From positions 1 through 64,000 of the forward strand of contig JAIYAU010000034.1 in the NCBI GenBank assembly GCA_027488865.1: a stretch of DNA of 64,000 nt. The letters are read 5' to 3'. The position numbers and the translations under genes are program-made. Positions 1-64,000 of this stretch are shown piece by piece. Numbering within the stretch: the stretch's first letter is position 1; the number at the start of each line of letters is the position of its first letter. This stretch comes from Cytophagaceae bacterium. Its GTDB lineage: Bacteria > Bacteroidota > Bacteroidia > Cytophagales > UBA9547. A model generated the notes under the pieces. The model was not told where the DNA came from and did not search any database. It was given only the letters and a program-made list of their open reading frames with translations.

Positions 1-75
1 AATTTATTGATAAAAGGGGTATCTATCTTAGTTCGTTTTGGTCATTGGTTATTTCCATTACAAATTTTCTTATCA

Positions 76-113
76 GTTGCGTAAATATCTCTATGTGGAG
101 CGATTTACGCAAC
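76..113. repeat. Perfect 11-bp inverted repeat
   Basis: An 11-bp arm (GTTGCGTAAAT) at 76-86 is exactly complementary to 103-113, with a 16-nt loop. It lies just beyond the 3' end of the minus-strand gene at 128-661. There is no T-run after it on the minus strand, so a simple intrinsic terminator is not convincing. The arm resembles the TTGCGTAAA stretch in the C repeats at about 3905 and 6005 and may be a worn relative. Confidence 0.6.
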
Positions 114-127
114 TTACCACCCACCCG

Positions 128-661
128 TCAAGTAGTATTGCAATAGCCAAGGGCACTTGTCCACTTCCCTTGCCGCCTTTCGCCAGCGATTACCTTTCTT
201 GGCCATGGAGAGGCGATTGGTTTTCTGTCTAGTGTAATCCTTTGCCTTCTTCTGCACTTGCTCGATGCCAAAGGCTTCATCTGGTGTATTTCCCTCAAAA
301 TCTCTTCCCAATTGGCATATTTGGTCACTCTGGGTGGTACTGGCAAAGGGATGTGAATGCCTTTTAGGAAGTATTGGGTAGCCAACAGATGGACATTTTT
401 CTTCTTTTTCTTCTTGGCAATGGCTGCGTATGCTGTCTTTATCTCAGGCAATAACATGGCTTGGTTGGCATAATGTACTGCATCGCGGAACTTGCTGCGG
501 CTTTTCTGCTGCTTGGGTGTGTTGGAAACAGGGCCTTGGTACCTTGCATAAAAAACAGTTCGTCCGTTTTGCTGGCGAAACACCCAGTTGCCAAACTTGC
601 CACTCAAGCCGTAATTAAGCAATGGGGAGCGGAGTAATTTAGGAAAGTCCTTGTATTTCAT
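128..661 (-). CDS. Basic Bacteroidota-specific hypothetical protein, copy 1
   Basis: 177 residues with no signal peptide or membrane segment. The N-terminal third carries a GKFGNWVFRQQNGR-type motif followed by a basic stretch (KQQKSRSKFRDAV, then a KKKKKK run). This matches a widespread Bacteroidota family of hypothetical proteins known to me only by its pattern (G-x-x-G-N-x-V-F near the start, basic middle). No function is known to me. A paralogue at 23028-23558 is nearly identical through residues 40-105 at both protein and DNA level. The gene is more GC-balanced than its neighbours. A TATGTTTG -7 box lies 68 bases before the ATG. High basic charge would suit nucleic-acid binding, but that is inference only. 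Confidence 0.8.
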   Translation of the reverse strand: MKYKDFPKLLRSPLLNYGLSGKFGNWVFRQQNGRTVFYARYQGPVSNTPKQQKSRSKFRDAVHYANQAMLLPEIKTAYAAIAKKKKKKNVHLLATQYFLKGIHIPLPVPPRVTKYANWEEILREIHQMKPLASSKCRRRQRITLDRKPIASPWPRKVIAGERRQGKWTSALGYCNTT

Positions 662-728
662 TGGTTTAAATTTTAATTCTTACGTTTTCACAATCCCTTC
701 CCCTCAAGGATGATTGGAATTCTTTTTG

Positions 729-752
729 CAAACATAAGCGCTCAGCGTGCAA
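729..752 (-). promoter_or_regulatory. Promoter-like TTG-N13-TATGTTTG upstream of copy 1 basic protein
   Basis: On the minus strand, TTG (752-750) is followed 13 bases later by TATGTTTG (736-729). This is a perfect match to the Bacteroidota -7 consensus TAnnTTTG. The spacing is shorter than the usual 19-21. The same TTGCRC-N10-TATSTTTG arrangement is found before the RNA ligase (18506-18529) and the paralogue at 23028 (23000-23023). Confidence 0.55.
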
Positions 753-798
753 TCTATTTGCCCACTGAAAAAAAAAGTCCCCTGAAGATCGAATTTTT

Positions 799-893
799 AT
801 CAATTATCAATTTACTATTGGACTAACTACCAAACCCTGTTCACCATTTACAATTATCAATTCACAATTCACCATTATCAATTTTCCATTCCC
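799..893. repeat. Degenerate AT-rich direct repeats
   Basis: The stretch contains several near-copies of AATTATCAATT and CACCATT in direct orientation, in the non-coding gap 662-1138. No ORF or clear promoter is visible in it. The function is unknown and it may be simple-sequence expansion. Confidence 0.5.
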
Positions 894-917
894 AAATTAT
901 GCATCGAATAGAGACCT

Positions 918-947
918 AGTAGAAAGGAAGTAGAAAGGAAGTAGAAA
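918..947 (+). repeat. Short tandem repeat, 11-bp unit x ~2.7
   Basis: The unit AGTAGAAAGGA is repeated head to tail almost three times without interruption. It lies in the same non-coding gap, between the AT-rich repeats and the C1 element. Confidence 0.7.
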
Positions 948-1014
948 CCTACACCGTAGGATATAGAAAGAAAGTATATAGGCCAATTTAGGAATTATCA
1001 CAAATTACACACTG

Positions 1015-1090
1015 TGATTTTGTTTTTGAATAGTTTCGTTTATCTCTTATATTACGAATGTTTACACAATTGCAAAAACATGCTCGTTAG
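1015..1090 (+). repeat. C1 element: promoter plus palindromic leader
   Basis: First of three C repeats. TTG (1026-1028), 19 bases, then TATATTAC (1048-1055) matches the Bacteroidota -33/-7 promoter spacing. It is followed by an imperfect palindrome at 1054-1087 centred on CAATTG, with arms ACGA/TCGT and ATGTTT/AAACAT. It ends in GCTCGTTA, 48 bases before the ATG of the SPFH-like lipoprotein. C1 lacks the upstream ~95 bp shared by C2 and C3. Confidence 0.75.
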
Positions 1091-1138
1091 CGGTCATTAA
1101 AGGAAATTAACAATCAATTAGTAAAACAAATAATTCAT

Positions 1139-1843
1139 ATGAAAAGACCAATTCTTTACCTCTCAATAGGAATGTTTTTTGCGGCGCTGCAAAGTTGTAA
1201 TTATGCAAAATCTAACCAACAAGTTGTCATTTCAGACGATTGTGGTATGACTTGGAAAAAAATTGAGGCAGGGGATGCTGTTCCGAAAGGAGGATTAAAT
1301 GCTTGCTACATGAAAGTTGTTATTCCAAACTTTCCATTGCAAGGAGACAGTAAATTTATTTCAAATCTAAAAGATAAAGTTAGAGCAAACGTACTTATTG
1401 ATTATGATTACTCTATTACTGACGCATTAGCTTTTATTAAACAAGCTAAATTTTTAGGAAAAGCTAATACAGATGCGGATAATGAAGAAGCGATTGGTAA
1501 TGCTTTTGAGGGTGCTGAAAATATGGTAATTGATAAAAGAATTAAAGACGTAGCGAAAAAAGTTTTCATTAATGCAGACATCGTTGAGCTTGACCAAAGC
1601 GAAATGGAATCTAATCTATTAATCGAAAGTAACAAAATTTTGGAGCCTTTAGGTGTACACTTAAACTTTATAACATTGACATTTGACCTTGATGAACAGA
1701 CAAGACAAGCGATTGATGTTACCACAGCTATGAAGATTTATGAAAGCAAAGGCTTGCAGGAAATTGGTAAGCAGGTAATGACTCAAAGAGCTGGTGCAAC
1801 AAGGATAATAATTGAGAATAAAACTACAACACCAAGCGAATAA
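1139..1843 (+). CDS. SPFH/Band 7-like lipoprotein
   Basis: 234 residues. The N-terminus is a lipoprotein signal with lipobox LQSC (Cys20), so the product should be anchored to a membrane. Residues about 120-215 have the pattern of SPFH (stomatin/prohibitin/flotillin) domains: an ordered series of acidic and basic helices, then the segment LEPLGVHLNFITLTFDLD, then R-x-AI. Most SPFH proteins use a transmembrane anchor, so a lipid anchor is unusual. The role is not known; membrane scaffolding is family knowledge. The gene is bracketed by C1 upstream and A1 downstream, with no partner gene. Confidence 0.6.
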   Translation: MKRPILYLSIGMFFAALQSCNYAKSNQQVVISDDCGMTWKKIEAGDAVPKGGLNACYMKVVIPNFPLQGDSKFISNLKDKVRANVLIDYDYSITDALAFIKQAKFLGKANTDADNEEAIGNAFEGAENMVIDKRIKDVAKKVFINADIVELDQSEMESNLLIESNKILEPLGVHLNFITLTFDLDEQTRQAIDVTTAMKIYESKGLQEIGKQVMTQRAGATRIIIENKTTTPSE

Positions 1844-1920
1844 AATGCACGACAGCCAATATCATATTTATTGAATTTTGCGGATAGTTTATTTGGCGAG
1901 TTTACTTTCTGCCAATCTCA

Positions 1921-2005
1921 TAATACCGTGGCGGTGTTCTTCACCCGACACAACAAGTTGGTTATTAAGGCAGAAAGGGTCATGTGGGACACCTGCCACG
2001 GAGGA
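1921..2005 (+). repeat. A1 element: 80-bp palindromic repeat
   Basis: The outer arms CCGTGGC (from 1926) and GCCACGG (to 2001) extend into GGTGT/ACACC with one bulge, giving a 12-13-bp stem. The interior holds the conserved core TTCACCCGACACAACAAG and GTTGGTTATT. Related copies lie at 2638, 4428 (internally deleted) and 5338. It sits 78 bases after the stop of the SPFH-like gene. Confidence 0.85.
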
Positions 2006-2057
2006 AAAAACACTAAGGACGAAAAATTCTCAAAAATTGAAATAGATTAAACAGAAT

Positions 2058-2579
2058 ATGAATAACATTACAACATTAGAATTTATTGAAAGTATAAATT
2101 TTAAATATTTTGAAACCTATTCATTTCAAAGAAAAGTAGAATTTGATGTTTATGAAACGTTATTTAATAGATATAAACATGATAATAATTCATTGACTGA
2201 AGAAGAAACAATAAAATTTACTAGTTTACGAAAATCAGATTTATATAATCTAAAAAACAATTTCATTTTAACAGATAATAAAAAAATCAATGAAACGGCA
2301 GAACTAATTTTCTCATCTGAAAAATTAACAAATGAGAAAGATGAAATAATTAAAATATTGAAAATTCCATTTAATGGCTATGACTCTTGGATGTGTTCAC
2401 CAATTTATAGAGACGCTATATTGTTTTATGACTCTAACAATAAGCTTATTGACGGAATTAATATTTGTTTTGAATGCTGTAATGTTATAAATCTAAATAA
2501 AAAAGAAATTCTAACAGACAGAATTGTTTATGAAAAATTGAAATTATTTTTACAATCTGTTGGACATAAAATAAACTGA
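2058..2579 (+). CDS. Hypothetical protein with CFEC motif
   Basis: 173 residues, soluble, with no signal peptide. The second half has a Cys/aromatic pattern: SWMC (about residue 113), then RDAILFYDSNNKLI, then ICFECC (about 135-140). This pattern recurs in small orphan proteins of Bacteroidota and Proteobacteria; the paired Cys residues could bind metal, but I do not recognise a function. Base composition is distinctly more AT-rich than the flanking genes, suggesting separate acquisition. It lies between palindromes A1 and A2. Confidence 0.7.
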   Translation: MNNITTLEFIESINFKYFETYSFQRKVEFDVYETLFNRYKHDNNSLTEEETIKFTSLRKSDLYNLKNNFILTDNKKINETAELIFSSEKLTNEKDEIIKILKIPFNGYDSWMCSPIYRDAILFYDSNNKLIDGINICFECCNVINLNKKEILTDRIVYEKLKLFLQSVGHKIN

Positions 2580-2637
2580 AAAATAAAAACTGTTTATGAA
2601 TCCCAAAGCCAATGATTAAAAAGAATTACAACATTCT

Positions 2638-2719
2638 AATACCGTGGAGTGTGTTTTCACCAGACATAACACGTTGGTTAATATGGCAAAATATCAGGTG
2701 GGACACCTGCCACGGAGGG
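2638..2719 (+). repeat. A2 element: 80-bp palindromic repeat
   Basis: Copy of family A with arms CCGTGG at 2642 and CCACGG ending at 2715, and core TTCACCAGACATAACACG. It separates the CFEC protein from the AbiGi-like gene; the ATG of the latter is 31 bases after it. Confidence 0.85.
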
Positions 2720-2750
2720 AGGAACAAGTAAAATTATTTAAAAGGAGATT

Positions 2751-3500
2751 ATGTCTTTAAGCTCAAATTCACTAATACACTTTACGAAAAACAAATCGAC
2801 TTTAAAAGGAATTTTAGAGAATGATTTTAAAATAAAGTATTGCTTAGAAAGAGTTGTAACCAAAAATCATACTTATGACGCTGGTGTTCCTATGGTTTCT
2901 TTTTGCGACATTCCCATCTCTCAAATTAAAGACCATATTAAAAAGTACGGGAGCTACGGAATAGGGCTTAAAAAGAACTGGGCAATAAAAAATGGTCTTA
3001 ATCCAGTATTATATTTAGAACAAGGCTCTAGCCTATCTGATCATACATTAAATACGCTATATGATATAGTTCTACAAAATACCAAAGTGAGTGAACTTTC
3101 GGATTCTGAACTAGCACTAGTAGATATATTCAGGTATATAAAAAACTACGAAGGAGAATTGATTCGAAATGGAGAATCTATAGTTAAAAACTATAGATTC
3201 TCTGATGAAAGGGAATGGCGATATTGTCCAAATAAAAAAGAATTAGGAGGAAGTGAATATTTTATTAATGATGATAATGATTATAAATTAAATAAGAGCA
3301 AATTCAATTCAAAATTATCCTCACTTAGATTACAATTTACTCCAGATGACATTACATATATTATTATTAAAAATGATTCTGAAATTCTTGAATTTATAAG
3401 ACATTTGGAAACAGCAAAGGGCAAAATATACTCTTTGGAACAAATTCGAAGACTTACAACCAGAATTTTGACAGTAGAACAAATAATGACAGATTTTTAA
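2751..3500 (+). CDS. AbiGi-like abortive-infection protein
   Basis: 249 residues, cytoplasmic. The start SSNSLIHFTKNKSTLKGIL and the following VPMVSFCDIPISQIKDHIK and YGSYGIGLKKNWAIKNGLN segments match the AbiGi (PF10899-type) pattern as I remember it. They are followed by a conserved DEREWRY segment (about residue 156). In lactococcal AbiG, AbiGi acts as antitoxin to the nucleotidyltransferase-like AbiGii in an abortive phage-defence system. No AbiGii-like gene is adjacent; the next gene is a 78-residue protein of another type. So this is either a solitary family member with its own activity or a relic. Confidence 0.7.
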   Translation: MSLSSNSLIHFTKNKSTLKGILENDFKIKYCLERVVTKNHTYDAGVPMVSFCDIPISQIKDHIKKYGSYGIGLKKNWAIKNGLNPVLYLEQGSSLSDHTLNTLYDIVLQNTKVSELSDSELALVDIFRYIKNYEGELIRNGESIVKNYRFSDEREWRYCPNKKELGGSEYFINDDNDYKLNKSKFNSKLSSLRLQFTPDDITYIIIKNDSEILEFIRHLETAKGKIYSLEQIRRLTTRILTVEQIMTDF

Positions 3501-3518
3501 TAAGTGGAGAAGAAAATA

Positions 3519-3755
3519 ATGCAAAAATTACTTGAGCTACTATGGCTCCAATCAGACAATTGTTCAAGTCCTATTGAGAACGCATGGTTTCTAATACAAG
3601 AGACTTCAAAGATGACCGGGACAAAGAAAAACGTAGTAATGGAGCATTTTGATAAACTTATAGAAGGAGAAATCATTGAGAAAAATTCTGACGAACCATT
3701 ACTATTTCAGTTTACTAATACGGGACGAAAAGTAATATCAAGCAGTGACCCCTAA
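3519..3755 (+). CDS. Small hypothetical protein, possibly winged-helix-like
   Basis: 78 residues from the ATG at 3519; an in-frame GTG at 3504 would add five residues. It begins 18 bases after the AbiGi-like stop, so co-transcription is likely. The helical pattern ending in FDKLIEGEIIEKN and LFQFTNTGRKVI resembles the recognition helix and wing of small winged-helix proteins, suggesting a regulator or cognate small partner, but this is weak. Its stop codon lies inside the left edge of repeat C2. Confidence 0.55.
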   Translation: MQKLLELLWLQSDNCSSPIENAWFLIQETSKMTGTKKNVVMEHFDKLIEGEIIEKNSDEPLLFQFTNTGRKVISSSDP

Positions 3756-3925
3756 TAGCCCTAGTTAACGATGGCTTCCGAGAAGTGCATTTGCAACGCT
3801 ACTTATAATCGTTCCAGCCCAACTGCGCAGCTTGTTCAAGTACGAAATGGTTTTTGTTTTTGAATACTTTCGTTTATCTCTTATATTACGAGTATGTACA
3901 CAATTGCGTAAACACGCTCGTAAGC
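3746..3925 (+). repeat. C2 element: long promoter-palindrome repeat
   Basis: It begins with GACCCCTAATAGCCCT and shares about 150 bases with C3 (5989-6141, opposite strand), including GCTTGTTCAAGTACGAA and the promoter-like TTG (3860-3862)-N19-TATATTAC (3882-3889). The palindrome at 3888-3921 is centred on CAATTG with arms ACGAG/CTCGT. It ends 27 bases before the next ATG. The left end overlaps the last codons of the preceding gene. Confidence 0.8.
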
Positions 3926-3951
3926 CCCAATTTTAAAACCACACGAAAACT

Positions 3952-4362
3952 ATGAAAAACTGGAATAAGACAGGAAAAATTAAGGCGGTTATTCTCGGAC
4001 TTTTGGCATTGCCAAATTTACTTATACCCATCGGCGCGACAGGAAAGTTTGAACTTGTGATGATTTTAATGCCTTTGTTTTTTGGCAGCATTGCGATTCC
4101 TTTAATTGCAAAATTTAACGGAGCAGTTCTTGGACGAGAAATTATTAAACCGACATGGAATGACAACCCGCTTATGCTGTACCGACCGCTTTCGTTTTTT
4201 CATTTTGGTGCATTCTTCTTTATAACAGTTGGTCTAAGTTTACTTTTAGGGTCAGCGATAAAATTTCAAACGCTTAGCTTTTTCGCACTGCCAGTAATTT
4301 CATTTGGGCTTGGAATATTAATAGGCATTTGGCTTACACTAAAATGGACAAAATCAATATAA
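3952..4362 (+). CDS. Small four-helix membrane protein
   Basis: 136 residues with four hydrophobic stretches (about residues 8-28, 32-50, 74-94 and 106-128), so an inner-membrane protein. I recognise no family or catalytic motif. It is expressed, if at all, from the promoter inside C2 and is followed by the shortened palindrome A3, giving a C-gene-A unit like the SPFH-like gene. Confidence 0.65.
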   Translation: MKNWNKTGKIKAVILGLLALPNLLIPIGATGKFELVMILMPLFFGSIAIPLIAKFNGAVLGREIIKPTWNDNPLMLYRPLSFFHFGAFFFITVGLSLLLGSAIKFQTLSFFALPVISFGLGILIGIWLTLKWTKSI

Positions 4363-4402
4363 TTTGCAAAAACCAAAGACCTTATCTAGCCTCCATAAAA
4401 GT

Positions 4403-4426
4403 AGTAAAAAAAGGCCATCCAAATTT
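4403..4426. terminator. Half of an intrinsic terminator (truncated)
   Basis: The A-run plus GGCCATCCAAATTTG matches the plus-strand left half of the GH8 terminator at 6141-6177, but the complementary right half is missing. Element A3 begins where the right arm should start, as if an insertion or recombination replaced it. Confidence 0.55.
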
Positions 4427-4427
4427 G

Positions 4428-4462
4428 TAATACCGTGCCAGGTGGGACACCTTGCACTGGGA
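4428..4462 (+). repeat. A3 element: internally deleted palindrome
   Basis: Only the two outer parts of family A remain (TAATACCGTG ... AGGTGGGACACCT). The ~45-bp central core is absent. It lies between the convergent membrane-protein and DUF416-like genes. Confidence 0.7.
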
Positions 4463-4508
4463 CTAGAATAGCAGGAAAGTCCTAGAATTCCAGTTTACCT
4501 TTCATAAC

Positions 4509-5108
4509 TTAAGGCACAATTAATCCAATATTGCTTTCGTATTTTTTGTTTAATGTGTCAGTAATAAGCTTGTCTATATCATTTTCAGCTATGATTCTTT
4601 TTAATAAGGTCTTTTGATAAAGCAGTTCTTTTTGCACTTCAGCTGACTCATATGCTCTCATTTCTAACTCATCTTCAGGATATTTAGATGATAATTCCTC
4701 CATTTTATATATCAATACTGTATTAATTGACATTTCAGAGGCACTTATAATGGAGTCTGATTCATTTTCAAGCAAATAAGAAAACATATCATAACAACAT
4801 GCACAAGCGTCAAGAGCAAATGTAGAAAAAACAGAAGGATAATCTTCTGAATGAGGAGCAAGGTCTAATACTATATTTTTAGATTCCTCAATTAAATCAG
4901 GGCTAACAAGTACATTATTTGTTTTTACATAATCAACAGCTAATAAAAACAAATCCTCTAAGTTTTTAACATCCCCAAATCCTTCTGTTACTACAAAATA
5001 ATTATAGTTTATTTGCAATCGCCTGGCTAAGTGCATTATAAATAAAGCACCCTTTCTTTCTATCAACTGCAAAATCAGTTCAATAATTTCTTCCTTTTCT
5101 TTTTCCAT
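4509..5108 (-). CDS. DUF416 (YjaG)-like protein
   Basis: 199 residues, soluble, acidic, all-helical in appearance. The order of features follows YjaG-family proteins as I know them: a conserved DLAPHSEDY segment (about residue 84), FALDACACCYDMFSYLLE (about 97-114), then a helical tail. The family has no assigned function. The start EKEKEEIIELILQLIERK differs from classic YjaG, so this may be a divergent member. A 3' gene remnant ends 15 bases upstream. Confidence 0.6.
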   Translation of the reverse strand: MEKEKEEIIELILQLIERKGALFIMHLARRLQINYNYFVVTEGFGDVKNLEDLFLLAVDYVKTNNVLVSPDLIEESKNIVLDLAPHSEDYPSVFSTFALDACACCYDMFSYLLENESDSIISASEMSINTVLIYKMEELSSKYPEDELEMRAYESAEVQKELLYQKTLLKRIIAENDIDKLITDTLNKKYESNIGLIVP

Positions 5109-5123
5109 TTTGTATCTAATTTA

Positions 5124-5249
5124 TCATCGTGTAGTTGATCCTGATTTTAAAGCTCCAGTAGCTGTGCCATTCCCTTTTACTTGTGCAGCTTTTTTATCAT
5201 AAACTTCAATAAATGGTATTTGGATAGGAGCATCTTTAGCTTGACAAAT
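5124..5249 (-). pseudogene. 3' remnant of a lost gene
   Basis: On the minus strand an open frame with no start codon runs from just after an in-frame TAA (5252-5250) to TGA at 5124. It encodes about 41 residues, including PIQIPFIEVYDKK and GNGTATGALKSGSTTR. Codon pattern and composition look coding. It ends 15 bases before the DUF416-like ATG, a spacing typical of an operon. The parent family is not recognised. Confidence 0.5.
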
Positions 5250-5337
5250 TTAAATGGTGAAAATGTGTGCCCTTGTTTGAGTCTCCACATGTCTCCACAA
5301 ACAAGCATTTAAGTCGTTTTTGAATGCAAAACCCAAC

Positions 5338-5420
5338 TACCCTCGCGGATGTCTTCACCCGACATAACAAGTTGGTTATTATGGCAATAAGTGTCAGGTG
5401 GGACAACTGTCACGAAGGGA
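5338..5420 (+). repeat. A4 element: palindromic repeat
   Basis: Full-length family A copy with degenerate outer arms (CCTCGCGG/CACGAAGG) but an intact core TTCACCCGACATAACAAG then GTTGGTTATTATGGCA. It lies 3' of the minus-strand DUF6896-like gene, so that gene is also flanked C (5') and A (3'). Confidence 0.8.
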
Positions 5421-5448
5421 GCACCATCTGTCAAGCTAGCACTAATGT

Positions 5449-5979
5449 TTATTCGGAGCCGAAAAGTTTCTGTAACCACGTCCGCCTCGCTTTTGGCAAG
5501 CTGCTGTTACCAGTAGTTTTTCTCTCCGTCTCCTCTATTATTTCTGTCTTTAACGTGTCTGTAAAAAAATAAAGTGTCGTTGAGTTAGCCAATTTTGGTT
5601 TTGCAATAACTCCATTTTTTACGAGTTCATTAAATTCTCTTTCTATTTTCTCTTTGTCTTTAAAGTCAGGATATTTGTTGCGTTGGTTTTGGATAAAGTT
5701 TGTCAGTCTCCATAAGTCAAAACCATCGTGTCTTGGTTCAGGAAAATATGCAAAATCAAAGTCAACAATTTTGTCTTTGAAATGAGCAGCTAATCCAATG
5801 CCGTGAAAGGCATAAAAATAAAGTCCTTCTTCAATTAATTTTCCTGTCTGTTCGTATCGTCTGCTATGCCAACCTTCAAGAATGTCATTTACTTTGTATT
5901 TGTCTTTGAAAATACCTACAGCTTTGTCAGCTCCTGCTTGATAATCTTTAATTATGTCGATAAGAGTTGTAGTCGTCAT
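5449..5979 (-). CDS. DUF6896-like hypothetical protein
   Basis: 176 residues, cytoplasmic. The central part has FHGIGLAAHFKDKIVDFDF and RHDGFDLWRLTNFIQ (about residues 58-98), a pattern I associate with DUF6896 proteins found singly in accessory regions. No catalytic residues can be assigned. The C-terminal 30 residues (KTTGNSSLPKARRTW) look non-conserved. The C3 element supplies the promoter, 10 bases upstream of the ATG. It stands alone between repeats. Confidence 0.6.
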   Translation of the reverse strand: MTTTTLIDIIKDYQAGADKAVGIFKDKYKVNDILEGWHSRRYEQTGKLIEEGLYFYAFHGIGLAAHFKDKIVDFDFAYFPEPRHDGFDLWRLTNFIQNQRNKYPDFKDKEKIEREFNELVKNGVIAKPKLANSTTLYFFTDTLKTEIIEETERKTTGNSSLPKARRTWLQKLFGSE

Positions 5980-5988
5980 AAAATTACT

Positions 5989-6141
5989 GGTAACGAGCGT
6001 TTTTACGCAATTACGTTAAAATCCGAAATATAAGAGATAAACGAAACTATTCAAAAACAAAAACCCACTTCGCACTTGAACAAGCCACGCATTCGGTTGG
6101 AAAGATTATAACCCTCATTGCAAGGAGGGCTATTGGGGTCA
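5989..6141 (-). repeat. C3 element: long promoter-palindrome repeat (inverted)
   Basis: Reverse-strand copy of C. It starts at GACCCCAATAGCCCT directly against the T-run of the GH8 terminator, then GCTTGTTCAAGTGCGAA, then TTG (6054-6052)-N19-TATATTTC (6032-6025). The palindrome has arms ATTTTAACG/CGTAAAAA around AATT and the element ends GCTCGTTA. The arm sequences differ from C1 and C2 but pairing is retained. Confidence 0.8.
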
Positions 6142-6177
6142 AAAAAAAAGGCCATCCAAACTTGGACGGCCTTTTTA
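6141..6177 (-). terminator. Intrinsic terminator of the GH8 gene
   Basis: On the minus strand, AAAAAGGCCGTCC pairs with GGATGGCCTTTTT (one G-T pair) around a short loop and is followed by a long T-run. It lies 20 bases after the stop codon of the 7.2-kb gene. Confidence 0.85.
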
Positions 6178-6197
6178 CAATTGAAACTATTTATATT

Positions 6198-9100
6198 TTA
6201 TTGTTTAACAATCCTTCTCAACTGTGTACCTGACGTAGATTTTATTTCTACGAAGTAAACACCAGAAGCAACGTTATTTAAATCTAATCTCACATTTCTA
6301 GAATTTATATTTTTAAGCTCTAGAACGTTTTCACCCAAGGCATTTTTAACATTTACCACTACCGAAGTTCCTACATTAGAACCAAGCACCAAATTAAATT
6401 CATCCACAGATGGGTTTGGAGATATTTCAGTTGGTTCAAACATGATGTCATTTACGTCTGTCACAGGTGTAATCGTAAACGATTGAGTTACCACCGCGTC
6501 ATCATAATTGGCATCTGCAGCCACTGTTGCAATCACCGTTACAATACCATCTGAGTTCAAAATTAATGTTGAACCATTTACAGCAGCAGCACCTGTGTTG
6601 TTAGTAACACTCCAAACAACAGGAGCAGTAGGTGTTACCGTAGCCGTTAAGCTTAAAGTTTTACCTTCATCTTCTGTGTTTTTAGAAGTAATAACTACTA
6701 TACGATTGGCCTTATTAATAGTAAGTGTGGCTGTTTTAGAACTTGCAGCAAAAGAACCATTTGCAGCTACACTAGCTCTTACTGTTACTACGCCAGCACC
6801 AGTTATATTCACTAATCCAGACGTACTATTAATAGTTGCAAACGTACCACCAGTTACGATGCTATAAGTTATCGCACCATTAGAATTAGAAGTAGCAGTC
6901 ATATTAAAGTCGGCATCACCAAAAGTTTTGGTTACATCAGCAAAAGTAATAGTAGGTGTAGATAAAGCACTTACAGTTACAGTTTGTGTTGTAGTTGCCA
7001 CCAAATAATTCACGTCAGCAGGTACAGTTGCTAAAACCACCAAGCTTCCTGTGGCTGTACCAGCAGTAAGTGTTGATCCCGTAATGCTTGCGCTCGTACC
7101 AGTTTGAGATTGAATCGACCAAGTGATGGTGCCACCTGCTGGAGATGTATTTCCAGTAAGTGATAAGGTGCTATTCGCTTGCACAGAACTTCCAGAAGTG
7201 ATATTAACCGTTCTTGTTGCTTTCTTGATTTCCAAGGTAGCTTTCACATACACAAAAGAATAGTTGTTATCAAGACCATTAGCTACCGTAATATCATAGA
7301 AACCTGCATCACTTGAAGCCGTGGCTACCGAGCTTCCTACTGGTTTAGTATCAATCACAGATTCATTTTCAGTACCAACAAAACCAGCATAGGTAAATGT
7401 ATAAGCTGGTAAAGCATCTCCGTAGAAGATTGATTTGCCTTCAGCCGTTACAGTTAACACCTTTTTGTTAATGGTAAGTGTAATGTCCTTAGAAGCCGCA
7501 GCAAAAGTACCAGCAGAAGCCTGAGTCGCTCTGATGGTGGCAGTACCCGCACCCAAAATAGTGATGGTGTTACCACTAATACTTACTATACCAGCAGGAG
7601 TTTGTGTTGGTACCGAATAAGTAATAGCTCCATTGGAGGTAGACGTTGCAGTTACACTAAATGCAGGATCACCATAAGTTTTGGTAATATCTCCAAAAGT
7701 AATCACCGGAGGTGTTTGTGCACTTACTGTAATGTTTTGGGTAGCAGTAGCTGCGTTGTAGTTCACATCCGTAGCAACACTTGCGGTTAAAACCAAGGTT
7801 CCAGTAGCGGAGCCAGCGGTTAAAGTAGCACCTGTTACTGTCGCATTCGTTGTACCTAAGGTAGTAATCGCGTAAGTTACCGTTCCGCCAGTTGGGGTGG
7901 TTGTGCTAGTAAGCGTTAAAGAACCTCCCACCTGAACAGTGCTATTTGATGTAATGCTTACAGTTCTTGTTGCTTTTTGGATGGTTAAAGTACCTTTCAC
8001 ATAAGTAAATGAATAGTTATTGTCCAATCCATTAGCAGCGTTGATGTCATAAACTCCAGCATTGCTGGTGCTTATTGCTAATGAAGTTGCCACTGGTTTG
8101 GTATCCAATACTGATTCATTGTCTGTACCCACAAAGCCTGCATATGATACAGTGTAAGCAGGAAGTGTATTGCCGTAAACAATAGTTTTATTGTCAGCAG
8201 TTACCACTAATCCTTTTTTACCAATCGTAAGCGTCACATCTTTTGTACCACCAGCAAACGTACCGCTTGCGACCTGAGTAGCCCTAATCGTAGCCGTACC
8301 TGCACCTAGGATAGTAATTGTATTACCAGCAATGGAAACAATACCAGTAGGTGTTTGCGCTGGGATACTATAAGAAATAGCCCCAGGAGAAGTAGAAGTT
8401 GCCAATACTGTAAAGGCAGCATCACCGTAAGTTTTGGTAACGTCAGCGAAAGTAATCACTGGAGTAGCTAAGGCACTTACTGTTACAGTCTGTGAAACTG
8501 TGGCAGCAAGGTAGTTAGCATCTGCAGCTACAGAAGCTGAAATATCCAAAGTTCCAGAAGCTGAACCTGCGGTTAAAGTTGATCCAGTAATAGAAGCGCT
8601 AGTACCTGTTTGGCTCACAATAGCCCAAGTAATAGAACCTACAGCTGGAGCGATTGTTCCGGTTAATGCAAGGGTGTTACCCGCCTGCACCGCACTACCA
8701 GAGGTAATGGTTACTGTTCTTGCTGCTTTGTTAATCGTTAAGGTAATATCTCTAGTTCCAGCAAGGAAACAAGCATCGGCCACTTGGCTCGCACGTATTG
8801 TTGCAGTACCAGCGCCAGAAATAGTTACTAAACCTGCACTTGATACAGTTACGATGGAAGCAGGCGTACTATTAACCAAACTATAAGTGATGGCACCTAA
8901 AGAATTGGAAGTAGCAGCTAAACTAAAGGCAGCATCACCAAAAGTTTTAGTAATGTTAGCTAAAGCAATAGTAGGTGCCACAGGTGCATTCACTGTAATT
9001 ACTGGCTTGGCAGTAAGTGTTGCTTGTGTACAACCAGCAATATTTGCAGTTACCGAAATTGTATTGGCACCGACAGCTAAAGACGCTGCTGGAATAGTTA

Positions 9101-12100
9101 AATCTATTGATGCGCCAGTTCCTAATCTAGGAGTTCCCGCGTTAGTTGTTCCAACCAATGCTTGGTAAGAAACTCCTAATTCGCTAGCAGCTATAGTTAC
9201 CACACCATTTGTACCTTGGCAAATACTTGCTGCCACCGCTGTAACTGTATTTGTTATCGCAGGAGCTTTGTTTACTGTAATTGAAGCAGAGTTTGTCAAC
9301 GTAGCAGGAGTACAACCCAACTGGCTTGTTCTTACGGTTATGGTGTTAGCACCATTTGATAAACTAGCAGATGGAATGGTTATTGGAAGCGTCGCACCAT
9401 TGCCCGCTACTGCGGAACCTATGGCCGTTGCACCAATAAATGCTTGATAGTTAAACCCAACCTGCGTAGTTGCTACAGATATACTTGTATTAGTCGCACT
9501 ACAAATGGTGGCGTTAGGAGTAGTTACTGCATTTGCCAAACTAGTAGGGGTGGCACATGTGGCGGTAGCCTTCAAATTGACAAAGAATGGATTTTCATCA
9601 CCATCATTATTGGCTATTCTGATAGCAGATATTTTTCTACCTCCTGAAAGTGGTTTAAATGTAAGGGTAAAACCAGTTGCACCACCACCACCTACTAAAG
9701 TTGTAAATTGAGGTGTTGTTTTAACTCTATAATGAACAGAATCAGCTCCTAAGAATTTGAATACAGGCGTACCAGATAAGTTTAAATCTGAACCACCATT
9801 ATTTCTTATCACCACATCTAATGAAACACTATCACCAAGCAGCGCAGAACCTACAGTAAGTGTATCGCCATTTAGTATTTCAATTAATCCATTTCTTAAA
9901 GAAATCTCCGGAAGCTTAGAATATTGAAGGTTATCATAGAAATAGGTCCTTGCAGCAGGTGTTGCCACATTTTTGCTATTTGGATCTAAGATAACATCAA
10001 TATACCTCACAGTTGTATTTCCAATCAAATTAGAAAAATCAAAGCTTAGGGTTTCCCAAGCATTGGTTTTGGTCATGGTTACAAATTTATTCCCTACTTC
10101 GGTGATTCCGTTGGCTGCTTTCAAAGAAAGGATAACTTCGGTACCAGCGTTCGGAGAATAAACATCCAAACTAACTACCGATTTACCAGCTGAGAATGTA
10201 TAATTAGGACCACAAGCTTTGTACCTTAAGATATCTGGTTGGTTACCAGCAGTAGCTGCACTACCATCGATAGCTCTTATAAAACTTGCGACACCAGCAC
10301 TTGGATTTCCAATAGTAGATGGATTAGCAGCTGCTTGATTGATCGTACCAACTGGCTGAAAATCTAAATCCACATTTCTGTTTGCATCAAAATCATTGAA
10401 AACGCCTGTAAGAGGAATTTGTGCTAAACAAGGAAGTTCTGTTTCAAAACGAATGTCGTCAATATAATAAGTACCTGCCCCTTTAGTTGCTAATGGATCG
10501 ATAAATAAGTCTAAGCCAAATACATTCGGAATGTTAGCAACACTGATAGCAGATAAATCAAAGTATAATCGATGCCATTGATTCGCAATGGTTGTTTGAG
10601 CCGTTGCTGTAGCCGCATCATCAGGATCTGTACCAACGTCTGCACCATCTGGCACTTTAGCATTTAATAAAATAGGTGCACCAGCGTTGGTAGCATAAAC
10701 TAACATGCTAACAAATTTCTTGGTAGAAAAGTCAACTTTATTGTTACATCCATTAAATCTATTTCCATCACTATAATCAATTGTAGATGCTACTTTAGTA
10801 AATCTACCCACTAAATCACTGGTATTTAATCCAGTTTTAGAAGGGTTAGCAACTGGTGAAGTGATGTTGAAGAATGATGTTCTAAATAAATTATTATTAA
10901 CATCATAATTTAACAATATACCAGAATTATCACTCAAGCAAGGATTGTCTGAATATTTGATTTCATCTATGTAAAATGTACGGGCAGCAGCAGCAGCGTT
11001 CGCTGGTACAGAAGTGTATTTACGAAGTGGATCTATTTGAAAATCCATTATTGTAAAATTAGCTACATCGTTGGTCGTAATTAACCTAGAAAAATCAAAT
11101 GTCAACACCTCCCATTGATTTGCTTTGGTGGTTGTAACCGTAATATTACTAGAATAGTCTGGGTAAATTGGAAGTGGGTTTGGTGTCCCTGCTTTTTGCG
11201 CGGCGCATACTACTTCAATACCTACCGCAGGGGAATATAACAATATGCTTATCGCAGGGGTATTTGCAGATATAGTAAAGTTAGTTGTTCCGCAAGGCAA
11301 ATATCTAATAATATCATAGTTTCCCGTTGCAGATCTAACATAGCTTGCAACTGTTGGACTCAAATTAAGACTATTTCTTGATGGATTTGGTGTAGTAATT
11401 GACCATGTATTACCATTAACAGCACTAGGTAGAAAAGGCTGAGTCACGTTTACATTACCATCATAATCCATTAAAATTTTAGAAGCTGCCACCACAGTTC
11501 CACAAGCAGCAGAATTAGCAGTAACATTAAATGCGAAAGTGGCCGATGAAGGATCGTTGGTAGCAAATGTAATCGTCCCAGCGTGATTAGCTGCAGCGGC
11601 TGCGGCTGTATAACCCAAGGTTAAATAGGCAGAGTCGCCAACAGCGATTGCCAAAGGATACACCGTTGGAAACAAAACACTAAAGAAAGTAGGATTTGCT
11701 CCAGTAACTGTTGCTCCAGTAATGTTAAGTGGAGCATCCCCTCTATTGATGGCTTTGATCACTTTATAACCTCTCGCAGAGGTAGTAAAAGCACCCATTG
11801 CCACGTTAGTTGGACTTGTTAAAACAGTATTGACATCTTTAACTATGAGTTTAGGTGCAGTTGCATCAACCGTACCAACGCCAGTTAAGTTAATCACGTA
11901 ATTGGTTTCGTCAGAATCGTTACTTCTAATCGTTAACACTCCTAATTTAGTACCGGTAGTGGTTGGTCTAAATCTGATTGTAAAAGTAGTAGTAGCACCT
12001 AATGCTAAAGAAGTAGCAGATGGTTGTGTTAAAATTGAAAAACTATTGAGGTCTCCAGTATAAGTAACTACAGGAGTTGGGGTTAAGGACAAACTAGTAA

Positions 12101-13433
12101 AACCTAAATTTTCAATGGTAAAAACAACGTCTTTATTATTGTTGATTTGTCCATTTTGAAAATCAAAGGTTGACGCATTTGGAACTTGAATAGTTGCCTG
12201 TCTAATGTTAATTTCTTTATCGGAGGTAGTACCTACTTTCCACATGTTACCAGACATCATAAAAAGTGCCAAACAACGCAAGGTATTACCGTAGTAACCA
12301 GATAAAGTGGAGTTTTGTATTTGATCTTTTGTATTTACCACTCTGGTATACATTGAGTTAACCAATGTTTGATTTCCTGAACCCATGGCAGCCATACCAA
12401 ACGTAGAAATAAAAGTGGCATTTGAAGCATAACCAGGATAATTTCCGCCATCTTGATACAAAGGTCCACCAATATTATTTACACCACGGCCATTAATATA
12501 GGTTGCAATTTTATTACTAATTGATTTTGCTTGTGTTTCATTGTTCCACAAAACATCTTGCGCCATTCTAAGTGGGTTACGACAGGCATCATAACCATAT
12601 CCATCCGTAGCTGCTTGTCCTAAACCACCCGGATTACAAGTATTTCTTTGTCCACTTGGGCTGCTCCAATCAGAAATTAATCCTGTAGTAGCATTAGCAT
12701 TTGCGTTAATTAAATTATATGCACCACCTACAGCGCCATTCCATACTGAAGCATTTCCTGGGTTTTTAGCGGCAAATTCTCTATAATAGGCAGGAGATTG
12801 GTAAGATGGGTTCCTACAAGGATCGCCAAAACCCCATCCATCACCATTAATGGCTTGACCAGAAGAGTTAATTTCTAATTGCCTAATTCTATTCATCATA
12901 GACGTCGCCTCATTAGCGTAATCATAAGGTGATGTAGCCGCTGGCCATTGATTCTCCGCTAACAAAAGCGCGTAGGTTGCATCTAATTCTGCATCTGTAG
13001 CACCATTGTTACCACTATTGTTGTTACAGCCTTCAATTCTCCAATGCATAAAGCCATTGCCATTGCTTTTAGCTTTATAATATTGCCATAGCTTATCAAA
13101 AAGTGCTTTATCACCAGCATATACTGATAACATCATACCATAAGCTATACCTTCAGATACAGTTCGGTTTGGTTCGTCAAATTTTACACGAATAGAACCA
13201 TCATTACACGGCTCGGTGTAGCTTGCTTTCCATTCATTGTAGGCGTTAGCCGCATCTTGAGATTTTCCATATTGCCCACCAGAAGGTAAGTTAGTTGGAA
13301 GTACACCGTTGGTTCCATAACCAGGGTTAGCATTAAAAGGCACTACCGAAGTAGTCGAGTTGATTTGCGCTTGCATCACACCTGTGCTGATAGCAATTAT
13401 CAGTGTAATGACGCGAAGTAATTTGTTTGTCAT
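6198..13433 (-). CDS. Giant T9SS-secreted GH8 glycoside hydrolase with MBG/Ig-like repeats
   Basis: 2411 residues. A signal peptide (to about residue 22) precedes a family 8 glycoside hydrolase domain (about 35-400). The likely acid catalyst is Glu94 in SEGIAYGMM, and the ATDAELDATYALLLA segment lies at 145-159, as in endoglucanases, chitosanases and related beta-glucanases. Then come ASPM/SPD-2-type Ig-like domains (about 400-640), three ~180-residue jelly-roll-like domains each ending in FYIDEIKYS-type strands (about 650-1190), Ig-like repeats, alternating T[YF]GD-x-x-F and MBG-type domains (about 1400-2320), and a C-terminal T9SS type A sorting domain (ISPNPSVDEFNLVL to the end). Substrate is uncertain; binding and catalysis on an extracellular beta-glucan is inferred. 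It is monocistronic with its own terminator. Confidence 0.9.
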   Translation of the reverse strand: MTNKLLRVITLIIAISTGVMQAQINSTTSVVPFNANPGYGTNGVLPTNLPSGGQYGKSQDAANAYNEWKASYTEPCNDGSIRVKFDEPNRTVSEGIAYGMMLSVYAGDKALFDKLWQYYKAKSNGNGFMHWRIEGCNNNSGNNGATDAELDATYALLLAENQWPAATSPYDYANEATSMMNRIRQLEINSSGQAINGDGWGFGDPCRNPSYQSPAYYREFAAKNPGNASVWNGAVGGAYNLINANANATTGLISDWSSPSGQRNTCNPGGLGQAATDGYGYDACRNPLRMAQDVLWNNETQAKSISNKIATYINGRGVNNIGGPLYQDGGNYPGYASNATFISTFGMAAMGSGNQTLVNSMYTRVVNTKDQIQNSTLSGYYGNTLRCLALFMMSGNMWKVGTTSDKEINIRQATIQVPNASTFDFQNGQINNNKDVVFTIENLGFTSLSLTPTPVVTYTGDLNSFSILTQPSATSLALGATTTFTIRFRPTTTGTKLGVLTIRSNDSDETNYVINLTGVGTVDATAPKLIVKDVNTVLTSPTNVAMGAFTTSARGYKVIKAINRGDAPLNITGATVTGANPTFFSVLFPTVYPLAIAVGDSAYLTLGYTAAAAAANHAGTITFATNDPSSATFAFNVTANSAACGTVVAASKILMDYDGNVNVTQPFLPSAVNGNTWSITTPNPSRNSLNLSPTVASYVRSATGNYDIIRYLPCGTTNFTISANTPAISILLYSPAVGIEVVCAAQKAGTPNPLPIYPDYSSNITVTTTKANQWEVLTFDFSRLITTNDVANFTIMDFQIDPLRKYTSVPANAAAAARTFYIDEIKYSDNPCLSDNSGILLNYDVNNNLFRTSFFNITSPVANPSKTGLNTSDLVGRFTKVASTIDYSDGNRFNGCNNKVDFSTKKFVSMLVYATNAGAPILLNAKVPDGADVGTDPDDAATATAQTTIANQWHRLYFDLSAISVANIPNVFGLDLFIDPLATKGAGTYYIDDIRFETELPCLAQIPLTGVFNDFDANRNVDLDFQPVGTINQAAANPSTIGNPSAGVASFIRAIDGSAATAGNQPDILRYKACGPNYTFSAGKSVVSLDVYSPNAGTEVILSLKAANGITEVGNKFVTMTKTNAWETLSFDFSNLIGNTTVRYIDVILDPNSKNVATPAARTYFYDNLQYSKLPEISLRNGLIEILNGDTLTVGSALLGDSVSLDVVIRNNGGSDLNLSGTPVFKFLGADSVHYRVKTTPQFTTLVGGGGATGFTLTFKPLSGGRKISAIRIANNDGDENPFFVNLKATATCATPTSLANAVTTPNATICSATNTSISVATTQVGFNYQAFIGATAIGSAVAGNGATLPITIPSASLSNGANTITVRTSQLGCTPATLTNSASITVNKAPAITNTVTAVAASICQGTNGVVTIAASELGVSYQALVGTTNAGTPRLGTGASIDLTIPAASLAVGANTISVTANIAGCTQATLTAKPVITVNAPVAPTIALANITKTFGDAAFSLAATSNSLGAITYSLVNSTPASIVTVSSAGLVTISGAGTATIRASQVADACFLAGTRDITLTINKAARTVTITSGSAVQAGNTLALTGTIAPAVGSITWAIVSQTGTSASITGSTLTAGSASGTLDISASVAADANYLAATVSQTVTVSALATPVITFADVTKTYGDAAFTVLATSTSPGAISYSIPAQTPTGIVSIAGNTITILGAGTATIRATQVASGTFAGGTKDVTLTIGKKGLVVTADNKTIVYGNTLPAYTVSYAGFVGTDNESVLDTKPVATSLAISTSNAGVYDINAANGLDNNYSFTYVKGTLTIQKATRTVSITSNSTVQVGGSLTLTSTTTPTGGTVTYAITTLGTTNATVTGATLTAGSATGTLVLTASVATDVNYNAATATQNITVSAQTPPVITFGDITKTYGDPAFSVTATSTSNGAITYSVPTQTPAGIVSISGNTITILGAGTATIRATQASAGTFAAASKDITLTINKKVLTVTAEGKSIFYGDALPAYTFTYAGFVGTENESVIDTKPVGSSVATASSDAGFYDITVANGLDNNYSFVYVKATLEIKKATRTVNITSGSSVQANSTLSLTGNTSPAGGTITWSIQSQTGTSASITGSTLTAGTATGSLVVLATVPADVNYLVATTTQTVTVSALSTPTITFADVTKTFGDADFNMTATSNSNGAITYSIVTGGTFATINSTSGLVNITGAGVVTVRASVAANGSFAASSKTATLTINKANRIVVITSKNTEDEGKTLSLTATVTPTAPVVWSVTNNTGAAAVNGSTLILNSDGIVTVIATVAADANYDDAVVTQSFTITPVTDVNDIMFEPTEISPNPSVDEFNLVLGSNVGTSVVVNVKNALGENVLELKNINSRNVRLDLNNVASGVYFVEIKSTSGTQLRRIVKQ

Positions 13434-13745
13434 ACGAATAATGATTTATAGTTTATTAGTTGCTCGAATTACAAATTCGTCTTTAAAATTATATTTAATA
13501 TTAAAAATATACAACTTTATTGTAATAAATAGTTTTCAATCAGTTATAAACAACTCATTGATAATAATTTATGATTAAAAGAATTTTAGAGAAAAATTGT
13601 GATTTATCGAATTTATTGGATTAGATTTCCAATAAAAAAATTATAAAAATTCTTTAGTTAAGTCTATTATTGAAAAAATTGATAAATGTTGCCCTAACAA
13701 GAGAATCATTTAGGAAACAAAACAAATTTGTTTAAAAATCAATTT
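13434..13745. other. AT-rich intergenic region between GH8 and metG
   Basis: About 310 bases, very AT-rich, upstream of the GH8 start and downstream of the metG stop (both genes on the minus strand). It must hold the GH8 promoter, but no clear CAAANNTA (reverse TAnnTTTG) box is visible. No RNA gene or ORF was recognised. Confidence 0.6.
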
Positions 13746-15857
13746 TTAAGAAATAACAGCACCATTAGATTTAAGATCAACTGGAGAAACAAAAGAGAGT
13801 TTGCCATCCAAATCTTCAGCCATTAAAATCATCCCTTGTGACATAATGCCTTTGATGGCTCTTGGTGCCAAATTTGCAAGCAAACAAACCTGTTTGCCCA
13901 AAATATCGTCTGGATTATAATATTCTGCTATGCCACTTACTACAGTTCTTGTATCTAATCCAGTATCTAAGGTGAGCTTTAATAATTTTTGTGTCTTAGG
14001 TACTTTTTCAGCCTCTAAAATTGTAGCCACCCTGATGTCCATTTTGGCAAAATCATCGAAGTTAACAGCTGGCTTAGCCTCATTGATTTTTAAATTAGCT
14101 GATTCATTGGCCGCTTTAGAAGCTTCCAATTTAGCTACTTGTTCTGCAATAGCCGCATCTTCAATTTTATCAAAAAGCAAATGGGGCTCGGCCATTACGT
14201 GACCAACCTCTAAAAGAATGATATCCTTTGATTTATGCAGTTCTAAATTCATCATGTTTGCAAGTTTGCCGGCCGTAAAGGGCATAAATGGCTCCATTTC
14301 AACAGCTATATTTGCACATATTTGAATTGACACAAACAATATTTGTCTTACTTTATCGGTATTCTCTTCTTCTGTTATTAATTTCCAAGGAGCATTGTCT
14401 TGCAAAAATTTGTTCCCCATTCTTGCAAGATTCATGAGTTCAAAAAGGGCATCCCTAAATTTAAAACCAAGAATAGCTTGACCAATATTCTCTTTAAAAG
14501 TTTCTATAGATTGCAGAATAAGTTTATTTTCATGAGAAAGTTCCAACGGACTTGGGACGATTTGATCGTAATACTTCTGCGTTAAAACCAAGGTTCTATT
14601 TACAAAATTGCCCAAAATAGCAACTAATTCACTATTGTTACGAAGCTGAAAATCTTTCCAAGTAAAATCGTTGTCTTTGGTTTCGGGAGCATTGGCACAA
14701 AGTGTATATCGAAGTACATCTTGTTTATCAGGAAATTCTTGTAGATATTCATGCAGCCAAACAGCCCAGTTACGTGAAGTTGAAATCTTATCTCCTTCCA
14801 AGTTCATAAACTCATTGGCTGGAACATTATCAGGCAAAATAAAACTGCCTTCTGCTTGTAACATAGCAGGAAAAATAATGCAATGGAATACTATGTTATC
14901 TTTACCAATAAAGTGAACCAACTTGGTATGTTCATCTTTCCAATATTTTTCCCAGTTGTTACTTTTAATATTATTTAAATGGGGAGCTATATTGGAGTTG
15001 GTTAACGTATTATCAGTATTAGATTTATTTATTTGATCGAACAATTCTCTTGTAAAAGTGATGTAACCTATAGGTGCATCAAACCAAACATAAAGCACTT
15101 TGCCGTCTACATCGGTTAGAGGTACTTTTACGCCCCAGTCTAGGTCACGCGTCATGGCACGAGGCTGTAAACCTTGTTTTAACCAAGATTGGCACTGCCC
15201 TACCACATTTGTTTTCCACTCGGGATGCTGGTTTACAAATTCTTCTATTTTAGGCTGCATTACATCCAATGGCAAATACCAATTTTTTGTCTTTCTCAAA
15301 ACTGGCTTTTCCCCAGAAAGGACAGAGCGAGGATTCTTTAACTCCAAAGGACTTAGTGTACTACCACATTTTTCGCACTGATCACCATATGCATTTTCGT
15401 TGGCACATACAGGACATGTACCTACAATATAGCGATCTGACAAGAACTGTTGCGCCTTTTCGTCATAATACTGATCTGTAGTTTCTTCAATAAAAGCACC
15501 TTTATCATAAAGCTTTCTAAAAAATGCTTGCGATTCCTCATGATGCGCCTGATGGCTTGTGCGCGAATAAATATCAAATGATATTCCAAATTGCTCAAAG
15601 CTATCTTTTATTTGAACATAATATTTATCAACCACCTGCTGGGGGGTAATTCCTTCTTTTTTGGCTTTAATGGTAATAGGTACACCATGTTCATCTGTTC
15701 CACTTACAAAAACAACGTCTTCTCCTATTGCCCTTAAGTACCTAACATAAATATCAGCAGGTAAATAACAACCCGCTAAATGGCCTATGTGAATGGGACC
15801 ATTTGCATAAATAAGAGCAGCTGTTACTGTATATCGTTTTGGATTTGTAAGTGTCAT
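13746..15857 (-). CDS. metG: Methionine--tRNA ligase
   Basis: 703 residues. It charges initiator and elongator tRNA-Met with methionine in the cytoplasm. Seen: the class I HIGH motif in [17 protein letters not shown] (residues 16-32), a four-cysteine zinc knuckle ([19 protein letters not shown], about 148-166), the KISTSR form of the KMSKS loop (about 359), an anticodon-binding helical domain, and a C-terminal EMAP/Trbp111-like tRNA-binding domain ([15 protein letters not shown], about 603, to the end). The length is that of the long dimeric type. It is divergent from ribH. Confidence 0.97.
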
Positions 15858-16116
15858 TTTTAAAAAATTTGTGCAAAGATAGGCAAGATTATAGATTTGA
15901 GAGAAAAACAGGTGGATTAAAGGTGTATTTTTAATTAAATTGTAGTTACAAACTTATTTCTATTATGATCTATTTTTAAAATATAAATTAAGAATACTTT
16001 TAACAAAACATCTATTTATATCATGGACAAAGTAAATTGTTGAACCTCATAAAGAATAGGCAATTTTTCATGAACAGCTAAAAAAAATTCATAATTTTAA
16101 CTTTAATTTTCAAAAT

Positions 16117-16593
16117 ATGGCGACATCCCTAAAAAATCTTGACAATCATTCAGAGCGAAACATTACTGACGTATCTAAAAAAAAGATTGGAATCGTGGTA
16201 GCGGAATGGAATTATGAAATTACTGAGGTTTTATATTCTGGTGCGTACGAAACCTTATTAAAATATGGACTAAAACCAGAAAACATTTTACGAAAAAACG
16301 TTCCTGGTACCTTTGAGTTAAGTTTAGGAGCGCAGTGGATGGCCAAAAAAGACAAATTAGACGCTATAATATGTTTGGGTTGTGTAATACAAGGAGAAAC
16401 TAGACATTTTGATTTTATTTGTCAGGCCGTGGCCATAGGGCTTACAGAGGTAAACCTCAAGTTTAACAAACCCGTAGTATTTGGCGTGCTCACCACAGAC
16501 AACTTAGAACAAGCAAAAGATAGAGCTGGAGGGAAACACGGCAATAAAGGCATTGAAGCTGCCGCAACAGCCATCAAAATGTTAGGATTTTGA
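16117..16593 (+). CDS. ribH: 6,7-dimethyl-8-ribityllumazine synthase
   Basis: 158 residues, the usual length. It condenses 5-amino-6-ribitylamino-uracil with 3,4-dihydroxybutanone phosphate to lumazine, the penultimate step of riboflavin synthesis, in an icosahedral or pentameric cytoplasmic enzyme. Seen: GIVVAEWNYEI substrate loop, VPGTFELSLGAQ, CLGCVIQGETRHFDFIC with the catalytic His, and VVFGVLTTDNLEQA. No FMN riboswitch is visible upstream and no other rib gene is present. Its stop overlaps the start of the next gene. Confidence 0.97.
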   Translation: MATSLKNLDNHSERNITDVSKKKIGIVVAEWNYEITEVLYSGAYETLLKYGLKPENILRKNVPGTFELSLGAQWMAKKDKLDAIICLGCVIQGETRHFDFICQAVAIGLTEVNLKFNKPVVFGVLTTDNLEQAKDRAGGKHGNKGIEAAATAIKMLGF

Positions 16594-17477
16594 AGGAGGT
16601 ATTAGAAAAATTAAAACAAAAAAGAACAAGCCCATTAGAAGAATTTTCAAACGAATTAACTCAAAGGTTCGAAGTTTCTCTTTACATAAAAAGAGATGAT
16701 TTGATACATCCATTTATAACGGGTAATAAATGGAGAAAACTGAAATACAACCTAATTGAGGCGATTAACCAAAAAAAATCTACTTTACTGACCTTTGGGG
16801 GTGCTTATTCAAATCATATTTATGCCACTGCCGCGGCTGGTGCTGAGTTTAACTTCAATACCATAGGTGTTATAAGAGGGGAAAGTCCAAATGTCCTAAG
16901 TCCAACACTACAATTTGCAAAAGACTGTGGAATGACATTACATTTTGTATCAAGAGAATCGTATCTAAACAAAACTTCAGAGAAATTTATTGATCATTTA
17001 GCATCTATATTTGGAGATTTTTATCTCATCCCAGAAGGAGGCTCTAATGGTTTATCACTTTTAGGGACAAAAGAAATTTGTGATGAAATAGATATCCCCT
17101 ATCAATACATTTGCACCTCTGTAGGCACTGGTGGCACTATTGCGGGAATTTCATGCAGTACAAATGCTCAAGTGCTGGGATTTAGTTCTTTAAAAGGAGG
17201 TGCGTTTTTGGAAGAAGAAGTAAAACAATTGCTATTTCAAGCCAACCTAGCAGACCCAAAAAACCGGGAGTGGATGTTAGACTATCACGGCGGAGGATAT
17301 GGCAAATTTAACACCCAACTCATAGACTTCATTAAGTCTTTTCCTTTACCCCTTGACCCCGTTTATACAGGAAAAATGATGTATGGATTAATAGACTTAA
17401 TAAAGAACCGCTATTTCCCTCCTTCCAGCTCAATCATTTTTTATCACTCTGGAGGACTACAAGGTCGTAACTTTTGA
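16590..17477 (+). CDS. PLP-dependent ACC deaminase/D-cysteine desulfhydrase family protein
   Basis: 295 residues. Tryptophan-synthase-beta fold-type II PLP enzyme. The PLP lysine lies in ITGNKWRKLKYNL (about residue 48) and the next conserved segment is FGGAYSNHIYATAAAG. SVGTGGTIAGIS (about 178-189) is the phosphate-binding loop, and the C-terminal YHSGGLQG is typical. Family members deaminate 1-aminocyclopropane-1-carboxylate or desulfhydrate D-cysteine; in bacteria outside the plant niche the latter is more likely. The only in-frame start is TTG at 16590, overlapping the ribH stop by four bases, so translational coupling is probable. Confidence 0.85.
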   Translation: MKEVLEKLKQKRTSPLEEFSNELTQRFEVSLYIKRDDLIHPFITGNKWRKLKYNLIEAINQKKSTLLTFGGAYSNHIYATAAAGAEFNFNTIGVIRGESPNVLSPTLQFAKDCGMTLHFVSRESYLNKTSEKFIDHLASIFGDFYLIPEGGSNGLSLLGTKEICDEIDIPYQYICTSVGTGGTIAGISCSTNAQVLGFSSLKGGAFLEEEVKQLLFQANLADPKNREWMLDYHGGGYGKFNTQLIDFIKSFPLPLDPVYTGKMMYGLIDLIKNRYFPPSSSIIFYHSGGLQGRNF

Positions 17478-17556
17478 AATATATCAGGATTAATTTTTTG
17501 AAGGTGGGTGAATTTGCCTATTATTGTAAAAATGTAATAGCAGAACTTTTATTTTT

Positions 17557-18192
17557 ATGGAATTAGTTAATTTTATTCTTCACATTGATAAACATTTACA
17601 AGAATTCATCATTAGTTATGAAAACTGGGTTTATGGAATTTTATTTTTGATAATTTTTGTAGAAACTGGCCTTGTTTTAATGCCATTTTTACCAGGCGAT
17701 AGTTTATTGTTTGCCGCTGGCACCTTATGTGCGCTTTCAGGAACACCCGAACTGCAAGGAAAAGGCTTAAATGTTTGGCTATTAATGGTACTTTTGTCTA
17801 TTGCAGCCATTGCAGGAGATACCTTAAACTATATTATTGGGAGATATTTTGGGGCCAAAATATTTGGTAAATTTCTAGACCCAAAACATATAAAACAAAC
17901 CGAAGATTTTTTTGAAAAACATGGTGGCAAAGCAGTAATATATGCCCGTTTTGCTCCATTTTTAAGAACCTTTGCTCCATTTGTGGCTGGTATCGGTGCT
18001 ATGCAATATAAAAAATTTATAAGTTATAACATTATAGGTGGTGTACTTTGGATATTTGGCATAACTCTCATAGGCTATTTCTTTGGGAATATACCCTTAA
18101 TTAAGAGTAATTTTAAATTGGTGGTACTGGGCATTATTGCACTTTCTTTGTTACAACCAGTGTTAGAAGTAATAAAAGCTAGGAAAAAGTAG
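17557..18192 (+). CDS. DedA family membrane protein
   Basis: 211 residues, inner membrane. DedA/SNARE-associated (VTT) domain. Seen: FVETGLVLMPFLPGDSLLFAAG (residues about 35-56), the glycine-rich GDTLNYIIGRYFG re-entrant segment, FFEKHGGKAVIYARFAPFLRTFAPFVAGIG (about 118-147) with the conserved Arg pair, and a C-terminal membrane helix. DedA proteins act in lipid flux (undecaprenyl phosphate or phospholipid recycling) and proton-motive-force homeostasis. It lies 79 bases after the PLP enzyme and is followed by a terminator. Confidence 0.92.
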   Translation: MELVNFILHIDKHLQEFIISYENWVYGILFLIIFVETGLVLMPFLPGDSLLFAAGTLCALSGTPELQGKGLNVWLLMVLLSIAAIAGDTLNYIIGRYFGAKIFGKFLDPKHIKQTEDFFEKHGGKAVIYARFAPFLRTFAPFVAGIGAMQYKKFISYNIIGGVLWIFGITLIGYFFGNIPLIKSNFKLVVLGIIALSLLQPVLEVIKARKK

Positions 18193-18342
18193 CTAACCTT
18201 GACTACGAGAAATTAGGCCACTTTTGAAAGACAAGACTGTAATTAGAAGATTATGAATTCAAAAACTGTTCATAATCAAGATGGTAAAGTCTATGTAGTT
18301 CAATGTGATTCGGCAATTTAGCACAATCAGAATAGACCAATA

Positions 18343-18371
18343 AAAACAGAGGAGGTAAAACCCTCTGTTTT
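18343..18371 (+). terminator. Intrinsic terminator downstream of DedA
   Basis: A perfect 10-bp stem (AAAACAGAGG with CCTCTGTTTT) around a 9-base loop, with the T-run inside the 3' arm. It separates the ribH-DedA group from the RNA-repair pair. Confidence 0.75.
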
Positions 18372-18505
18372 GTTCACTCAAGGTAATGTTTTGTACCCCA
18401 TCAAATAAGGTAATCTTAAAAAAACACACCTCCTCTCTTAAAAGTTATAATAATTTTTTTAAAAGAGTTTATACTAACATAAATAATTTCCACTGCGTAA
18501 AAACC

Positions 18506-18529
18506 TTGCGCACCAGCCTAGTATCTTTG
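18506..18529 (+). promoter_or_regulatory. Promoter-like TTG-N13-TATCTTTG before the RNA ligase
   Basis: TTG at 18506-18508 and a perfect -7 box TATCTTTG at 18522-18529, 20 bases before the ATG. Sequence and spacing match those upstream of both copies of the basic hypothetical protein. Confidence 0.6.
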
Positions 18530-18549
18530 TCAGCATAAAGAGAAAATAC

Positions 18550-19569
18550 ATGAACCTGACTTTGCTACGTGAGATGATTGCCCAAGACTATGTAAAGGTG
18601 ACTAAACACCCCCAACATGCCTTGTACATCTATAACTACACCCCAAAAGCACAGTATGATCGTATGTGGAACGAGTGCACCCTCGCTTGTCGCGGTTTGA
18701 TTATGGATGCTTCCAATAAATTGGTGGCTCGCCCTTTTCAGAAGTTCTTCAATCTGGGCGAAATGGCAGACCAAGCTATTCCAAACGAACCATTCGAAGT
18801 TTACGAAAAAATGGATGGCTCATTGGGTATTTTGTATTGGGCGGGTGATGTTCCTAAAATAGCGACTAGAGGGTCATTTATGAGTGATCAGGCCATCAAA
18901 GCTACGCAGATGTTGCATTCAGATTACCAACATAGCATCGACAAGTTGGATAAAAACTATACCTATCTTTTTGAAATCATTTATCCAGAAAATAGGATCG
19001 TGATCGATTATGGAACAAAGCAGGAATTGGTCTTGTTGGCCATCACTGAAACGGCTAGTGGATTGGAATTGCCTTTGCATGACCTTGGTTTTCCTTTGGT
19101 CAAACATTTCCATGGCCTTAACGATCTGCACGCTCTCAAAGAAAAGGAAGAAGACAACAAAGAAGGGTTTGTGGTGAAATTCAAAAGTGGCTATCGTCTC
19201 AAGGTAAAGTTTGAGGAATACCAACGCATCCACCGAATTGTGACAGGTATTTCTAATTTGGACATCTGGGAGTACTTGAAAGACGGTAAAGATCTACTTT
19301 CCATTTTGGATCGGGTGCCAGACGAGTTTTACGATTGGGTGAAAGAAACCAAGGCAAAGCTTTTGCAGGAATTTTCTGACATAGAAGCCATTGCCCAAAA
19401 CGAATTCAAGATCATAGGCGAAGAGAGAAAAGAAACCGCTTTGTATTTCCAAACCTGTCGTTATCCTGCTATTTTGTTTAAAATGCTGGACGGTAAACCG
19501 TACGATGATGTCATCTGGAAAATGATCAAACCTACGTTTGAGAAACCGTTTGCAAGAGCAGAAAGCTAA
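18550..19569 (+). CDS. T4 Rnl1-type RNA ligase
   Basis: 339 residues, cytoplasmic. ATP-dependent RNA ligase that seals 3'-OH and 5'-phosphate RNA ends through a lysyl-AMP intermediate. All nucleotidyltransferase motifs are visible: ACRGLIMD (residues 46-53), motif I EKMDGSLG with nucleophile Lys87, motif III YLFEIIYPENRIVIDYG (139-155), motif IV EGFVVKF (205-211), and motif V LKVKFEEY (217-224). The length and C-terminal helical domain fit T4 RNA ligase 1 (PF09511-type). The next gene encodes a T4 Pnkp-like end-healing enzyme, so the two form a complete heal-and-seal module. Base composition is more GC-balanced than the genes on either side. Confidence 0.9.
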   Translation: MNLTLLREMIAQDYVKVTKHPQHALYIYNYTPKAQYDRMWNECTLACRGLIMDASNKLVARPFQKFFNLGEMADQAIPNEPFEVYEKMDGSLGILYWAGDVPKIATRGSFMSDQAIKATQMLHSDYQHSIDKLDKNYTYLFEIIYPENRIVIDYGTKQELVLLAITETASGLELPLHDLGFPLVKHFHGLNDLHALKEKEEDNKEGFVVKFKSGYRLKVKFEEYQRIHRIVTGISNLDIWEYLKDGKDLLSILDRVPDEFYDWVKETKAKLLQEFSDIEAIAQNEFKIIGEERKETALYFQTCRYPAILFKMLDGKPYDDVIWKMIKPTFEKPFARAES

Positions 19570-19642
19570 GGTGTTAAAAATGAAAGACTTAAAACTAATA
19601 AATACGCCATAAGTCTATAACTTTTGGCTTTAAACTAAATAA

Positions 19643-20524
19643 ATGAAAACCGTACTTATCCTGAGAGGTCTTCCCGCAAGTGGAAAATCAACCTTTGCCA
19701 AACAATTGCTGGACGAACATCCTGGCCAATACAAAAGACTGAATAAAGACGAGTTACGAGCCATGTTGGACAACAACCATCATACCACGGCCAACGAAAA
19801 GTTTGTGGAGAAGGTGCGTGACATGATGTTGGTTGAAGCCTTGCACGCAGGAAAACACGTGGTGATCGACGATACCAACTTATCAGACAGGCCTTTAGAG
19901 CGCATCACCCAAGTGGTGCAGCGATACGCCAAAGACACTGGGGAAGAGGTGAAAATAGAAATCAAAGATATTGACACCTCGCTAGAAGAATGTTTGGCTC
20001 GAGATGCCAAACGTGAAAAGCAAGTAGGTAAAAAGGTAATCATGCGCATGTACAAACAACACATACTAAGGGACGAACGCGGCCCGCACTACCAAGTGCA
20101 AGACAAAACTTTTCCTCCTGCCATTATCTGTGATTTAGATGGCACATTGGCCATTCTAAACGGGAGAAGTCCTTTTAATGCAGAAGCTTGTGAGTTTGAT
20201 TTGTTGAACGAACCCATTGTGGAGTTGGTTAAAACTTATCAACAATTGGGCAATGCACTTATTCTCATGTCGGGACGGGAAGAAAAAGCTAGACCAGCTA
20301 CCGAAAAATGGTTGGCTAAACATGGCATTTCGTACAAAGCCTTGTACATGCGCAATACAGGAGACCAACGTAAAGATGCCGTGGTGAAAAAGGAACTTTT
20401 TAACCTGCATGTCCACGGAAAGTACTATGTACGATTTGTCTTGGATGACCGTGACCAAGTAGTGGATTTATGGAGGTTAGAACTTGGACTGCCTTGTTTA
20501 CAGGTGAATTATGGGGATTTTTAA
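19643..20524 (+). CDS. T4 Pnkp-type polynucleotide 5'-kinase/3'-phosphatase
   Basis: 293 residues, close to T4 Pnkp (about 300). The N-terminal kinase has a P-loop GLPASGKST (9-17), a conserved NKDELRAML segment (34-42) and VVIDDTNLSD (73-82). The C-terminal HAD phosphatase has DLDGTLA (164-170, with Asp164 and Asp166), MSGREE (209-214), RNTGDQRKDAVVKKELF (237-253) and VLDDRDQVVDLWR (266-278), each with a clear T4 counterpart. It phosphorylates 5'-OH ends and removes 3'-phosphates or 2',3'-cyclic phosphates, preparing RNA for the ligase 73 bases upstream. Domain order is as in T4. It is convergent with the next gene. Confidence 0.92.
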   Translation: MKTVLILRGLPASGKSTFAKQLLDEHPGQYKRLNKDELRAMLDNNHHTTANEKFVEKVRDMMLVEALHAGKHVVIDDTNLSDRPLERITQVVQRYAKDTGEEVKIEIKDIDTSLEECLARDAKREKQVGKKVIMRMYKQHILRDERGPHYQVQDKTFPPAIICDLDGTLAILNGRSPFNAEACEFDLLNEPIVELVKTYQQLGNALILMSGREEKARPATEKWLAKHGISYKALYMRNTGDQRKDAVVKKELFNLHVHGKYYVRFVLDDRDQVVDLWRLELGLPCLQVNYGDF

Positions 20525-20542
20525 GTAGCTGGAACCATATTT

Positions 20543-21043
20543 TCAGTAACTACTATCCTTAACAAAGTAACAAATTATTGGAGATATGTATTTTGTATGT
20601 TTCTTGGAATAAAGTTTTGTGGAGTATCCATTAATCATTACTCTTGATTGATCAATTAAACCAAATTCATAAAAATATCCCAAATAATGTCCATACTGTT
20701 CCATAATCAAATTTCCATTATTAGAAATAAATACACCGTTCTGATTCACAGTTGGGTTCTGTCTTTGTTCAGATGAAGGATAACATTTATATCTGGCAGA
20801 GTTAACAAAAGTTCCATTCTTATAAAATCGAATAAACGAATAACTGTAAATGGTGTCCAGAAACATTGCTGCTCCCATATAAACTCCATCATACCTTACA
20901 AACAAGGTATCACTCCTAAATTCAATTTTTTTTAGTAAGCTAAATTTAGTTTTTTTTGAAACTTCGTCATGATTTTCTACTGGACATTCTTGAGAAAACC
21001 CAATCTTAACAATAAAAATTAATAAAATTACTAATAGTTTCAT
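20543..21043 (-). CDS. Secreted hypothetical protein
   Basis: 166 residues from the ATG giving MKLLVILLIFIVKIGFSQ, a clear signal peptide. An upstream in-frame start at 21082 would add 13 non-hydrophobic residues in front of it and is rejected. The mature part is beta-rich with repeated Tyr-Gly and Phe-Tyr-Lys-Asn-Gly turns. I do not recognise a family. It is 19 bases from the convergent kinase gene and downstream of the toxin-antitoxin pair on the same strand. Confidence 0.7.
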   Translation of the reverse strand: MKLLVILLIFIVKIGFSQECPVENHDEVSKKTKFSLLKKIEFRSDTLFVRYDGVYMGAAMFLDTIYSYSFIRFYKNGTFVNSARYKCYPSSEQRQNPTVNQNGVFISNNGNLIMEQYGHYLGYFYEFGLIDQSRVMINGYSTKLYSKKHTKYISPIICYFVKDSSY

Positions 21044-21094
21044 ACCGATACGCTTCCTTTCTGCTCTTGAGCAACAACTCAAGGATGCAGTGCA

Positions 21095-21499
21095 CTATAA
21101 AGTCGTTGTCCAATCTTCCAATTTAATTCCACTAATACGGTTAAAATGATTCGTGTTGTTAGTAACCATTATCAACTGATGGGTTACGGAGGTTACTCCA
21201 ATTAAAAGGTCAAAATCGTCAACTGGTGTTCCTGATTTTTGTAATCTAGCCTTTTCTTTTGCATATAAGTCCAATGAATGGAAGATTGGAAGTATTTGTT
21301 CACCAATTAAAAAATTGTCCAACACCTTTCTATTCTTTTCGGGCTTCTCGCTTTTCTCAACACCAAATTTAAGTTCTGCTAAAGTCATTTCCGAAATAAA
21401 GCAATTTTCACCAGTTACTTTATCAAATTTGGTCTCAAGGTCAAATTTGCCTTTCATGTAAAAGATGGCAATATTGGTGTCAATAAGGTATTTTTTCAA
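21095..21499 (-). CDS. PIN-domain RNase toxin (VapC/FitB type)
   Basis: 134 residues, the usual size. The start MKKYLIDTNIAIFYMKG has Asp7 of the PIN active site. Further residues are Glu42 in TLAELKFGVE, Asp97 in PVDDFDLLIG and TNNTNHFNRISGIKLEDW (113-130). PIN toxins are Mg-dependent RNases that cut tRNA or rRNA when not bound by antitoxin. The gene overlaps the antitoxin gene by four bases (ATGA), the classic type II arrangement. It ends 571 bases from the RNA-repair kinase gene. Confidence 0.9.
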   Translation of the reverse strand: MKKYLIDTNIAIFYMKGKFDLETKFDKVTGENCFISEMTLAELKFGVEKSEKPEKNRKVLDNFLIGEQILPIFHSLDLYAKEKARLQKSGTPVDDFDLLIGVTSVTHQLIMVTNNTNHFNRISGIKLEDWTTTL

Positions 21500-21741
21500 A
21501 ACGATTCAATTCGCCTAGTAGAAACTCTGTTGTTACGAATCTCTTCAATAATTTCTTCTGCTGATTTTTTTGAGTCAAACGCACCAAAAGCTTTTTTGAA
21601 TGAAGATTTTTTGTCGGTCAAGTCTGCTTTTACCGAAGCGGTCAATCTAGATATAAGATCAAGTTTATTGCTGGTACTTAGATTATCTAAAAGCCCTACA
21701 TAACCGTCAACAATGGTGGTATTTACTTCTGATTTTCTCAT
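21496..21741 (-). CDS. Cognate type II antitoxin
   Basis: 81 residues. The C-terminal segment SAEEIIEEIRNNRVSTRRIE is the typical toxin-wrapping tail of Bacteroidota antitoxins paired with PIN toxins. The N-terminal half should form the dimerisation or DNA-binding part. It precedes and overlaps the toxin gene. Autoregulation of the operon is expected from the family, but no operator palindrome is obvious. Confidence 0.8.
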   Translation of the reverse strand: MRKSEVNTTIVDGYVGLLDNLSTSNKLDLISRLTASVKADLTDKKSSFKKAFGAFDSKKSAEEIIEEIRNNRVSTRRIESF

Positions 21742-21905
21742 GGTATCAAATTTAAAGAAAATAACTGAATATTTAAATATCAGTGTAATCTGTAGGTTAT
21801 TTTCTGAAAATTCAGACCAAGGAAGGGGTAGTTGGTGATTTCTAACTTGAGGGCAAGCTAGTTATTTGAAGCACATAACTCCACTCGATTTGTGGCTGGC
21901 ATTTT

Positions 21906-22658
21906 TTATAGTCCGTTATATGGATAGCCAATTTCATTTAAGTCTACTTTTAATTTTTCAAAGTCGTCAATAACTGGATTAAGTCCCAACACAACATCTT
22001 TTGTTAACGGCTTAAAGTCGTAAATATGTTTAACCAAATCCAATTTTAGTTTATGCTCCTCAAACTGTTCTTCATAATAATCACTTGCCCACTTCTTGTA
22101 TGTTGAAGGGTTATTGTCAAAAATATAAAGTAAATCAGCACTCCCGTCTCCGTATTTGACTTTTGGAAACTTAATATCGCCAACTTTCCAATTATCATCA
22201 GTAGCTTTTCGCCAAATACAAAAGGTTGTTCCAATTGATTTTATTGGTTCTCCAAATATAAAATCTTTAAATTCTTCTGGAATTGAATCAACAACACCTT
22301 TCCAAATGTGTTGTTCACTAATTGTTTTTTTGTGTCCAAACAGTTTATATATTTTTTCTATAAAGGTAACTGGTTGAATTTCTTTAGTAATCCAATTGCT
22401 CATTTCACTTTCGTGTGCTTGACCATTAATTATTGCGGCATGTTGACTAAATAAAATTTGAAATTCGTCACCAGAACCATCGCGCATTTGAAAATACTCT
22501 TCTTGTTTGATTTTGTCCCAAGCGTTGTTGTAAGAATAATAGCGGTATTCCCATTCTCTAGAAATAATGGCATCAAGTGTCGCCAAAGCTTTACAAAGTT
22601 TTTGTAAAGTCTTTATTTCAGGAAGTTCTGCTAAATGTTGAGTTGAAATTTTTGTCAT
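21906..22658 (-). CDS. Hypothetical protein with MRDGSGDEFQILFS motif
   Basis: 250 residues, cytoplasmic, acidic, Trp-rich. Notable segments are MRDGSGDEFQILFSQHAAII (about residues 57-76), an AHESEMSNW turn and a DGSADLLYIFD strand (about 171). The first resembles orphan proteins scattered in accessory regions of many bacteria, but I cannot name a family or function. It stands alone with 160 bases upstream of the antitoxin gene and repeat B1 behind its start. Confidence 0.65.
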   Translation of the reverse strand: MTKISTQHLAELPEIKTLQKLCKALATLDAIISREWEYRYYSYNNAWDKIKQEEYFQMRDGSGDEFQILFSQHAAIINGQAHESEMSNWITKEIQPVTFIEKIYKLFGHKKTISEQHIWKGVVDSIPEEFKDFIFGEPIKSIGTTFCIWRKATDDNWKVGDIKFPKVKYGDGSADLLYIFDNNPSTYKKWASDYYEEQFEEHKLKLDLVKHIYDFKPLTKDVVLGLNPVIDDFEKLKVDLNEIGYPYNGL

Positions 22659-22707
22659 AGCTGTTTTTGTATTTTACTTACCACTTACACTTATATTTAC
22701 AACTCCC

Positions 22708-22870
22708 TCTGGTGCGGAAGTTTACTTACGTACCCAAAACGTAATAGGAACTTTGTTCCGATAGTTGCATAACAAGACCATGATCTTTATCCATTAAAGA
22801 TCACTTACTCAAATCCAATTCCCAACATGTACAATCTTAACTGAAAATATTTATTTATCCAATTAATCAA
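22708..22870 (+). repeat. B1 element: double-hairpin repeat
   Basis: First hairpin GGAAGT-TT-ACTTACG (one mismatch), then TACCCAAAACGTAATA, then second hairpin GGAAC-TTT-GTTCC, then a tail shared with B5 through TTATTTATCCAATTAATCAA. It lies between divergent genes. Confidence 0.85.
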
Positions 22871-22999
22871 GGGTAGAATTAAAACAAGAAAAGAAACCCT
22901 CAATTTAAGCCTATCCTACGATCATCTTCCAAGCTTCCTTCGAGTATCTTCCCTTTTTCTTTTAAACAACTTAAAACTTTTTATCACCGTGCACGCTGG

Positions 23000-23023
23000 T
23001 TGCACTGTGCCAAATTATCTTTG
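23000..23023 (+). promoter_or_regulatory. Promoter-like TTG-N13-TATCTTTG before copy 2 basic protein
   Basis: TTG at 23000-23002 and a perfect -7 box TATCTTTG at 23016-23023. It ends only four bases before the ATG, so transcription would begin at or near the start codon, implying a leaderless mRNA if both assignments are right. Confidence 0.55.
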
Positions 23024-23027
23024 AGGT

Positions 23028-23558
23028 ATGGAACGTGATCGATTGGAGTATCTCATCAAAGCTGGATTATTAAAAGGTGTGGTGGGCACATTTGGCAACT
23101 GGGTGTTTCGTCGGCAACAGGGCGGGCACATCGTGCACTATCTAAAGTACTCAGGGCCAGTATCCAACACACCCAAGCAACAGAAAAGCCGCAGCAAGTT
23201 CCGCGACGCAGTACACTATGCCAACCAAGCTATGTTAGTTCCCGAAATAAAGGCAGCATACACTGCTACGGCCAAAAATAAAAAGAAGAATAACGTTCAT
23301 TTGTTGGCTACGCAATACTTCCTTAAAGGTATTTATATTCCGTTGCCAGTGACCTTAGCAACAAAATATGCTAGTTGGGAGGCCATTTTGCAAGAAATAC
23401 ATCTGATGCAACCCCATTTGCCCAGTAAAGGCAGAAGAAGGTCAAGAGCCTCAAAAGTAATAAAACCAGCTTTGCCTCTCTTGCAACGTAAAGTAAAGAT
23501 TAAGGATACCAAACCATGTACTCGTTTAGGCAAGCTCAGCTTTTACAACACGACCTAG
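23028..23558 (+). CDS. Basic Bacteroidota-specific hypothetical protein, copy 2
   Basis: 176 residues. Paralogue of 128-661: GTFGNWVFRRQQGG, then an almost identical block from GPVSNTPKQQKSRSKFRDAV through HLLATQYFLKG, while the N-terminal 15 residues and the basic tail diverge; both end in YNTT or CNTT. The DNA of the shared block is also nearly identical, so duplication is recent or conversion is active. No known catalytic motif. Base composition is GC-balanced like copy 1 and the RNA-repair genes. It is flanked by B1 and B2 repeats. Confidence 0.8.
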   Translation: MERDRLEYLIKAGLLKGVVGTFGNWVFRRQQGGHIVHYLKYSGPVSNTPKQQKSRSKFRDAVHYANQAMLVPEIKAAYTATAKNKKKNNVHLLATQYFLKGIYIPLPVTLATKYASWEAILQEIHLMQPHLPSKGRRRSRASKVIKPALPLLQRKVKIKDTKPCTRLGKLSFYNTT

Positions 23559-23699
23559 TATATAACAGACAGTAGGAAGGCTTGCGCAGTAGGAAAGTAT
23601 CAAAATGAACGTGATGGCTAAGCGGACGCCTTTTTATATAATATCACCGACGGATTTCGGCGCTAGCTTGAAAATTATACCAGTAGATACCGTAAAGGA

Positions 23700-23766
23700 C
23701 TGCAACTTTCGGAACTAAGTTCCTAATACGTTTTGGGTACGGAAGTGAACTTCCGCACCAGAGGAG
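23700..23766 (-). repeat. B2 element: double-hairpin repeat (inverted)
   Basis: Minus-strand copy of B with both hairpins intact (GGAAGTTCACTTCC and GGAACTTAGTTCC on the minus strand). It lies between the 3' ends of copy 2 of the basic protein and the next minus-strand gene. Confidence 0.85.
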
Positions 23767-23769
23767 TTC

Positions 23770-24540
23770 CTAGTGGGGTCTAAACCTTTTCTTTTGTTGA
23801 AGTTCTCTAGATTTCATCACTTTTTTATGCAATTCTTTCCGTGCTGAATTATGCATATAGGTATCCCACAAATTAATGGAATCCAACACGATAGGCTTCA
23901 TATTAAATTTATACATTTCTTCTTGGTTTAATGAATAGGTGGTATCAATTCGCACAATTGATATTGAAGGCCTTTTCCTTTTTTTTATTAATGGAATATC
24001 CTTTTTAAAGACTTTGAGATATTTTTTTAAACCATATTTTGAATAAACCTGATCCTCACGGTAGCAATCCTTATAAGAAGCGAACCCTAAGCCTTTGATG
24101 TGGTAATAAATATAAATAGAAGAATCTCTTAAATTTTCTGAGTTTAGATATGTGTCACCTCCAAAATGGATGCCTTTCTGGAAAGGGGTTTCCTTATTTC
24201 TGAATTCCTTTATATCTTCATTGCCATATTTAATTTTGTGCCTTAACATATAGTTACTTTTACCATTAAAATAGGGAAGTAATTTTTTGTACATTAACGA
24301 ATCACCACACCTTCGAACAATGTAATCAAGTCCAGAGACCAATGAAAAATCAAAATCATAAGATTTATTATTAGCATCTATATATTTTTGAGGGAGAACG
24401 TAATATGGTCTTTCATATTTAACAAACTCATGTTTAACAAATCCATTGATTTCAAATACCTCAAATGACTTATTTGAACAGCCAATAATTACTTGGGTAA
24501 TCATCAAATAAAAAAAGCTAACTCGGTTTCTTTTCATCAT
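23770..24540 (-). CDS. Lipoprotein of unknown function
   Basis: 256 residues. The signal peptide ends at a lipobox-like VIIGCS (Cys near residue 21), so it is probably lipid-anchored. The mature part is rich in Lys and Tyr, with a KKYLKVFKKDIPLIKKRKRP segment and a very basic C-terminus (KSRELQQKKRFRPH). No family is recognised. It is isolated between B2 and B3 repeats in the same orientation. Confidence 0.65.
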   Translation of the reverse strand: MMKRNRVSFFYLMITQVIIGCSNKSFEVFEINGFVKHEFVKYERPYYVLPQKYIDANNKSYDFDFSLVSGLDYIVRRCGDSLMYKKLLPYFNGKSNYMLRHKIKYGNEDIKEFRNKETPFQKGIHFGGDTYLNSENLRDSSIYIYYHIKGLGFASYKDCYREDQVYSKYGLKKYLKVFKKDIPLIKKRKRPSISIVRIDTTYSLNQEEMYKFNMKPIVLDSINLWDTYMHNSARKELHKKVMKSRELQQKKRFRPH

Positions 24541-24584
24541 TCCGTTTTTAAGATTTCATCTTTTTCAACTTGCTGCATAGGAGC

Positions 24585-24650
24585 TGCAACTTTCGGAACT
24601 AAGTTCCTATTACGTTTTATGACTCGGAAGTAAACTTCCGCGCCAGAGTG
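24585..24650 (-). repeat. B3 element: double-hairpin repeat (inverted)
   Basis: Minus-strand copy of B. Both stems are present (GGAAGTTTACTTCC and GGAACTTAGTTCC). It lies in the 111-bp gap between two minus-strand genes. Confidence 0.85.
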
Positions 24651-24651
24651 A

Positions 24652-25107
24652 CTACTTCCATCTTTTAGACATCATGCCTTTGATTTTCATCAAGGCTTCA
24701 CGAAACACTCCGCTCCAAAGGATTATAAAAACTAAAACAAGACTGATTACTGTTGCCATTAATAGTCCAATAGTATCGGATAATCTCAACTTGTAGTTAA
24801 GGGCATAAAAGAGGATTAGAATTAAAGTTAGTAAATACCATTTACCATTTAATTTAGGGTTTCGAACTTCTTTAAAATCTACCACCACCGACAAAATGAT
24901 TGGAAGTAAATAAATCGACATTCCAAAGGCAACACCTTCCTTTTCTTTGGCTAAATCTATATGTTCTGGAAAATCAGATGAATAATAACGAAATTGGCTG
25001 TAAGAAATAGCCAAAATACTAGTTAAAAATGCGACGATTAATAGCATCTTAATAAAAATAATCACCCCAATTATGCTTTTAGTTAAAAACCTAATCACCC
25101 CAATCAC
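24652..25107 (-). CDS. Four-helix membrane protein
   Basis: 151 residues with hydrophobic segments at about 8-38, 55-65, 80-98 and 110-132, and a short basic C-terminus. No family is recognised. The start overlaps the 3' end of the preceding gene by 17 bases, so the two are translated from one mRNA and may function together at the inner membrane. Confidence 0.6.
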   Translation of the reverse strand: MIGVIRFLTKSIIGVIIFIKMLLIVAFLTSILAISYSQFRYYSSDFPEHIDLAKEKEGVAFGMSIYLLPIILSVVVDFKEVRNPKLNGKWYLLTLILILFYALNYKLRLSDTIGLLMATVISLVLVFIILWSGVFREALMKIKGMMSKRWK

Positions 25108-25552
25108 GAATTAAATTTGGTCTAACTCTATTTAATTTATCAAAAATTTGATCTGCAATTTTTAAATCATCTAGTGCGGTTCGGTTATAATTATTATTAC
25201 AAGTTGGATATCCATTATTCGTGGATAAATCATAAATAAAACAAACTCTATTTTTTTGTATCATTGTCAAATAAATAATCTCTCCAACTTGTTCAGTGAA
25301 AAAATTACTTTCAACTATTCCTCCATTACCATATTTACATATTAATGAGCAATTTCCCTCATCAGGTGGATTAGAAGACTGATTAAATGAAAAAGTAATA
25401 TTTCCATCGTAAGTTTCAAAAACATGAATAAACAAGTCTTTTGAATTTTTCACTTTAATAGTTAACACTTTTTGACGAAATCCAATCATTACATAAATGA
25501 CAATAAATAATATAGAAATACAAAGCCCTAACAGTATATATTTTTTATTCAT
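25091..25552 (-). CDS. Membrane-anchored hypothetical protein
   Basis: 153 residues: one N-terminal membrane helix (about 6-27), then an extracytoplasmic domain with several Cys (GNCSLICKYG and TCNNNYN). The Cys pairs suggest disulfides. No family is recognised. First gene of a two-gene operon with the overlapping four-helix protein. Confidence 0.6.
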   Translation of the reverse strand: MNKKYILLGLCISILFIVIYVMIGFRQKVLTIKVKNSKDLFIHVFETYDGNITFSFNQSSNPPDEGNCSLICKYGNGGIVESNFFTEQVGEIIYLTMIQKNRVCFIYDLSTNNGYPTCNNNYNRTALDDLKIADQIFDKLNRVRPNLIRDWGD

Positions 25553-25634
25553 TACTTTTTAAATTAATGTTTATATGAAATAACATTTTATGGTTGATAA
25601 ACTTCTGAAGGTGTGAATACTCTATTAGCAAAAG

Positions 25635-26153
25635 TTATTTTTTCATCCATTGTATCCTTTTCTTTGTTTGCCTTAAGCTGCTTATCATTACATATTTCAC
25701 CTTTTCTGGTTTGAAATCCCAGTTCTTACTAGTTCTAATAGTATAGGTCAAACCGAAACAACAATTACATTGTGCGTATCCTCCATATCCATGATAGTCT
25801 AAATTGATAATAGAGTCATCTACCACATCAATTTCACCAAGAAAATTATAAGAACAATTTGCATCAATTAAAGCTTCAATTGTTAATAGTGAATCGTCTA
25901 AAACTTCGATTTTAACGATTTTCGACCCTGTTGGTCCCTCATGTTCCGTTTGCATGCAATCAGATGACTTTATTTGATCAAGAATTAATCCGTGCGCATA
26001 TAAAGCTGTCATATTTTTTTCGCTCGATTTCAAAACAGTTGTCCCAATCAAGACCCTGACATCATGTCTACTTATTTTGATGCTATCAGAACTTTGCCCA
26101 TTTGTAAGGTTAACCAAAAATACCAGTAAAAAAGTGAGAAGTGTTGGTTTCAT
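25635..26153 (-). CDS. Secreted Cys-rich hypothetical protein
   Basis: 172 residues. The signal peptide MKPTLLTFLLVFLVNLTNGQ is clear. The mature part has a compact YAQCNCCFGLTYTI motif (about residues 120-133) and other Cys residues that could form disulfides or bind metal. The pattern occurs in small exported Bacteroidota proteins but has no function I know. It is 83 bases upstream of the membrane-protein pair on the same strand. Confidence 0.65.
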   Translation of the reverse strand: MKPTLLTFLLVFLVNLTNGQSSDSIKISRHDVRVLIGTTVLKSSEKNMTALYAHGLILDQIKSSDCMQTEHEGPTGSKIVKIEVLDDSLLTIEALIDANCSYNFLGEIDVVDDSIINLDYHGYGGYAQCNCCFGLTYTIRTSKNWDFKPEKVKYVMISSLRQTKKRIQWMKK

Positions 26154-26264
26154 ATAATTTTTACTAAAGTTTTACATCTACAGGAAGTTGGCGATTTCGG
26201 AGCACAAAACTAACTGCCACCACTGAGCTTGAGCCGAAGCACAAAGCTTCGTTTAACCACAAAC

Positions 26265-26395
26265 CCTCTAGTACAGAAGTTTACCACCGTACCCAAAACG
26301 TTATAGGAACTTTGTTCCGATTGTTGCATAACAATACCATGACCTCTATCCAAAAAACATCACATCCATTAGCCCCATATGCCCAGCATAGATCC
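26265..26395 (+). repeat. B4 element: double-hairpin repeat, first stem decayed
   Basis: The first hairpin is degenerate (CAGAAGTTTACCACCG), the second (GGAACTTTGTTCC) is intact, and part of the tail shared with B1 and B5 follows. It lies between two minus-strand genes. Confidence 0.8.
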
Positions 26396-26426
26396 CTGCA
26401 CTGGAAATTATTTGACCAGCTTTGTA

Positions 26427-27089
26427 CTATTTGTTTCTCAACTCCAAAAAATCATTCCAATAATCTGATTTTAAAAGGATTTTGTCTTTTTCGATTTTTA
26501 CAGTATCAAAAAAGTTTTCATTAGAATTTAATGCAAATCGTACTTGCACATCGGATTTCCAGTTTTTATTGTTAAAGGGGAATTGTATCTGGGCAAATTT
26601 GCGAACTGATTCTCTAGGAAGTCCAAACTTTAGTGTTATTAAATCAATTTGATTTGCAATTTGAGTAGTATTTATAAAAATCCTAATTGATTTGGAATTG
26701 TCAGAACCAATGATCAATGTCTTATGAACGGCATTTAATTTTGAAGAAATTTCTAAAGGTTGCCCCTTCATATTTAGAAAGGCAAGAGAATCAAATAAAA
26801 TCTCAAAACTTCCCGACACTACCATGTCCTGTCTGCATATACCTATACTGAAGTCAGAATTGGCCTCAAATCTATACTCAGAAGAACTGATCTGCTTCAG
26901 TCTACCGCTGCATTCTCTGTAAAAATTAAATTGCTCATCCATTTCACAAAAACTTGCCAAAGAATCTTTTAGATGCAGTTCTACTTTGGAGTTTCTATAA
27001 GTTCCATCTTTGATCACGCCAAAGTAAACACCATTTTGTATGAGGGTGAATGACAAAAACAGAAAGACAATACAAAGTTTTAATTTCAT
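26427..27089 (-). CDS. Secreted hypothetical protein
   Basis: 220 residues with a signal peptide (about residues 1-20). The mature part is beta-rich with a CEMDEQFNFYRECSGRLKQI segment. No family is recognised. It is flanked by B4 and B5, both in the opposite reading sense to the gene. Confidence 0.6.
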   Translation of the reverse strand: MKLKLCIVFLFLSFTLIQNGVYFGVIKDGTYRNSKVELHLKDSLASFCEMDEQFNFYRECSGRLKQISSSEYRFEANSDFSIGICRQDMVVSGSFEILFDSLAFLNMKGQPLEISSKLNAVHKTLIIGSDNSKSIRIFINTTQIANQIDLITLKFGLPRESVRKFAQIQFPFNNKNWKSDVQVRFALNSNENFFDTVKIEKDKILLKSDYWNDFLELRNK

Positions 27090-27124
27090 AATTGAAATCT
27101 AATTTATGCAAATTAAGCTTAAAC

Positions 27125-27300
27125 CCCTCTGATGCGGAAGTTTACTTCCGTACCCAAAACGTTATAGGAACTTTGTTCCGGAAGCTGCATAGCAATACTA
27201 TAACCTTTATCCAATAAACATCACATACTCAAATCCATTTCCCAACACCCTCTACAATCTTACTTGAAAATATCTATTTATCCAATTAATCAAGTGAAGA
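27125..27300 (+). repeat. B5 element: double-hairpin repeat with long tail
   Basis: Best-preserved copy: GGAAGTTTACTTCC, CCCAAAACGTTATA, GGAACTTTGTTCC, then a ~110-bp tail shared with B1 ending TATTTATCCAATTAATCAAG. It occupies the first part of the 575-bp gap 27090-27664; the rest of that gap holds the iterons below and an otherwise featureless stretch. Confidence 0.85.
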
Positions 27301-27482
27301 AATAATACTGGCATTAATACGTGCTCGGTTCTGGTGGAATGATACCTCTTGCCATCTTTACAAATATTTTATCACAATCAATAAGCAGATTGTTATATTA
27401 TCCCAGCGCAGGATGTTGGAGGTAAAAAAGTATTAGTTGCGAAGGTAAGTTCTCATCTTTTTGTCCATATAGTACATCAATC

Positions 27483-27530
27483 TTACCTCATTTTTTACCG
27501 TTACCTCATTAATCTTGCCGTTGCCTCATT
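27483..27530 (+). repeat. Three decamer iterons TTRCCTCATT
   Basis: TTACCTCATT at 27483-27492 and 27501-27510, and TTGCCTCATT at 27521-27530, spaced 18 and 20 bases start to start. They lie about 135-180 bases upstream of the secreted metalloprotease gene. The spacing of about two helical turns would suit a regulator bound to one face, which is inference. Confidence 0.5.
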
Positions 27531-27664
27531 TTAAAAAAATATAAGCAAGCAATCGTTTTATTTTGATTTCGATATACAGCAGTTATGCGAGCTAGGTTGG
27601 CTTTGGTCAAACTAGGTGTTTCGTGTAGCGGCTGTTTTCCTAAACAAATCATTCTTAAAACAAA

Positions 27665-30600
27665 ATGAAAAAAATCAACTCATTGCTGGCAGCATTTACC
27701 TTGATAGGATGTGTTGCCTTTGCTCAGAAGCCGGTTTTGAATATAAGCCTGAAGGCTTATATCGAAAAGAAAACTGTGGCTTACTATGGTGGATTAGCCG
27801 CCATACAGGACTCCATCAATCTTCAGTTTCAGAAGATTAACGCGGCTTACAATGCCGAAACTCGATTTACGCACACTTACAATTACACTGTAGGAGCATT
27901 TCAAGTGTACGACAATTCAGCGCAGTTTTACCAAAATGGTAAGTTGATCGACAGTTCTCGTTATCTACAATATATAAGACCAGAGGAAGGAAATAATGTA
28001 CTTAGAATAGTGTATGATGCATTTCCGAGGGAAGGTTCTGTGGCAGTGAATTGGAATCAAACCATCAATGTTTTCTTAAGACAGAATCGAGACGGACTTG
28101 GCTCTATGTTCAGCGACAGATTTAATAATTCGATGGTACATGAGTTTGGCCATGTAAGAGGTCAATTGGATTTGTACAATGGTAAGGTTTCTACCGAAAA
28201 AAACAGGTTACTACCCATTCGATATGAAAATGGCTATAACTCCATCATGAACAATTGTTACAACGAAGTAGGGTTTGATCCTATTACTATTGCTGTATTA
28301 AACAGAACCGCCAGTTTATATGGTAGTGCTTATGTAACCTCTGCTAACGGTGTGGCTGTTCAACAAGCATTCTTCCCAAACACTATTAACATAAGGGTAA
28401 AAGATGCCTTGGGAAATCCGGTCAACAATGCTCAGGTAAAAATGTATGGTGCTTTATCTTATTTGGATAGTAAAGAAGATTCGGTTTTTTCTAATGTTCC
28501 AAAGATAATTACAAATACAAATGCCGCTGGTCAAGTTTCTTTTGTAGGTGCCGCTCAAAATCCATTTGATTTTTATGGGGATATTAATGGCAGGTCTACA
28601 AAATATGCAACCTTTTATATAACTGTAACCTCCAATGGACAAACAAGAGCAGCATGGCTGTCGCATATAGAACTAATGCATGCCAAAGCTACTGGAAATG
28701 ACAATTATACTCTTGACATTGCTTTGCCAGCAGGCTCAACACAACCTGCCAATGTTGCCCCAATAACTGCTTATGGAATTGCAGGAGGGCAAGAGATTTA
28801 TACTAACTTCAATAACTTTGTTGGTATAAGTGTTGCCGATCCTGATGGTGATGTTAATAATGCAACTGTAAAAGTTTTTAAAAACGGAAGCTATGTAGGT
28901 AACGCTACTATTAACCCAGTAACAAAACTGTTTTGGTATGAGATTAAAGACAACACCACAGCGGGAGAATTTACCTACAGTGTAGAGATTCGCGACGAAA
29001 AAGGTGCATTAAGTCCTTATACTGATGTAACTAAATACAGGGTTTATACGCCAGCACAAGCTATCCAAGTTGCAATTGCAAGTCCTGTTAACAATGCATC
29101 TTTCCCCGCGGGAACAACTGTTCCACTAAAAGCTAGATATTCAAGCAAAGTAAAAACCATTGCTAAAATTGATTATTTCAGTGGTGCTACTTTACTTGGT
29201 TCATCTAATACTGTTCCTTTTGAATTCAATTGGTCACCATCGGTTCAAGGAAATTATGCGATTACCGCAGTAGCTTATGACAGCGTTTGGAACACTAAAA
29301 CTTCTGCACCTATCAATGTAAGCATCACCGCACCACTTGATTGCCCAGAGCCTCAATATGTAGCTGGTACTGCTTATGCTACCAACACTACTGTTAAAAA
29401 CAAAGGTAAAAAATACCAATGTAATGTAGGAGGATGGTGTAGCTCTGCTGCTGCTTGGGCGTATGAGCCGGGTGTTGGTTCTGCATGGACCTCTGCTTGG
29501 ACTGAAACTGGTATATGTGCTGCTGTAAATCCTGCTCCAACCATTGCTATTACTTCCCCAACTGAAGGACAAGTATTGTCTGTGGCTGCTGGCCAAAAGA
29601 TAAACTATACCGTAGCTACCACTCCTGCTATTGTAGACTCTGTAAAATATATCTTGGTGGATGTAGTTTGTAATGGTCCTGGTTGTACTAACGTAAGAAG
29701 ATTTACAAGAACGGCTGCTCCATATTCGCTTTCTGTTGACCCAGTTGCTGGTGCTACAAGTTCACAAGTGAATGTGATAGCATTTAAAAATGGAATAGGT
29801 TCAGCGGTAAATCCAACAGTAAATTACACCGTTGTTCAGCCTGTGAAGCCAGTGGTTACCATAACTGCTCCTTTACAAAATGCAATATTTTACCAATACC
29901 CATCAGATGGAAATCTTACTAAAATTGATCTTTCGTTCAATATCGCTACAAGCCTTATTGACTCTGTGAGATATTCTATAGTAGAAACCATATGTGATGG
30001 TCCTGGCTGTACATTATTAAAAAATGTAACAGTAAAAACTGCTCCTTTCTCCTACAGCTACTTACCTGCTTTGAAATTCAATGGATATACTCAAGTGCAG
30101 GTGTTTGCGTTTTCTAAAGGACTAGTTTCTGATGCTGTTTCCGCAGTTTATTATGTAAAACCTTTGCCAGAAGTAAGTATCGTTACGCCTGTTGACCAAT
30201 CAGTTGTGTCAAGAACTGCTACTAACATTCCTGTAACAGTAAACGTTAATACAGCTAATTTAGCGATTGACTCTGTAGTGTATATTGTTACAGATGCTGT
30301 AGTAAATGGGCAATTTGGTTCTACTACAGAACGTAGATTCAGAGTAACGGCTCCTTATAACTTAAATCTGCCTGTTTTAGCTGGTAAAACCTTTACAAGA
30401 ATAGCTGCTTTGGCTTTTGGTGATGGTGGCAAAAACTCAAAATTTGTATCTACGCAAGTAAATTACAATGATGCCCCTGTGGTTACCATCACAGCGCCAA
30501 CTGTTGGTAGCAAATTTAATGTAGGTGGTTCTGTTACTGTATCTGCCAACGTTACGGACGAAGGTACTGTGGCAAAAGTTGAGATTTATTCTCCACACAT

Positions 30601-31768
30601 TGCCAACAGTACAGTTACATTAACTGCTGCTCCATACACTGCTACTTTCTCTAATTTATTAAGTTCAGGTAATAGATTCTTAACTACATTTATTGTAAAA
30701 GCTACAGACAATCAAGGTGCGGTAACAGTACAAACCATTGATGTGGCTGAAAACAGATTACCAGTAATTGCTGTAACTTCTCCAGTAGCTGTTAATGGCA
30801 TCAATCCTAAATATTTAGTAGGTGGTGCGATCACTGTTTCGGCCAATGTTACAGACCAAGACGGTACCATCTCTAAGGTAGAAATTACAAGAGGTACTAC
30901 GAATACTGGTTTGGTTACCTTAACTGCTGCTCCTTATACTACTACGTATAACAACCTTCCTGCGCCTCAGCCAGATGGTTCTTATTCGTTTACTGTAAAA
31001 GCGTTTGACAACAACGGTGGAGTAAGCACTCAGTTAGTGGTCGTTTACAAAAACAGAGTTCCAACGACTACGATTACTTCCCCTGCTGCTGGCGCAACGT
31101 TCAACACAAATAGTAACATTGTGATTGGTGCTTTACCATTTGACCCAGACTTTACTTCTGGTAAAATTGAGTACTTCAACGGTGCTACTAAATTAGGTGA
31201 AGTTGTGGTAAATGGTTTGTTATCAGGTACTGCTTATAACTTTACTTGGTTAAACGTAGCCAATGGTAACTATACCATTACTGCAAAAACTACGGATGAT
31301 TTAGGTGAATCTGGTGTTTCTGCTCCAGTTACTTTAACAGTAAGAACGCCTACAGCTACTTGTACTGCTCCAACTTGGTCGGCATCTACAGCTTACAATG
31401 GTGGTCAATTTGTTCAATACAATGGCATCAAGTACACGGCTAACTGGTGGACATCTAACGAAAGACCAGACTTGAACAATGGCCCAGTAGGTACTGGCAA
31501 GCCATGGACAAGCAATGGTACTTGTACTGCTAGAATAGAAAATGTGGTTGCAAAAGATTTTACTACCATCATTTATCCTAATCCATCTAATGGTACTTTC
31601 ACCATCGTTTCTGAGGTAGAAACTAAGGCAGTAGTTTACAGCCAAATAGGTGTAACTATCGCTACCATTAACTTAGAAGTAGGACAGAATGCAGTAAGCC
31701 TTGCGCTTGCAAGTGGAATTTATTATGTAAACATTGACAATCAAGTTACCAAATTGGTGATTGAATAG
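27665..31768 (+). CDS. T9SS-secreted chitin-binding metalloprotease-like protein
   Basis: 1367 residues. Signal peptide (to about residue 20), then an N-terminal domain with HEFGHVRGQLD (about 159-169), the extended zinc motif HExxHxxGxxD, followed by a possible Met-turn segment NSIMNNCYNEVG. Next are several Ig/cadherin-like domains with repeated ITSP and ITAP starts, two CBM5/12-type chitin-binding modules (about 559-620 and 1232-1285, with Trp-rich AW and NWWTSNERP), and a T9SS type A sorting domain (IIYPNPSNGTF to the end). Likely an extracellular peptidase targeted to chitin or similar polymers; the exact peptidase family is not certain. A perfect terminator follows. Confidence 0.85.
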   Translation: MKKINSLLAAFTLIGCVAFAQKPVLNISLKAYIEKKTVAYYGGLAAIQDSINLQFQKINAAYNAETRFTHTYNYTVGAFQVYDNSAQFYQNGKLIDSSRYLQYIRPEEGNNVLRIVYDAFPREGSVAVNWNQTINVFLRQNRDGLGSMFSDRFNNSMVHEFGHVRGQLDLYNGKVSTEKNRLLPIRYENGYNSIMNNCYNEVGFDPITIAVLNRTASLYGSAYVTSANGVAVQQAFFPNTINIRVKDALGNPVNNAQVKMYGALSYLDSKEDSVFSNVPKIITNTNAAGQVSFVGAAQNPFDFYGDINGRSTKYATFYITVTSNGQTRAAWLSHIELMHAKATGNDNYTLDIALPAGSTQPANVAPITAYGIAGGQEIYTNFNNFVGISVADPDGDVNNATVKVFKNGSYVGNATINPVTKLFWYEIKDNTTAGEFTYSVEIRDEKGALSPYTDVTKYRVYTPAQAIQVAIASPVNNASFPAGTTVPLKARYSSKVKTIAKIDYFSGATLLGSSNTVPFEFNWSPSVQGNYAITAVAYDSVWNTKTSAPINVSITAPLDCPEPQYVAGTAYATNTTVKNKGKKYQCNVGGWCSSAAAWAYEPGVGSAWTSAWTETGICAAVNPAPTIAITSPTEGQVLSVAAGQKINYTVATTPAIVDSVKYILVDVVCNGPGCTNVRRFTRTAAPYSLSVDPVAGATSSQVNVIAFKNGIGSAVNPTVNYTVVQPVKPVVTITAPLQNAIFYQYPSDGNLTKIDLSFNIATSLIDSVRYSIVETICDGPGCTLLKNVTVKTAPFSYSYLPALKFNGYTQVQVFAFSKGLVSDAVSAVYYVKPLPEVSIVTPVDQSVVSRTATNIPVTVNVNTANLAIDSVVYIVTDAVVNGQFGSTTERRFRVTAPYNLNLPVLAGKTFTRIAALAFGDGGKNSKFVSTQVNYNDAPVVTITAPTVGSKFNVGGSVTVSANVTDEGTVAKVEIYSPHIANSTVTLTAAPYTATFSNLLSSGNRFLTTFIVKATDNQGAVTVQTIDVAENRLPVIAVTSPVAVNGINPKYLVGGAITVSANVTDQDGTISKVEITRGTTNTGLVTLTAAPYTTTYNNLPAPQPDGSYSFTVKAFDNNGGVSTQLVVVYKNRVPTTTITSPAAGATFNTNSNIVIGALPFDPDFTSGKIEYFNGATKLGEVVVNGLLSGTAYNFTWLNVANGNYTITAKTTDDLGESGVSAPVTLTVRTPTATCTAPTWSASTAYNGGQFVQYNGIKYTANWWTSNERPDLNNGPVGTGKPWTSNGTCTARIENVVAKDFTTIIYPNPSNGTFTIVSEVETKAVVYSQIGVTIATINLEVGQNAVSLALASGIYYVNIDNQVTKLVIE

Positions 31769-32161
31769 TCGAAAATGAACTACTAACTAAACCATGGGGC
31801 CTTTATTTTAAAGCGCCCCATGGTTTATTATTTTGTGAAATTGCTTTAAGTCCTTTGTTTTGAGCATAAAAATAAAGAACCACACCATTTTTCTTAATAT
31901 TTAATTAGTACTTTTTGAATTCATATTTTGAAGAGCCGTCGAGTTTAGTAATCAGATAACTAATGGGCTCAACCAAACTTCATTCAATTGATACTGAGTT
32001 TCATAATTGAATAGAGAAGGACAGTTTGGACGCGAAATGAGCCAAGTACATTAAGGAAAAAGTAACAGAATATATTTTGGAGCAAAAGGCAGTTAGGTAA
32101 AACAGGCTCGATATGCCATTCTAAAAACGATAACAAAATGTCGATGAACAAATCAATTTTA
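31769..32161. other. Intergenic region after the metalloprotease
   Basis: About 390 bases. It contains the terminator at 31789-31826. The remainder has short ORFs without a recognisable family and no repeat shared with other parts of the window. Confidence 0.6.
31789..31826 (+). terminator. Intrinsic terminator of the metalloprotease gene
   Basis: A perfect 12-bp stem AAACCATGGGGC / GCCCCATGGTTT with a 14-base loop, followed by an AT-rich tail. It starts 21 bases after the stop. Confidence 0.85.
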
Positions 32162-32749
32162 TCAATAGCTCTGAACAATGTTTTCAAATTTGTTTAGTTT
32201 CAAATCGTAAAATACAAAAACCTTTGAAAAATCATGTAACAATTCCCCCATACCAAGCTCACCAATAAACAACATTGGTTTGCCTTCAGAAAATGGCCAA
32301 AATTGATCCTGAATCCACTTTGGTGCAGATTTTATAACTATAAAATCAGATGAGACCTTCTCCTTGATTTTTTGTTTTACTTCTTTCTTATTATTTCCGT
32401 CAAATGTTGCCCCTATTTCTTCAAAATATTTAACATCGACGTGCAACCAATTAGGCAATGATGACCGAACTATATCACTAAATTCAATGCTCAATGTATC
32501 AAATTCAAATTTGATATTATTCTTTTCCAAAAACTCTTTAAGCGCATATCTAGCATTAATATCAAATCCTGAATCATGAATGCTAGTATTCAGAAAAAAT
32601 AGCAATAGTGAACCATCATTTGTAAAAGGTTTCATGTTCTTCTCTGCTTCCAACAGTTCTTGAAGCTCGGTATCCAGATACAACTTTTCAAGAAATTCAT
32701 TTAAAGAGATTTTTCCAGCTAAAAATGTTTTTATCAATTCCATATTCAT
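32162..32749 (-). CDS. Hypothetical cytoplasmic protein
   Basis: 195 residues, no signal peptide. The N-terminal helical part (FLAGKISLNEFLEKLYLDTELQELLE) and the middle SGFDINARYALKEFLEKNNI resemble a family of small bacterial proteins seen near polymorphic-toxin or orphan loci, but I cannot assign it. Residues 135-170 (SAPKWIQDQFWPFSEGKPMLF) are aromatic-rich. The start could be Met1 or Met3. It is 174 bases downstream of the LRR gene on the same strand. Confidence 0.6.
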   Translation of the reverse strand: MNMELIKTFLAGKISLNEFLEKLYLDTELQELLEAEKNMKPFTNDGSLLLFFLNTSIHDSGFDINARYALKEFLEKNNIKFEFDTLSIEFSDIVRSSLPNWLHVDVKYFEEIGATFDGNNKKEVKQKIKEKVSSDFIVIKSAPKWIQDQFWPFSEGKPMLFIGELGMGELLHDFSKVFVFYDLKLNKFENIVQSY

Positions 32750-32923
32750 TTAAAATATTTCACCCTATAGTTTAGAATGCTGATCAGTTGTTACCTCTCA
32801 AATTAATTGGATTATTAGCTCCGCTATTTCTTTGAGGGGGTCAACATGATGAAGTTATCTTGGCAACATTATTTTTGTCCTAGGATTATAGTTGAATGGG
32901 ATTATTAATTACCAAAACCTTGT

Positions 32924-33832
32924 TTACCTACTTATCCATGGTTTATCTAACTGGGAACACTTTAAATGCTGACCCTTAGTGTCTTGATAAAAAAATTGTT
33001 CAATATTCGGGTAGTCTAAATAATATTGATTCTCCAACTCCTTAATTTTGGTATACGCTCCTACAAATATTCTTTTCAATTTTCTAAAACCATCTAAATA
33101 CGGCCTTATGGTTTTTATTTCTCCTTGATTTCTCAGTTCTAAACATTCCAAATTTGGAAACAATCTAACAAAGGAATCATCAACTTTTTTCGAGGACTCA
33201 ATAACAAGTTCTTTGATATTTTCCATTACTATGCTCTCATCCATACAAAAAGTAGTTAATTTGCTATTGTACGCTATGCATAATTTCTTAAGGGATTCAA
33301 GTGATTCAAGGCCATTTAGACTAGTTAAAGAGGATTGGGTTAAGGTTAAATCCTCCAGTTTATCTAAATTTATAAACTCAGATAAATCGTTAATTTTAGT
33401 GGGCTTGTATTTTCTGATTTCGAGGGTCTTAAGATTTTTCCTGTTAAATAAATTTTTTATTCCTTTATTCCAATACAAAGAAATATTTTCGATACTATCA
33501 AACTTCTCAAAATCAACTTTCCAATCCTCGTCACTTAAATTTGATAATTCTAAAAGATCATTTAAATGATTTAAACCAGCAAAATCTCCAATCATACTCA
33601 TCCAAATGTTCACATATTTCACATTAGGAATATTTTTTAAAAACTTTAAGTCCTCTCCTTCATACTTCTTATCATATTTATTGTACCCCATACAGCCTAT
33701 CGATAATCTAACTGCTGGATTTTCTTGAATGTAATCATATAACTCTAACAAAGAATCATCCGATACTATGGCTGTTTTTCTTTCGCCATATTCAACCACC
33801 AATAATTTCCCCTTAAATAAATACTCTAACAT
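32924..33832 (-). CDS. Leucine-rich-repeat protein
   Basis: 302 residues, with no signal peptide or sorting domain, so probably cytoplasmic. From about residue 85 to 270 the sequence has repeated L-x-x-L-x-x-L and LxxLEDLTLTQSSLTSLNG-type units of leucine-rich repeats, preceded by a ~75-residue non-repeat domain. Bacterial LRR proteins of this kind are protein-interaction scaffolds; no partner is evident. Base composition is AT-rich. Confidence 0.75.
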   Translation of the reverse strand: MLEYLFKGKLLVVEYGERKTAIVSDDSLLELYDYIQENPAVRLSIGCMGYNKYDKKYEGEDLKFLKNIPNVKYVNIWMSMIGDFAGLNHLNDLLELSNLSDEDWKVDFEKFDSIENISLYWNKGIKNLFNRKNLKTLEIRKYKPTKINDLSEFINLDKLEDLTLTQSSLTSLNGLESLESLKKLCIAYNSKLTTFCMDESIVMENIKELVIESSKKVDDSFVRLFPNLECLELRNQGEIKTIRPYLDGFRKLKRIFVGAYTKIKELENQYYLDYPNIEQFFYQDTKGQHLKCSQLDKPWISR

Positions 33833-34153
33833 GCTGAAATTAAATTATTTTACCTCTTGAGTTAATTAGTTTTTGATATTTATTTCTAATCAGGTAAAAC
33901 GGAAGTTATTTCTATATCTATAATATTCTAGAAACCTTATTCAATATAATCACATTTGCATAATATACATGCATCAAAAATATGCCCAAAACACTAAGAT
34001 TCCAAACGTATCAAATCTGCTAGAAAGCGATCCTAGCCGTCATTCGCTTTGAGATGAATAGAGTTTTATTTCTTGGATTTATTTCTTTAGTACAAATCGA
34101 AAAACTTGCGGGAGCACAAAACACTTATTGAAAGGACTATTGCGTAAATCTAT
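33833..34153. other. AT-rich intergenic region
   Basis: About 320 bases between the LRR start and the thrC stop. It contains no ORF with a recognisable family and none of the window's repeat families. I see nothing specific in it. Confidence 0.5.
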
Positions 34154-35464
34154 TTACAGGTTGTTACTCGTGAGGTACTTTTTTAGTTCGGCAAATGAGT
34201 TGCCCATTTTAATAGATTTTTTTTCTCTTTGCATAAGTTTCTGCATATTTTCAGGTACAGTTACTTTGGCAGCGATTTCTGGCTTAAGCTCATTCACAAA
34301 TTTTGAAGGATGTGCAGTAGCCAGCAGCACTCCTAAAGCTGGTGGACTGGTAATCAGATATTTATGCAAACCTAAATAGGCTACTGCAGTATGTGGGCAC
34401 ATCATATAATTAAATTGAGCTAGAACTTTTTCTATAGCATCCTCCGTCTCTTCATCAGTAATTTTATATCCCGAAATGTCATTTCTTATGCTGGCAACAT
34501 CATCTTGGTATAAATCAGCCATACGTGCAAAATTGCTAGGATTGCCTACATCCATGGCGTTTGAAATTGTCTTTATGGATGCCCTAGGCGAAAAAATTCC
34601 TGTTTCCAAATATTGAGGAATAATATCATTGGCATTAGTGGATGCCACATAATGGTTAACAGGGAGACCCATTTTTTTGGCGATTAGTCCTGCACCTAAA
34701 TTTCCGAAATTACCACTAGGCACAGAAAAAACTACTGGTAAATTTAATTTTTTACGTTTTAATTGTGCTATCGCATGAAAATAATAGAAAGACTGTGGAA
34801 TTAAACGTGCAATATTGATAGAATTAGCCGAAGAAAGATTTAGGTTCTGGGCTAAGGTTTGATCTAAAAAAGCTTGTTTTACCATTGCCTGACAGTCATC
34901 AAACGTTCCATCAATCTCAAGTGCGGTGATATTGCCGCCCAAGGTAGTAAGTTGCTTTTCTTGAAGTTCGCTTACTTTGCCACTAGGATACAAGATAGTT
35001 ACGTTTATTCCAGGCGTATTAAGAAACCCAAGTGCCACTGCTCCACCAGTATCACCAGAAGTTGCCACCAATATATTAATGTTTTTCGTTGATTTTTGAA
35101 GGTAATATGACATCACCCTAGCCATAAATCTCGCACCAAAATCCTTAAATGCTAAAGAGGGGCCATGAAACAGTTCAAGAACAAAAACATTTTTTTCAAG
35201 TTCTACTAATGGTGCATCAAAATTTACAGCATCTTCTATTATTTCTTTTAAAACCTCTTGAGGAATTTCATCGGACAAAAGACATTCTGCCACCTGATAA
35301 GCAATTTCAGGAAAAGTATAATTTTCTAAATTCTCTACAAAATTGGTTGGCAATGAGGGTATTGCAGTTGGCATGTACAATCCATTATCTGGAGGGAGGC
35401 CACGAAAAATAGCTTCTTCAAAAGTTACATTAGGAGAAATATGTTTTGTACTGTATAGTTGCAT
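34154..35464 (-). CDS. thrC: Threonine synthase
   Basis: 436 residues, the length usual for Bacteroidota ThrC. A PLP enzyme that converts O-phosphohomoserine to threonine in the cytoplasm. Seen: FRGLPPDNGLYMP at the start, the PLP lysine in FHGPSLAFKDFGARFMA (about residue 110), LVATSGDTGGAVALGF (about 132), VFSVPSGNFGNLGAGL (about 244), and NAMDVGNPSNFARM. It is not next to thrA or thrB here; 246 bases separate it from phosphosulfolactate synthase. Cysteate synthase is a distant relative, but the full-length features favour ThrC. Confidence 0.93.
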   Translation of the reverse strand: MQLYSTKHISPNVTFEEAIFRGLPPDNGLYMPTAIPSLPTNFVENLENYTFPEIAYQVAECLLSDEIPQEVLKEIIEDAVNFDAPLVELEKNVFVLELFHGPSLAFKDFGARFMARVMSYYLQKSTKNINILVATSGDTGGAVALGFLNTPGINVTILYPSGKVSELQEKQLTTLGGNITALEIDGTFDDCQAMVKQAFLDQTLAQNLNLSSANSINIARLIPQSFYYFHAIAQLKRKKLNLPVVFSVPSGNFGNLGAGLIAKKMGLPVNHYVASTNANDIIPQYLETGIFSPRASIKTISNAMDVGNPSNFARMADLYQDDVASIRNDISGYKITDEETEDAIEKVLAQFNYMMCPHTAVAYLGLHKYLITSPPALGVLLATAHPSKFVNELKPEIAAKVTVPENMQKLMQREKKSIKMGNSFAELKKYLTSNNL

Positions 35465-35710
35465 CGAACGTTGAAGATTGGTAAAGTGTAAAGTACATTT
35501 GCTTTACACGACTAATAAGGTTGCAAAAGTATATAAATCAAATAAAAACTGAAAGAAAATAATGAAACTCTTGGCAGACGGATCTCTAAGGTTTAATCCA
35601 AATTTTTATTTTAAAGAAAATCTTATGAAAATAAACCTATTACTTTAAATTTTAATATTTATATAACTAATCACTTGTATAATTAACGTACTAACTAGAA
35701 ATTGCAGAAA

Positions 35711-36472
35711 TTAAAATTTAAAAAAGTCGTTAAAAGTATCTCCTCTAAGGCCTAACCTAATGGTTTCAAGCGGAATAACCTCGTTAGGAGCTATATTCCC
35801 GAGGTTGACATTGGTTCCTAATAATTTTATAAACCACACCTGTTGAGATTTTTGTGGAGCTTCCCAGATAATCTTGTCACTAGGTATTTTAGTAATAATT
35901 TCTTGAACTAGTCCCTGTCTTACCTCCCCTCCTGACCTAAAAAGCCCAACATTACCACCTTCTCTTGCTTCTCCTATTACTTTCCAAGAACCTGCATCAA
36001 GCTCTTTTTGCATAAGTTCAATCCATTTATAAGGTGGAATAATAACCGTATCATCTTTTGAGCCCACTTCTGATAAAACGGTGACATGTTTCGCAACCTG
36101 TCTAATATACTCACATTTAATATCATGATCAAGGGTAATGGATCCATCAGATACTTCGGCATGAGCCAAACCAAATTTATCAATTACCCTCAAATAATCC
36201 TCAAACTGCCCACGTACTATGAAAGCCTCAAAAAGAGTACCCCCAAAATACACTGGAATCCCGGCAGATTTGTATACTGCCAGCTTTTCGGATAGCTTGG
36301 GAGTGACATACGAAGTGGCCCAACCTAACTTTACGATATCAACATGATCCGCACTTATGCTTAAAAAATCCTCAACCTCTCTTATGCTAAGGCCTTTGTC
36401 CATTGCCATTGTAAAACCCTCGCTACGTGGCTTTTGAGTCCTTTGTGGGACATTCTTTAATTCGAAGTTCAT
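35711..36472 (-). CDS. comA: Phosphosulfolactate synthase
   Basis: 253 residues. Family PF02679-type TIM barrel that adds sulfite to phosphoenolpyruvate to give (2R)-phosphosulfolactate. Seen: DHVDIVKLGWATSYV (about residues 42-56), VYFGGTLFEAF, HAEVSDGSITLD (about 104-115), VLSEVGSKD, EAREGGNVGLF (about 167-177) and LGNIAPNEVIPLETIRLGLRGDT at the C-terminus. In methanogens it starts coenzyme M synthesis; in Bacteroidota the product may feed sulfolactate or cysteate pools, possibly for sulfonolipids (inference). Its ATG overlaps the stop of the TPR gene by one base. Confidence 0.88.
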   Translation of the reverse strand: MNFELKNVPQRTQKPRSEGFTMAMDKGLSIREVEDFLSISADHVDIVKLGWATSYVTPKLSEKLAVYKSAGIPVYFGGTLFEAFIVRGQFEDYLRVIDKFGLAHAEVSDGSITLDHDIKCEYIRQVAKHVTVLSEVGSKDDTVIIPPYKWIELMQKELDAGSWKVIGEAREGGNVGLFRSGGEVRQGLVQEIITKIPSDKIIWEAPQKSQQVWFIKLLGTNVNLGNIAPNEVIPLETIRLGLRGDTFNDFFKF

Positions 36473-37878
36473 TAAAAATTATCTTTCTTAAATTGGTCAA
36501 TGATTTTAAAAATCGCCTTTTGGGTCTCTAACTCTGTAAAGTATTCAAAAAGAACAGTATGTTTATCATAGTCCAAAATTAGCGCATTTTCTAGATATAA
36601 TAACGCTTCTTTATACATTCCTCCATCAATCATGTATACTACAACGCGATAATATAGCTCAGATTCCTGAGGGAGCTCATCAATGCCATTAATTAATATA
36701 TCAATTGCTTTAATAAAATCATCTTGGTCATAAAACATTTCTGACCAATTGAGCCAAACGTCGCTGTTTGCAGGATCCATGTTGGCCGCTGTCTCATAAT
36801 CTTCATTTGCAGATTGAAAATTACCTACAAAGTATTCAGCATCTGCCTTGGCCAATACAAATTCAGGGTTAGTATTATCTAATTCTATCGACTTCTTGAA
36901 ATAGTGTAATGCTTCAAACGCCTTATCCTGATTATAAAGGCAAATTCCAATTCCGTACCAACTATCTGCATATTTTGCATCTAATTTCATTGCTCTTCGG
37001 TAATAATGAAGTGCAGTATCAAATTGGTCTAATTTTTCAAAACAAGAACCTAAACAACAATAGGTTTCTGCAGTAGGATCCTCATGTTCTAAGGTTTTTT
37101 CATAACATTCTATGGCCTTGTTAAAATCTTCCTTGTTGGCATAAATATTAGCCATATTAAAATACGCAGAAGAAAAATCAATTTTAATAATGGTGGCATA
37201 TTCATAGGCCCACAAAGATTTATCCCAATCTTCGAGCTTGCTGTAAGCAACACCTAAGTTATACCAAGCTGAGTGCGCAAACGGATCTTGATCAATAAAT
37301 TTTTCGTAAAACGAAATGCTTGTTTCAAGCTGTCCAGTCAGATCAAGACAAAATGCTAACTCATATAACGCGTCTTCATGTTCGATGTTAAGATCAATTA
37401 CTTGTTTGTAATAAATTATTGCTTCTTCATATTTGGCCAAACACTGTAAAGCGTATCCTGTATGAAAGTACAAATCTTCTTTTTCCTCTAGTAAAGGTTC
37501 AATTTTTTTGAAATGAGCCACTGCTTTGTCGTATTGGCCGTTATGACCATATACTAAACCTCGCATTATTAAAACATCTTGGTCATTTGGATTTAAAATT
37601 TCAAGGTTGTCAAGAATTTCTGTAGCCTCTTCAAAATGACCAGAATTGATTAACAACTGAGCTCTGTTTATATAAAGTTCTGAAGAATAAGGGTATTGTT
37701 TTAAAGCATATTCTACTGCTTTAAGTGCCTTCTTTATTCTACCAGTTTCTGCGTAGTAGTCAATTATATACTCGTAAGCATCTAGGTCAAAAAAGTAATA
37801 GTCGTTGTTTTGAATCATCTCTTCAAAACGTTTTACTGCCTCCCTCCCGTCATCACTTTCTTTAAATCGATGTCCCAT
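36472..37878 (-). CDS. Tetratricopeptide-repeat protein
   Basis: 468 residues from the ATG at 37878; a TTG two codons further upstream also stays in frame. At least ten TPR units run almost end to end (typical YDKAVAHFKK, YEEAIIYYKQ, FNKAIECYEK, FEALHYFKKS). It has no signal peptide and no membrane helix, so it is a cytoplasmic scaffold. It is acidic. Translationally coupled with comA through a TAATG overlap, a pairing I have seen in related genomes. Function unknown. Confidence 0.85.
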   Translation of the reverse strand: MGHRFKESDDGREAVKRFEEMIQNNDYYFFDLDAYEYIIDYYAETGRIKKALKAVEYALKQYPYSSELYINRAQLLINSGHFEEATEILDNLEILNPNDQDVLIMRGLVYGHNGQYDKAVAHFKKIEPLLEEKEDLYFHTGYALQCLAKYEEAIIYYKQVIDLNIEHEDALYELAFCLDLTGQLETSISFYEKFIDQDPFAHSAWYNLGVAYSKLEDWDKSLWAYEYATIIKIDFSSAYFNMANIYANKEDFNKAIECYEKTLEHEDPTAETYCCLGSCFEKLDQFDTALHYYRRAMKLDAKYADSWYGIGICLYNQDKAFEALHYFKKSIELDNTNPEFVLAKADAEYFVGNFQSANEDYETAANMDPANSDVWLNWSEMFYDQDDFIKAIDILINGIDELPQESELYYRVVVYMIDGGMYKEALLYLENALILDYDKHTVLFEYFTELETQKAIFKIIDQFKKDNF

Positions 37879-37970
37879 ACACAAATTTTATTAGTTCAAA
37901 TTATCCAAGCTGCACAGGTTTTACACCTTATTTATAGAACTAAATATATAAAAAACATTTAATTCTAGTA

Positions 37971-38954
37971 TCAAATAGGCCCATGTTTTTCAATTATTTC
38001 TTTACAACACCCATCTAGTGACATATCTAAATCAATAAACTGGTGTTTAAATGCAATTTCTGCTTTCTTTGACAGGAATACGTACGTAGATTGTGATAGT
38101 TTAGCCGTTTCCTTGGTAATTAAGGGCTCTTCCTTAGTTATAATTGATTTTAAGTAAGAAATTCTCCATACAATAGCTGCAAGCAAGGGAGTAACCTTGA
38201 GGTTGGGAGGCTTTTTGTTTAGCCTAGTTGCCAACTTTTTAAAAAAATCATGGTAAGTAATAGCGCCTCCGTTTAGTATAAATCTTTGACCAAAAATAGG
38301 GGAAGAAATGTTTTTAAGTATGATATTGACGATATCATTTACGTCTATGTAATTTAAATTACCTGTGGTATAAAATTTATTTTCGTTCAATACATATTTG
38401 AATAGTCTGGAACTGCTTCTACTCAAATTACCCACCGCCAATACTACCGATGGGCAAAATATGGTTGCTAACAAACCTTCTTCTATTCCTCTCCACACCT
38501 CTAATTCTGAGAGGTATTTGGTTTTGGCATAGTATGAATTAATATCACTATCGCTCCATGTGCTGTTTTCAGTAATTTCAGATTCTTTTCCTCTGCCAAG
38601 TGCTGCAACTGAACTAATGTGAATTAATCGTTTATTGTGCTTTAAGCATAGGTTTACAATGTTTTTGGTGCCTTCTACATTGGTCTGATACATAGCTTCA
38701 AACTTACTTGGTGAAAAGGAAACTAATGCCGCGGTATGAATCACCACTTCACAATTCTGTATCTCCTCTTCCAATGCAACTATATCAAGCACATCTATTT
38801 CTACCCATTTTAGTTGTTGATGTGTAAAAGGTATCATTGAGCTAGGCCGTTTTGTGGCCACTACCTTATAACCACTTTTTATCAAACTAGTTATAAGCTC
38901 GGTACCAATTAGACCTGTGCCTCCGGTAATAAATACTTGATTTGATAATTGCAA
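37971..38954 (-). CDS. NAD-dependent epimerase/dehydratase-like protein
   Basis: 327 residues. Rossmann start FITGGTGLIGTELI (8-21) with the GxxGxxG fingerprint. It continues with HTAALVSFSP, an ISSVAALG strand and the catalytic YAKTKYLSE (Tyr-x-x-x-Lys, about 141). Extended SDR of the dihydroflavonol-reductase-like type; substrate unknown. It follows the CpsB-like gene after five bases, so it probably belongs to the exopolysaccharide operon and could act on a nucleotide sugar. Confidence 0.85.
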   Translation of the reverse strand: MQLSNQVFITGGTGLIGTELITSLIKSGYKVVATKRPSSMIPFTHQQLKWVEIDVLDIVALEEEIQNCEVVIHTAALVSFSPSKFEAMYQTNVEGTKNIVNLCLKHNKRLIHISSVAALGRGKESEITENSTWSDSDINSYYAKTKYLSELEVWRGIEEGLLATIFCPSVVLAVGNLSRSSSRLFKYVLNENKFYTTGNLNYIDVNDIVNIILKNISSPIFGQRFILNGGAITYHDFFKKLATRLNKKPPNLKVTPLLAAIVWRISYLKSIITKEEPLITKETAKLSQSTYVFLSKKAEIAFKHQFIDLDMSLDGCCKEIIEKHGPI

Positions 38955-38959
38955 AGTGT

Positions 38960-39700
38960 TTAAAGTAAAGTATTATTAAGTAAAGGAAGGTCTAAAAGCT
39001 TTTTGTAGTACTTAGTGTTGACCGCCTTAGATAATTCTTGAATATGCTTCATCGAATGACAATCACTACTTACAAAGTTTACCATTTTTGCATCAATTAA
39101 CTTTTCTGCCACTTTTTTTATCTCATTTGAATAATATCCAGAAAGTGACAAAATATTTATTTGGAACAAAATATCACGTTCGTAAAGTGCTTCATATTTT
39201 TCAAAGTCATCGTGTAAATATAGATAACGCTCAGGATGCGCCAAAATGGGCTTATAACCTCTGCTTTTCATCTCAAATACTACAGAATTTAATTGACGAG
39301 ATTCATTCATAAAAGCAGTTTCGAATAAAACATAATTTTTACCAAAACTTAAAAGAGGCTGATCTTGTTCTACTAGTTTTACAAAATCTTCATCCAAATA
39401 ATATTCTGCGGCTGCTTCAAGTTCAACATCTAATTGAGCCTTTTTTACTTCTTCTTTTAAAATTTTTAATCGTGGAAGGATATTATCTGGACCATTTTTA
39501 TAAAAGTCGCTCATGATGTGTGGTGTCATGATAATCTTCTTCCGTCCTAGGGCTATTAGGCCTTTAATTAGTTCAATCGATTCTTCTATATCGTGAGAGC
39601 CATCATCTACACCATAAATTAAATGATTGTGCATATCTACTTGCACCGTGTCCATCACTTGAATTGGCGTAGATTTAAAAAAAGTGTCGAAGAGTCCCAT
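38960..39700 (-). CDS. CpsB/CapC-type tyrosine-protein phosphatase
   Basis: 246 residues, PHP-fold metallophosphatase. Seen: VDMHNHLIYGVDDGSHDIEE (21-40) with the metal-binding His pair and Asp, MTPHIMSDFYKNGPDNI (about 58-75), ILAHPERYLYL (about 154-164) and FVSSDCHSMKH (about 214-224). The family dephosphorylates the tyrosine tail of Wzc/CpsD kinases, controlling polymer length and export. It lies three bases after the kinase gene, as expected for a kinase-phosphatase pair. Confidence 0.92.
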   Translation of the reverse strand: MGLFDTFFKSTPIQVMDTVQVDMHNHLIYGVDDGSHDIEESIELIKGLIALGRKKIIMTPHIMSDFYKNGPDNILPRLKILKEEVKKAQLDVELEAAAEYYLDEDFVKLVEQDQPLLSFGKNYVLFETAFMNESRQLNSVVFEMKSRGYKPILAHPERYLYLHDDFEKYEALYERDILFQINILSLSGYYSNEIKKVAEKLIDAKMVNFVSSDCHSMKHIQELSKAVNTKYYKKLLDLPLLNNTLL

Positions 39701-39703
39701 AGT

Positions 39704-42151
39704 TTACCTTTTCACCAATCTAATTATTTTTTCTAATAAACCTACTTTTTCATGATTATCCTCTGTGTAATAACCTCCTCCGTAACCATAGCCGTAACCA
39801 TAGCCATACTGATATCCATAACCATAACGCATGTTGGAGTCAAAACCATTTAAAATCACCGTTAATTTCTTAAAGCCATTTTTGTTAACCAATCTATTAA
39901 TGTTCCTTTCAAAACCTTTTTTTGAATATTCCGCTCTCACTACATAAATTGGCAAATCCACCTTTTTCATTATAATAATTCCGTCTGTGACTAAACCCAC
40001 AGGTGGAGAATCAATAAATATTACATCGTAAATCTTATGCATTTCTTTGAGCAGGTCATCAAATTCCTTTCTTAATATTAATTCAGAAGGATTTGGAGGG
40101 GTGGGTCCAGCCGTTATAAAGTCCAAGGTATCGATAGCCGTATGATGAACACATTCTTTTAGCTTATGTTTTCCAATAAGTATAGTACTCATACCTTTGT
40201 CATTATCCACATCGAAGGCCATGTGTATTTTTGGTTTACGCATATCAAGGTCTATTATAAGTACCCTTGCACCGGACATGGCAATTACCCCACTTAAATT
40301 AACAGCAACAAAAGTTTTGCCCTCACCACTAATAGTAGAGGTAATGGAAATAATTTTCTTAATGTTGTCCTTTGTGGGAATAAACTCAAGATTAGTCCTT
40401 ATAGACCGAAGCGCCTCACTGATAGGCGATTTAGGATTTTTATCCACAATCATTCTAGAAACCTCCATCTTTTCCTTAATGTACTTAGGCACCACTCCTA
40501 TAACAGGCGCAATTGTAGACTTTTCAAGTTCTCCCTGGTTGTTGATAGTATTGTGTAAAAAGTATTTTACAACTATCAAAATAAAACTTATTACAAAACC
40601 CACCAAACCTGAAATTAAATATATTAAACTCTTTTGTGGATAAATTGGGGAGCTAGGATAGTTTGGCTCTGACAATACTGTAAATTCTGCAACAGTACCT
40701 GCTTTAGAAATCCCATATTCAGCCTTTTTTTCTATCAGTAGCAGATAAAATTTTTCATATATTGTATAAAAACGTTTTAAACGTGTAAGTTCTGTGTCTT
40801 TAGAGGGCAATTTGGTAAACTTGTTCTCATATTCGTTAATCTTATCTGACAAACTCAAAATTTTATCATAGATATCTTTTTTATGAAATAAAATAATAGA
40901 AAGTGTAGTACTCCTTAGATTATCAAGCTCTATTTTTTTCTGATGTACAGCAAAGGTGTTTTCAGAAGAACTAGTTAGAATAATTGCCAAATCTGCTTGT
41001 ATTTTATTAAACTGGGCAATTGTTTGGCTTATTTGTGGGTCATTAACTTTAATCAAACTAGGAATCGAAGGCTTTATCTCATTATTGTCAAAAATCCTTT
41101 TTTTGAGATCTTCAAGGCTTTCAAGCTGTTCCTTAAGTTCATTTAACAATTTTTCGTTATCATCAATTTTGGCTAGCGATTTACCCAGATCTGTTTTGAT
41201 ATCATAGGTTTTATTTGACTTGGCAAAATTTTCTAATTGAAGCTCATAATCTTCAAGGCTTTCTTCAGTTTGATTTAATTGATCAGTTAAGAACTGGATG
41301 GTTTGTTCTTGAGCCTTAAATTTTTTAACCAATGTCTCATTTAGGTAAACAGAATCTATTGCTTTTACTGCATCACGCGCCTTTTCAGGATTAAAATCTT
41401 TAAAAAATATTTGGATAGTTTTGGCCTCTGGGTTTACTATTTTAACCTCTGTATTTTTTGCCAAATAATCAATTTGATTTTCAAGACTATTAATTGTAAA
41501 AAAGTAATGTTTATCAAGTTCCGTGGAAATGAGGTTGTTGAGATTCAAGGATATTTTAAGTGAGATACCATCTTTTTCAATAATTTTTCCAAATAAATAT
41601 TCACCCTTATCCCATCCTAAACTTGAACAAGAAAGTTCAAATCTCATATTATCAATTAGTTTAACATCTATTTGATGGTTGAATATATTTGGGTTGAGGA
41701 CATTGTAATCTACATTAAATGGTGCATTTTTATAACGCTCCAAATAATTAATATCTCCGTAAGCATAACACGTTACCTTATCATTGAGCAATTTAGCAGC
41801 CTTTTCATAAATCAATCGGGACTTAATCAACTCTACTTCTCCTGAAAGCGAAGTGGTGTTTATTAGCTCGGTTCCCTTACTTAATCCTAACCCTAGGTTA
41901 TTTGCTTCTTCCTTAGTATCGAGTTTAATAATTGAGGAAGATTGATAAATTGGTTTAGTATACCTATTATACATAAATCCTCCTGTGAGGGTGACCAAGA
42001 ATATGCTTATAACCCAAAATATATTTTTTCGAGTTACTACTAAAAGTTTTATGAAATCAAGGTCATTTAGAAAGTTAGAATCCTCCTCATCATCTGCAAT
42101 ATGATTGTGATTGGCTAATTCATAAAGATCTTCCTTATTCTCTTCCTTCAT
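39704..42151 (-). CDS. Wzc-type polysaccharide co-polymerase/tyrosine kinase
   Basis: 815 residues, inner membrane. The N-terminal Wzz domain has a membrane helix near residue 40-60 and a long periplasmic coiled-coil region (about 270-480). A second helix near 520-540 leads to a cytoplasmic BY-kinase with Walker A STISGEGKTF (about 602-611), Walker A' VLIIDLDMRKP (about 630) and Walker B VIFIDSPP (about 700). The C-terminus is an unusually long Tyr/Gly cluster (RYGYGYQYGYGYGYGYGGGYY), the autophosphorylation site. It assembles and exports capsule or exopolysaccharide with the Wza-like protein; start and stop overlap that gene by one base. Confidence 0.92.
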   Translation of the reverse strand: MKEENKEDLYELANHNHIADDEEDSNFLNDLDFIKLLVVTRKNIFWVISIFLVTLTGGFMYNRYTKPIYQSSSIIKLDTKEEANNLGLGLSKGTELINTTSLSGEVELIKSRLIYEKAAKLLNDKVTCYAYGDINYLERYKNAPFNVDYNVLNPNIFNHQIDVKLIDNMRFELSCSSLGWDKGEYLFGKIIEKDGISLKISLNLNNLISTELDKHYFFTINSLENQIDYLAKNTEVKIVNPEAKTIQIFFKDFNPEKARDAVKAIDSVYLNETLVKKFKAQEQTIQFLTDQLNQTEESLEDYELQLENFAKSNKTYDIKTDLGKSLAKIDDNEKLLNELKEQLESLEDLKKRIFDNNEIKPSIPSLIKVNDPQISQTIAQFNKIQADLAIILTSSSENTFAVHQKKIELDNLRSTTLSIILFHKKDIYDKILSLSDKINEYENKFTKLPSKDTELTRLKRFYTIYEKFYLLLIEKKAEYGISKAGTVAEFTVLSEPNYPSSPIYPQKSLIYLISGLVGFVISFILIVVKYFLHNTINNQGELEKSTIAPVIGVVPKYIKEKMEVSRMIVDKNPKSPISEALRSIRTNLEFIPTKDNIKKIISITSTISGEGKTFVAVNLSGVIAMSGARVLIIDLDMRKPKIHMAFDVDNDKGMSTILIGKHKLKECVHHTAIDTLDFITAGPTPPNPSELILRKEFDDLLKEMHKIYDVIFIDSPPVGLVTDGIIIMKKVDLPIYVVRAEYSKKGFERNINRLVNKNGFKKLTVILNGFDSNMRYGYGYQYGYGYGYGYGGGYYTEDNHEKVGLLEKIIRLVKR

Positions 42152-42957
42152 TATCTGGTAAATTGGTTTATAGCCAAATAAAATCCTAAAAATCCAAAAA
42201 TAACCGACGTTACAGTAGAAACCTCTTGTAGAGCTTGTTGTACTCTTCTTTGAAATCTTTCTATATAAATTATGTCATTTGGTTGTACCAATAAACTAGC
42301 TTTGCGCATTCCTTCAATGGTAGATAAATCTATGATTTGAACGGTAGGATTACTTAAATCACCTCGTATTAGCCTAATATTGTGGGACTTTGCTAGCCCA
42401 TCTAAGCCTCCTGACAATGCTAACACTTCAATAAGTGTCATATTTTCATTTTCTAGAGGCACTACACGTCCATTTCCCAAACTTGCTGTAATAGATCCAG
42501 CTGGAGCTGTGCCTAACACAAAAACCCGCTTATTTACAACCCTGCTTAAAACATAAACATCCGTATAGAATTGAGTATATTTTTGTTGCAATAAACTGTC
42601 GAGCTGATTAATAGTTAGCCCTTTTACATATTGAAAACCTATCATAGGAAATTTGGCGGTACCATCTACCAAAACAAGATATTTTTGTACACCATTATCT
42701 GGTATTATTCCAACCAATGTTTTACGTAATTCAAAATTAGGATCAATTAATCTTTCACCTTTGTTGGTAAAAATTTGAAATGTTATATAATCGTTATTTT
42801 GAATTTTGTAATTTCTCTCAAGTTTAGACAGCTCCCTATTTAAGGTATCCCCTAAATAGTTTTTATCTGTTTGGAACATAATACTTTTATTATAACAGGA
42901 TGACAAAGTCATGGTTATAATAAAAAACAGGAATATCGTAAATCTGAATTTATGCAT
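42151..42957 (-). CDS. Wza-type polysaccharide export lipoprotein
   Basis: 268 residues. Lipoprotein signal with LSSC (Cys about 21). Polysaccharide export (Poly_export) domain at about 45-130 (YKIQNNDYITFQIF ... KFPMIGFQYVKGLTINQLDS) followed by two SLBB-type segments (VFVLGTAPAGSITASLGN and LIEVLALSGGLDGLAKSHN), a membrane-proximal helix and a C-terminal hydrophobic stretch. Outer-membrane channel for polymer export. It overlaps rfbC by eight bases and the Wzc gene by one. Confidence 0.9.
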   Translation of the reverse strand: MHKFRFTIFLFFIITMTLSSCYNKSIMFQTDKNYLGDTLNRELSKLERNYKIQNNDYITFQIFTNKGERLIDPNFELRKTLVGIIPDNGVQKYLVLVDGTAKFPMIGFQYVKGLTINQLDSLLQQKYTQFYTDVYVLSRVVNKRVFVLGTAPAGSITASLGNGRVVPLENENMTLIEVLALSGGLDGLAKSHNIRLIRGDLSNPTVQIIDLSTIEGMRKASLLVQPNDIIYIERFQRRVQQALQEVSTVTSVIFGFLGFYLAINQFTR

Positions 42958-43495
42958 TTATGAGTTGAGTAACCTGTGCAAAGGTAGGCAATTCTTTATC
43001 TTTTTCTGATACTATTGGATTGGCCAATTCCCAATCAATGTTAAGTGTTTTGTCATTCCAAAGTACACCTGACTCAGAGGTTTTATCATATACATTTGTA
43101 CATTTATATGAAAATATACAATCTTCAATAGCAGCAAACCCGTGGGCAAATCCTGCTGGTATGTACACCATATTATTTTTATCGGCCTCTAACAAAAATT
43201 TAGCTGTTTGCCCAAATGTGGGAGAACCTTTTCTAATATCTACAACTACATCCAATGCTTTTCCGGTAATCACACGTACTAGTTTACCCTGTGCAAAAGG
43301 GTCTTTTTGAAAATGCAAGCCTCGAACCACTCCTTTTCTTGAAAATGATTGGTTGTCTTGTATAAAACTTTCATTAATACCTGCTTCCTTAAATTTATTT
43401 ATATGGTAAGTTTCAAAAAACACCCCTCGTTCATCAGACCAAAGTGCTGGATAAATTTCAACTAAGCCTGAGATTTTATTTAGAATTACCTTCAT
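42950..43495 (-). CDS. rfbC: dTDP-4-dehydrorhamnose 3,5-epimerase
   Basis: 181 residues, usual length. Cupin-fold enzyme of dTDP-L-rhamnose synthesis. Seen: SDERGVFFETYHINKF, the catalytic His in VVRGLHFQKDPFAQGKLVRV (His61), the Arg/Lys substrate contacts, and the catalytic Tyr region IFSYKCTNVYDKTSE (about 129-143). The rfbA, rfbB and rfbD partners are not in the window. Its position upstream of the export lipoprotein indicates rhamnose or a related deoxysugar in the polymer. Confidence 0.93.
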   Translation of the reverse strand: MKVILNKISGLVEIYPALWSDERGVFFETYHINKFKEAGINESFIQDNQSFSRKGVVRGLHFQKDPFAQGKLVRVITGKALDVVVDIRKGSPTFGQTAKFLLEADKNNMVYIPAGFAHGFAAIEDCIFSYKCTNVYDKTSESGVLWNDKTLNIDWELANPIVSEKDKELPTFAQVTQLINA

Positions 43496-43573
43496 AGAAA
43501 AAAATTTTCCAAAATTAACAATTAATTATGGATAAATTATTGAAAAGGGTTCAAAAATGCTAATCAAAGTCCC

Positions 43574-44692
43574 TTAAAAATCATCTATATTAAGTGATAC
43601 TTTAATGGCATTGATATACTTATTAATAACTATATTTTGATCATATTTTTTAACAGCAATTTGTCTAGAAACTTCCGACATATCCCTTAGTTCAGATGTA
43701 GATAAGGTCAACATCTTTTTAAGTGCTTGTGCGAGACTTTGTTCGTCTTTCGCTGTACATAAAAATCCATTCAATCCTTGTTGTACTGTTTCTTTGCAAC
43801 CAGGTACATTGGTAGTAATGATTGGTTTGGCTAATGCCAGCGCTTCTAATAGTGATTTAGGAGTACCTTCTCTGTATGAAGGCAGTACAACACAGCTTTT
43901 GTCTTTTATTATATCAAGGATATTAGCCGTAAAAGGATGATAAATCAAATCTCCATTTTGCACCCAGCTGTTTAGCATTTCTTTTGACACACCTAGCCCA
44001 CTATCAAAATCTGGTGCTCCTACGAGGTGAAACTCTACAGCAGGGTATTCTTTTTTTATTATTGCAGCAGCCTTGGCATATTCTACAACACCTTTATCAA
44101 ACAACAATCTACTTGCCATTACAAACCGAAATGGTCGAACTTGCTGAAAAGGTTGGGGCTCAAATTTAATTAAATCTACTCCCGACCCCGGTAATAAGTC
44201 AGTAATATCTGAAGCGACTAGGCCCTGTGCCACGAACAGGTTGCGGTCATCTTCATTTTGAAAAAAGACCAATTTTGGAAATCTAAAAGCAAATCGATAC
44301 ATTATTTTTGCAACCACACTAGTTAAATTATGGTGTAAAAAGACCGTACCTAGCCCAGAAACATTGTTAATTACCGGAATATTTAATATTGCTGAGGCTA
44401 AAGTACCATATATGTTACACTTTATGGTATACTGCAATGTGATATCAGGCTTTTGATTACGAAATAAGATAAATAATCTAAACAAGTATTTCAGGTCTGA
44501 AAAAGGGTTAGAACCTTTGTTCTGCAAGGAAATGTCGATACAGTTACAACCAAGTTTAATTAAATTGGGGGTAAATTCATCCCACGGGGCAATTACCACA
44601 ATCTGATGTTTTTGTTTAAGAAGTTCAATTATTAGAGGTATTCTAAAATTATAAATGTTCCAACTTGTATTGGCGATGAAAGCTACCTTCAT
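43574..44692 (-). CDS. Family 4 (GT-B) glycosyltransferase
   Basis: 372 residues. GT-B fold: the N-terminal acceptor domain begins KVAFIANTSWNIYNFR. The C-terminal donor domain has VMASRLLFDKGVVEYAKAA (about 200) and the E-x7-E-like SYREGTPKSLLEALALAKPI (about 285-304). The pattern resembles lipid-linked GalNAc/sugar transferases of the PglA type. It probably adds a sugar to an undecaprenyl-linked repeat unit of the exopolysaccharide. First gene of the minus-strand polysaccharide operon, 78 bases before rfbC. Confidence 0.88.
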   Translation of the reverse strand: MKVAFIANTSWNIYNFRIPLIIELLKQKHQIVVIAPWDEFTPNLIKLGCNCIDISLQNKGSNPFSDLKYLFRLFILFRNQKPDITLQYTIKCNIYGTLASAILNIPVINNVSGLGTVFLHHNLTSVVAKIMYRFAFRFPKLVFFQNEDDRNLFVAQGLVASDITDLLPGSGVDLIKFEPQPFQQVRPFRFVMASRLLFDKGVVEYAKAAAIIKKEYPAVEFHLVGAPDFDSGLGVSKEMLNSWVQNGDLIYHPFTANILDIIKDKSCVVLPSYREGTPKSLLEALALAKPIITTNVPGCKETVQQGLNGFLCTAKDEQSLAQALKKMLTLSTSELRDMSEVSRQIAVKKYDQNIVINKYINAIKVSLNIDDF

Positions 44693-44787
44693 AATACATA
44701 TAAATTACTTTACCAAAATATTCCAAGGCTATTTTGGTCTTATTTGCATTTGTTTACACAAAATCGTTCCTTTGATGACCAAATATA

Positions 44788-45471
44788 ATGCATTTTATGA
44801 GGCTATTAATAATTGCAATTTTTTGTGCACAAATTTTAATGGCACAATCGCGCAAGGCAACACTTATTTACGTAGGAGATCCGATGTGCTCTTGGTGTTA
44901 TGGTTTTACTCCTGAAATAGAAAATATCTGTAAAAAATTTGAGTCCCAAATAGAAATTCAAATGATAATGGGTGGCTTAAATACCAAACAAAACTTGCCA
45001 CTTAATGCAGAAATGAAAGCATCATTAAAAGAACATTGGGAAGAAATAGCTTTGTCCACAGGACAACCTTTTAAATTTAACATTTTAGAAAAAAAGGGCT
45101 TTATATATAACACGGAACCCGCTTGTAGGGCCGTAGTAACTGTAAGAGAAATAGATTCTACCAAGGCATTTGCCATGTTTAAGGCTTTACAATCCGCCTT
45201 TTATTCTGACAATGTAGATATTACCCAAATGGACGAACTTGCGAACGTGGCACAAATTTTAGGTATCAAGAAAGAGGATTTTATTTCGAAATACATCCAA
45301 GAAGACTTAAAAACAAAAACTAAAGAAGATATTAGTAGGGCTGAACGAAATGGCATTGATGGTTTTCCTGCTTTAATTTTACTTCATGGCGCCAAAGTGA
45401 TTGTAATTTCTAATGGCTATGAAAAAGCTGATAAGATTGAAAAATCATTAAAAAAACACTTAAAATTGTAG
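44788..45471 (+). CDS. DsbA-family thiol-disulfide protein
   Basis: 227 residues. A signal peptide (about 1-19) is followed by a thioredoxin fold with active site CSWC in VGDPMCSWCYGFTPE (about residue 34-37), close to the FrnE/DsbA-like subfamily. The cis-Pro region is NGIDGFPALIL (about 191-201). Likely periplasmic. The next gene begins 11 bases later. Redox role inferred from the family. Confidence 0.85.
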   Translation: MHFMRLLIIAIFCAQILMAQSRKATLIYVGDPMCSWCYGFTPEIENICKKFESQIEIQMIMGGLNTKQNLPLNAEMKASLKEHWEEIALSTGQPFKFNILEKKGFIYNTEPACRAVVTVREIDSTKAFAMFKALQSAFYSDNVDITQMDELANVAQILGIKKEDFISKYIQEDLKTKTKEDISRAERNGIDGFPALILLHGAKVIVISNGYEKADKIEKSLKKHLKL

Positions 45472-45481
45472 TTATAAAATA

Positions 45482-46423
45482 ATGCAAAGAAATAAAATAC
45501 TTACCATATTTGGGCTAGGCTTACTAGGAGTGGTAGCCTATTTTGTTTCAACCTCTAGTACAACCCAAACAGATATAGACATCCAGCCGGACTATTTTGC
45601 GCTCACAGATACCAATAGTATAAACAAAATAGAAATTGTTTCAGCTAATAATATATCACACACCTTTAAGCTAAACAACCGCAAATGGAAACTTGACGAT
45701 GTTTACAATGTAGATCAAGAGAACATTTCAAAATTTTTTCTAGTTTTTTCCAGAGTGCGTGTAAAAAGAGGCAGCTCAGGTAACAACGCTATTGAGTTGA
45801 AAAACAAGCTCAATCAACATGGTCTTAAAATACGGATATATGACCAAAACAACCTTATAAAAACGTTTATTGCTGATGATGGCAGTATTACAAGCACAAC
45901 ATGCTTTATGGATGAACAGTCTCAAAAGCCGTATTTTGTAGAGATTCCATCACTTACGGATAATTTTGGCCATATTTTCAATATACAAGCAGCAAATTGG
46001 GCAAGTAAACGACTTTTTTCAAGCACTTTACGCACTTTACAATCAATAAATATTAAACAATTACCCGACAGGGATATTTTGTCAATAACATATAACAAAG
46101 GTTTTTTTGATGTAGATGGGGTTCAACGTATCGATACCAATGCTATAGGAAACTACCTTATTCAATATAGGGACATTAAATTTGACGACTTTGTACCTGA
46201 TTCTCTAACATCTGAATTTAAAGAAAGATTAAATTTGGCAAAATACACTATTACTGTTTTTGATATTGATAGCCTAAAAAATAACACTATCAAATTAGTA
46301 GATTTTAAAGAGGATCCTCGGTTGATGATTGGTTCACAATCTAATAACACGGGAGTATTTATTATTAGTAAAGCACGACTAAAAAATATTATAGTAGACA
46401 AGTCTTCTTTTGAAAAAAAGTAG
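45482..46423 (+). CDS. DUF4340-type membrane-anchored protein
   Basis: 313 residues. One N-terminal membrane helix (about 6-25), then a periplasmic domain with repeated beta units: NKIEIVSANN, KLNNRKWKLDD and a parallel QSINIKQLPDRDILSITYNKG repeat. This is the pattern of DUF4340 proteins. They are often linked to gliding-motility ABC transporters in Bacteroidota, but none is nearby. Co-transcribed with the DsbA-like gene. Confidence 0.75.
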   Translation: MQRNKILTIFGLGLLGVVAYFVSTSSTTQTDIDIQPDYFALTDTNSINKIEIVSANNISHTFKLNNRKWKLDDVYNVDQENISKFFLVFSRVRVKRGSSGNNAIELKNKLNQHGLKIRIYDQNNLIKTFIADDGSITSTTCFMDEQSQKPYFVEIPSLTDNFGHIFNIQAANWASKRLFSSTLRTLQSINIKQLPDRDILSITYNKGFFDVDGVQRIDTNAIGNYLIQYRDIKFDDFVPDSLTSEFKERLNLAKYTITVFDIDSLKNNTIKLVDFKEDPRLMIGSQSNNTGVFIISKARLKNIIVDKSSFEKK

Positions 46424-46671
46424 ATCTCAACTAAATAAGCATTATATCTATTTTTAAATCCATATCAATTGATCAAAAGCAACCTTTATCAATTGGATTC
46501 GTAAAAATCACTATATTCTAAGTATAAAATTTAATACGATTTCAAAAGGCTGCTTCGTTTTATATACCTATAATTTAAAAAAAATTAATTTTTCTTTAGA
46601 TTAATCAAAAAAATTAACTAATTTTTCACAAAAGTTACCTTTTGGTTAAATAATTATTAAATTTTAAATTT

Positions 46672-48153
46672 ATGTTTAAAACAGCATCTACCAAAGTGAA
46701 GCCAAAAGCACCATTTGACAACTACACAATTAATGAAGGTATGTATGACGAGGTTTTCTATGCAGATGGCCACGTAAGAAGTCATTATGAAAAGGTTTTC
46801 GATCAATTTGGTCAATACGCGGTTACAGATTTCAAAGAATTCAACGATTACGCTAAAGTATCGTTCTTCAACCAGGGCATCACATTTAATGTTTATTCTG
46901 ATAAAGCTAAGGGAGTAGAAAGGATTTTCCCTTTCGATCTATGCCCTCGTATCATTCCGTTTGCTGAATGGGATATGGTAGAAAAAGGAGTTGTGCAAAG
47001 GAATACCGCGCTTAACATGTTTTTGTATGACATCTACCACGATCAAAAAATTCTAAAAGACAAAGTTGTACCTGAGGCACTTATTAAAAGTTGTGCCTTC
47101 TTCAATAAGGAAATGATTGGTGTAGACCCAGTCGGCAAAATTTACATTCATGTTGCTGGCACTGATTTAATTAAACATTCAGATGGCGAATACTATGTGT
47201 TGGAAGACAACGTAAGGTGTCCATCTGGCGTGAGTTATGTGTTGTCAAACAGAGACACCATGAAACGCACCTTTTCTAATATGTTTTTAAAGCACAATGT
47301 TTTGTCGGTGCACGAATATCCTGAAGAGTTGTTGGCTACAATGCAATCGGTAGCGCCTCATGGTGTAGATAATCCAACGTGTGTAGTTCTTACTCCAGGA
47401 ATGTATAATTCCGCATATTATGAACATTCCTTCCTAGCACTTTGGATGGGAGTGCAGGTGGTAGAAGGTAGAGACCTATTTGTAGAAAACAATTATGTTT
47501 ACATGAAAACCATCTATGGCCCTAAACGAGTGGATGTTATATACAGACGCGTAGATGACGATTTTATTGATCCATTGGTATTTAGAAAAGACTCTATGCT
47601 GGGTGTGCCAGGACTCATGAATGCATATAAAGCAGGTAATATTACTATGTTAAATGCTCCTGGAACCGGCGCTGCGGATGATAAGGCTGTATACACCTAT
47701 GTGCCAGATATGATTAAGTACTATTTAAGCGAAACTCCAATATTGCATAACGTTCATACGTATCGCTGTGAAAAAGACGACGATTATAAATATGTAATTG
47801 AAAATATGGAAAACTTGGTTGTAAAACCAGTAGACGAATCAGGTGGGTATGGTGTAATGATAGGGAGCAAAAGCACTAAACAAGAACGTGAAGACTATAA
47901 AAAGCTAATAGCTACTAATAGACGCAAATATATAGCTCAACCTATTATGAGCCTGTCTGTACATTCTACATTTATGGATGAGGGAGAGTGTTTTGAACCA
48001 AGACATATAGATTTAAGAGCCTTTTCTCTTATCGGCAAAGATCGAAATTATACATTAAAAGGTGGACTAACTAGGGTAGCACTTAAAAAGGGTAGTTTGA
48101 TTGTGAACTCCTCCCAAGGTGGTGGATCGAAAGATACTTGGGTGGTGGAATAG
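46672..48153 (+). CDS. Circularly permuted type 2 ATP-grasp protein
   Basis: 493 residues, cytoplasmic. COG2308-type protein. Seen: FDLCPRIIPFAEWDMVEKGV (about 83-102), LEDNVRCPSGVSYVLSNR (about 177-194), VLTPGMYNSAYYEHSFLA (about 240), VVKPVDESGGYGVMIG (about 389-404) and FEPRHIDLRAFSLIG. Members are predicted to form amide bonds with ATP, together with the alpha-E protein encoded next. The substrate is unknown. The upstream 248-bp gap is AT-rich. Confidence 0.9.
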   Translation: MFKTASTKVKPKAPFDNYTINEGMYDEVFYADGHVRSHYEKVFDQFGQYAVTDFKEFNDYAKVSFFNQGITFNVYSDKAKGVERIFPFDLCPRIIPFAEWDMVEKGVVQRNTALNMFLYDIYHDQKILKDKVVPEALIKSCAFFNKEMIGVDPVGKIYIHVAGTDLIKHSDGEYYVLEDNVRCPSGVSYVLSNRDTMKRTFSNMFLKHNVLSVHEYPEELLATMQSVAPHGVDNPTCVVLTPGMYNSAYYEHSFLALWMGVQVVEGRDLFVENNYVYMKTIYGPKRVDVIYRRVDDDFIDPLVFRKDSMLGVPGLMNAYKAGNITMLNAPGTGAADDKAVYTYVPDMIKYYLSETPILHNVHTYRCEKDDDYKYVIENMENLVVKPVDESGGYGVMIGSKSTKQEREDYKKLIATNRRKYIAQPIMSLSVHSTFMDEGECFEPRHIDLRAFSLIGKDRNYTLKGGLTRVALKKGSLIVNSSQGGGSKDTWVVE

Positions 48154-48201
48154 TGATTCGGTCCTTTTTAACAATTTGTCACAATATTAAAAAACTTTTT
48201 T

Positions 48202-49158
48202 ATGCTATCAAGAATAGGGAATAGCTTATTTTGGCTAGGTCGATATATAGAGCGTGCTGAACATTTTGCAAGATTTACAAGGGTACAATATTTATCGTCT
48301 TTAGATGCGCCTTTGGCTCAAAAGAGGCAGTTTGTGTTAGAGTCCATTTTAGACATGGTAGGGTATCAATCTCAAATACAGCACTTTGAAGATGTAAAAG
48401 TACTATCAGAAGAAGAAGTACTACACTACGTATCCTTAGACGAAACGAACTTAGACTCCGTAATAGTTGCCATTAATGCTGCAAGAGAAAACGCAAGAGG
48501 AGCAAGAGACACCATATCCTCGGAGTTATGGGAAGCAGTAAATAAATATTATCATTTGGTCAATGATTATCCAGCGGACGAGTTTAGAAAAGAGGGTCCA
48601 TTTGACTTTAGTGAAATAGTATATCAAAACAGCTCGGTTGTAAAAGGGTTTATTGATAACACCCACATTCATAACGACCAGTGGGCGCTTATTAGCTTGG
48701 GATTACATTTAGAGCGTGCCATTCAAATAGCGCGAATTATATTGGCAAAACTTAATGATATTGAAAAAATAGACAAAACAACACCAGGAAGTGCGTCAAT
48801 TATCAATTATCAGGTATCTACCTTGTTAAAAAGTGCAGAATCATTTGATATGAGTAGAAAATATTTTAAAAAGATTCCTAATCTAAACGATGCGTTGGAA
48901 TTTTTGATATTGAACTACGAGTTTCCAAAATCAATAAGTTTTAATATAAATCATGCTAGCATTCATTTAAACAAGATAGGCTTATCAGATCCTTTGGATA
49001 AAAATAACCCAGAGTTTAAATTGGCTAAACTAGCTAATTCATTTAAGTTTCTGACCATTGAAGAAATTGGAGAGGACTCCAAAGGATTTTTAGAAAATAC
49101 GCTAGAGGAGATCTATGAAATTGGGATATTACTCGAAAAAAAGTATTTGAGTTATTAA
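48202..49158 (+). CDS. Alpha-E domain protein
   Basis: 318 residues. The start MLSRIGNSLFWLGRYIERAEHFARF is diagnostic of the alpha-E family (COG2307). It is all-helical, with a repeated E-R-A motif (LHLERAIQIARII, about 172-184). It follows the ATP-grasp gene by 48 bases, the conserved partner arrangement. The transglutaminase-like and peptidase genes that often complete this set are absent; a terminator follows. Confidence 0.9.
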   Translation: MLSRIGNSLFWLGRYIERAEHFARFTRVQYLSSLDAPLAQKRQFVLESILDMVGYQSQIQHFEDVKVLSEEEVLHYVSLDETNLDSVIVAINAARENARGARDTISSELWEAVNKYYHLVNDYPADEFRKEGPFDFSEIVYQNSSVVKGFIDNTHIHNDQWALISLGLHLERAIQIARIILAKLNDIEKIDKTTPGSASIINYQVSTLLKSAESFDMSRKYFKKIPNLNDALEFLILNYEFPKSISFNINHASIHLNKIGLSDPLDKNNPEFKLAKLANSFKFLTIEEIGEDSKGFLENTLEEIYEIGILLEKKYLSY

Positions 49159-49169
49159 TAAATCCTAAA

Positions 49170-49210
49170 ACAAAACAACAATCCACCAAGATGGTGAATT
49201 GTTGTTTTGT
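49170..49210. terminator. Bidirectional terminator between convergent genes
   Basis: An 18-bp stem, ACAAAACAACAATCCACC against GGTGAATTGTTGTTTTGT with one mismatch and a 5-base loop. It has A- and T-rich flanks and serves the alpha-E gene on plus and the PfkB gene on minus. Confidence 0.85.
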
Positions 49211-49237
49211 TTACAAATAGTAATAGGATTGAGTATG

Positions 49238-50161
49238 CTAGCTAATTTTTATCTCAAATTGAACCAAATCAATAAAATCTTGAACTCTTGAGTTTAGTTC
49301 TTTTTCGGTAAGATGAACTATTCTTTCTGTTCCAAATTTTTCAACACAAAAGGAGGCCAATGCAGAACCGAAAATAATTGCTCTTTTCATATTTGCAAAT
49401 GAAATATCACCTGTTTTGGCGATATAACCAATGAATCCACCAGCAAAAGTATCTCCAGCACCCGTTGGATCAAACACATCCTCTAGTGGAAGGGCTGGCG
49501 CAAAAAACACTTCTTCTTTATTAAATAATAATGCACCATGTTCACCTTTTTTTATAATAAGAACCTTTGGTCCCATTTCTAAAATTTTCTTCGAGGCTTT
49601 TACCAAAGAATATTCTCCTGAAAGTTGTCGTGCCTCTTCATCATTAATACTAAGAACATCCACAAGTTTTAATGTTTCTTTGAGATCACCAAGCGCTATT
49701 TCCATCCAAAAATTCATGGTATCCATTACAATTAGCTTGGGCCTTTTGGTCAATCTTTCGATTACTGTTTGCTGCACTTTGGGTGTAAGATTACCTAACA
49801 TCAAATATTCACAGCTTTGATAGTTATCTGGAATTATTGGATCAAACTCGCCTAATACATTAAGTTCCGTGGTAAGGGTATCTCTTGTATTCATATCATT
49901 ATGATATTTTCCAGCCCAAAAAAACGATTTTTCGTTTTCTTTGATTTGAAGCCCTGCAGTATTGATGCCATGTTTTTCAAGCATTTCAATATCGGTCTTT
50001 GGAAAATCTCCTCCTACAACTGCCACTAAATTTACCTTTTTTGTAAAATAACTGGCTGATAATCCAATATATGTGGCCGCACCTCCAATTATTTTATCCG
50101 TTTTGCCAAATGGCGTTTCAATTGCATCAAATGCCACAGAACCAACTACAAGAAGACTCAT
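49238..50161 (-). CDS. PfkB-family carbohydrate/nucleoside kinase
   Basis: 307 residues. Ribokinase fold with N-terminal GSVAFDAIETPFG and GGAATYIGLSASYF (substrate side), and the C-terminal signature DPTGAGDTFAGGFIGYI (about 229-245) holding the catalytic Asp. It phosphorylates a sugar or nucleoside; the exact substrate cannot be read from sequence. Monocistronic, convergent with the alpha-E gene. Confidence 0.9.
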   Translation of the reverse strand: MSLLVVGSVAFDAIETPFGKTDKIIGGAATYIGLSASYFTKKVNLVAVVGGDFPKTDIEMLEKHGINTAGLQIKENEKSFFWAGKYHNDMNTRDTLTTELNVLGEFDPIIPDNYQSCEYLMLGNLTPKVQQTVIERLTKRPKLIVMDTMNFWMEIALGDLKETLKLVDVLSINDEEARQLSGEYSLVKASKKILEMGPKVLIIKKGEHGALLFNKEEVFFAPALPLEDVFDPTGAGDTFAGGFIGYIAKTGDISFANMKRAIIFGSALASFCVEKFGTERIVHLTEKELNSRVQDFIDLVQFEIKIS

Positions 50162-50352
50162 AACAATATTATTTACTAGTTATATTATTGAATAATACCA
50201 CAAATATGATGGTAATAGCGTTAATACCCAACTCGACCAGCTTTTAATTACAAACTTAATAACAGGAATAAATAAAATTGTTAATTTTGAAATGTTAAAT
50301 AACAAGTTCCCTCTACCAATTTTTGTTTAAATATTAATAGCCAGTTAATCTC

Positions 50353-52467
50353 ATGAAAAAATTAAATTACCTCCTAATGTTTACATTTTTAGGGACATTG
50401 TATGCACAAGCTCAAAGAAATTGTGGTACCATGCAGCACTATGAACATCAAATTAAAAAAAACCCCAATTACAGGCTATCTTTAGAAAATAATCGCATTG
50501 ATTATAACAATAACAGATATGCACGAACTTCAGCTGTTGTTACAATTCCTGTAGTGGTACATGTGTTATATAACACCTCTAGCCAAAATATTTCTGACCA
50601 ACAAATCGCGTCACAAATAGATGTACTCAACCAAGATTATCGCAAAAAAAATACTGATATATCTAAAGTACCAACTGTATTTAGTTCAATTGCCGCAGAT
50701 ATTGAAATAGAATTTTGTTTAGCACAACGTGACGAAAAAGGAAACACTACTAGCGGCATAACACGTACATTTACCAATAAAACATCATTTGACGTTGATC
50801 TCGATGATGCCAAATTCAGCTCGAATGGTGGTAAAAATGCTTGGGATAGAGATAAATATTTGAATATATGGATAGTTCCTGCGATACCGGGCGGCACCTT
50901 AGGATATGCTCAATTTCCTGGCGCAGGTGCTAAAGAAACTGATGGTGTGGTTATCGTCCATAAATATTTCGGTACAATGGGCACAGCAGTAAGTCCATTT
51001 AATCTTGGCAGAACATGCACCCACGAGGTAGGACACTGGTTAGGCTTGTACCATACATTTCAAGATGGATGCAAAGGTAGCAGTAGTGCTACTTGTAGTA
51101 AAGACGGGGATGAGGTATGTGATACCCCTCCTACTGCAACTGAAAATTATGGCTGCCCTGTTACTAAAAATTCCTGTAGAGAGACCCCGACAGACAACAT
51201 AGATATGACCATGAACTACATGGATTATGTAAATGACAACTGCATGTATATGTTTACTACTGGTCAAAAAACAAGGATTTTGTCATTTTTAAATGGAACT
51301 CGTAGTGCGATTCTTACTTCTAATGGATGTTCACCAGTACAACAATACACCCTCGATGTTGGTATTGCTGATATTGTATATCCTGCAATTACTGAATGTA
51401 GTCCATTAATTTCTCCAAAAGTTGAATTAAAAAATCATGGTAAATCGGCACTAACATTTGTAACCATTTCTTACAGCTATAACAATGGAACTTCTAAAGT
51501 ATTTAATTGGACAGGGAATTTAGCAAGCCAGGCCACTGAAGTGGTAACGTTACCACAAGACTCTATAAAAACTGGAAGTAATACAATTTCAGTATCAACA
51601 AGCCTACCAAATGGCCAAACTGACCAACAATTGTCTAATGATTTGGCAACTCTAACGTTTGAAATTAAAAACCCTAAAAAACTGCCATTTACTGAAGGTT
51701 TTGAACAAAGTAATTTTACCAATAATGGATGGGAGATAATAAATCCTGATCAATCATATACTTGGGCACGCACTACAGTGGCAGCCAAAACAGGCATTGC
51801 TTCGCTTACCATTAATAACTATGACTATGCAGGAGGTAATGGGCTAAAAGATGAACTTATTTCACCATTGTTGTACATAAACAACCCTGCAACTTTATCA
51901 TTTGATGTGGCCTATAAGCTATACACAGAGCTTACTCTCGACGAGATCTATTCAGACACTTTAGAAATCTTGGTTTCTGATGACTGCAGGCTGAGTTATA
52001 ACACTGTTTTTAAAAAAGCAGGGCAAGAACTTACTACCGGCACACCGTACTTTACTACCAGCGAATTTGTACCTACGAGTACCCAATGGAGAAATTATCA
52101 AGTGGATTTGGATGAATTTAAAGGGAAATATGTTTTTGTGAATTTTAGAAATATCTCTGATAACGAAAATTATTTATATCTAGACAATATTAGTATTGTA
52201 GAAAAATCCGTAGGAGTTGAGGACGATTTAGAAAAGGATAAATTTTTAATTTTCCCAAATCCTGCAAGCACATCAATAAAAATATTGAGTAAATATCCTA
52301 TCCAAAGTGCTAAACTGTTAGACGTTTCTGGCAGGGTTATTAAAAATCTACAAGAACTTCAAGTAGAATCAGATATTAATGTAGAAGATGTAAATAAAGG
52401 TATTTATTTATTAGAGGTAGTTACCCAAGCTGGGAAAACCACCAAAAAAGTGGTGATTGATAAATAA
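50353..52467 (+). CDS. T9SS-secreted M43 (pappalysin-like) metalloprotease
   Basis: 704 residues. Signal peptide (to about residue 20) and a cytophagalysin-type catalytic domain: zinc motif HEVGHWLGLYH (about 224-234), the Cys-rich insert with DEVCDTPPT, and the Met-turn NYMDYVNDNCMYMFTTGQ (about 295-312). Then come Ig-like and jelly-roll domains (about 330-620) and a C-terminal T9SS type A sorting domain (FLIFPNPASTSIKIL to the end). Extracellular peptidase. The stop is one base before the start chosen for the UbiA-like gene. Confidence 0.93.
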   Translation: MKKLNYLLMFTFLGTLYAQAQRNCGTMQHYEHQIKKNPNYRLSLENNRIDYNNNRYARTSAVVTIPVVVHVLYNTSSQNISDQQIASQIDVLNQDYRKKNTDISKVPTVFSSIAADIEIEFCLAQRDEKGNTTSGITRTFTNKTSFDVDLDDAKFSSNGGKNAWDRDKYLNIWIVPAIPGGTLGYAQFPGAGAKETDGVVIVHKYFGTMGTAVSPFNLGRTCTHEVGHWLGLYHTFQDGCKGSSSATCSKDGDEVCDTPPTATENYGCPVTKNSCRETPTDNIDMTMNYMDYVNDNCMYMFTTGQKTRILSFLNGTRSAILTSNGCSPVQQYTLDVGIADIVYPAITECSPLISPKVELKNHGKSALTFVTISYSYNNGTSKVFNWTGNLASQATEVVTLPQDSIKTGSNTISVSTSLPNGQTDQQLSNDLATLTFEIKNPKKLPFTEGFEQSNFTNNGWEIINPDQSYTWARTTVAAKTGIASLTINNYDYAGGNGLKDELISPLLYINNPATLSFDVAYKLYTELTLDEIYSDTLEILVSDDCRLSYNTVFKKAGQELTTGTPYFTTSEFVPTSTQWRNYQVDLDEFKGKYVFVNFRNISDNENYLYLDNISIVEKSVGVEDDLEKDKFLIFPNPASTSIKILSKYPIQSAKLLDVSGRVIKNLQELQVESDINVEDVNKGIYLLEVVTQAGKTTKKVVIDK

Positions 52468-52468
52468 T

Positions 52469-53356
52469 ATGTTGCTAACTGAAAATTATAAAAATGCATT
52501 TACACTCATGAGAATACCTTTTTCGGTATTCCTCATGCCAGTGTATTGGTTGGCTATCAGCTCCTTGGAACTTAACCAAGGTAAAATCTTTACAGCCTTA
52601 TCCATTTTTGTAATTCTTCATTTGTTTTTGTACCCGGCAAGCAATGGTTACAACTCTTATTTCGACCGAGATGAACAGAGTATTGGAGGTGTAAAAAGCC
52701 CCCCAAAAGTAACTAAAGAGCTTTTTCATTTAGTGGTCTTATTTGATTTATTAGCTGTTATTGGTTCATTGTTTATTAGTTACCAATTCACTGCTATGGT
52801 TATAGTATACATGTTGGTTTCCAAAAGTTATAGTTACGATAAAATTAGACTTAAAAAATTCCCTATACTAAGCACCGTAGTTGTTACTATATTTCAAGGG
52901 GCGTTTATTTATTTTGTGGTAACCTTTGGTATTACTCAAAACTACACCTTTTCTCAAAAGTTGATGGACAACCTGTTGCCAGCAGTATCCACCTTATTTC
53001 TTGTGGGTTCTTATCCACTTACACAAATTTATCAACACCAAGAAGACTCAAAACGTGGGGATAAAACATTAAGTATTATGTTAGGCATAAAAGGAACATT
53101 TATCTTTTCGGGAATAGCCCTTGCTTTTGCCTCTGGGATTTTTATCTGTTATTGTTTATTAAAAAGCGATTTAATTGCTTTGGTGCTATATCTATTATCA
53201 AGCGCAATCGTGTTAGTGTTTTTTAACCGTTGGATGTTACAAACATGGAAAAATGAATCATCTGCTAATTTTGAAAATACCATGCAAATGAATAAGATTT
53301 CATCCATTTGTATGTCTGCCACTTTTATACTTATTACTGTTATTAAATTTTTTTAA
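52469..53356 (+). CDS. UbiA-superfamily prenyltransferase
   Basis: 295 residues from the ATG at 52469; a TTG at 52457 overlapping the previous gene is less likely. Eight or nine membrane helices. The first Asp-rich region is NGYNSYFDRDEQSIGG (about 58-73), the second YQHQEDSKRGDKTLSIMLG (about 192-210). UbiA enzymes attach prenyl chains to aromatic or other acceptors for quinones, hemes or lipids; the acceptor is not known. Only one base separates it from the protease gene, so they may share a transcript. Confidence 0.85.
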   Translation: MLLTENYKNAFTLMRIPFSVFLMPVYWLAISSLELNQGKIFTALSIFVILHLFLYPASNGYNSYFDRDEQSIGGVKSPPKVTKELFHLVVLFDLLAVIGSLFISYQFTAMVIVYMLVSKSYSYDKIRLKKFPILSTVVVTIFQGAFIYFVVTFGITQNYTFSQKLMDNLLPAVSTLFLVGSYPLTQIYQHQEDSKRGDKTLSIMLGIKGTFIFSGIALAFASGIFICYCLLKSDLIALVLYLLSSAIVLVFFNRWMLQTWKNESSANFENTMQMNKISSICMSATFILITVIKFF

Positions 53357-53411
53357 CCCAGTAAAATCGTTTGATAGTTCATCTACTTGTCAAAAAAGTA
53401 ACAAAATATTA

Positions 53412-56249
53412 TTACTGGTGATTTTGAAAATTAAGAGATGACTCTAATTCAATTTTTAAGAATTTAGCCGTGTGAGATACCTCATTTAATGCAACCGTTT
53501 CTGGAGTGCCTTCAGCTACAATTGTTCCCCCTTTAGTACCCCCTTCAGGTCCTATGTCAATAACGTGATCTGCTACTTTAATTACATCTAAATTATGTTC
53601 AATAATCAAAATCGTATTACCCTTATCAACCAGTTTATTAAGTATATCCATTAATCGCTTAATATCTTCAAAGTGCAATCCGGTAGTAGGCTCATCTAGG
53701 ATATAAAGTGTTTTGCCAGTATCCTTTTTAGAAAGCTCTGTTGCCAATTTTACACGTTGAGCTTCACCACCCGACAATGTGGTTGCGTGTTGCCCTAATG
53801 TGATATACCCCAAACCAACCTCTTTTAAAGTAGCGATTTTTCTTAATATTTTTGGTTGAGCTTCAAAATACTCAACTGCCTGCTCAACTGTAAGATCTAG
53901 GACATCGGAAATTGATTTTCCTTTAAATCTTACCTCAAGGGTCTCACGATTATAGCGTTTTCCTTTACAAGTTTCGCATTGCACATGAACGTCTGGCAAA
54001 AAGTCCATTTCTATTACCTTCATTCCTCCTCCTTCACATGTTTCACAACGACCACCTTTTACATTAAAAGAGAAACGCCCTTGTCCATATCCCCTTATTT
54101 TAGACTCCGGAAGTTGTGCAAACAAATTTCTAATCTCGGTGAAAACTCCGGTATAAGTAGCTGGATTTGAACGTGGTGTCCTGCCTATAGGCGATTGATC
54201 TACTTCAATAACTTTGTCAATATGCTCCAAGCCTTCTAGGTCTTTGTAGGCCAGTGGTTCCTTTTTTGCATTAAAAAAGAACCTATTTAAAATTGGAAAT
54301 AATGTATCATGAATAAGTGTAGATTTTCCACTTCCCGATACACCAGTCACACAGATCATTTTACCTAATGGAAGTGTCAAGGTCACATCTTTAAGGTTAT
54401 TCCCAGTAGCTTGCTTGAGTACGAGTACCTTACCAGAACCTTCTCGTCTTACGATTGGCACCTCTATCATTTTTGTACCATTAAGGTAGCTTGCTGTGGT
54501 ACTTCCAAGATTCAAAAACTGCGCTGGAGTGCCATGAGCCACCACATTACCTCCGTGTCTTCCTGCACCAGGACCAATATCTAAAATATAATCGCAAGCC
54601 AGCATCATATCTTTATCGTGTTCCACCACCATTACAGTGTTGCCTAGATCTCGTAAATTTTTTAAAGCGTCAATTAACTTTACGTTATCACGTTGGTGAA
54701 GTCCGATACTGGGCTCATCTAAAATATACAAAACCCCAACCAATTGCGAACCAATTTGTGTTGCTAACCTAATCCGTTGTGCCTCACCGCCTGATAACGT
54801 TCTCATTGGTCGATTGAGTCTTAGGTAATCTAGTCCTACGTCCAGTAATAGCTTAATACGTTTCCTGATTTCTTTAAGTACTTCAGCAGCTATCAAATTC
54901 TGTCTATCTGTAAGTCTGCTTTCAATGTTAACAAAAAACTCCTCTAGCACATTTACATCCATTGCAGACAGCTCTGCAATATTTTTTTGATCAATTTTAA
55001 AATGCAACGATTCTTTCTTTAACCTTGCGCCATTGCACTCTGGACACGTTTTTTCTCTTGTGTATTCACTAATCCAATCTTGGGTTTTATCAGAACCAGT
55101 TTCATGCTGTCGTTTTAAAAAATTTATTATTCCTTCATATTTAGTTTCCCAAGTTTCGCCCGGATATTTTTTACTATCCACCTCAACCGCCTCATTACTT
55201 CCATAAAGTAGCACTTCAAGCACTTCCCTAGGAATGTCTTTTATGGCAGATGAGATATTAAGTTTGTATCGTTTAAGGATAACGTCTATTTGTTTAAAAA
55301 TCCAAATGTCTCTAAACTCGCCTAAAGGGGCTATTCCTCCACGACTGATACTTAAATTAGGATCTGGGATAACTGCATCCTCGGTTATTTCCTCTATTAC
55401 TCCTAGGCCGTTGCATTGCTGACAAGCACCATAAGGCGAGTTAAATGAAAAACTATTTGGTGCTGGCTCGTCATATGAAATACCTGACTCCGGATCCATC
55501 AAATACTTGGAAAAATGATGTATTTGATTGTTTTCATCTAGCAACATTACTACTCCTTTGCCATGGGTCATGGCAATTTTAACAGACTGTGTTATTCTAT
55601 ATCTATCTTCTTCTTTGGCCACAATCCTATCTACAACCAGCTCAATATCATGCGTTTTGTATCGATCGAGTTGCATTTTTGGAACTATGTCTTCCAAGTT
55701 CTCATTTATTCTAACTTTAGTAAACCCTAGTTTTCTAACCTGTTCAAAAAGTTCACGGTAATGACCTTTTCTACCTTTTACCAATGGTGCTAATAAAACA
55801 AGTTTTTTATTTAGAAAATTTTCTAAAATATGATTAATTACTTGGTCTTCAGATTGTCGAATCATCTTTTTGCCAGTAACAAACGAGTAAGCTTCTCCGG
55901 CACGGGCGTATAGAAGTCTTAAGAAATCATAAATTTCCGTTACCGTACCAACTGTAGAGCGTGGATTCCGCGAGGTGGTTTTTTGTTCAATGGAAATTAC
56001 TGGACTTAATCCATTAATTTTATCAACATCAGGCCGCTCCATGTCTCCAATAAAACTGCGTGCATAGGCCGAAAAGGTTTCCATATATCGGCGCTGACCC
56101 TCAGCATAAATGGTATCAAAAGCCAAGGATGATTTTCCGCTACCACTTATTCCGGTAATTACCACAAGCTTATTTCGTGGTATTACCACATCTATATTTT
56201 TAAGGTTGTGCTCTCGAGCGCCAAACACCTCTATCATCTCTTCTGTCAT
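53412..56249 (-). CDS. uvrA: Excinuclease ABC subunit A
   Basis: 945 residues from [16 protein letters not shown]; an upstream in-frame start would add 17 atypical residues and is rejected. It recognises bulky DNA lesions in nucleotide excision repair with UvrB. Two ABC ATPase modules: Walker [15 protein letters not shown] (about 33) and [14 protein letters not shown] (about 632), signatures [12 protein letters not shown] and [12 protein letters not shown]. Zinc-binding sites are [17 protein letters not shown] and CETCEGGG ... [10 protein letters not shown]. Single gene. Confidence 0.97.
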
Positions 56250-56388
56250 GATGCAGTAGTTACCTAGTTTTTTAAAGATTTTTACCCGATTGTTAACCAA
56301 GGTAAATGGTAAAGTTCACTATTTGAAACTGTAAAGGAAAGGATTTGTTAAAAATGAATCTAAAAAATCACATAGAAGTAGTTTTGCT

Positions 56389-57114
56389 TCAATAAGACAA
56401 AAATACCTTTAGGTCATCCAATTTTATTCTTTCTTCATAAATAGCCTTACCTATTATCACTCCATAAATATTCATTTCATTTAATTTTTCAACATCATGA
56501 ATATGAGCCACACCTCCACTAGCTATAATATTGAGCATCTGATACTTATCTTGAATTTCTTTATAAAGGTCAAACGATGGCCCTTCTAGCAAACCATCTT
56601 TGGCCACATCTGTACTTATGGTGTACTTAATACCTTGAGGTAAATATTCTTCAATAATGTCCCATAGCCATACATCACTTGTTTCTTGCCAGCCATGTAC
56701 AGCAATTTTTTTGTTTTTAGTGTCAGTACCTAAGATGATTTTTTCGCCACCATAATTACTCAACCATTTACCAAACAAATCTCTATTCTTAACAGCCACA
56801 CTACCTCCAGTAATTTGGTTAGCCCCACATTCAAATGCTATTTTAATATCATCGTCAGACTGTATCCCTCCACCAAAATCTACAACCAAACCTGTTTTGC
56901 TGCAAACATCTTCAAGTACACGGTGATTCACCACTTTTTTTTCCTTGGCGCCATCCAAGTCTACCAAATGTAACCGTCTAATGCCAAAGGCCTCAAATCG
57001 CTTTGCAACCTCTAGCGGATGGTCATGATAACTTTTCTTTTGAGTATAGTCTCCTTGAGTTAGACGAACACATTTTCCATCAATTACATCAATGGCTGGT
57101 ATAATTTCAATCAT
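56389..57114 (-). CDS. hisA: Phosphoribosylformimino-AICAR ribotide isomerase
   Basis: 241 residues, TIM barrel. It catalyses the Amadori isomerisation of ProFAR in histidine synthesis. Seen: IIPAIDVIDGKCVRLTQGD with the catalytic Asp8 region, HLVDLDGAK, VVDFGGGIQSDDDI (about 77-90), ISTDVAKDGLLEGPSF (about 141-156, second catalytic Asp) and IIASGGVAHIHD. No other his gene is in the window, so hisA is detached from the usual operon. Confidence 0.93.
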   Translation of the reverse strand: MIEIIPAIDVIDGKCVRLTQGDYTQKKSYHDHPLEVAKRFEAFGIRRLHLVDLDGAKEKKVVNHRVLEDVCSKTGLVVDFGGGIQSDDDIKIAFECGANQITGGSVAVKNRDLFGKWLSNYGGEKIILGTDTKNKKIAVHGWQETSDVWLWDIIEEYLPQGIKYTISTDVAKDGLLEGPSFDLYKEIQDKYQMLNIIASGGVAHIHDVEKLNEMNIYGVIIGKAIYEERIKLDDLKVFLSY

Positions 57115-57167
57115 AATTATTTTATTATTTGCAAAACTAAGTTAATCTTTTAATTAAATAAATGGTT

Positions 57168-59648
57168 TTATGAAGACCTTTTTCTGGGGCCTTTCACGGC
57201 CTCTGCTGTTAAAGGATCTTCAGGCCAAGCATGCCGTTGATACTTAACTCTCAATTCCTTTCGCACTTCTGGATAAATATTTTTCCAAAAACTTTTTAAA
57301 TCTTGTGTCACTTGTACTGGTTTATAGCCAGGCGATAATAAATGGAGCAATATCTTTACTTGTCCGTTACATATAGTGGGCGTATCCATCCATCCAAACA
57401 CTTCTTGAAGTCGAACTGCTAAAATAGGCAAACCACCCGCTTCTTGATATAACAATTTAATTTTAGAACCTGTAGGTACTTCAATCGTTTCTGGAGCTAG
57501 TTTTTGAAGTGAATTGGATTGCTCCCATGACAACATAGAACCTAGAATTTCATACATATTTAATTTTTTAAAATCTTCAAGTTTGTTTATTTGACTAACA
57601 AAAGGGGGCAACCATTGGTCTACATTGCGGACCAAATTATCGTTATCAACTTGCGGCCATGTGTTGTCTGGAAACCTTGACGATATGAAACTCACTCTAA
57701 GCTGCCATTGAATAGCCTCTTCGGTAAAATTAAATATTTGAAATCCTTCCTTTTTAACCACTTTACATAATACACCAACTTTGGTTTCTAATGAAATCCC
57801 GTTTAACAAAGAAGTTTCCACTAAATTATCTCCAAGTTTAATTTCTTTTCTGGCGATGAATACACCTTTTTGATAATCCCAGTCTACAACTTCCTCAATA
57901 GTAAATCTTTCCTTGAAATTTTGAATATTAATTGGTGCAGCACTAAAAATCTTTCCTTCATTTTTACCAGCATCTACATGTGCAATGGCCAACCATTCTT
58001 CAGTCATAAGTTGATCTTGCTCATTTAAAACTGCCACTTTCCCATTGCTAAGTCTGTACTTGTTACCATTTTTTGTAATCCTTTTCGCTATTCTTTCTGG
58101 ATACGCAAAAGCTAAAAGTTGACCAACTTGTTCATAACTATAATAATCACCCGAGACCTTGAAGTTAAAAATTCTGTGCCAAGCATCAACCAGCTTTTCT
58201 ATTCGTGAAAGAATATTTTTGTCTGCGTTGGTATATTCCTTTTTCCTCCATTTAACAAGTTCTTCTAGTCTGTAGGCAAGATTACTGCTAATTTCTTTAC
58301 TCAAAGGGTCTTTTTCTTCTATAAGTGCGGCAATATCACATGCTAACGCAAGAAAGGAAAGTTTATTTGCTTCAAGGAGCATGTACGCTATACGTGGGTG
58401 GGTAGGTAGACTTACAATTTGCTTGCCCAAAACAGAAATTTTGTTATTTTCTAGTGCCCCAAGTTGGTGTAATAAACCTTTAGCTTGTACCACTGCTGAT
58501 GCTGGTGGCATGGTTAGCCATGACAATTTTTGAACATCCTCCCTTCCCCATATGGCAAGCTCAAGTACAGTAGATGATAAATCTGCCTCTAATATTTCTG
58601 GCGTTCTATTAGCGACAAGATACTGGTGTTGGCCTTGAGCCCACATACGATAACAAATGCCAGGACCCAATCTCCCAGCCCTTCCAGCTCTCTGGTCTGC
58701 CACATCTAAGGTAACAGAGGTGGTAGTTAACGCTGTAAGTCCAGAACGTAAATCAAATTTTGGTGCGCGAGACAACCCACTGTCAATTACAATGGTAATT
58801 CCTTCAATGGTGAGGGAGGTCTCAGCAATAGAAGTTGCTAAAACAAGTTTTCTTTTGCCCAAAGGATGTGGACTTATTGCTTCCTGCTGGGCATGTTGAG
58901 GCAATTCACCATAAAGCGGAAAAACCTCTATGGACAAAGACTGTTGGTTTAAAAGTTCGATTGTGCGTAAAATCTCACCAGCTCCAGGCAAAAACACCAA
59001 TATATCTCCTTCATGTTCAAGAAATGCTTGTTTAATCGCGCTCAAAGTTCGTAGTGGCAATGGGGCATCTGTTTGTGGCAAGTAAAAATATTTAATGGGG
59101 AATTGTCGTCCTTGACTGGTAAGTATAGGAGCATTGCCCAATAATGTAGAAAGAGCCTCCCCATCTAATGTGGCCGACATTATTAATATCCTTAAGTCTT
59201 CCCTTAAAACTTGTTGTATTTCTCGAGCTAGAGCTAGCGACAAATCTGCCTGTAGGCTTCTTTCGTGAAACTCATCAAAAATCAACAAACCAACACCTTC
59301 CAACGTATTATCCTGCTGAATCATTCTGGTTAATACCCCTTCGGTGACAATATCGATTTTTGTATTTGATGTGGTTGTGTTTTCAAATCGTATTTTATAC
59401 CCAACAGTTTTACCAATTGGTTCATTTAAAGAAGAAGCAATTCTGGCTGAAATAGCACGTGCAGCTATCCTTCTAGGTTCTAACATAAGGATCTTTTTCC
59501 CTTCCAACCATGGCTCATTAACAAGTTCAATTGGCAAAACTGTGCTTTTGCCAGCTCCTGGCGCCGCTTGTAAGATTAATACATTACGCTGAAATAAGTT
59601 GTATTTAATTTGAGGCAAAAGCTCATATATTGGTAATGTTTTATCCAT
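57168..59648 (-). CDS. hrpB: ATP-dependent helicase HrpB
   Basis: 826 residues, usual length. DEAH-type SF2 helicase: Walker A QAAPGAGKSTVLPIEL (about 27-42), the DEAH-box variant LIFDEFHERSLQADLSLA (about 122-139), SAT motif IMSATLDGEA, motif V/VI TSIAETSLTIEGITIVID and DQRAGRAGRLGPG. The C-terminal HrpB region ends LRVKYQRHAWPEDP. Likely an RNA helicase; the physiological role is poorly known. 53 bases upstream of hisA on the same strand. Confidence 0.95.
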   Translation of the reverse strand: MDKTLPIYELLPQIKYNLFQRNVLILQAAPGAGKSTVLPIELVNEPWLEGKKILMLEPRRIAARAISARIASSLNEPIGKTVGYKIRFENTTTSNTKIDIVTEGVLTRMIQQDNTLEGVGLLIFDEFHERSLQADLSLALAREIQQVLREDLRILIMSATLDGEALSTLLGNAPILTSQGRQFPIKYFYLPQTDAPLPLRTLSAIKQAFLEHEGDILVFLPGAGEILRTIELLNQQSLSIEVFPLYGELPQHAQQEAISPHPLGKRKLVLATSIAETSLTIEGITIVIDSGLSRAPKFDLRSGLTALTTTSVTLDVADQRAGRAGRLGPGICYRMWAQGQHQYLVANRTPEILEADLSSTVLELAIWGREDVQKLSWLTMPPASAVVQAKGLLHQLGALENNKISVLGKQIVSLPTHPRIAYMLLEANKLSFLALACDIAALIEEKDPLSKEISSNLAYRLEELVKWRKKEYTNADKNILSRIEKLVDAWHRIFNFKVSGDYYSYEQVGQLLAFAYPERIAKRITKNGNKYRLSNGKVAVLNEQDQLMTEEWLAIAHVDAGKNEGKIFSAAPINIQNFKERFTIEEVVDWDYQKGVFIARKEIKLGDNLVETSLLNGISLETKVGVLCKVVKKEGFQIFNFTEEAIQWQLRVSFISSRFPDNTWPQVDNDNLVRNVDQWLPPFVSQINKLEDFKKLNMYEILGSMLSWEQSNSLQKLAPETIEVPTGSKIKLLYQEAGGLPILAVRLQEVFGWMDTPTICNGQVKILLHLLSPGYKPVQVTQDLKSFWKNIYPEVRKELRVKYQRHAWPEDPLTAEAVKGPRKRSS

Positions 59649-60016
59649 TTATTCTAATCTATTAAAATAATTACCAATTGTTCTATCAAATAAATTGCAT
59701 TATTATCTTCAAAATCTAGTAAGGTTTATTTACAAAAATAACCTCCTTAAAACAAAAATATAGAAATTAGTGAAATCTGCAAGATTAAAAGACTTGAGGT
59801 AAGATGGTAACCCATAAACAATCTTGTGAAATGGCTCAAACAGCCTGATAATTTATTTAAACGACTCCATACCTTATTAACTACTTAAAACTAGGATTAG
59901 ACAAGCAAAGTACTCCCTTTACGTTATCCAATTTTCCTTGGTACTAAAAATTAATCCTTTAACTATTCGAGACACTAAAAACAGTGAAATTATGATCTCA
60001 ATGTAATTAATCTCAT
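59649..60016. other. Intergenic region between hrpB and the epimerase gene
   Basis: About 370 bases, AT-rich. It must contain the hrpB promoter (hrpB is read leftwards). No repeats, hairpins or ORFs of note were seen. Confidence 0.5.
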
Positions 60017-60922
60017 TTACAAAAGGTCATTTACTGCCTCGTGAAATCTGGAATATTTAAACACAAAACCTAGTTCTTGTAATTTGTAAGAAACCACTTT
60101 TCTACTTTTTAATAAAAGCTCGGTTTCAGTTCTTAATAAATATGCTCCAATTTCAAGTACCCACTTAGCTGCTGGTAACCCAAAGGGTACATTTGCCTTT
60201 TTACGAATCAAATGCATTACTTCTCTGTTTGGTAGTGGATTAGGAGCAGCGCAATTGATTACACCTTCTATATTTTCAGAATTAATTACAAACTGTATAA
60301 TATTGAATAAATCTTCAATATGTATCCAACTAAAATATTGATTACCGTTACCTTGTATTCCACCCAATCCAAATTTAGCTAGGTTGTAATATGCGAGTAA
60401 AGCACCACCGTCTTTTCCTAAAACAATGCTCATTCTTAAAATTACCTTTCTAGTGTTTTCCAAATCGATCATGTTAAATGTATTTTCCCATTTTTGACAA
60501 ACCTGAACCGAAAAATCATTGTGAAATTCGCCGTTATATTCATTCATTGTTTTATCTAAAGAGTGTCGGTAAATGGTAGCTGAACTGCTATTTATCCAAA
60601 CTTTAGGTGCACTTTCACATAATTTTATAGCTTGTCCAATTATAAGTGTTGTGTCTACCCTAGAGGCAAAAATTTCATTTTTATTTTTCTTGGTATATCT
60701 ACAATTAACACTTTTACCTGCCAAATTGAGCAATAAATCTGCATTTTCAAGTTCTTTTACCCATGAGCTTATTGTCTTTCCATCCCAATAAACTTCATTG
60801 GTTTTATTAGGATGTCTACATAAAATGATTACTTTTTCGGTTATTGGTTCTAACATTTTCTCCAAAGCTTGACCTATAAATCCATTGCCACCAGCAATAA
60901 CTATTTTATTGTATTTTTTCAT
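60017..60922 (-). CDS. TIGR01777-type epimerase (YfcH-like)
   Basis: 301 residues. SDR-type start IVIAGGNGFIGQALEKML (8-25), followed by LLNLAGKSVNCRYTKKNK (about 63-80), NSSSATIYRH in place of the usual SSTAxYG strand, and FSWIHIEDLFNIIQFVI (about 202-218). The C-terminal DUF1731-like part KVVSYKLQELGFVFKY is typical. No substrate is known. Its gene lies 36 bases after the DCC-domain gene, so they are probably one operon. Confidence 0.88.
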   Translation of the reverse strand: MKKYNKIVIAGGNGFIGQALEKMLEPITEKVIILCRHPNKTNEVYWDGKTISSWVKELENADLLLNLAGKSVNCRYTKKNKNEIFASRVDTTLIIGQAIKLCESAPKVWINSSSATIYRHSLDKTMNEYNGEFHNDFSVQVCQKWENTFNMIDLENTRKVILRMSIVLGKDGGALLAYYNLAKFGLGGIQGNGNQYFSWIHIEDLFNIIQFVINSENIEGVINCAAPNPLPNREVMHLIRKKANVPFGLPAAKWVLEIGAYLLRTETELLLKSRKVVSYKLQELGFVFKYSRFHEAVNDLL

Positions 60923-60958
60923 AATATGAAATGAGAAGGAATAATTTTGATTTTAAAA

Positions 60959-61774
60959 CTAGAATAGGACCAAGGTGATGACAATTATTCCCAACAAAAC
61001 CCTGAAGAGTAACCATGATAACGTTAAGCTAGAAGGTAAATTGAGCAATATTACACGCCTATGATGTTCTATCAACATGGCAACAGCAACTAATGTAAAC
61101 AGTACTAGTTTAAGCATCTCATTTTCACATAATAATGTAATTATTACTAACACCATAGAGCCTAAAAACGAAACAAACGAATTGTTGCCTAAATAATCAG
61201 CGATAACTGCTTTGGCTTGTTTTCTAATAATAATCGATTGAATTAAAAAATGAGCCATAAAAACACCGAACTCAACGATAATAGTATGATTTTTAAAGGG
61301 ATAGTTTGAGAAATTGGCAAAATAATTACTTAAGATTACACTTGAAACTAAACTGGTTATTAGAATAAATGCAATTCTACTTTTTATGTTAAAATCTGGT
61401 GAGCAGGTATAATTACCTACTTTTCTTGGTATTATAATATGTCTATTAAATGATATAAAATGATATAATATATTGAATATCAGCTTTATAATTGTCAACT
61501 TCCAGATTGCGCGAACCAACCAAAAACTGTTACCAATAATCTTAACTAGGCTTTCTGTACCATAATATACCTTACCTGTTTGTATGTTTACTAGAGCGAT
61601 TTCATTACGTGACCTTTCCTTATCTATTTGTTTATCAATATCTTCACTTCGGGTAGCCCAGTTTTGGCGACCATCGTTTGCCAACATTCCTGTTTGTACA
61701 AATACGTTTGAATAGGCCCTACAAAGTGGACAATCTTGATCGTAAAGTAGCACATGATTTTCGAGAGTTTTCAT
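60959..61774 (-). CDS. DCC (DUF393) domain fused to a membrane region
   Basis: 271 residues. An N-terminal DCC-type thioredoxin-like domain with LLYDQDCPLCRAYSNVF (about 9-25, D-x-D-C-x-x-C) is followed from about residue 85 by six or so membrane helices. DCC proteins usually stand alone at about 130 residues, so the fusion is notable. Function unknown; the C-x-x-C suggests a redox role at the membrane. Upstream of the epimerase and downstream of a GbsR-like regulator on the same strand. Confidence 0.8.
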   Translation of the reverse strand: MKTLENHVLLYDQDCPLCRAYSNVFVQTGMLANDGRQNWATRSEDIDKQIDKERSRNEIALVNIQTGKVYYGTESLVKIIGNSFWLVRAIWKLTIIKLIFNILYHFISFNRHIIIPRKVGNYTCSPDFNIKSRIAFILITSLVSSVILSNYFANFSNYPFKNHTIIVEFGVFMAHFLIQSIIIRKQAKAVIADYLGNNSFVSFLGSMVLVIITLLCENEMLKLVLFTLVAVAMLIEHHRRVILLNLPSSLTLSWLLFRVLLGIIVITLVLF

Positions 61775-61871
61775 AATTATTATTATTTTTATACTTTCTG
61801 AATTTATTGAAATATATTTATAAAATTTTTTAGTTAGACGTGAATGTTCTAGATATCATATATGGATTTAT

Positions 61872-62378
61872 TTATTTCATTAGTTTAAATATTGACGAGA
61901 AAAACCAGTTTTCGTCTGCTTTAATGATTGTATCAATGGTTTTGTTGGCATTTGACACAAATTCTGTCATGTTTTTAACAGTTTTACGAAACTGAACAAC
62001 ATCTACACTCGTGCTATCCTCTTCAATACTAGACAGTTGCTCTAGTACCTTCAGCACCGGTTCAATCTCTCTGCGCTTTCGCTCACGCGCGACACGCTTA
62101 AATATCTCAAACATATCCTTCTCCGCTTCAAAAAACTCCTTTCTTTCTCCAGGTTTAAGAATTTTTTTGACCAAATCCCAAGTTATCAACTCTCTGATAT
62201 TCATATTGGCATTGCCCCTAGAAATACTCAATTCTTCCATAATTTCTTCGGCAGAAAGAGCTTCTGGGGATATCAACAACAAGGCATGTATTTGAGCCAT
62301 GGTTCTATTGATGCCCCATTGTGTGGCCAAGGTGCCCCATGTACCTAAAAATTCTTGTTTTCCCTGTTCAAAGTTCAT
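61872..62378 (-). CDS. GbsR/MarR-family transcriptional regulator
   Basis: 168 residues from MNFEQGKQEFLGTWGTLATQ; an upstream Met would add a hydrophobic 16-residue stretch and is rejected. Winged helix: MAQIHALLLISPEALSAEEI and ELSISRGNANMNIRELITWD (about 52-71, recognition helix). A C-terminal helical region follows. GbsR-type regulators respond to small molecules such as choline in Bacillus, but the ligand here is unknown. It is 97 bases upstream of the DCC gene, which it may control. Confidence 0.85.
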   Translation of the reverse strand: MNFEQGKQEFLGTWGTLATQWGINRTMAQIHALLLISPEALSAEEIMEELSISRGNANMNIRELITWDLVKKILKPGERKEFFEAEKDMFEIFKRVARERKRREIEPVLKVLEQLSSIEEDSTSVDVVQFRKTVKNMTEFVSNANKTIDTIIKADENWFFSSIFKLMK

Positions 62379-62573
62379 TTTTGATATTTTACTGATGTAT
62401 ACTACAAAAATGATAAAATGTTTCATACTTTCAAATATTATTGAAACATTTATATCGTTATTGATAGATTAGAATACCAGATTCTAGTAGTTCCTATCTT
62501 AAGTATTTTATAACCAAGGGATTATTTTTGTTACAAATAAACATTTTATTAAACATTTGCATAAATTTGAAAT

Positions 62574-63308
62574 ATGGACTTTTCGCCCCTATTTTTAATC
62601 TTGTTGGCTATTATTGCATTTCTATATGCTTCAGTTGGGCATGGTGGAGCTAGTGGGTATTTGGTCGTAATGGCCATAATGGGCGTTGCTCCCACTGTGA
62701 TGAAACCCTCCGCTTTGCTCATGAACTTGGCCGTTTCAGCATTTTCATTTATTGGATTTTATAAAGCAGGATTTTTTAAGCTAAAGCTTTTTATACCTTT
62801 CGCAATCGCCAGTATGCCCATGGCTTTTATTGGAGGCAAAATGACGTTATCCGATGATATCTACAAGCAAGTGTTGGCAATATGTATACTCATTTCAATT
62901 GTTAGAATTCTGTATCAATTCAAGCAACAACATCAAATAAACCGCCCCATTCCTTTATGGGCTGGTTTAGTTTCGGGTGGCTTCATTGGACTTCTTTCGG
63001 GCATGATTGGTATAGGCGGAGGAATTATTTTAAGTCCTTTAATGCTGGTTATGCGATGGGCCAGTCTCAAAGAAACCGCAGCCGTATCGGCACTTTTTAT
63101 TTTTGTCAATTCTTTATCTGGCCTTTTAGGACAACTTCATAACGGCACAATTCATTTTACCAATCAAATGCATACTTCACTTATGGCAACAATTTTTGGG
63201 GGGCTTTTAGGCGCATTTTTTGGTAGTCAAAAATTTAACACCCCTACTTTACGTTACCTATTGGCAATCGGCCTTACAATTGCCAGTTTTAAACTAGCCT
63301 TTATTTAA
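62574..63308 (+). CDS. TSUP (TauE/SafE) family permease
   Basis: 244 residues with eight hydrophobic helices in two halves, each opening with a glycine-rich turn: SVGHGGASGYLVVMAIMGVAP (about 21-41) and SGMIGIGGGIILSPLMLVMRW (about 142-162). The family exports or imports sulfite, sulfoacetate or related organosulfonates. Divergent from the GbsR-like gene across a 195-bp gap, so co-regulation is possible. Confidence 0.88.
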   Translation: MDFSPLFLILLAIIAFLYASVGHGGASGYLVVMAIMGVAPTVMKPSALLMNLAVSAFSFIGFYKAGFFKLKLFIPFAIASMPMAFIGGKMTLSDDIYKQVLAICILISIVRILYQFKQQHQINRPIPLWAGLVSGGFIGLLSGMIGIGGGIILSPLMLVMRWASLKETAAVSALFIFVNSLSGLLGQLHNGTIHFTNQMHTSLMATIFGGLLGAFFGSQKFNTPTLRYLLAIGLTIASFKLAFI

Positions 63309-63626
63309 TTGCACAATACTCAAAAGAAGCTTAGATTTTAATGTGCATCGACACCAAATAATTTGGCAAAATAACCCAAATAATTAAAATAGAAACTAAA
63401 TTATGCACCCTATATTTACAATTTGAAACATTTTAATGACTTTTGAGTATAATATCACAACGTATAATACAATTATTACGGTTTTAAACAATAACTAAGT
63501 ATCAAATAATCAAGGCAATGCCATTTTTACTTATGTTATTTTGTTGATTTTATTACAAATGCTAAAAATGTACTGATATACAAATAGATATCTTAATTGT
63601 TACATGTAGTTTTGTGGTGTAGATAA
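63309..63626. other. AT-rich intergenic region
   Basis: 318 bases with no ORF or repeat. Near the right end is TAGTTTTG (63607-63614), a perfect Bacteroidota -7 box, 12 bases before the small ORF at 63627; no -33 TTG at usual spacing is visible. Confidence 0.5.
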
Positions 63627-63785
63627 ATGTGGACGCGTATGAAACAATTAAACATACTAAAACGAATATTCTTTTTTGAAGAAGACGAAGAAGGTATAGT
63701 CAAACCAATAAGGAGAGAATTAAAATGGAGCTCGTTTAAGATACTCAATTCTAAAATTAAAATAGAACGAATGCATCTATTTTAA
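63627..63785 (+). CDS. Small basic hypothetical protein (52 residues)
   Basis: An ORF below the usual length cut-off: MWTRMKQLNILKRIFFFEED then IVKPIRRELKWSSFKIL. It has a mixed Arg/Lys and acidic-patch character. It has a -7-like TAGTTTTG just upstream. It may be real or chance; no family is recognised. Confidence 0.35.
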   Translation: MWTRMKQLNILKRIFFFEEDEEGIVKPIRRELKWSSFKILNSKIKIERMHLF

Positions 63786-63881
63786 CCATCAATCTATTTA
63801 ATGTATTTTTTAAATAATTTAAGTATTTTAACTTTGAATAATTATTTGCGGTATCCTCACCCGAAGATTTAATTATTTAAA

Positions 63882-64000
63882 ATGAAAAATATATTTTTTG
63901 TAGTAATAACATTCTTTTTTTATTGGACTACACCAGCGCTTGTTGGCCAAATTAGTAAAAACACCCAACTAAGTCTCATTACTTGTGGGTCTGGAGAGGA
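63882..64000 (+). CDS. DUF4105-type (Lnb-like) protein, 5' part only
   Basis: 40 codons are visible before the window ends. A signal peptide (MKNIFFVVITFFFYWTTPAL) is followed by ISKNTQLSLITCGSGEE, the usual opening of Bacteroidota DUF4105 proteins, in which a LxTCxPGxELY segment begins the Lnb-like N-terminal periplasmic domain. The rest lies outside the window. Confidence 0.6.
   Translation, partial: MKNIFFVVITFFFYWTTPALVGQISKNTQLSLITCGSGE

Follow-up and report, generated by a model that had tools for sequence, protein, structure and literature searches.

Between positions 1,015 and 6,141 of a 64,000-nt stretch of DNA from a Cytophagaceae bacterium (the window), unrelated small genes are interspersed with copies of two repeated elements, C and A. 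This layout raises the question of whether the genes are cassettes of an integron-like system and, if so, which sequences mark their ends and which recombinase served them. Our answer, based on sequence comparisons, is that the segment very probably stems from an integron-like system of Bacteroidota and survives as a decayed piece of it; the arrays of the system look fossil in this genome and alive in its relatives.

Genes and repeated elements of the window

The features discussed below are the following.
1018-1098 (+): element C1, a promoter-like 5' half and a putative attI-like hairpin
near 1085-1089: probable cassette boundary of C1, within CTCG|TTAGC
1139-1843 (+): cassette gene 1, lipoprotein-like, without Pfam match
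~1857-1917 (+): attC-like left arm of cassette 1, resembling the attC at contig C3
1918-2004 (+): element A1, dispersed palindrome in the probable loop region of the cassette 1 attC
2058-2579 (+): gene of a small CFEC protein with no function assigned, a probable cassette
2637-2720 (+): element A2
2751-3500 (+): AbiGi-family gene, candidate abortive-infection protein (Pfam 4.3e-38, PADLOC 1.2e-45)
3748-3815 (+): REP-like repeat directly 5' of element C2, of the type of the RAYT-flanking repeats at contig C40 (by-eye comparison)
3852-3932 (+): element C2, putatively attI-like, like C1
3952-4362 (+): membrane-protein cassette gene
4425-4465: short A-like hairpin of 41 nt, 63% identical to A across 38 nt
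4509-5108: DUF416 gene (Pfam)
5326-5430 (+): element A4, with the long A copy at 5332-5420; it splits the attC that belongs to the DUF6896 cassette
5393-5515 (-): degenerate attC-like site, in which A4 takes the place of the right half (model R3, 22.7 bits, E 0.0076; E 0.147 when the model is run genome-wide)
5449-5979 (-): DUF6896 gene (Pfam)
5994-5506 (-): DUF6896 cassette, the best preserved, 489 nt, ends 13/14 complementary
5982-6062 (-): element C3, putatively attI-like, 5' of the DUF6896 gene
~6098-6140: second copy of the REP-like repeat
26159-26289 (-): second attC-like site of the window, with degenerate ends (model R3, 35.8 bits), within a further series of small genes (21.9-27.1 kb)

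The original prediction placed a C element directly 5' and an A palindrome directly 3' of three genes. Three copies of C, 81-89% alike, do precede the genes starting at 1139, 3952 and 5979, and the CFEC gene lies, as described, between A1 and A2. The three A copies are present as well, 3' of two C-headed genes and of the CFEC gene, but directly 3' of the membrane-protein gene there is only the 41-nt hairpin. The third gene and its C3 are indeed on the opposite strand, but A4 is on the + strand, so A ignores gene orientation. Gene contents are unrelated, as had been claimed (AbiGi family, DUF416 and DUF6896, besides genes that reach no Pfam cut-off); the 'SPFH' label given to the first gene lacks Pfam support. 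Two further features recur around small genes. A gene with no convincing Pfam match (..GNWVFRQQNGRTVFYARYQGPVSNTPKQQKSRSKFRDAVHYANQAM..) repeatedly adjoins recombinase remnants and C-like sites (window 128-661 (-) and 23028-23558 (+); L054, L056, L058, L060), and a double-hairpin repeat, GCGGAAGT..ACTTCCGTACCCAAAACGT..GGAACTTTGTTCC, lies on the 3' side of several small genes (window 22.7, 23.7, 24.6, 26.3 and 27.1 kb).

Searched with a model of element C, the 4.3-Mb genome has 22 matching places. Many of these matches cover the 3' half alone (...GGATATTTACGCAATTGCGTAAACACAATCGTTA), all sequences diverge right after it, and at many of the places a small gene begins within a few tens of bases past this half. 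At about ten C-like places conservation extends over the 150 nt upstream, which contain the end of a decayed tyrosine recombinase gene (..SSKTTEIYTHY..); intact genes ending in nearly the same way (..TTEIYTHVTTKGFDQIVSPLDQLDI) occur in two genera of the family. The recombinase is thus not foreign to the cassette system: some ten loci of the genome keep remnants of its 3' end, in each case directly 5' of a C-like site. In relatives, the primary attI-like site adjoins the recombinase gene: at most loci a hairpin followed by a GTT boundary (e.g., ATACGCAACTAGTTGCGTATACACACACGTTAGC) comes just 3' of the intact gene or of the SSB gene following it. The site varies, since a strict scan detects a perfect inverted repeat before the first GTT boundary at 31 of 64 named loci, compared with 9% of control chunks. 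Because recombinase remnants precede C, and a hairpin and GTT follow the intact recombinase in relatives, we read C as an attI-like site, i.e., the 5' cassette boundary, with a hairpin ending in CG|TT. Its 5' half resembles what we take to be a Bacteroidota promoter (TTTG, 19 nt, TATATTnCG). This half was not seen beside the recombinase in relatives, and a search of 291 genomes for C with the promoter half gave, outside its own genome, short matches only.

Cassette ends and attC-like sites

The best-preserved cassette, that of DUF6896, starts with GTTACCAGTA-A-TTT (equivalently G|TTACCAGTAATTT) and finishes with AAA-C-TACTGGTAAC (equivalently AAACTACTGGTAAC), and an attC arm comes next. Reverse-complemented, the 14 bases that follow the core recur at the far end of the gene in this cassette and at seven other loci; for cassettes 1 and 3 of the window, the search for complementary ends gave no clean 3' end. 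The arrays of relatives follow a sharper rule: ten paired end bases are succeeded by a fixed A.C mispair and by A/T pairs, so that single-gene cassettes begin with G|TTnnnnnnn-A-TTTT and end with AAAA-C-nnnnnnnAAC. Across the named loci, perfect 10-bp end pairs number 82 in the 242 kb lying 3' of the recombinase, against 48 in the 564 kb lying 5', and the 11th pair is A.C in 54/82 of the former and 4/48 of the latter.

Successive cassettes in relatives are mostly 115-120 nt apart, and several arguments favour the view that these spacers are the centres of attC-like sites. First, they align and fold into one stem, with compensatory changes in 15 of its 16 pairs. Second, pairing in this stem reaches 89.7% and drops to 34-44% when partners are slid by one to three bases. 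Third, covariation is 0.766, compared with 0.192 after shuffling. The stem also has fixed mispairs, and an A.C mispair lies inside it at 17 of 22 sites. Imperfect hairpins with unpaired bases thus separate the cassettes clearly in relatives and weakly in the window, whose genome has about a dozen attC-like sites, most of them weak. Rfam contains no family matching these sites. The original prediction missed the site at 5393-5515 and the left arm at ~1857-1917, both interrupted by A.

A covariance model of attC, run on 34 named loci up to 10 kb either side of the recombinase, gave 100 matches: 97 are on the recombinase strand, none is located 5' of the recombinase, and the three on the minus strand mirror sites already counted. 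An ORF precedes the site in 65 of 70 cases, at a median gap of 13 nt. Relatives therefore have single-gene cassettes, in one orientation, adjoining the recombinase. In one genome (G044), two arrays (L126, L127) contain several near-identical short cassettes of ~241 nt (GTTAGGCACAATTTTAAT..), some of them in tandem.

Related cassettes are found at different sites in different genomes. A gene 47% identical to the DUF6896 gene of the window is a cassette in a genome of another family (L238, 1151-2003), where a strong attC site lies on either side of it and the recombinase gene, on the same contig and strand, is 5.3 kb upstream. Another gene, 82% identical between two genera, follows an attC at contig C46 in the genome of the window and a degenerate attI-like site elsewhere. 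Looking at genes between boundaries in related genomes, as had been suggested, thus revealed differing contents; no cassette was shared at 1e-8 among 56 cassette proteins of the named loci. Directly after the cassette gene at contig C46, beside GCACATAATCGAG, the opposite strand has a stretch that looks like a group II intron 3' end (L029, ~660-780). Group IIC introns target attC.

What, then, is element A? Its hairpins have z-scores of -3.25 (A1) and about -1.9 (A2 and A4). Aligned with the left arm of the attC at contig C3, the 62 nt preceding A1 score 80, far above the best of 300 shuffles (46), so A1 sits where the attC of cassette 1 has its loop; matches of this arm in the genome are at C3:4487, C38:130675 and C38:52991. 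A good copy of A at contig C22, between unrelated genes, indicates that A is not tied to cassettes. Because A lies inside attC sites and is also present elsewhere, we rejected it as the 3' boundary. The idea of integron-like cassettes is hence retained, with C as their 5' boundary, but their real 3' boundary is the attC-like site.

A belongs with the other dispersed palindromes of the genome, some of which flank RAYT genes. One further family of palindromes, 71 nt long and centred on CTGTGTGCCACAG, has an A-like end (..GGAGGAA; L048 1201-1275 and 11253, L049 3684, L063). The genome has nine RAYT-like (PF01797) matches (contigs C38, C40, C60, C36, C27 and C2), two with internal stops, and several of these genes are flanked by their own distinct REP-like hairpins. 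A and the repeats near element C2 resemble RAYT/REP (BIME) systems in being short dispersed palindromes in a genome with RAYT genes, but REP repeats define no cassettes, and no A was found beside the RAYT gene at the seven loci examined, of nine. We also rejected RAYT as the motor of the cassettes, finding no link to C or to cassette ends. One could still suppose that C and A are both plain dispersed repeats (REP/BIME or MITE, moved by Y1/HUH RAYT) near small genes that are no cassettes. The RAYT matches, the hairpins that several have, the abutment of one such repeat type on element C2, the A copy outside any cassette and the scatter of several palindromic families all agree with this as far as A and the REP-like repeats are concerned. 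Yet we regard it as very unlikely for the segment as a whole, being already contradicted for C and the cassette ends: complementary ends, the mispair at position 11, the strand bias and the location of attC exclusively 3' of the recombinase are all left unexplained.

The recombinase and its relation to IntI

Related genomes, examined for a recombinase as the original prediction had advised, have a tyrosine recombinase at the head of their arrays. It includes catalytic and SAM-like domains (Pfam), and the catalytic residues of tyrosine recombinases (R, K, HxxR, GH, Y) are invariant in alignments of eight and of fifteen proteins. The best PDB match, by sequence and by predicted fold, is the IntI of V. 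cholerae (2a3v); with a pLDDT of 78 and a pTM of 0.43, the structural model was used for domain folds alone. The genome of the window has 3' remnants only, with no intact recombinase of the family. Its two PF00589 matches above threshold (298 and 293 aa) were rejected as the recombinase of the system: both look like ordinary XerC/D by eye and neither adjoins an attC match.

The segment could instead be the remnant of a canonical integron, a CALIN left by a true IntI, in which case only the host record would be new. IntI being the closest solved structure, and attC-like arrays being laid out as in integrons, would fit. We nevertheless consider this highly unlikely and rejected canonical IntI, given both the scores and a missing insertion. 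The profile of the IntI family (TIGR02249) has a cut-off of 265 bits, which the recombinases P0001 and P0002 miss with 215 and 221 bits, and none of the 291 genomes of the order encodes an IntI above the curated NCBIfam cut-off. The segment specific to IntI has ~27 residues in the recombinase and 70 in V. cholerae IntI, and P0001 spans 262 codons where IntI1 spans 304. The additional domain around patch III is thus missing from the aligned segment. This domain has been described as necessary for integron-mediated recombination (PMC9668308). Extremely unlikely, and the least probable of all, is a third alternative, in which the genes were carried by an ordinary integrative element or a defence island that has decayed, and C is a promoter that they share. 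The AbiGi-type cargo and the promoter-like half of C might suggest it, but complementary ends at eight loci already contradict it, and so do the cassette ends, the attC sites and, at many loci, a sharp CG|TT boundary past which the sequences diverge at once.

The integron-like system that we favour shares with integrons, including those whose integrase points towards the array, 1) a tyrosine recombinase at the array head, nearest to IntI in fold and sequence, with the primary site beside it; 2) single-gene cassettes oriented one way round; and 3) an imperfect hairpin at cassette 3' ends, with AAC...GTT cores. It differs in 1) a recombinase without the additional domain of IntI and with ~240 extra N-terminal residues; 2) an SSB gene that is often co-encoded; 3) an attI-like site that is a hairpin; and 4) cassette ends complementary across 10 bp and followed by the fixed A.C mispair. 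As in a CALIN, attC-like sites are present in the genome of the window and an intact recombinase of this kind is missing, but remnants of its own recombinase lie 5' of the first sites, and the sites are mostly single or in small groups rather than in long clusters.

In the predicted model, the N-terminal ~240 residues fold into three similar units. One member of the recombinase family scores 31.5 bits for HARP, above the Pfam cut-off of 25; other members stay below. HARP domains bind forked DNA in SMARCAL1, and our guess is that the HARP-like repeats grip the folded attC. The co-encoded SSB is suggestive, since attC hairpins are known to be melted by SSB, which IntI displaces (PMC8946536).

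Spread in Bacteroidota and the tet(X3) module

At a threshold of E 1e-5, attC matches are present in 184 of the 291 genomes of the order (93 of 115 genera), whereas relatives of the recombinase occur in 107; genomes with attC thus outnumber those with a close relative of the recombinase, the thresholds being different. Named carriers of the recombinase and arrays include Arundinibacter roseus, Algoriphagus, Belliella, Spirosoma, Runella, Solitalea and Kordia, and the intact systems of relatives have the order recombinase, often an SSB gene, hairpin site and array of single-gene cassettes. One record titled Bifidobacterium breve (L138, CALPQG020000216.1) encodes a Bacteroidota recombinase; its title is probably wrong. 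Integrons have been regarded as rare in the phylum, and for Bacteroidetes proper IntegronFinder 2.0 reports a single complete one, that of Salinibacter ruber M1 (PMC9024848). We found no description of Cytophagales integrons in the literature, where preprints and most subscription journals were outside the search, so a prior description is possible.

If the system works as we infer, the recombinase would take folded single-stranded attC sites and recombine them at G|TT, circular cassettes would be inserted at the attI-like site beside its gene, and SSB and the HARP-like N-terminal repeats would handle the single strands. The C elements of the window would then be attI-like sites with their first cassettes, stranded once the recombinase was reduced to 3' remnants, and A and the REP-like repeats would have landed later in and around these cassettes. 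We give somewhat better than an even chance to the wider proposal that Bacteroidota have their own widespread lineage of integrons, overlooked because the recombinase lacks the IntI domain, in which HARP-like repeats and a dedicated SSB handle folded single-stranded sites marked by fixed A.C mispairs and 10-bp ends, and which is a source of clinical resistance genes such as tet(X3). Should the system work in the way described, a major phylum would have a common system of gene capture missed by current tools, and integron-type recombination could do without the additional domain. Many cassette genes, among them defence genes like AbiGi, would also become searchable.

The proposal also offers a concrete origin for the module carrying tet(X3). 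A truncated recombinase of the family is present in 48 Acinetobacter plasmid records, and tet(X3) is directly 3' of it in the four plasmid records examined, three from Acinetobacter and one from an uncultured bacterium (L232 2916-5060, and L234, L235 and L236, covering Acinetobacter plasmids and pHH1107). One tet(X) paper names the recombinase xerD and describes the module, xerD-tet(X3)-res, as borne by ISCR2; another tet(X) paper makes no mention of the recombinase. The module resembles our system in having a truncated recombinase 65-67% identical to P0001, a hairpin with CTTG|TTATG, then tet(X3), AAAAAACGGCTACTAAC and the left arm of an attC-like site, and differs from it in this ISCR2 context and in the missing right half of the attC. 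Its 3' side is uncertain, because the attC model gives a weak match of 16.7 bits in the record ending there and none in the others. Judging from this arrangement, tet(X3) may be one cassette of the system, captured as a first cassette. In the plasmid whose sequence we followed in detail, the hairpin TATACGCCATTTGGCGTATA and G|TTATGTGCCATTTTT lie between the recombinase and tet(X3), and the 3' sequence, AAAAAACGGCTACTAAC and the attC-like left arm, is the same in a second plasmid.
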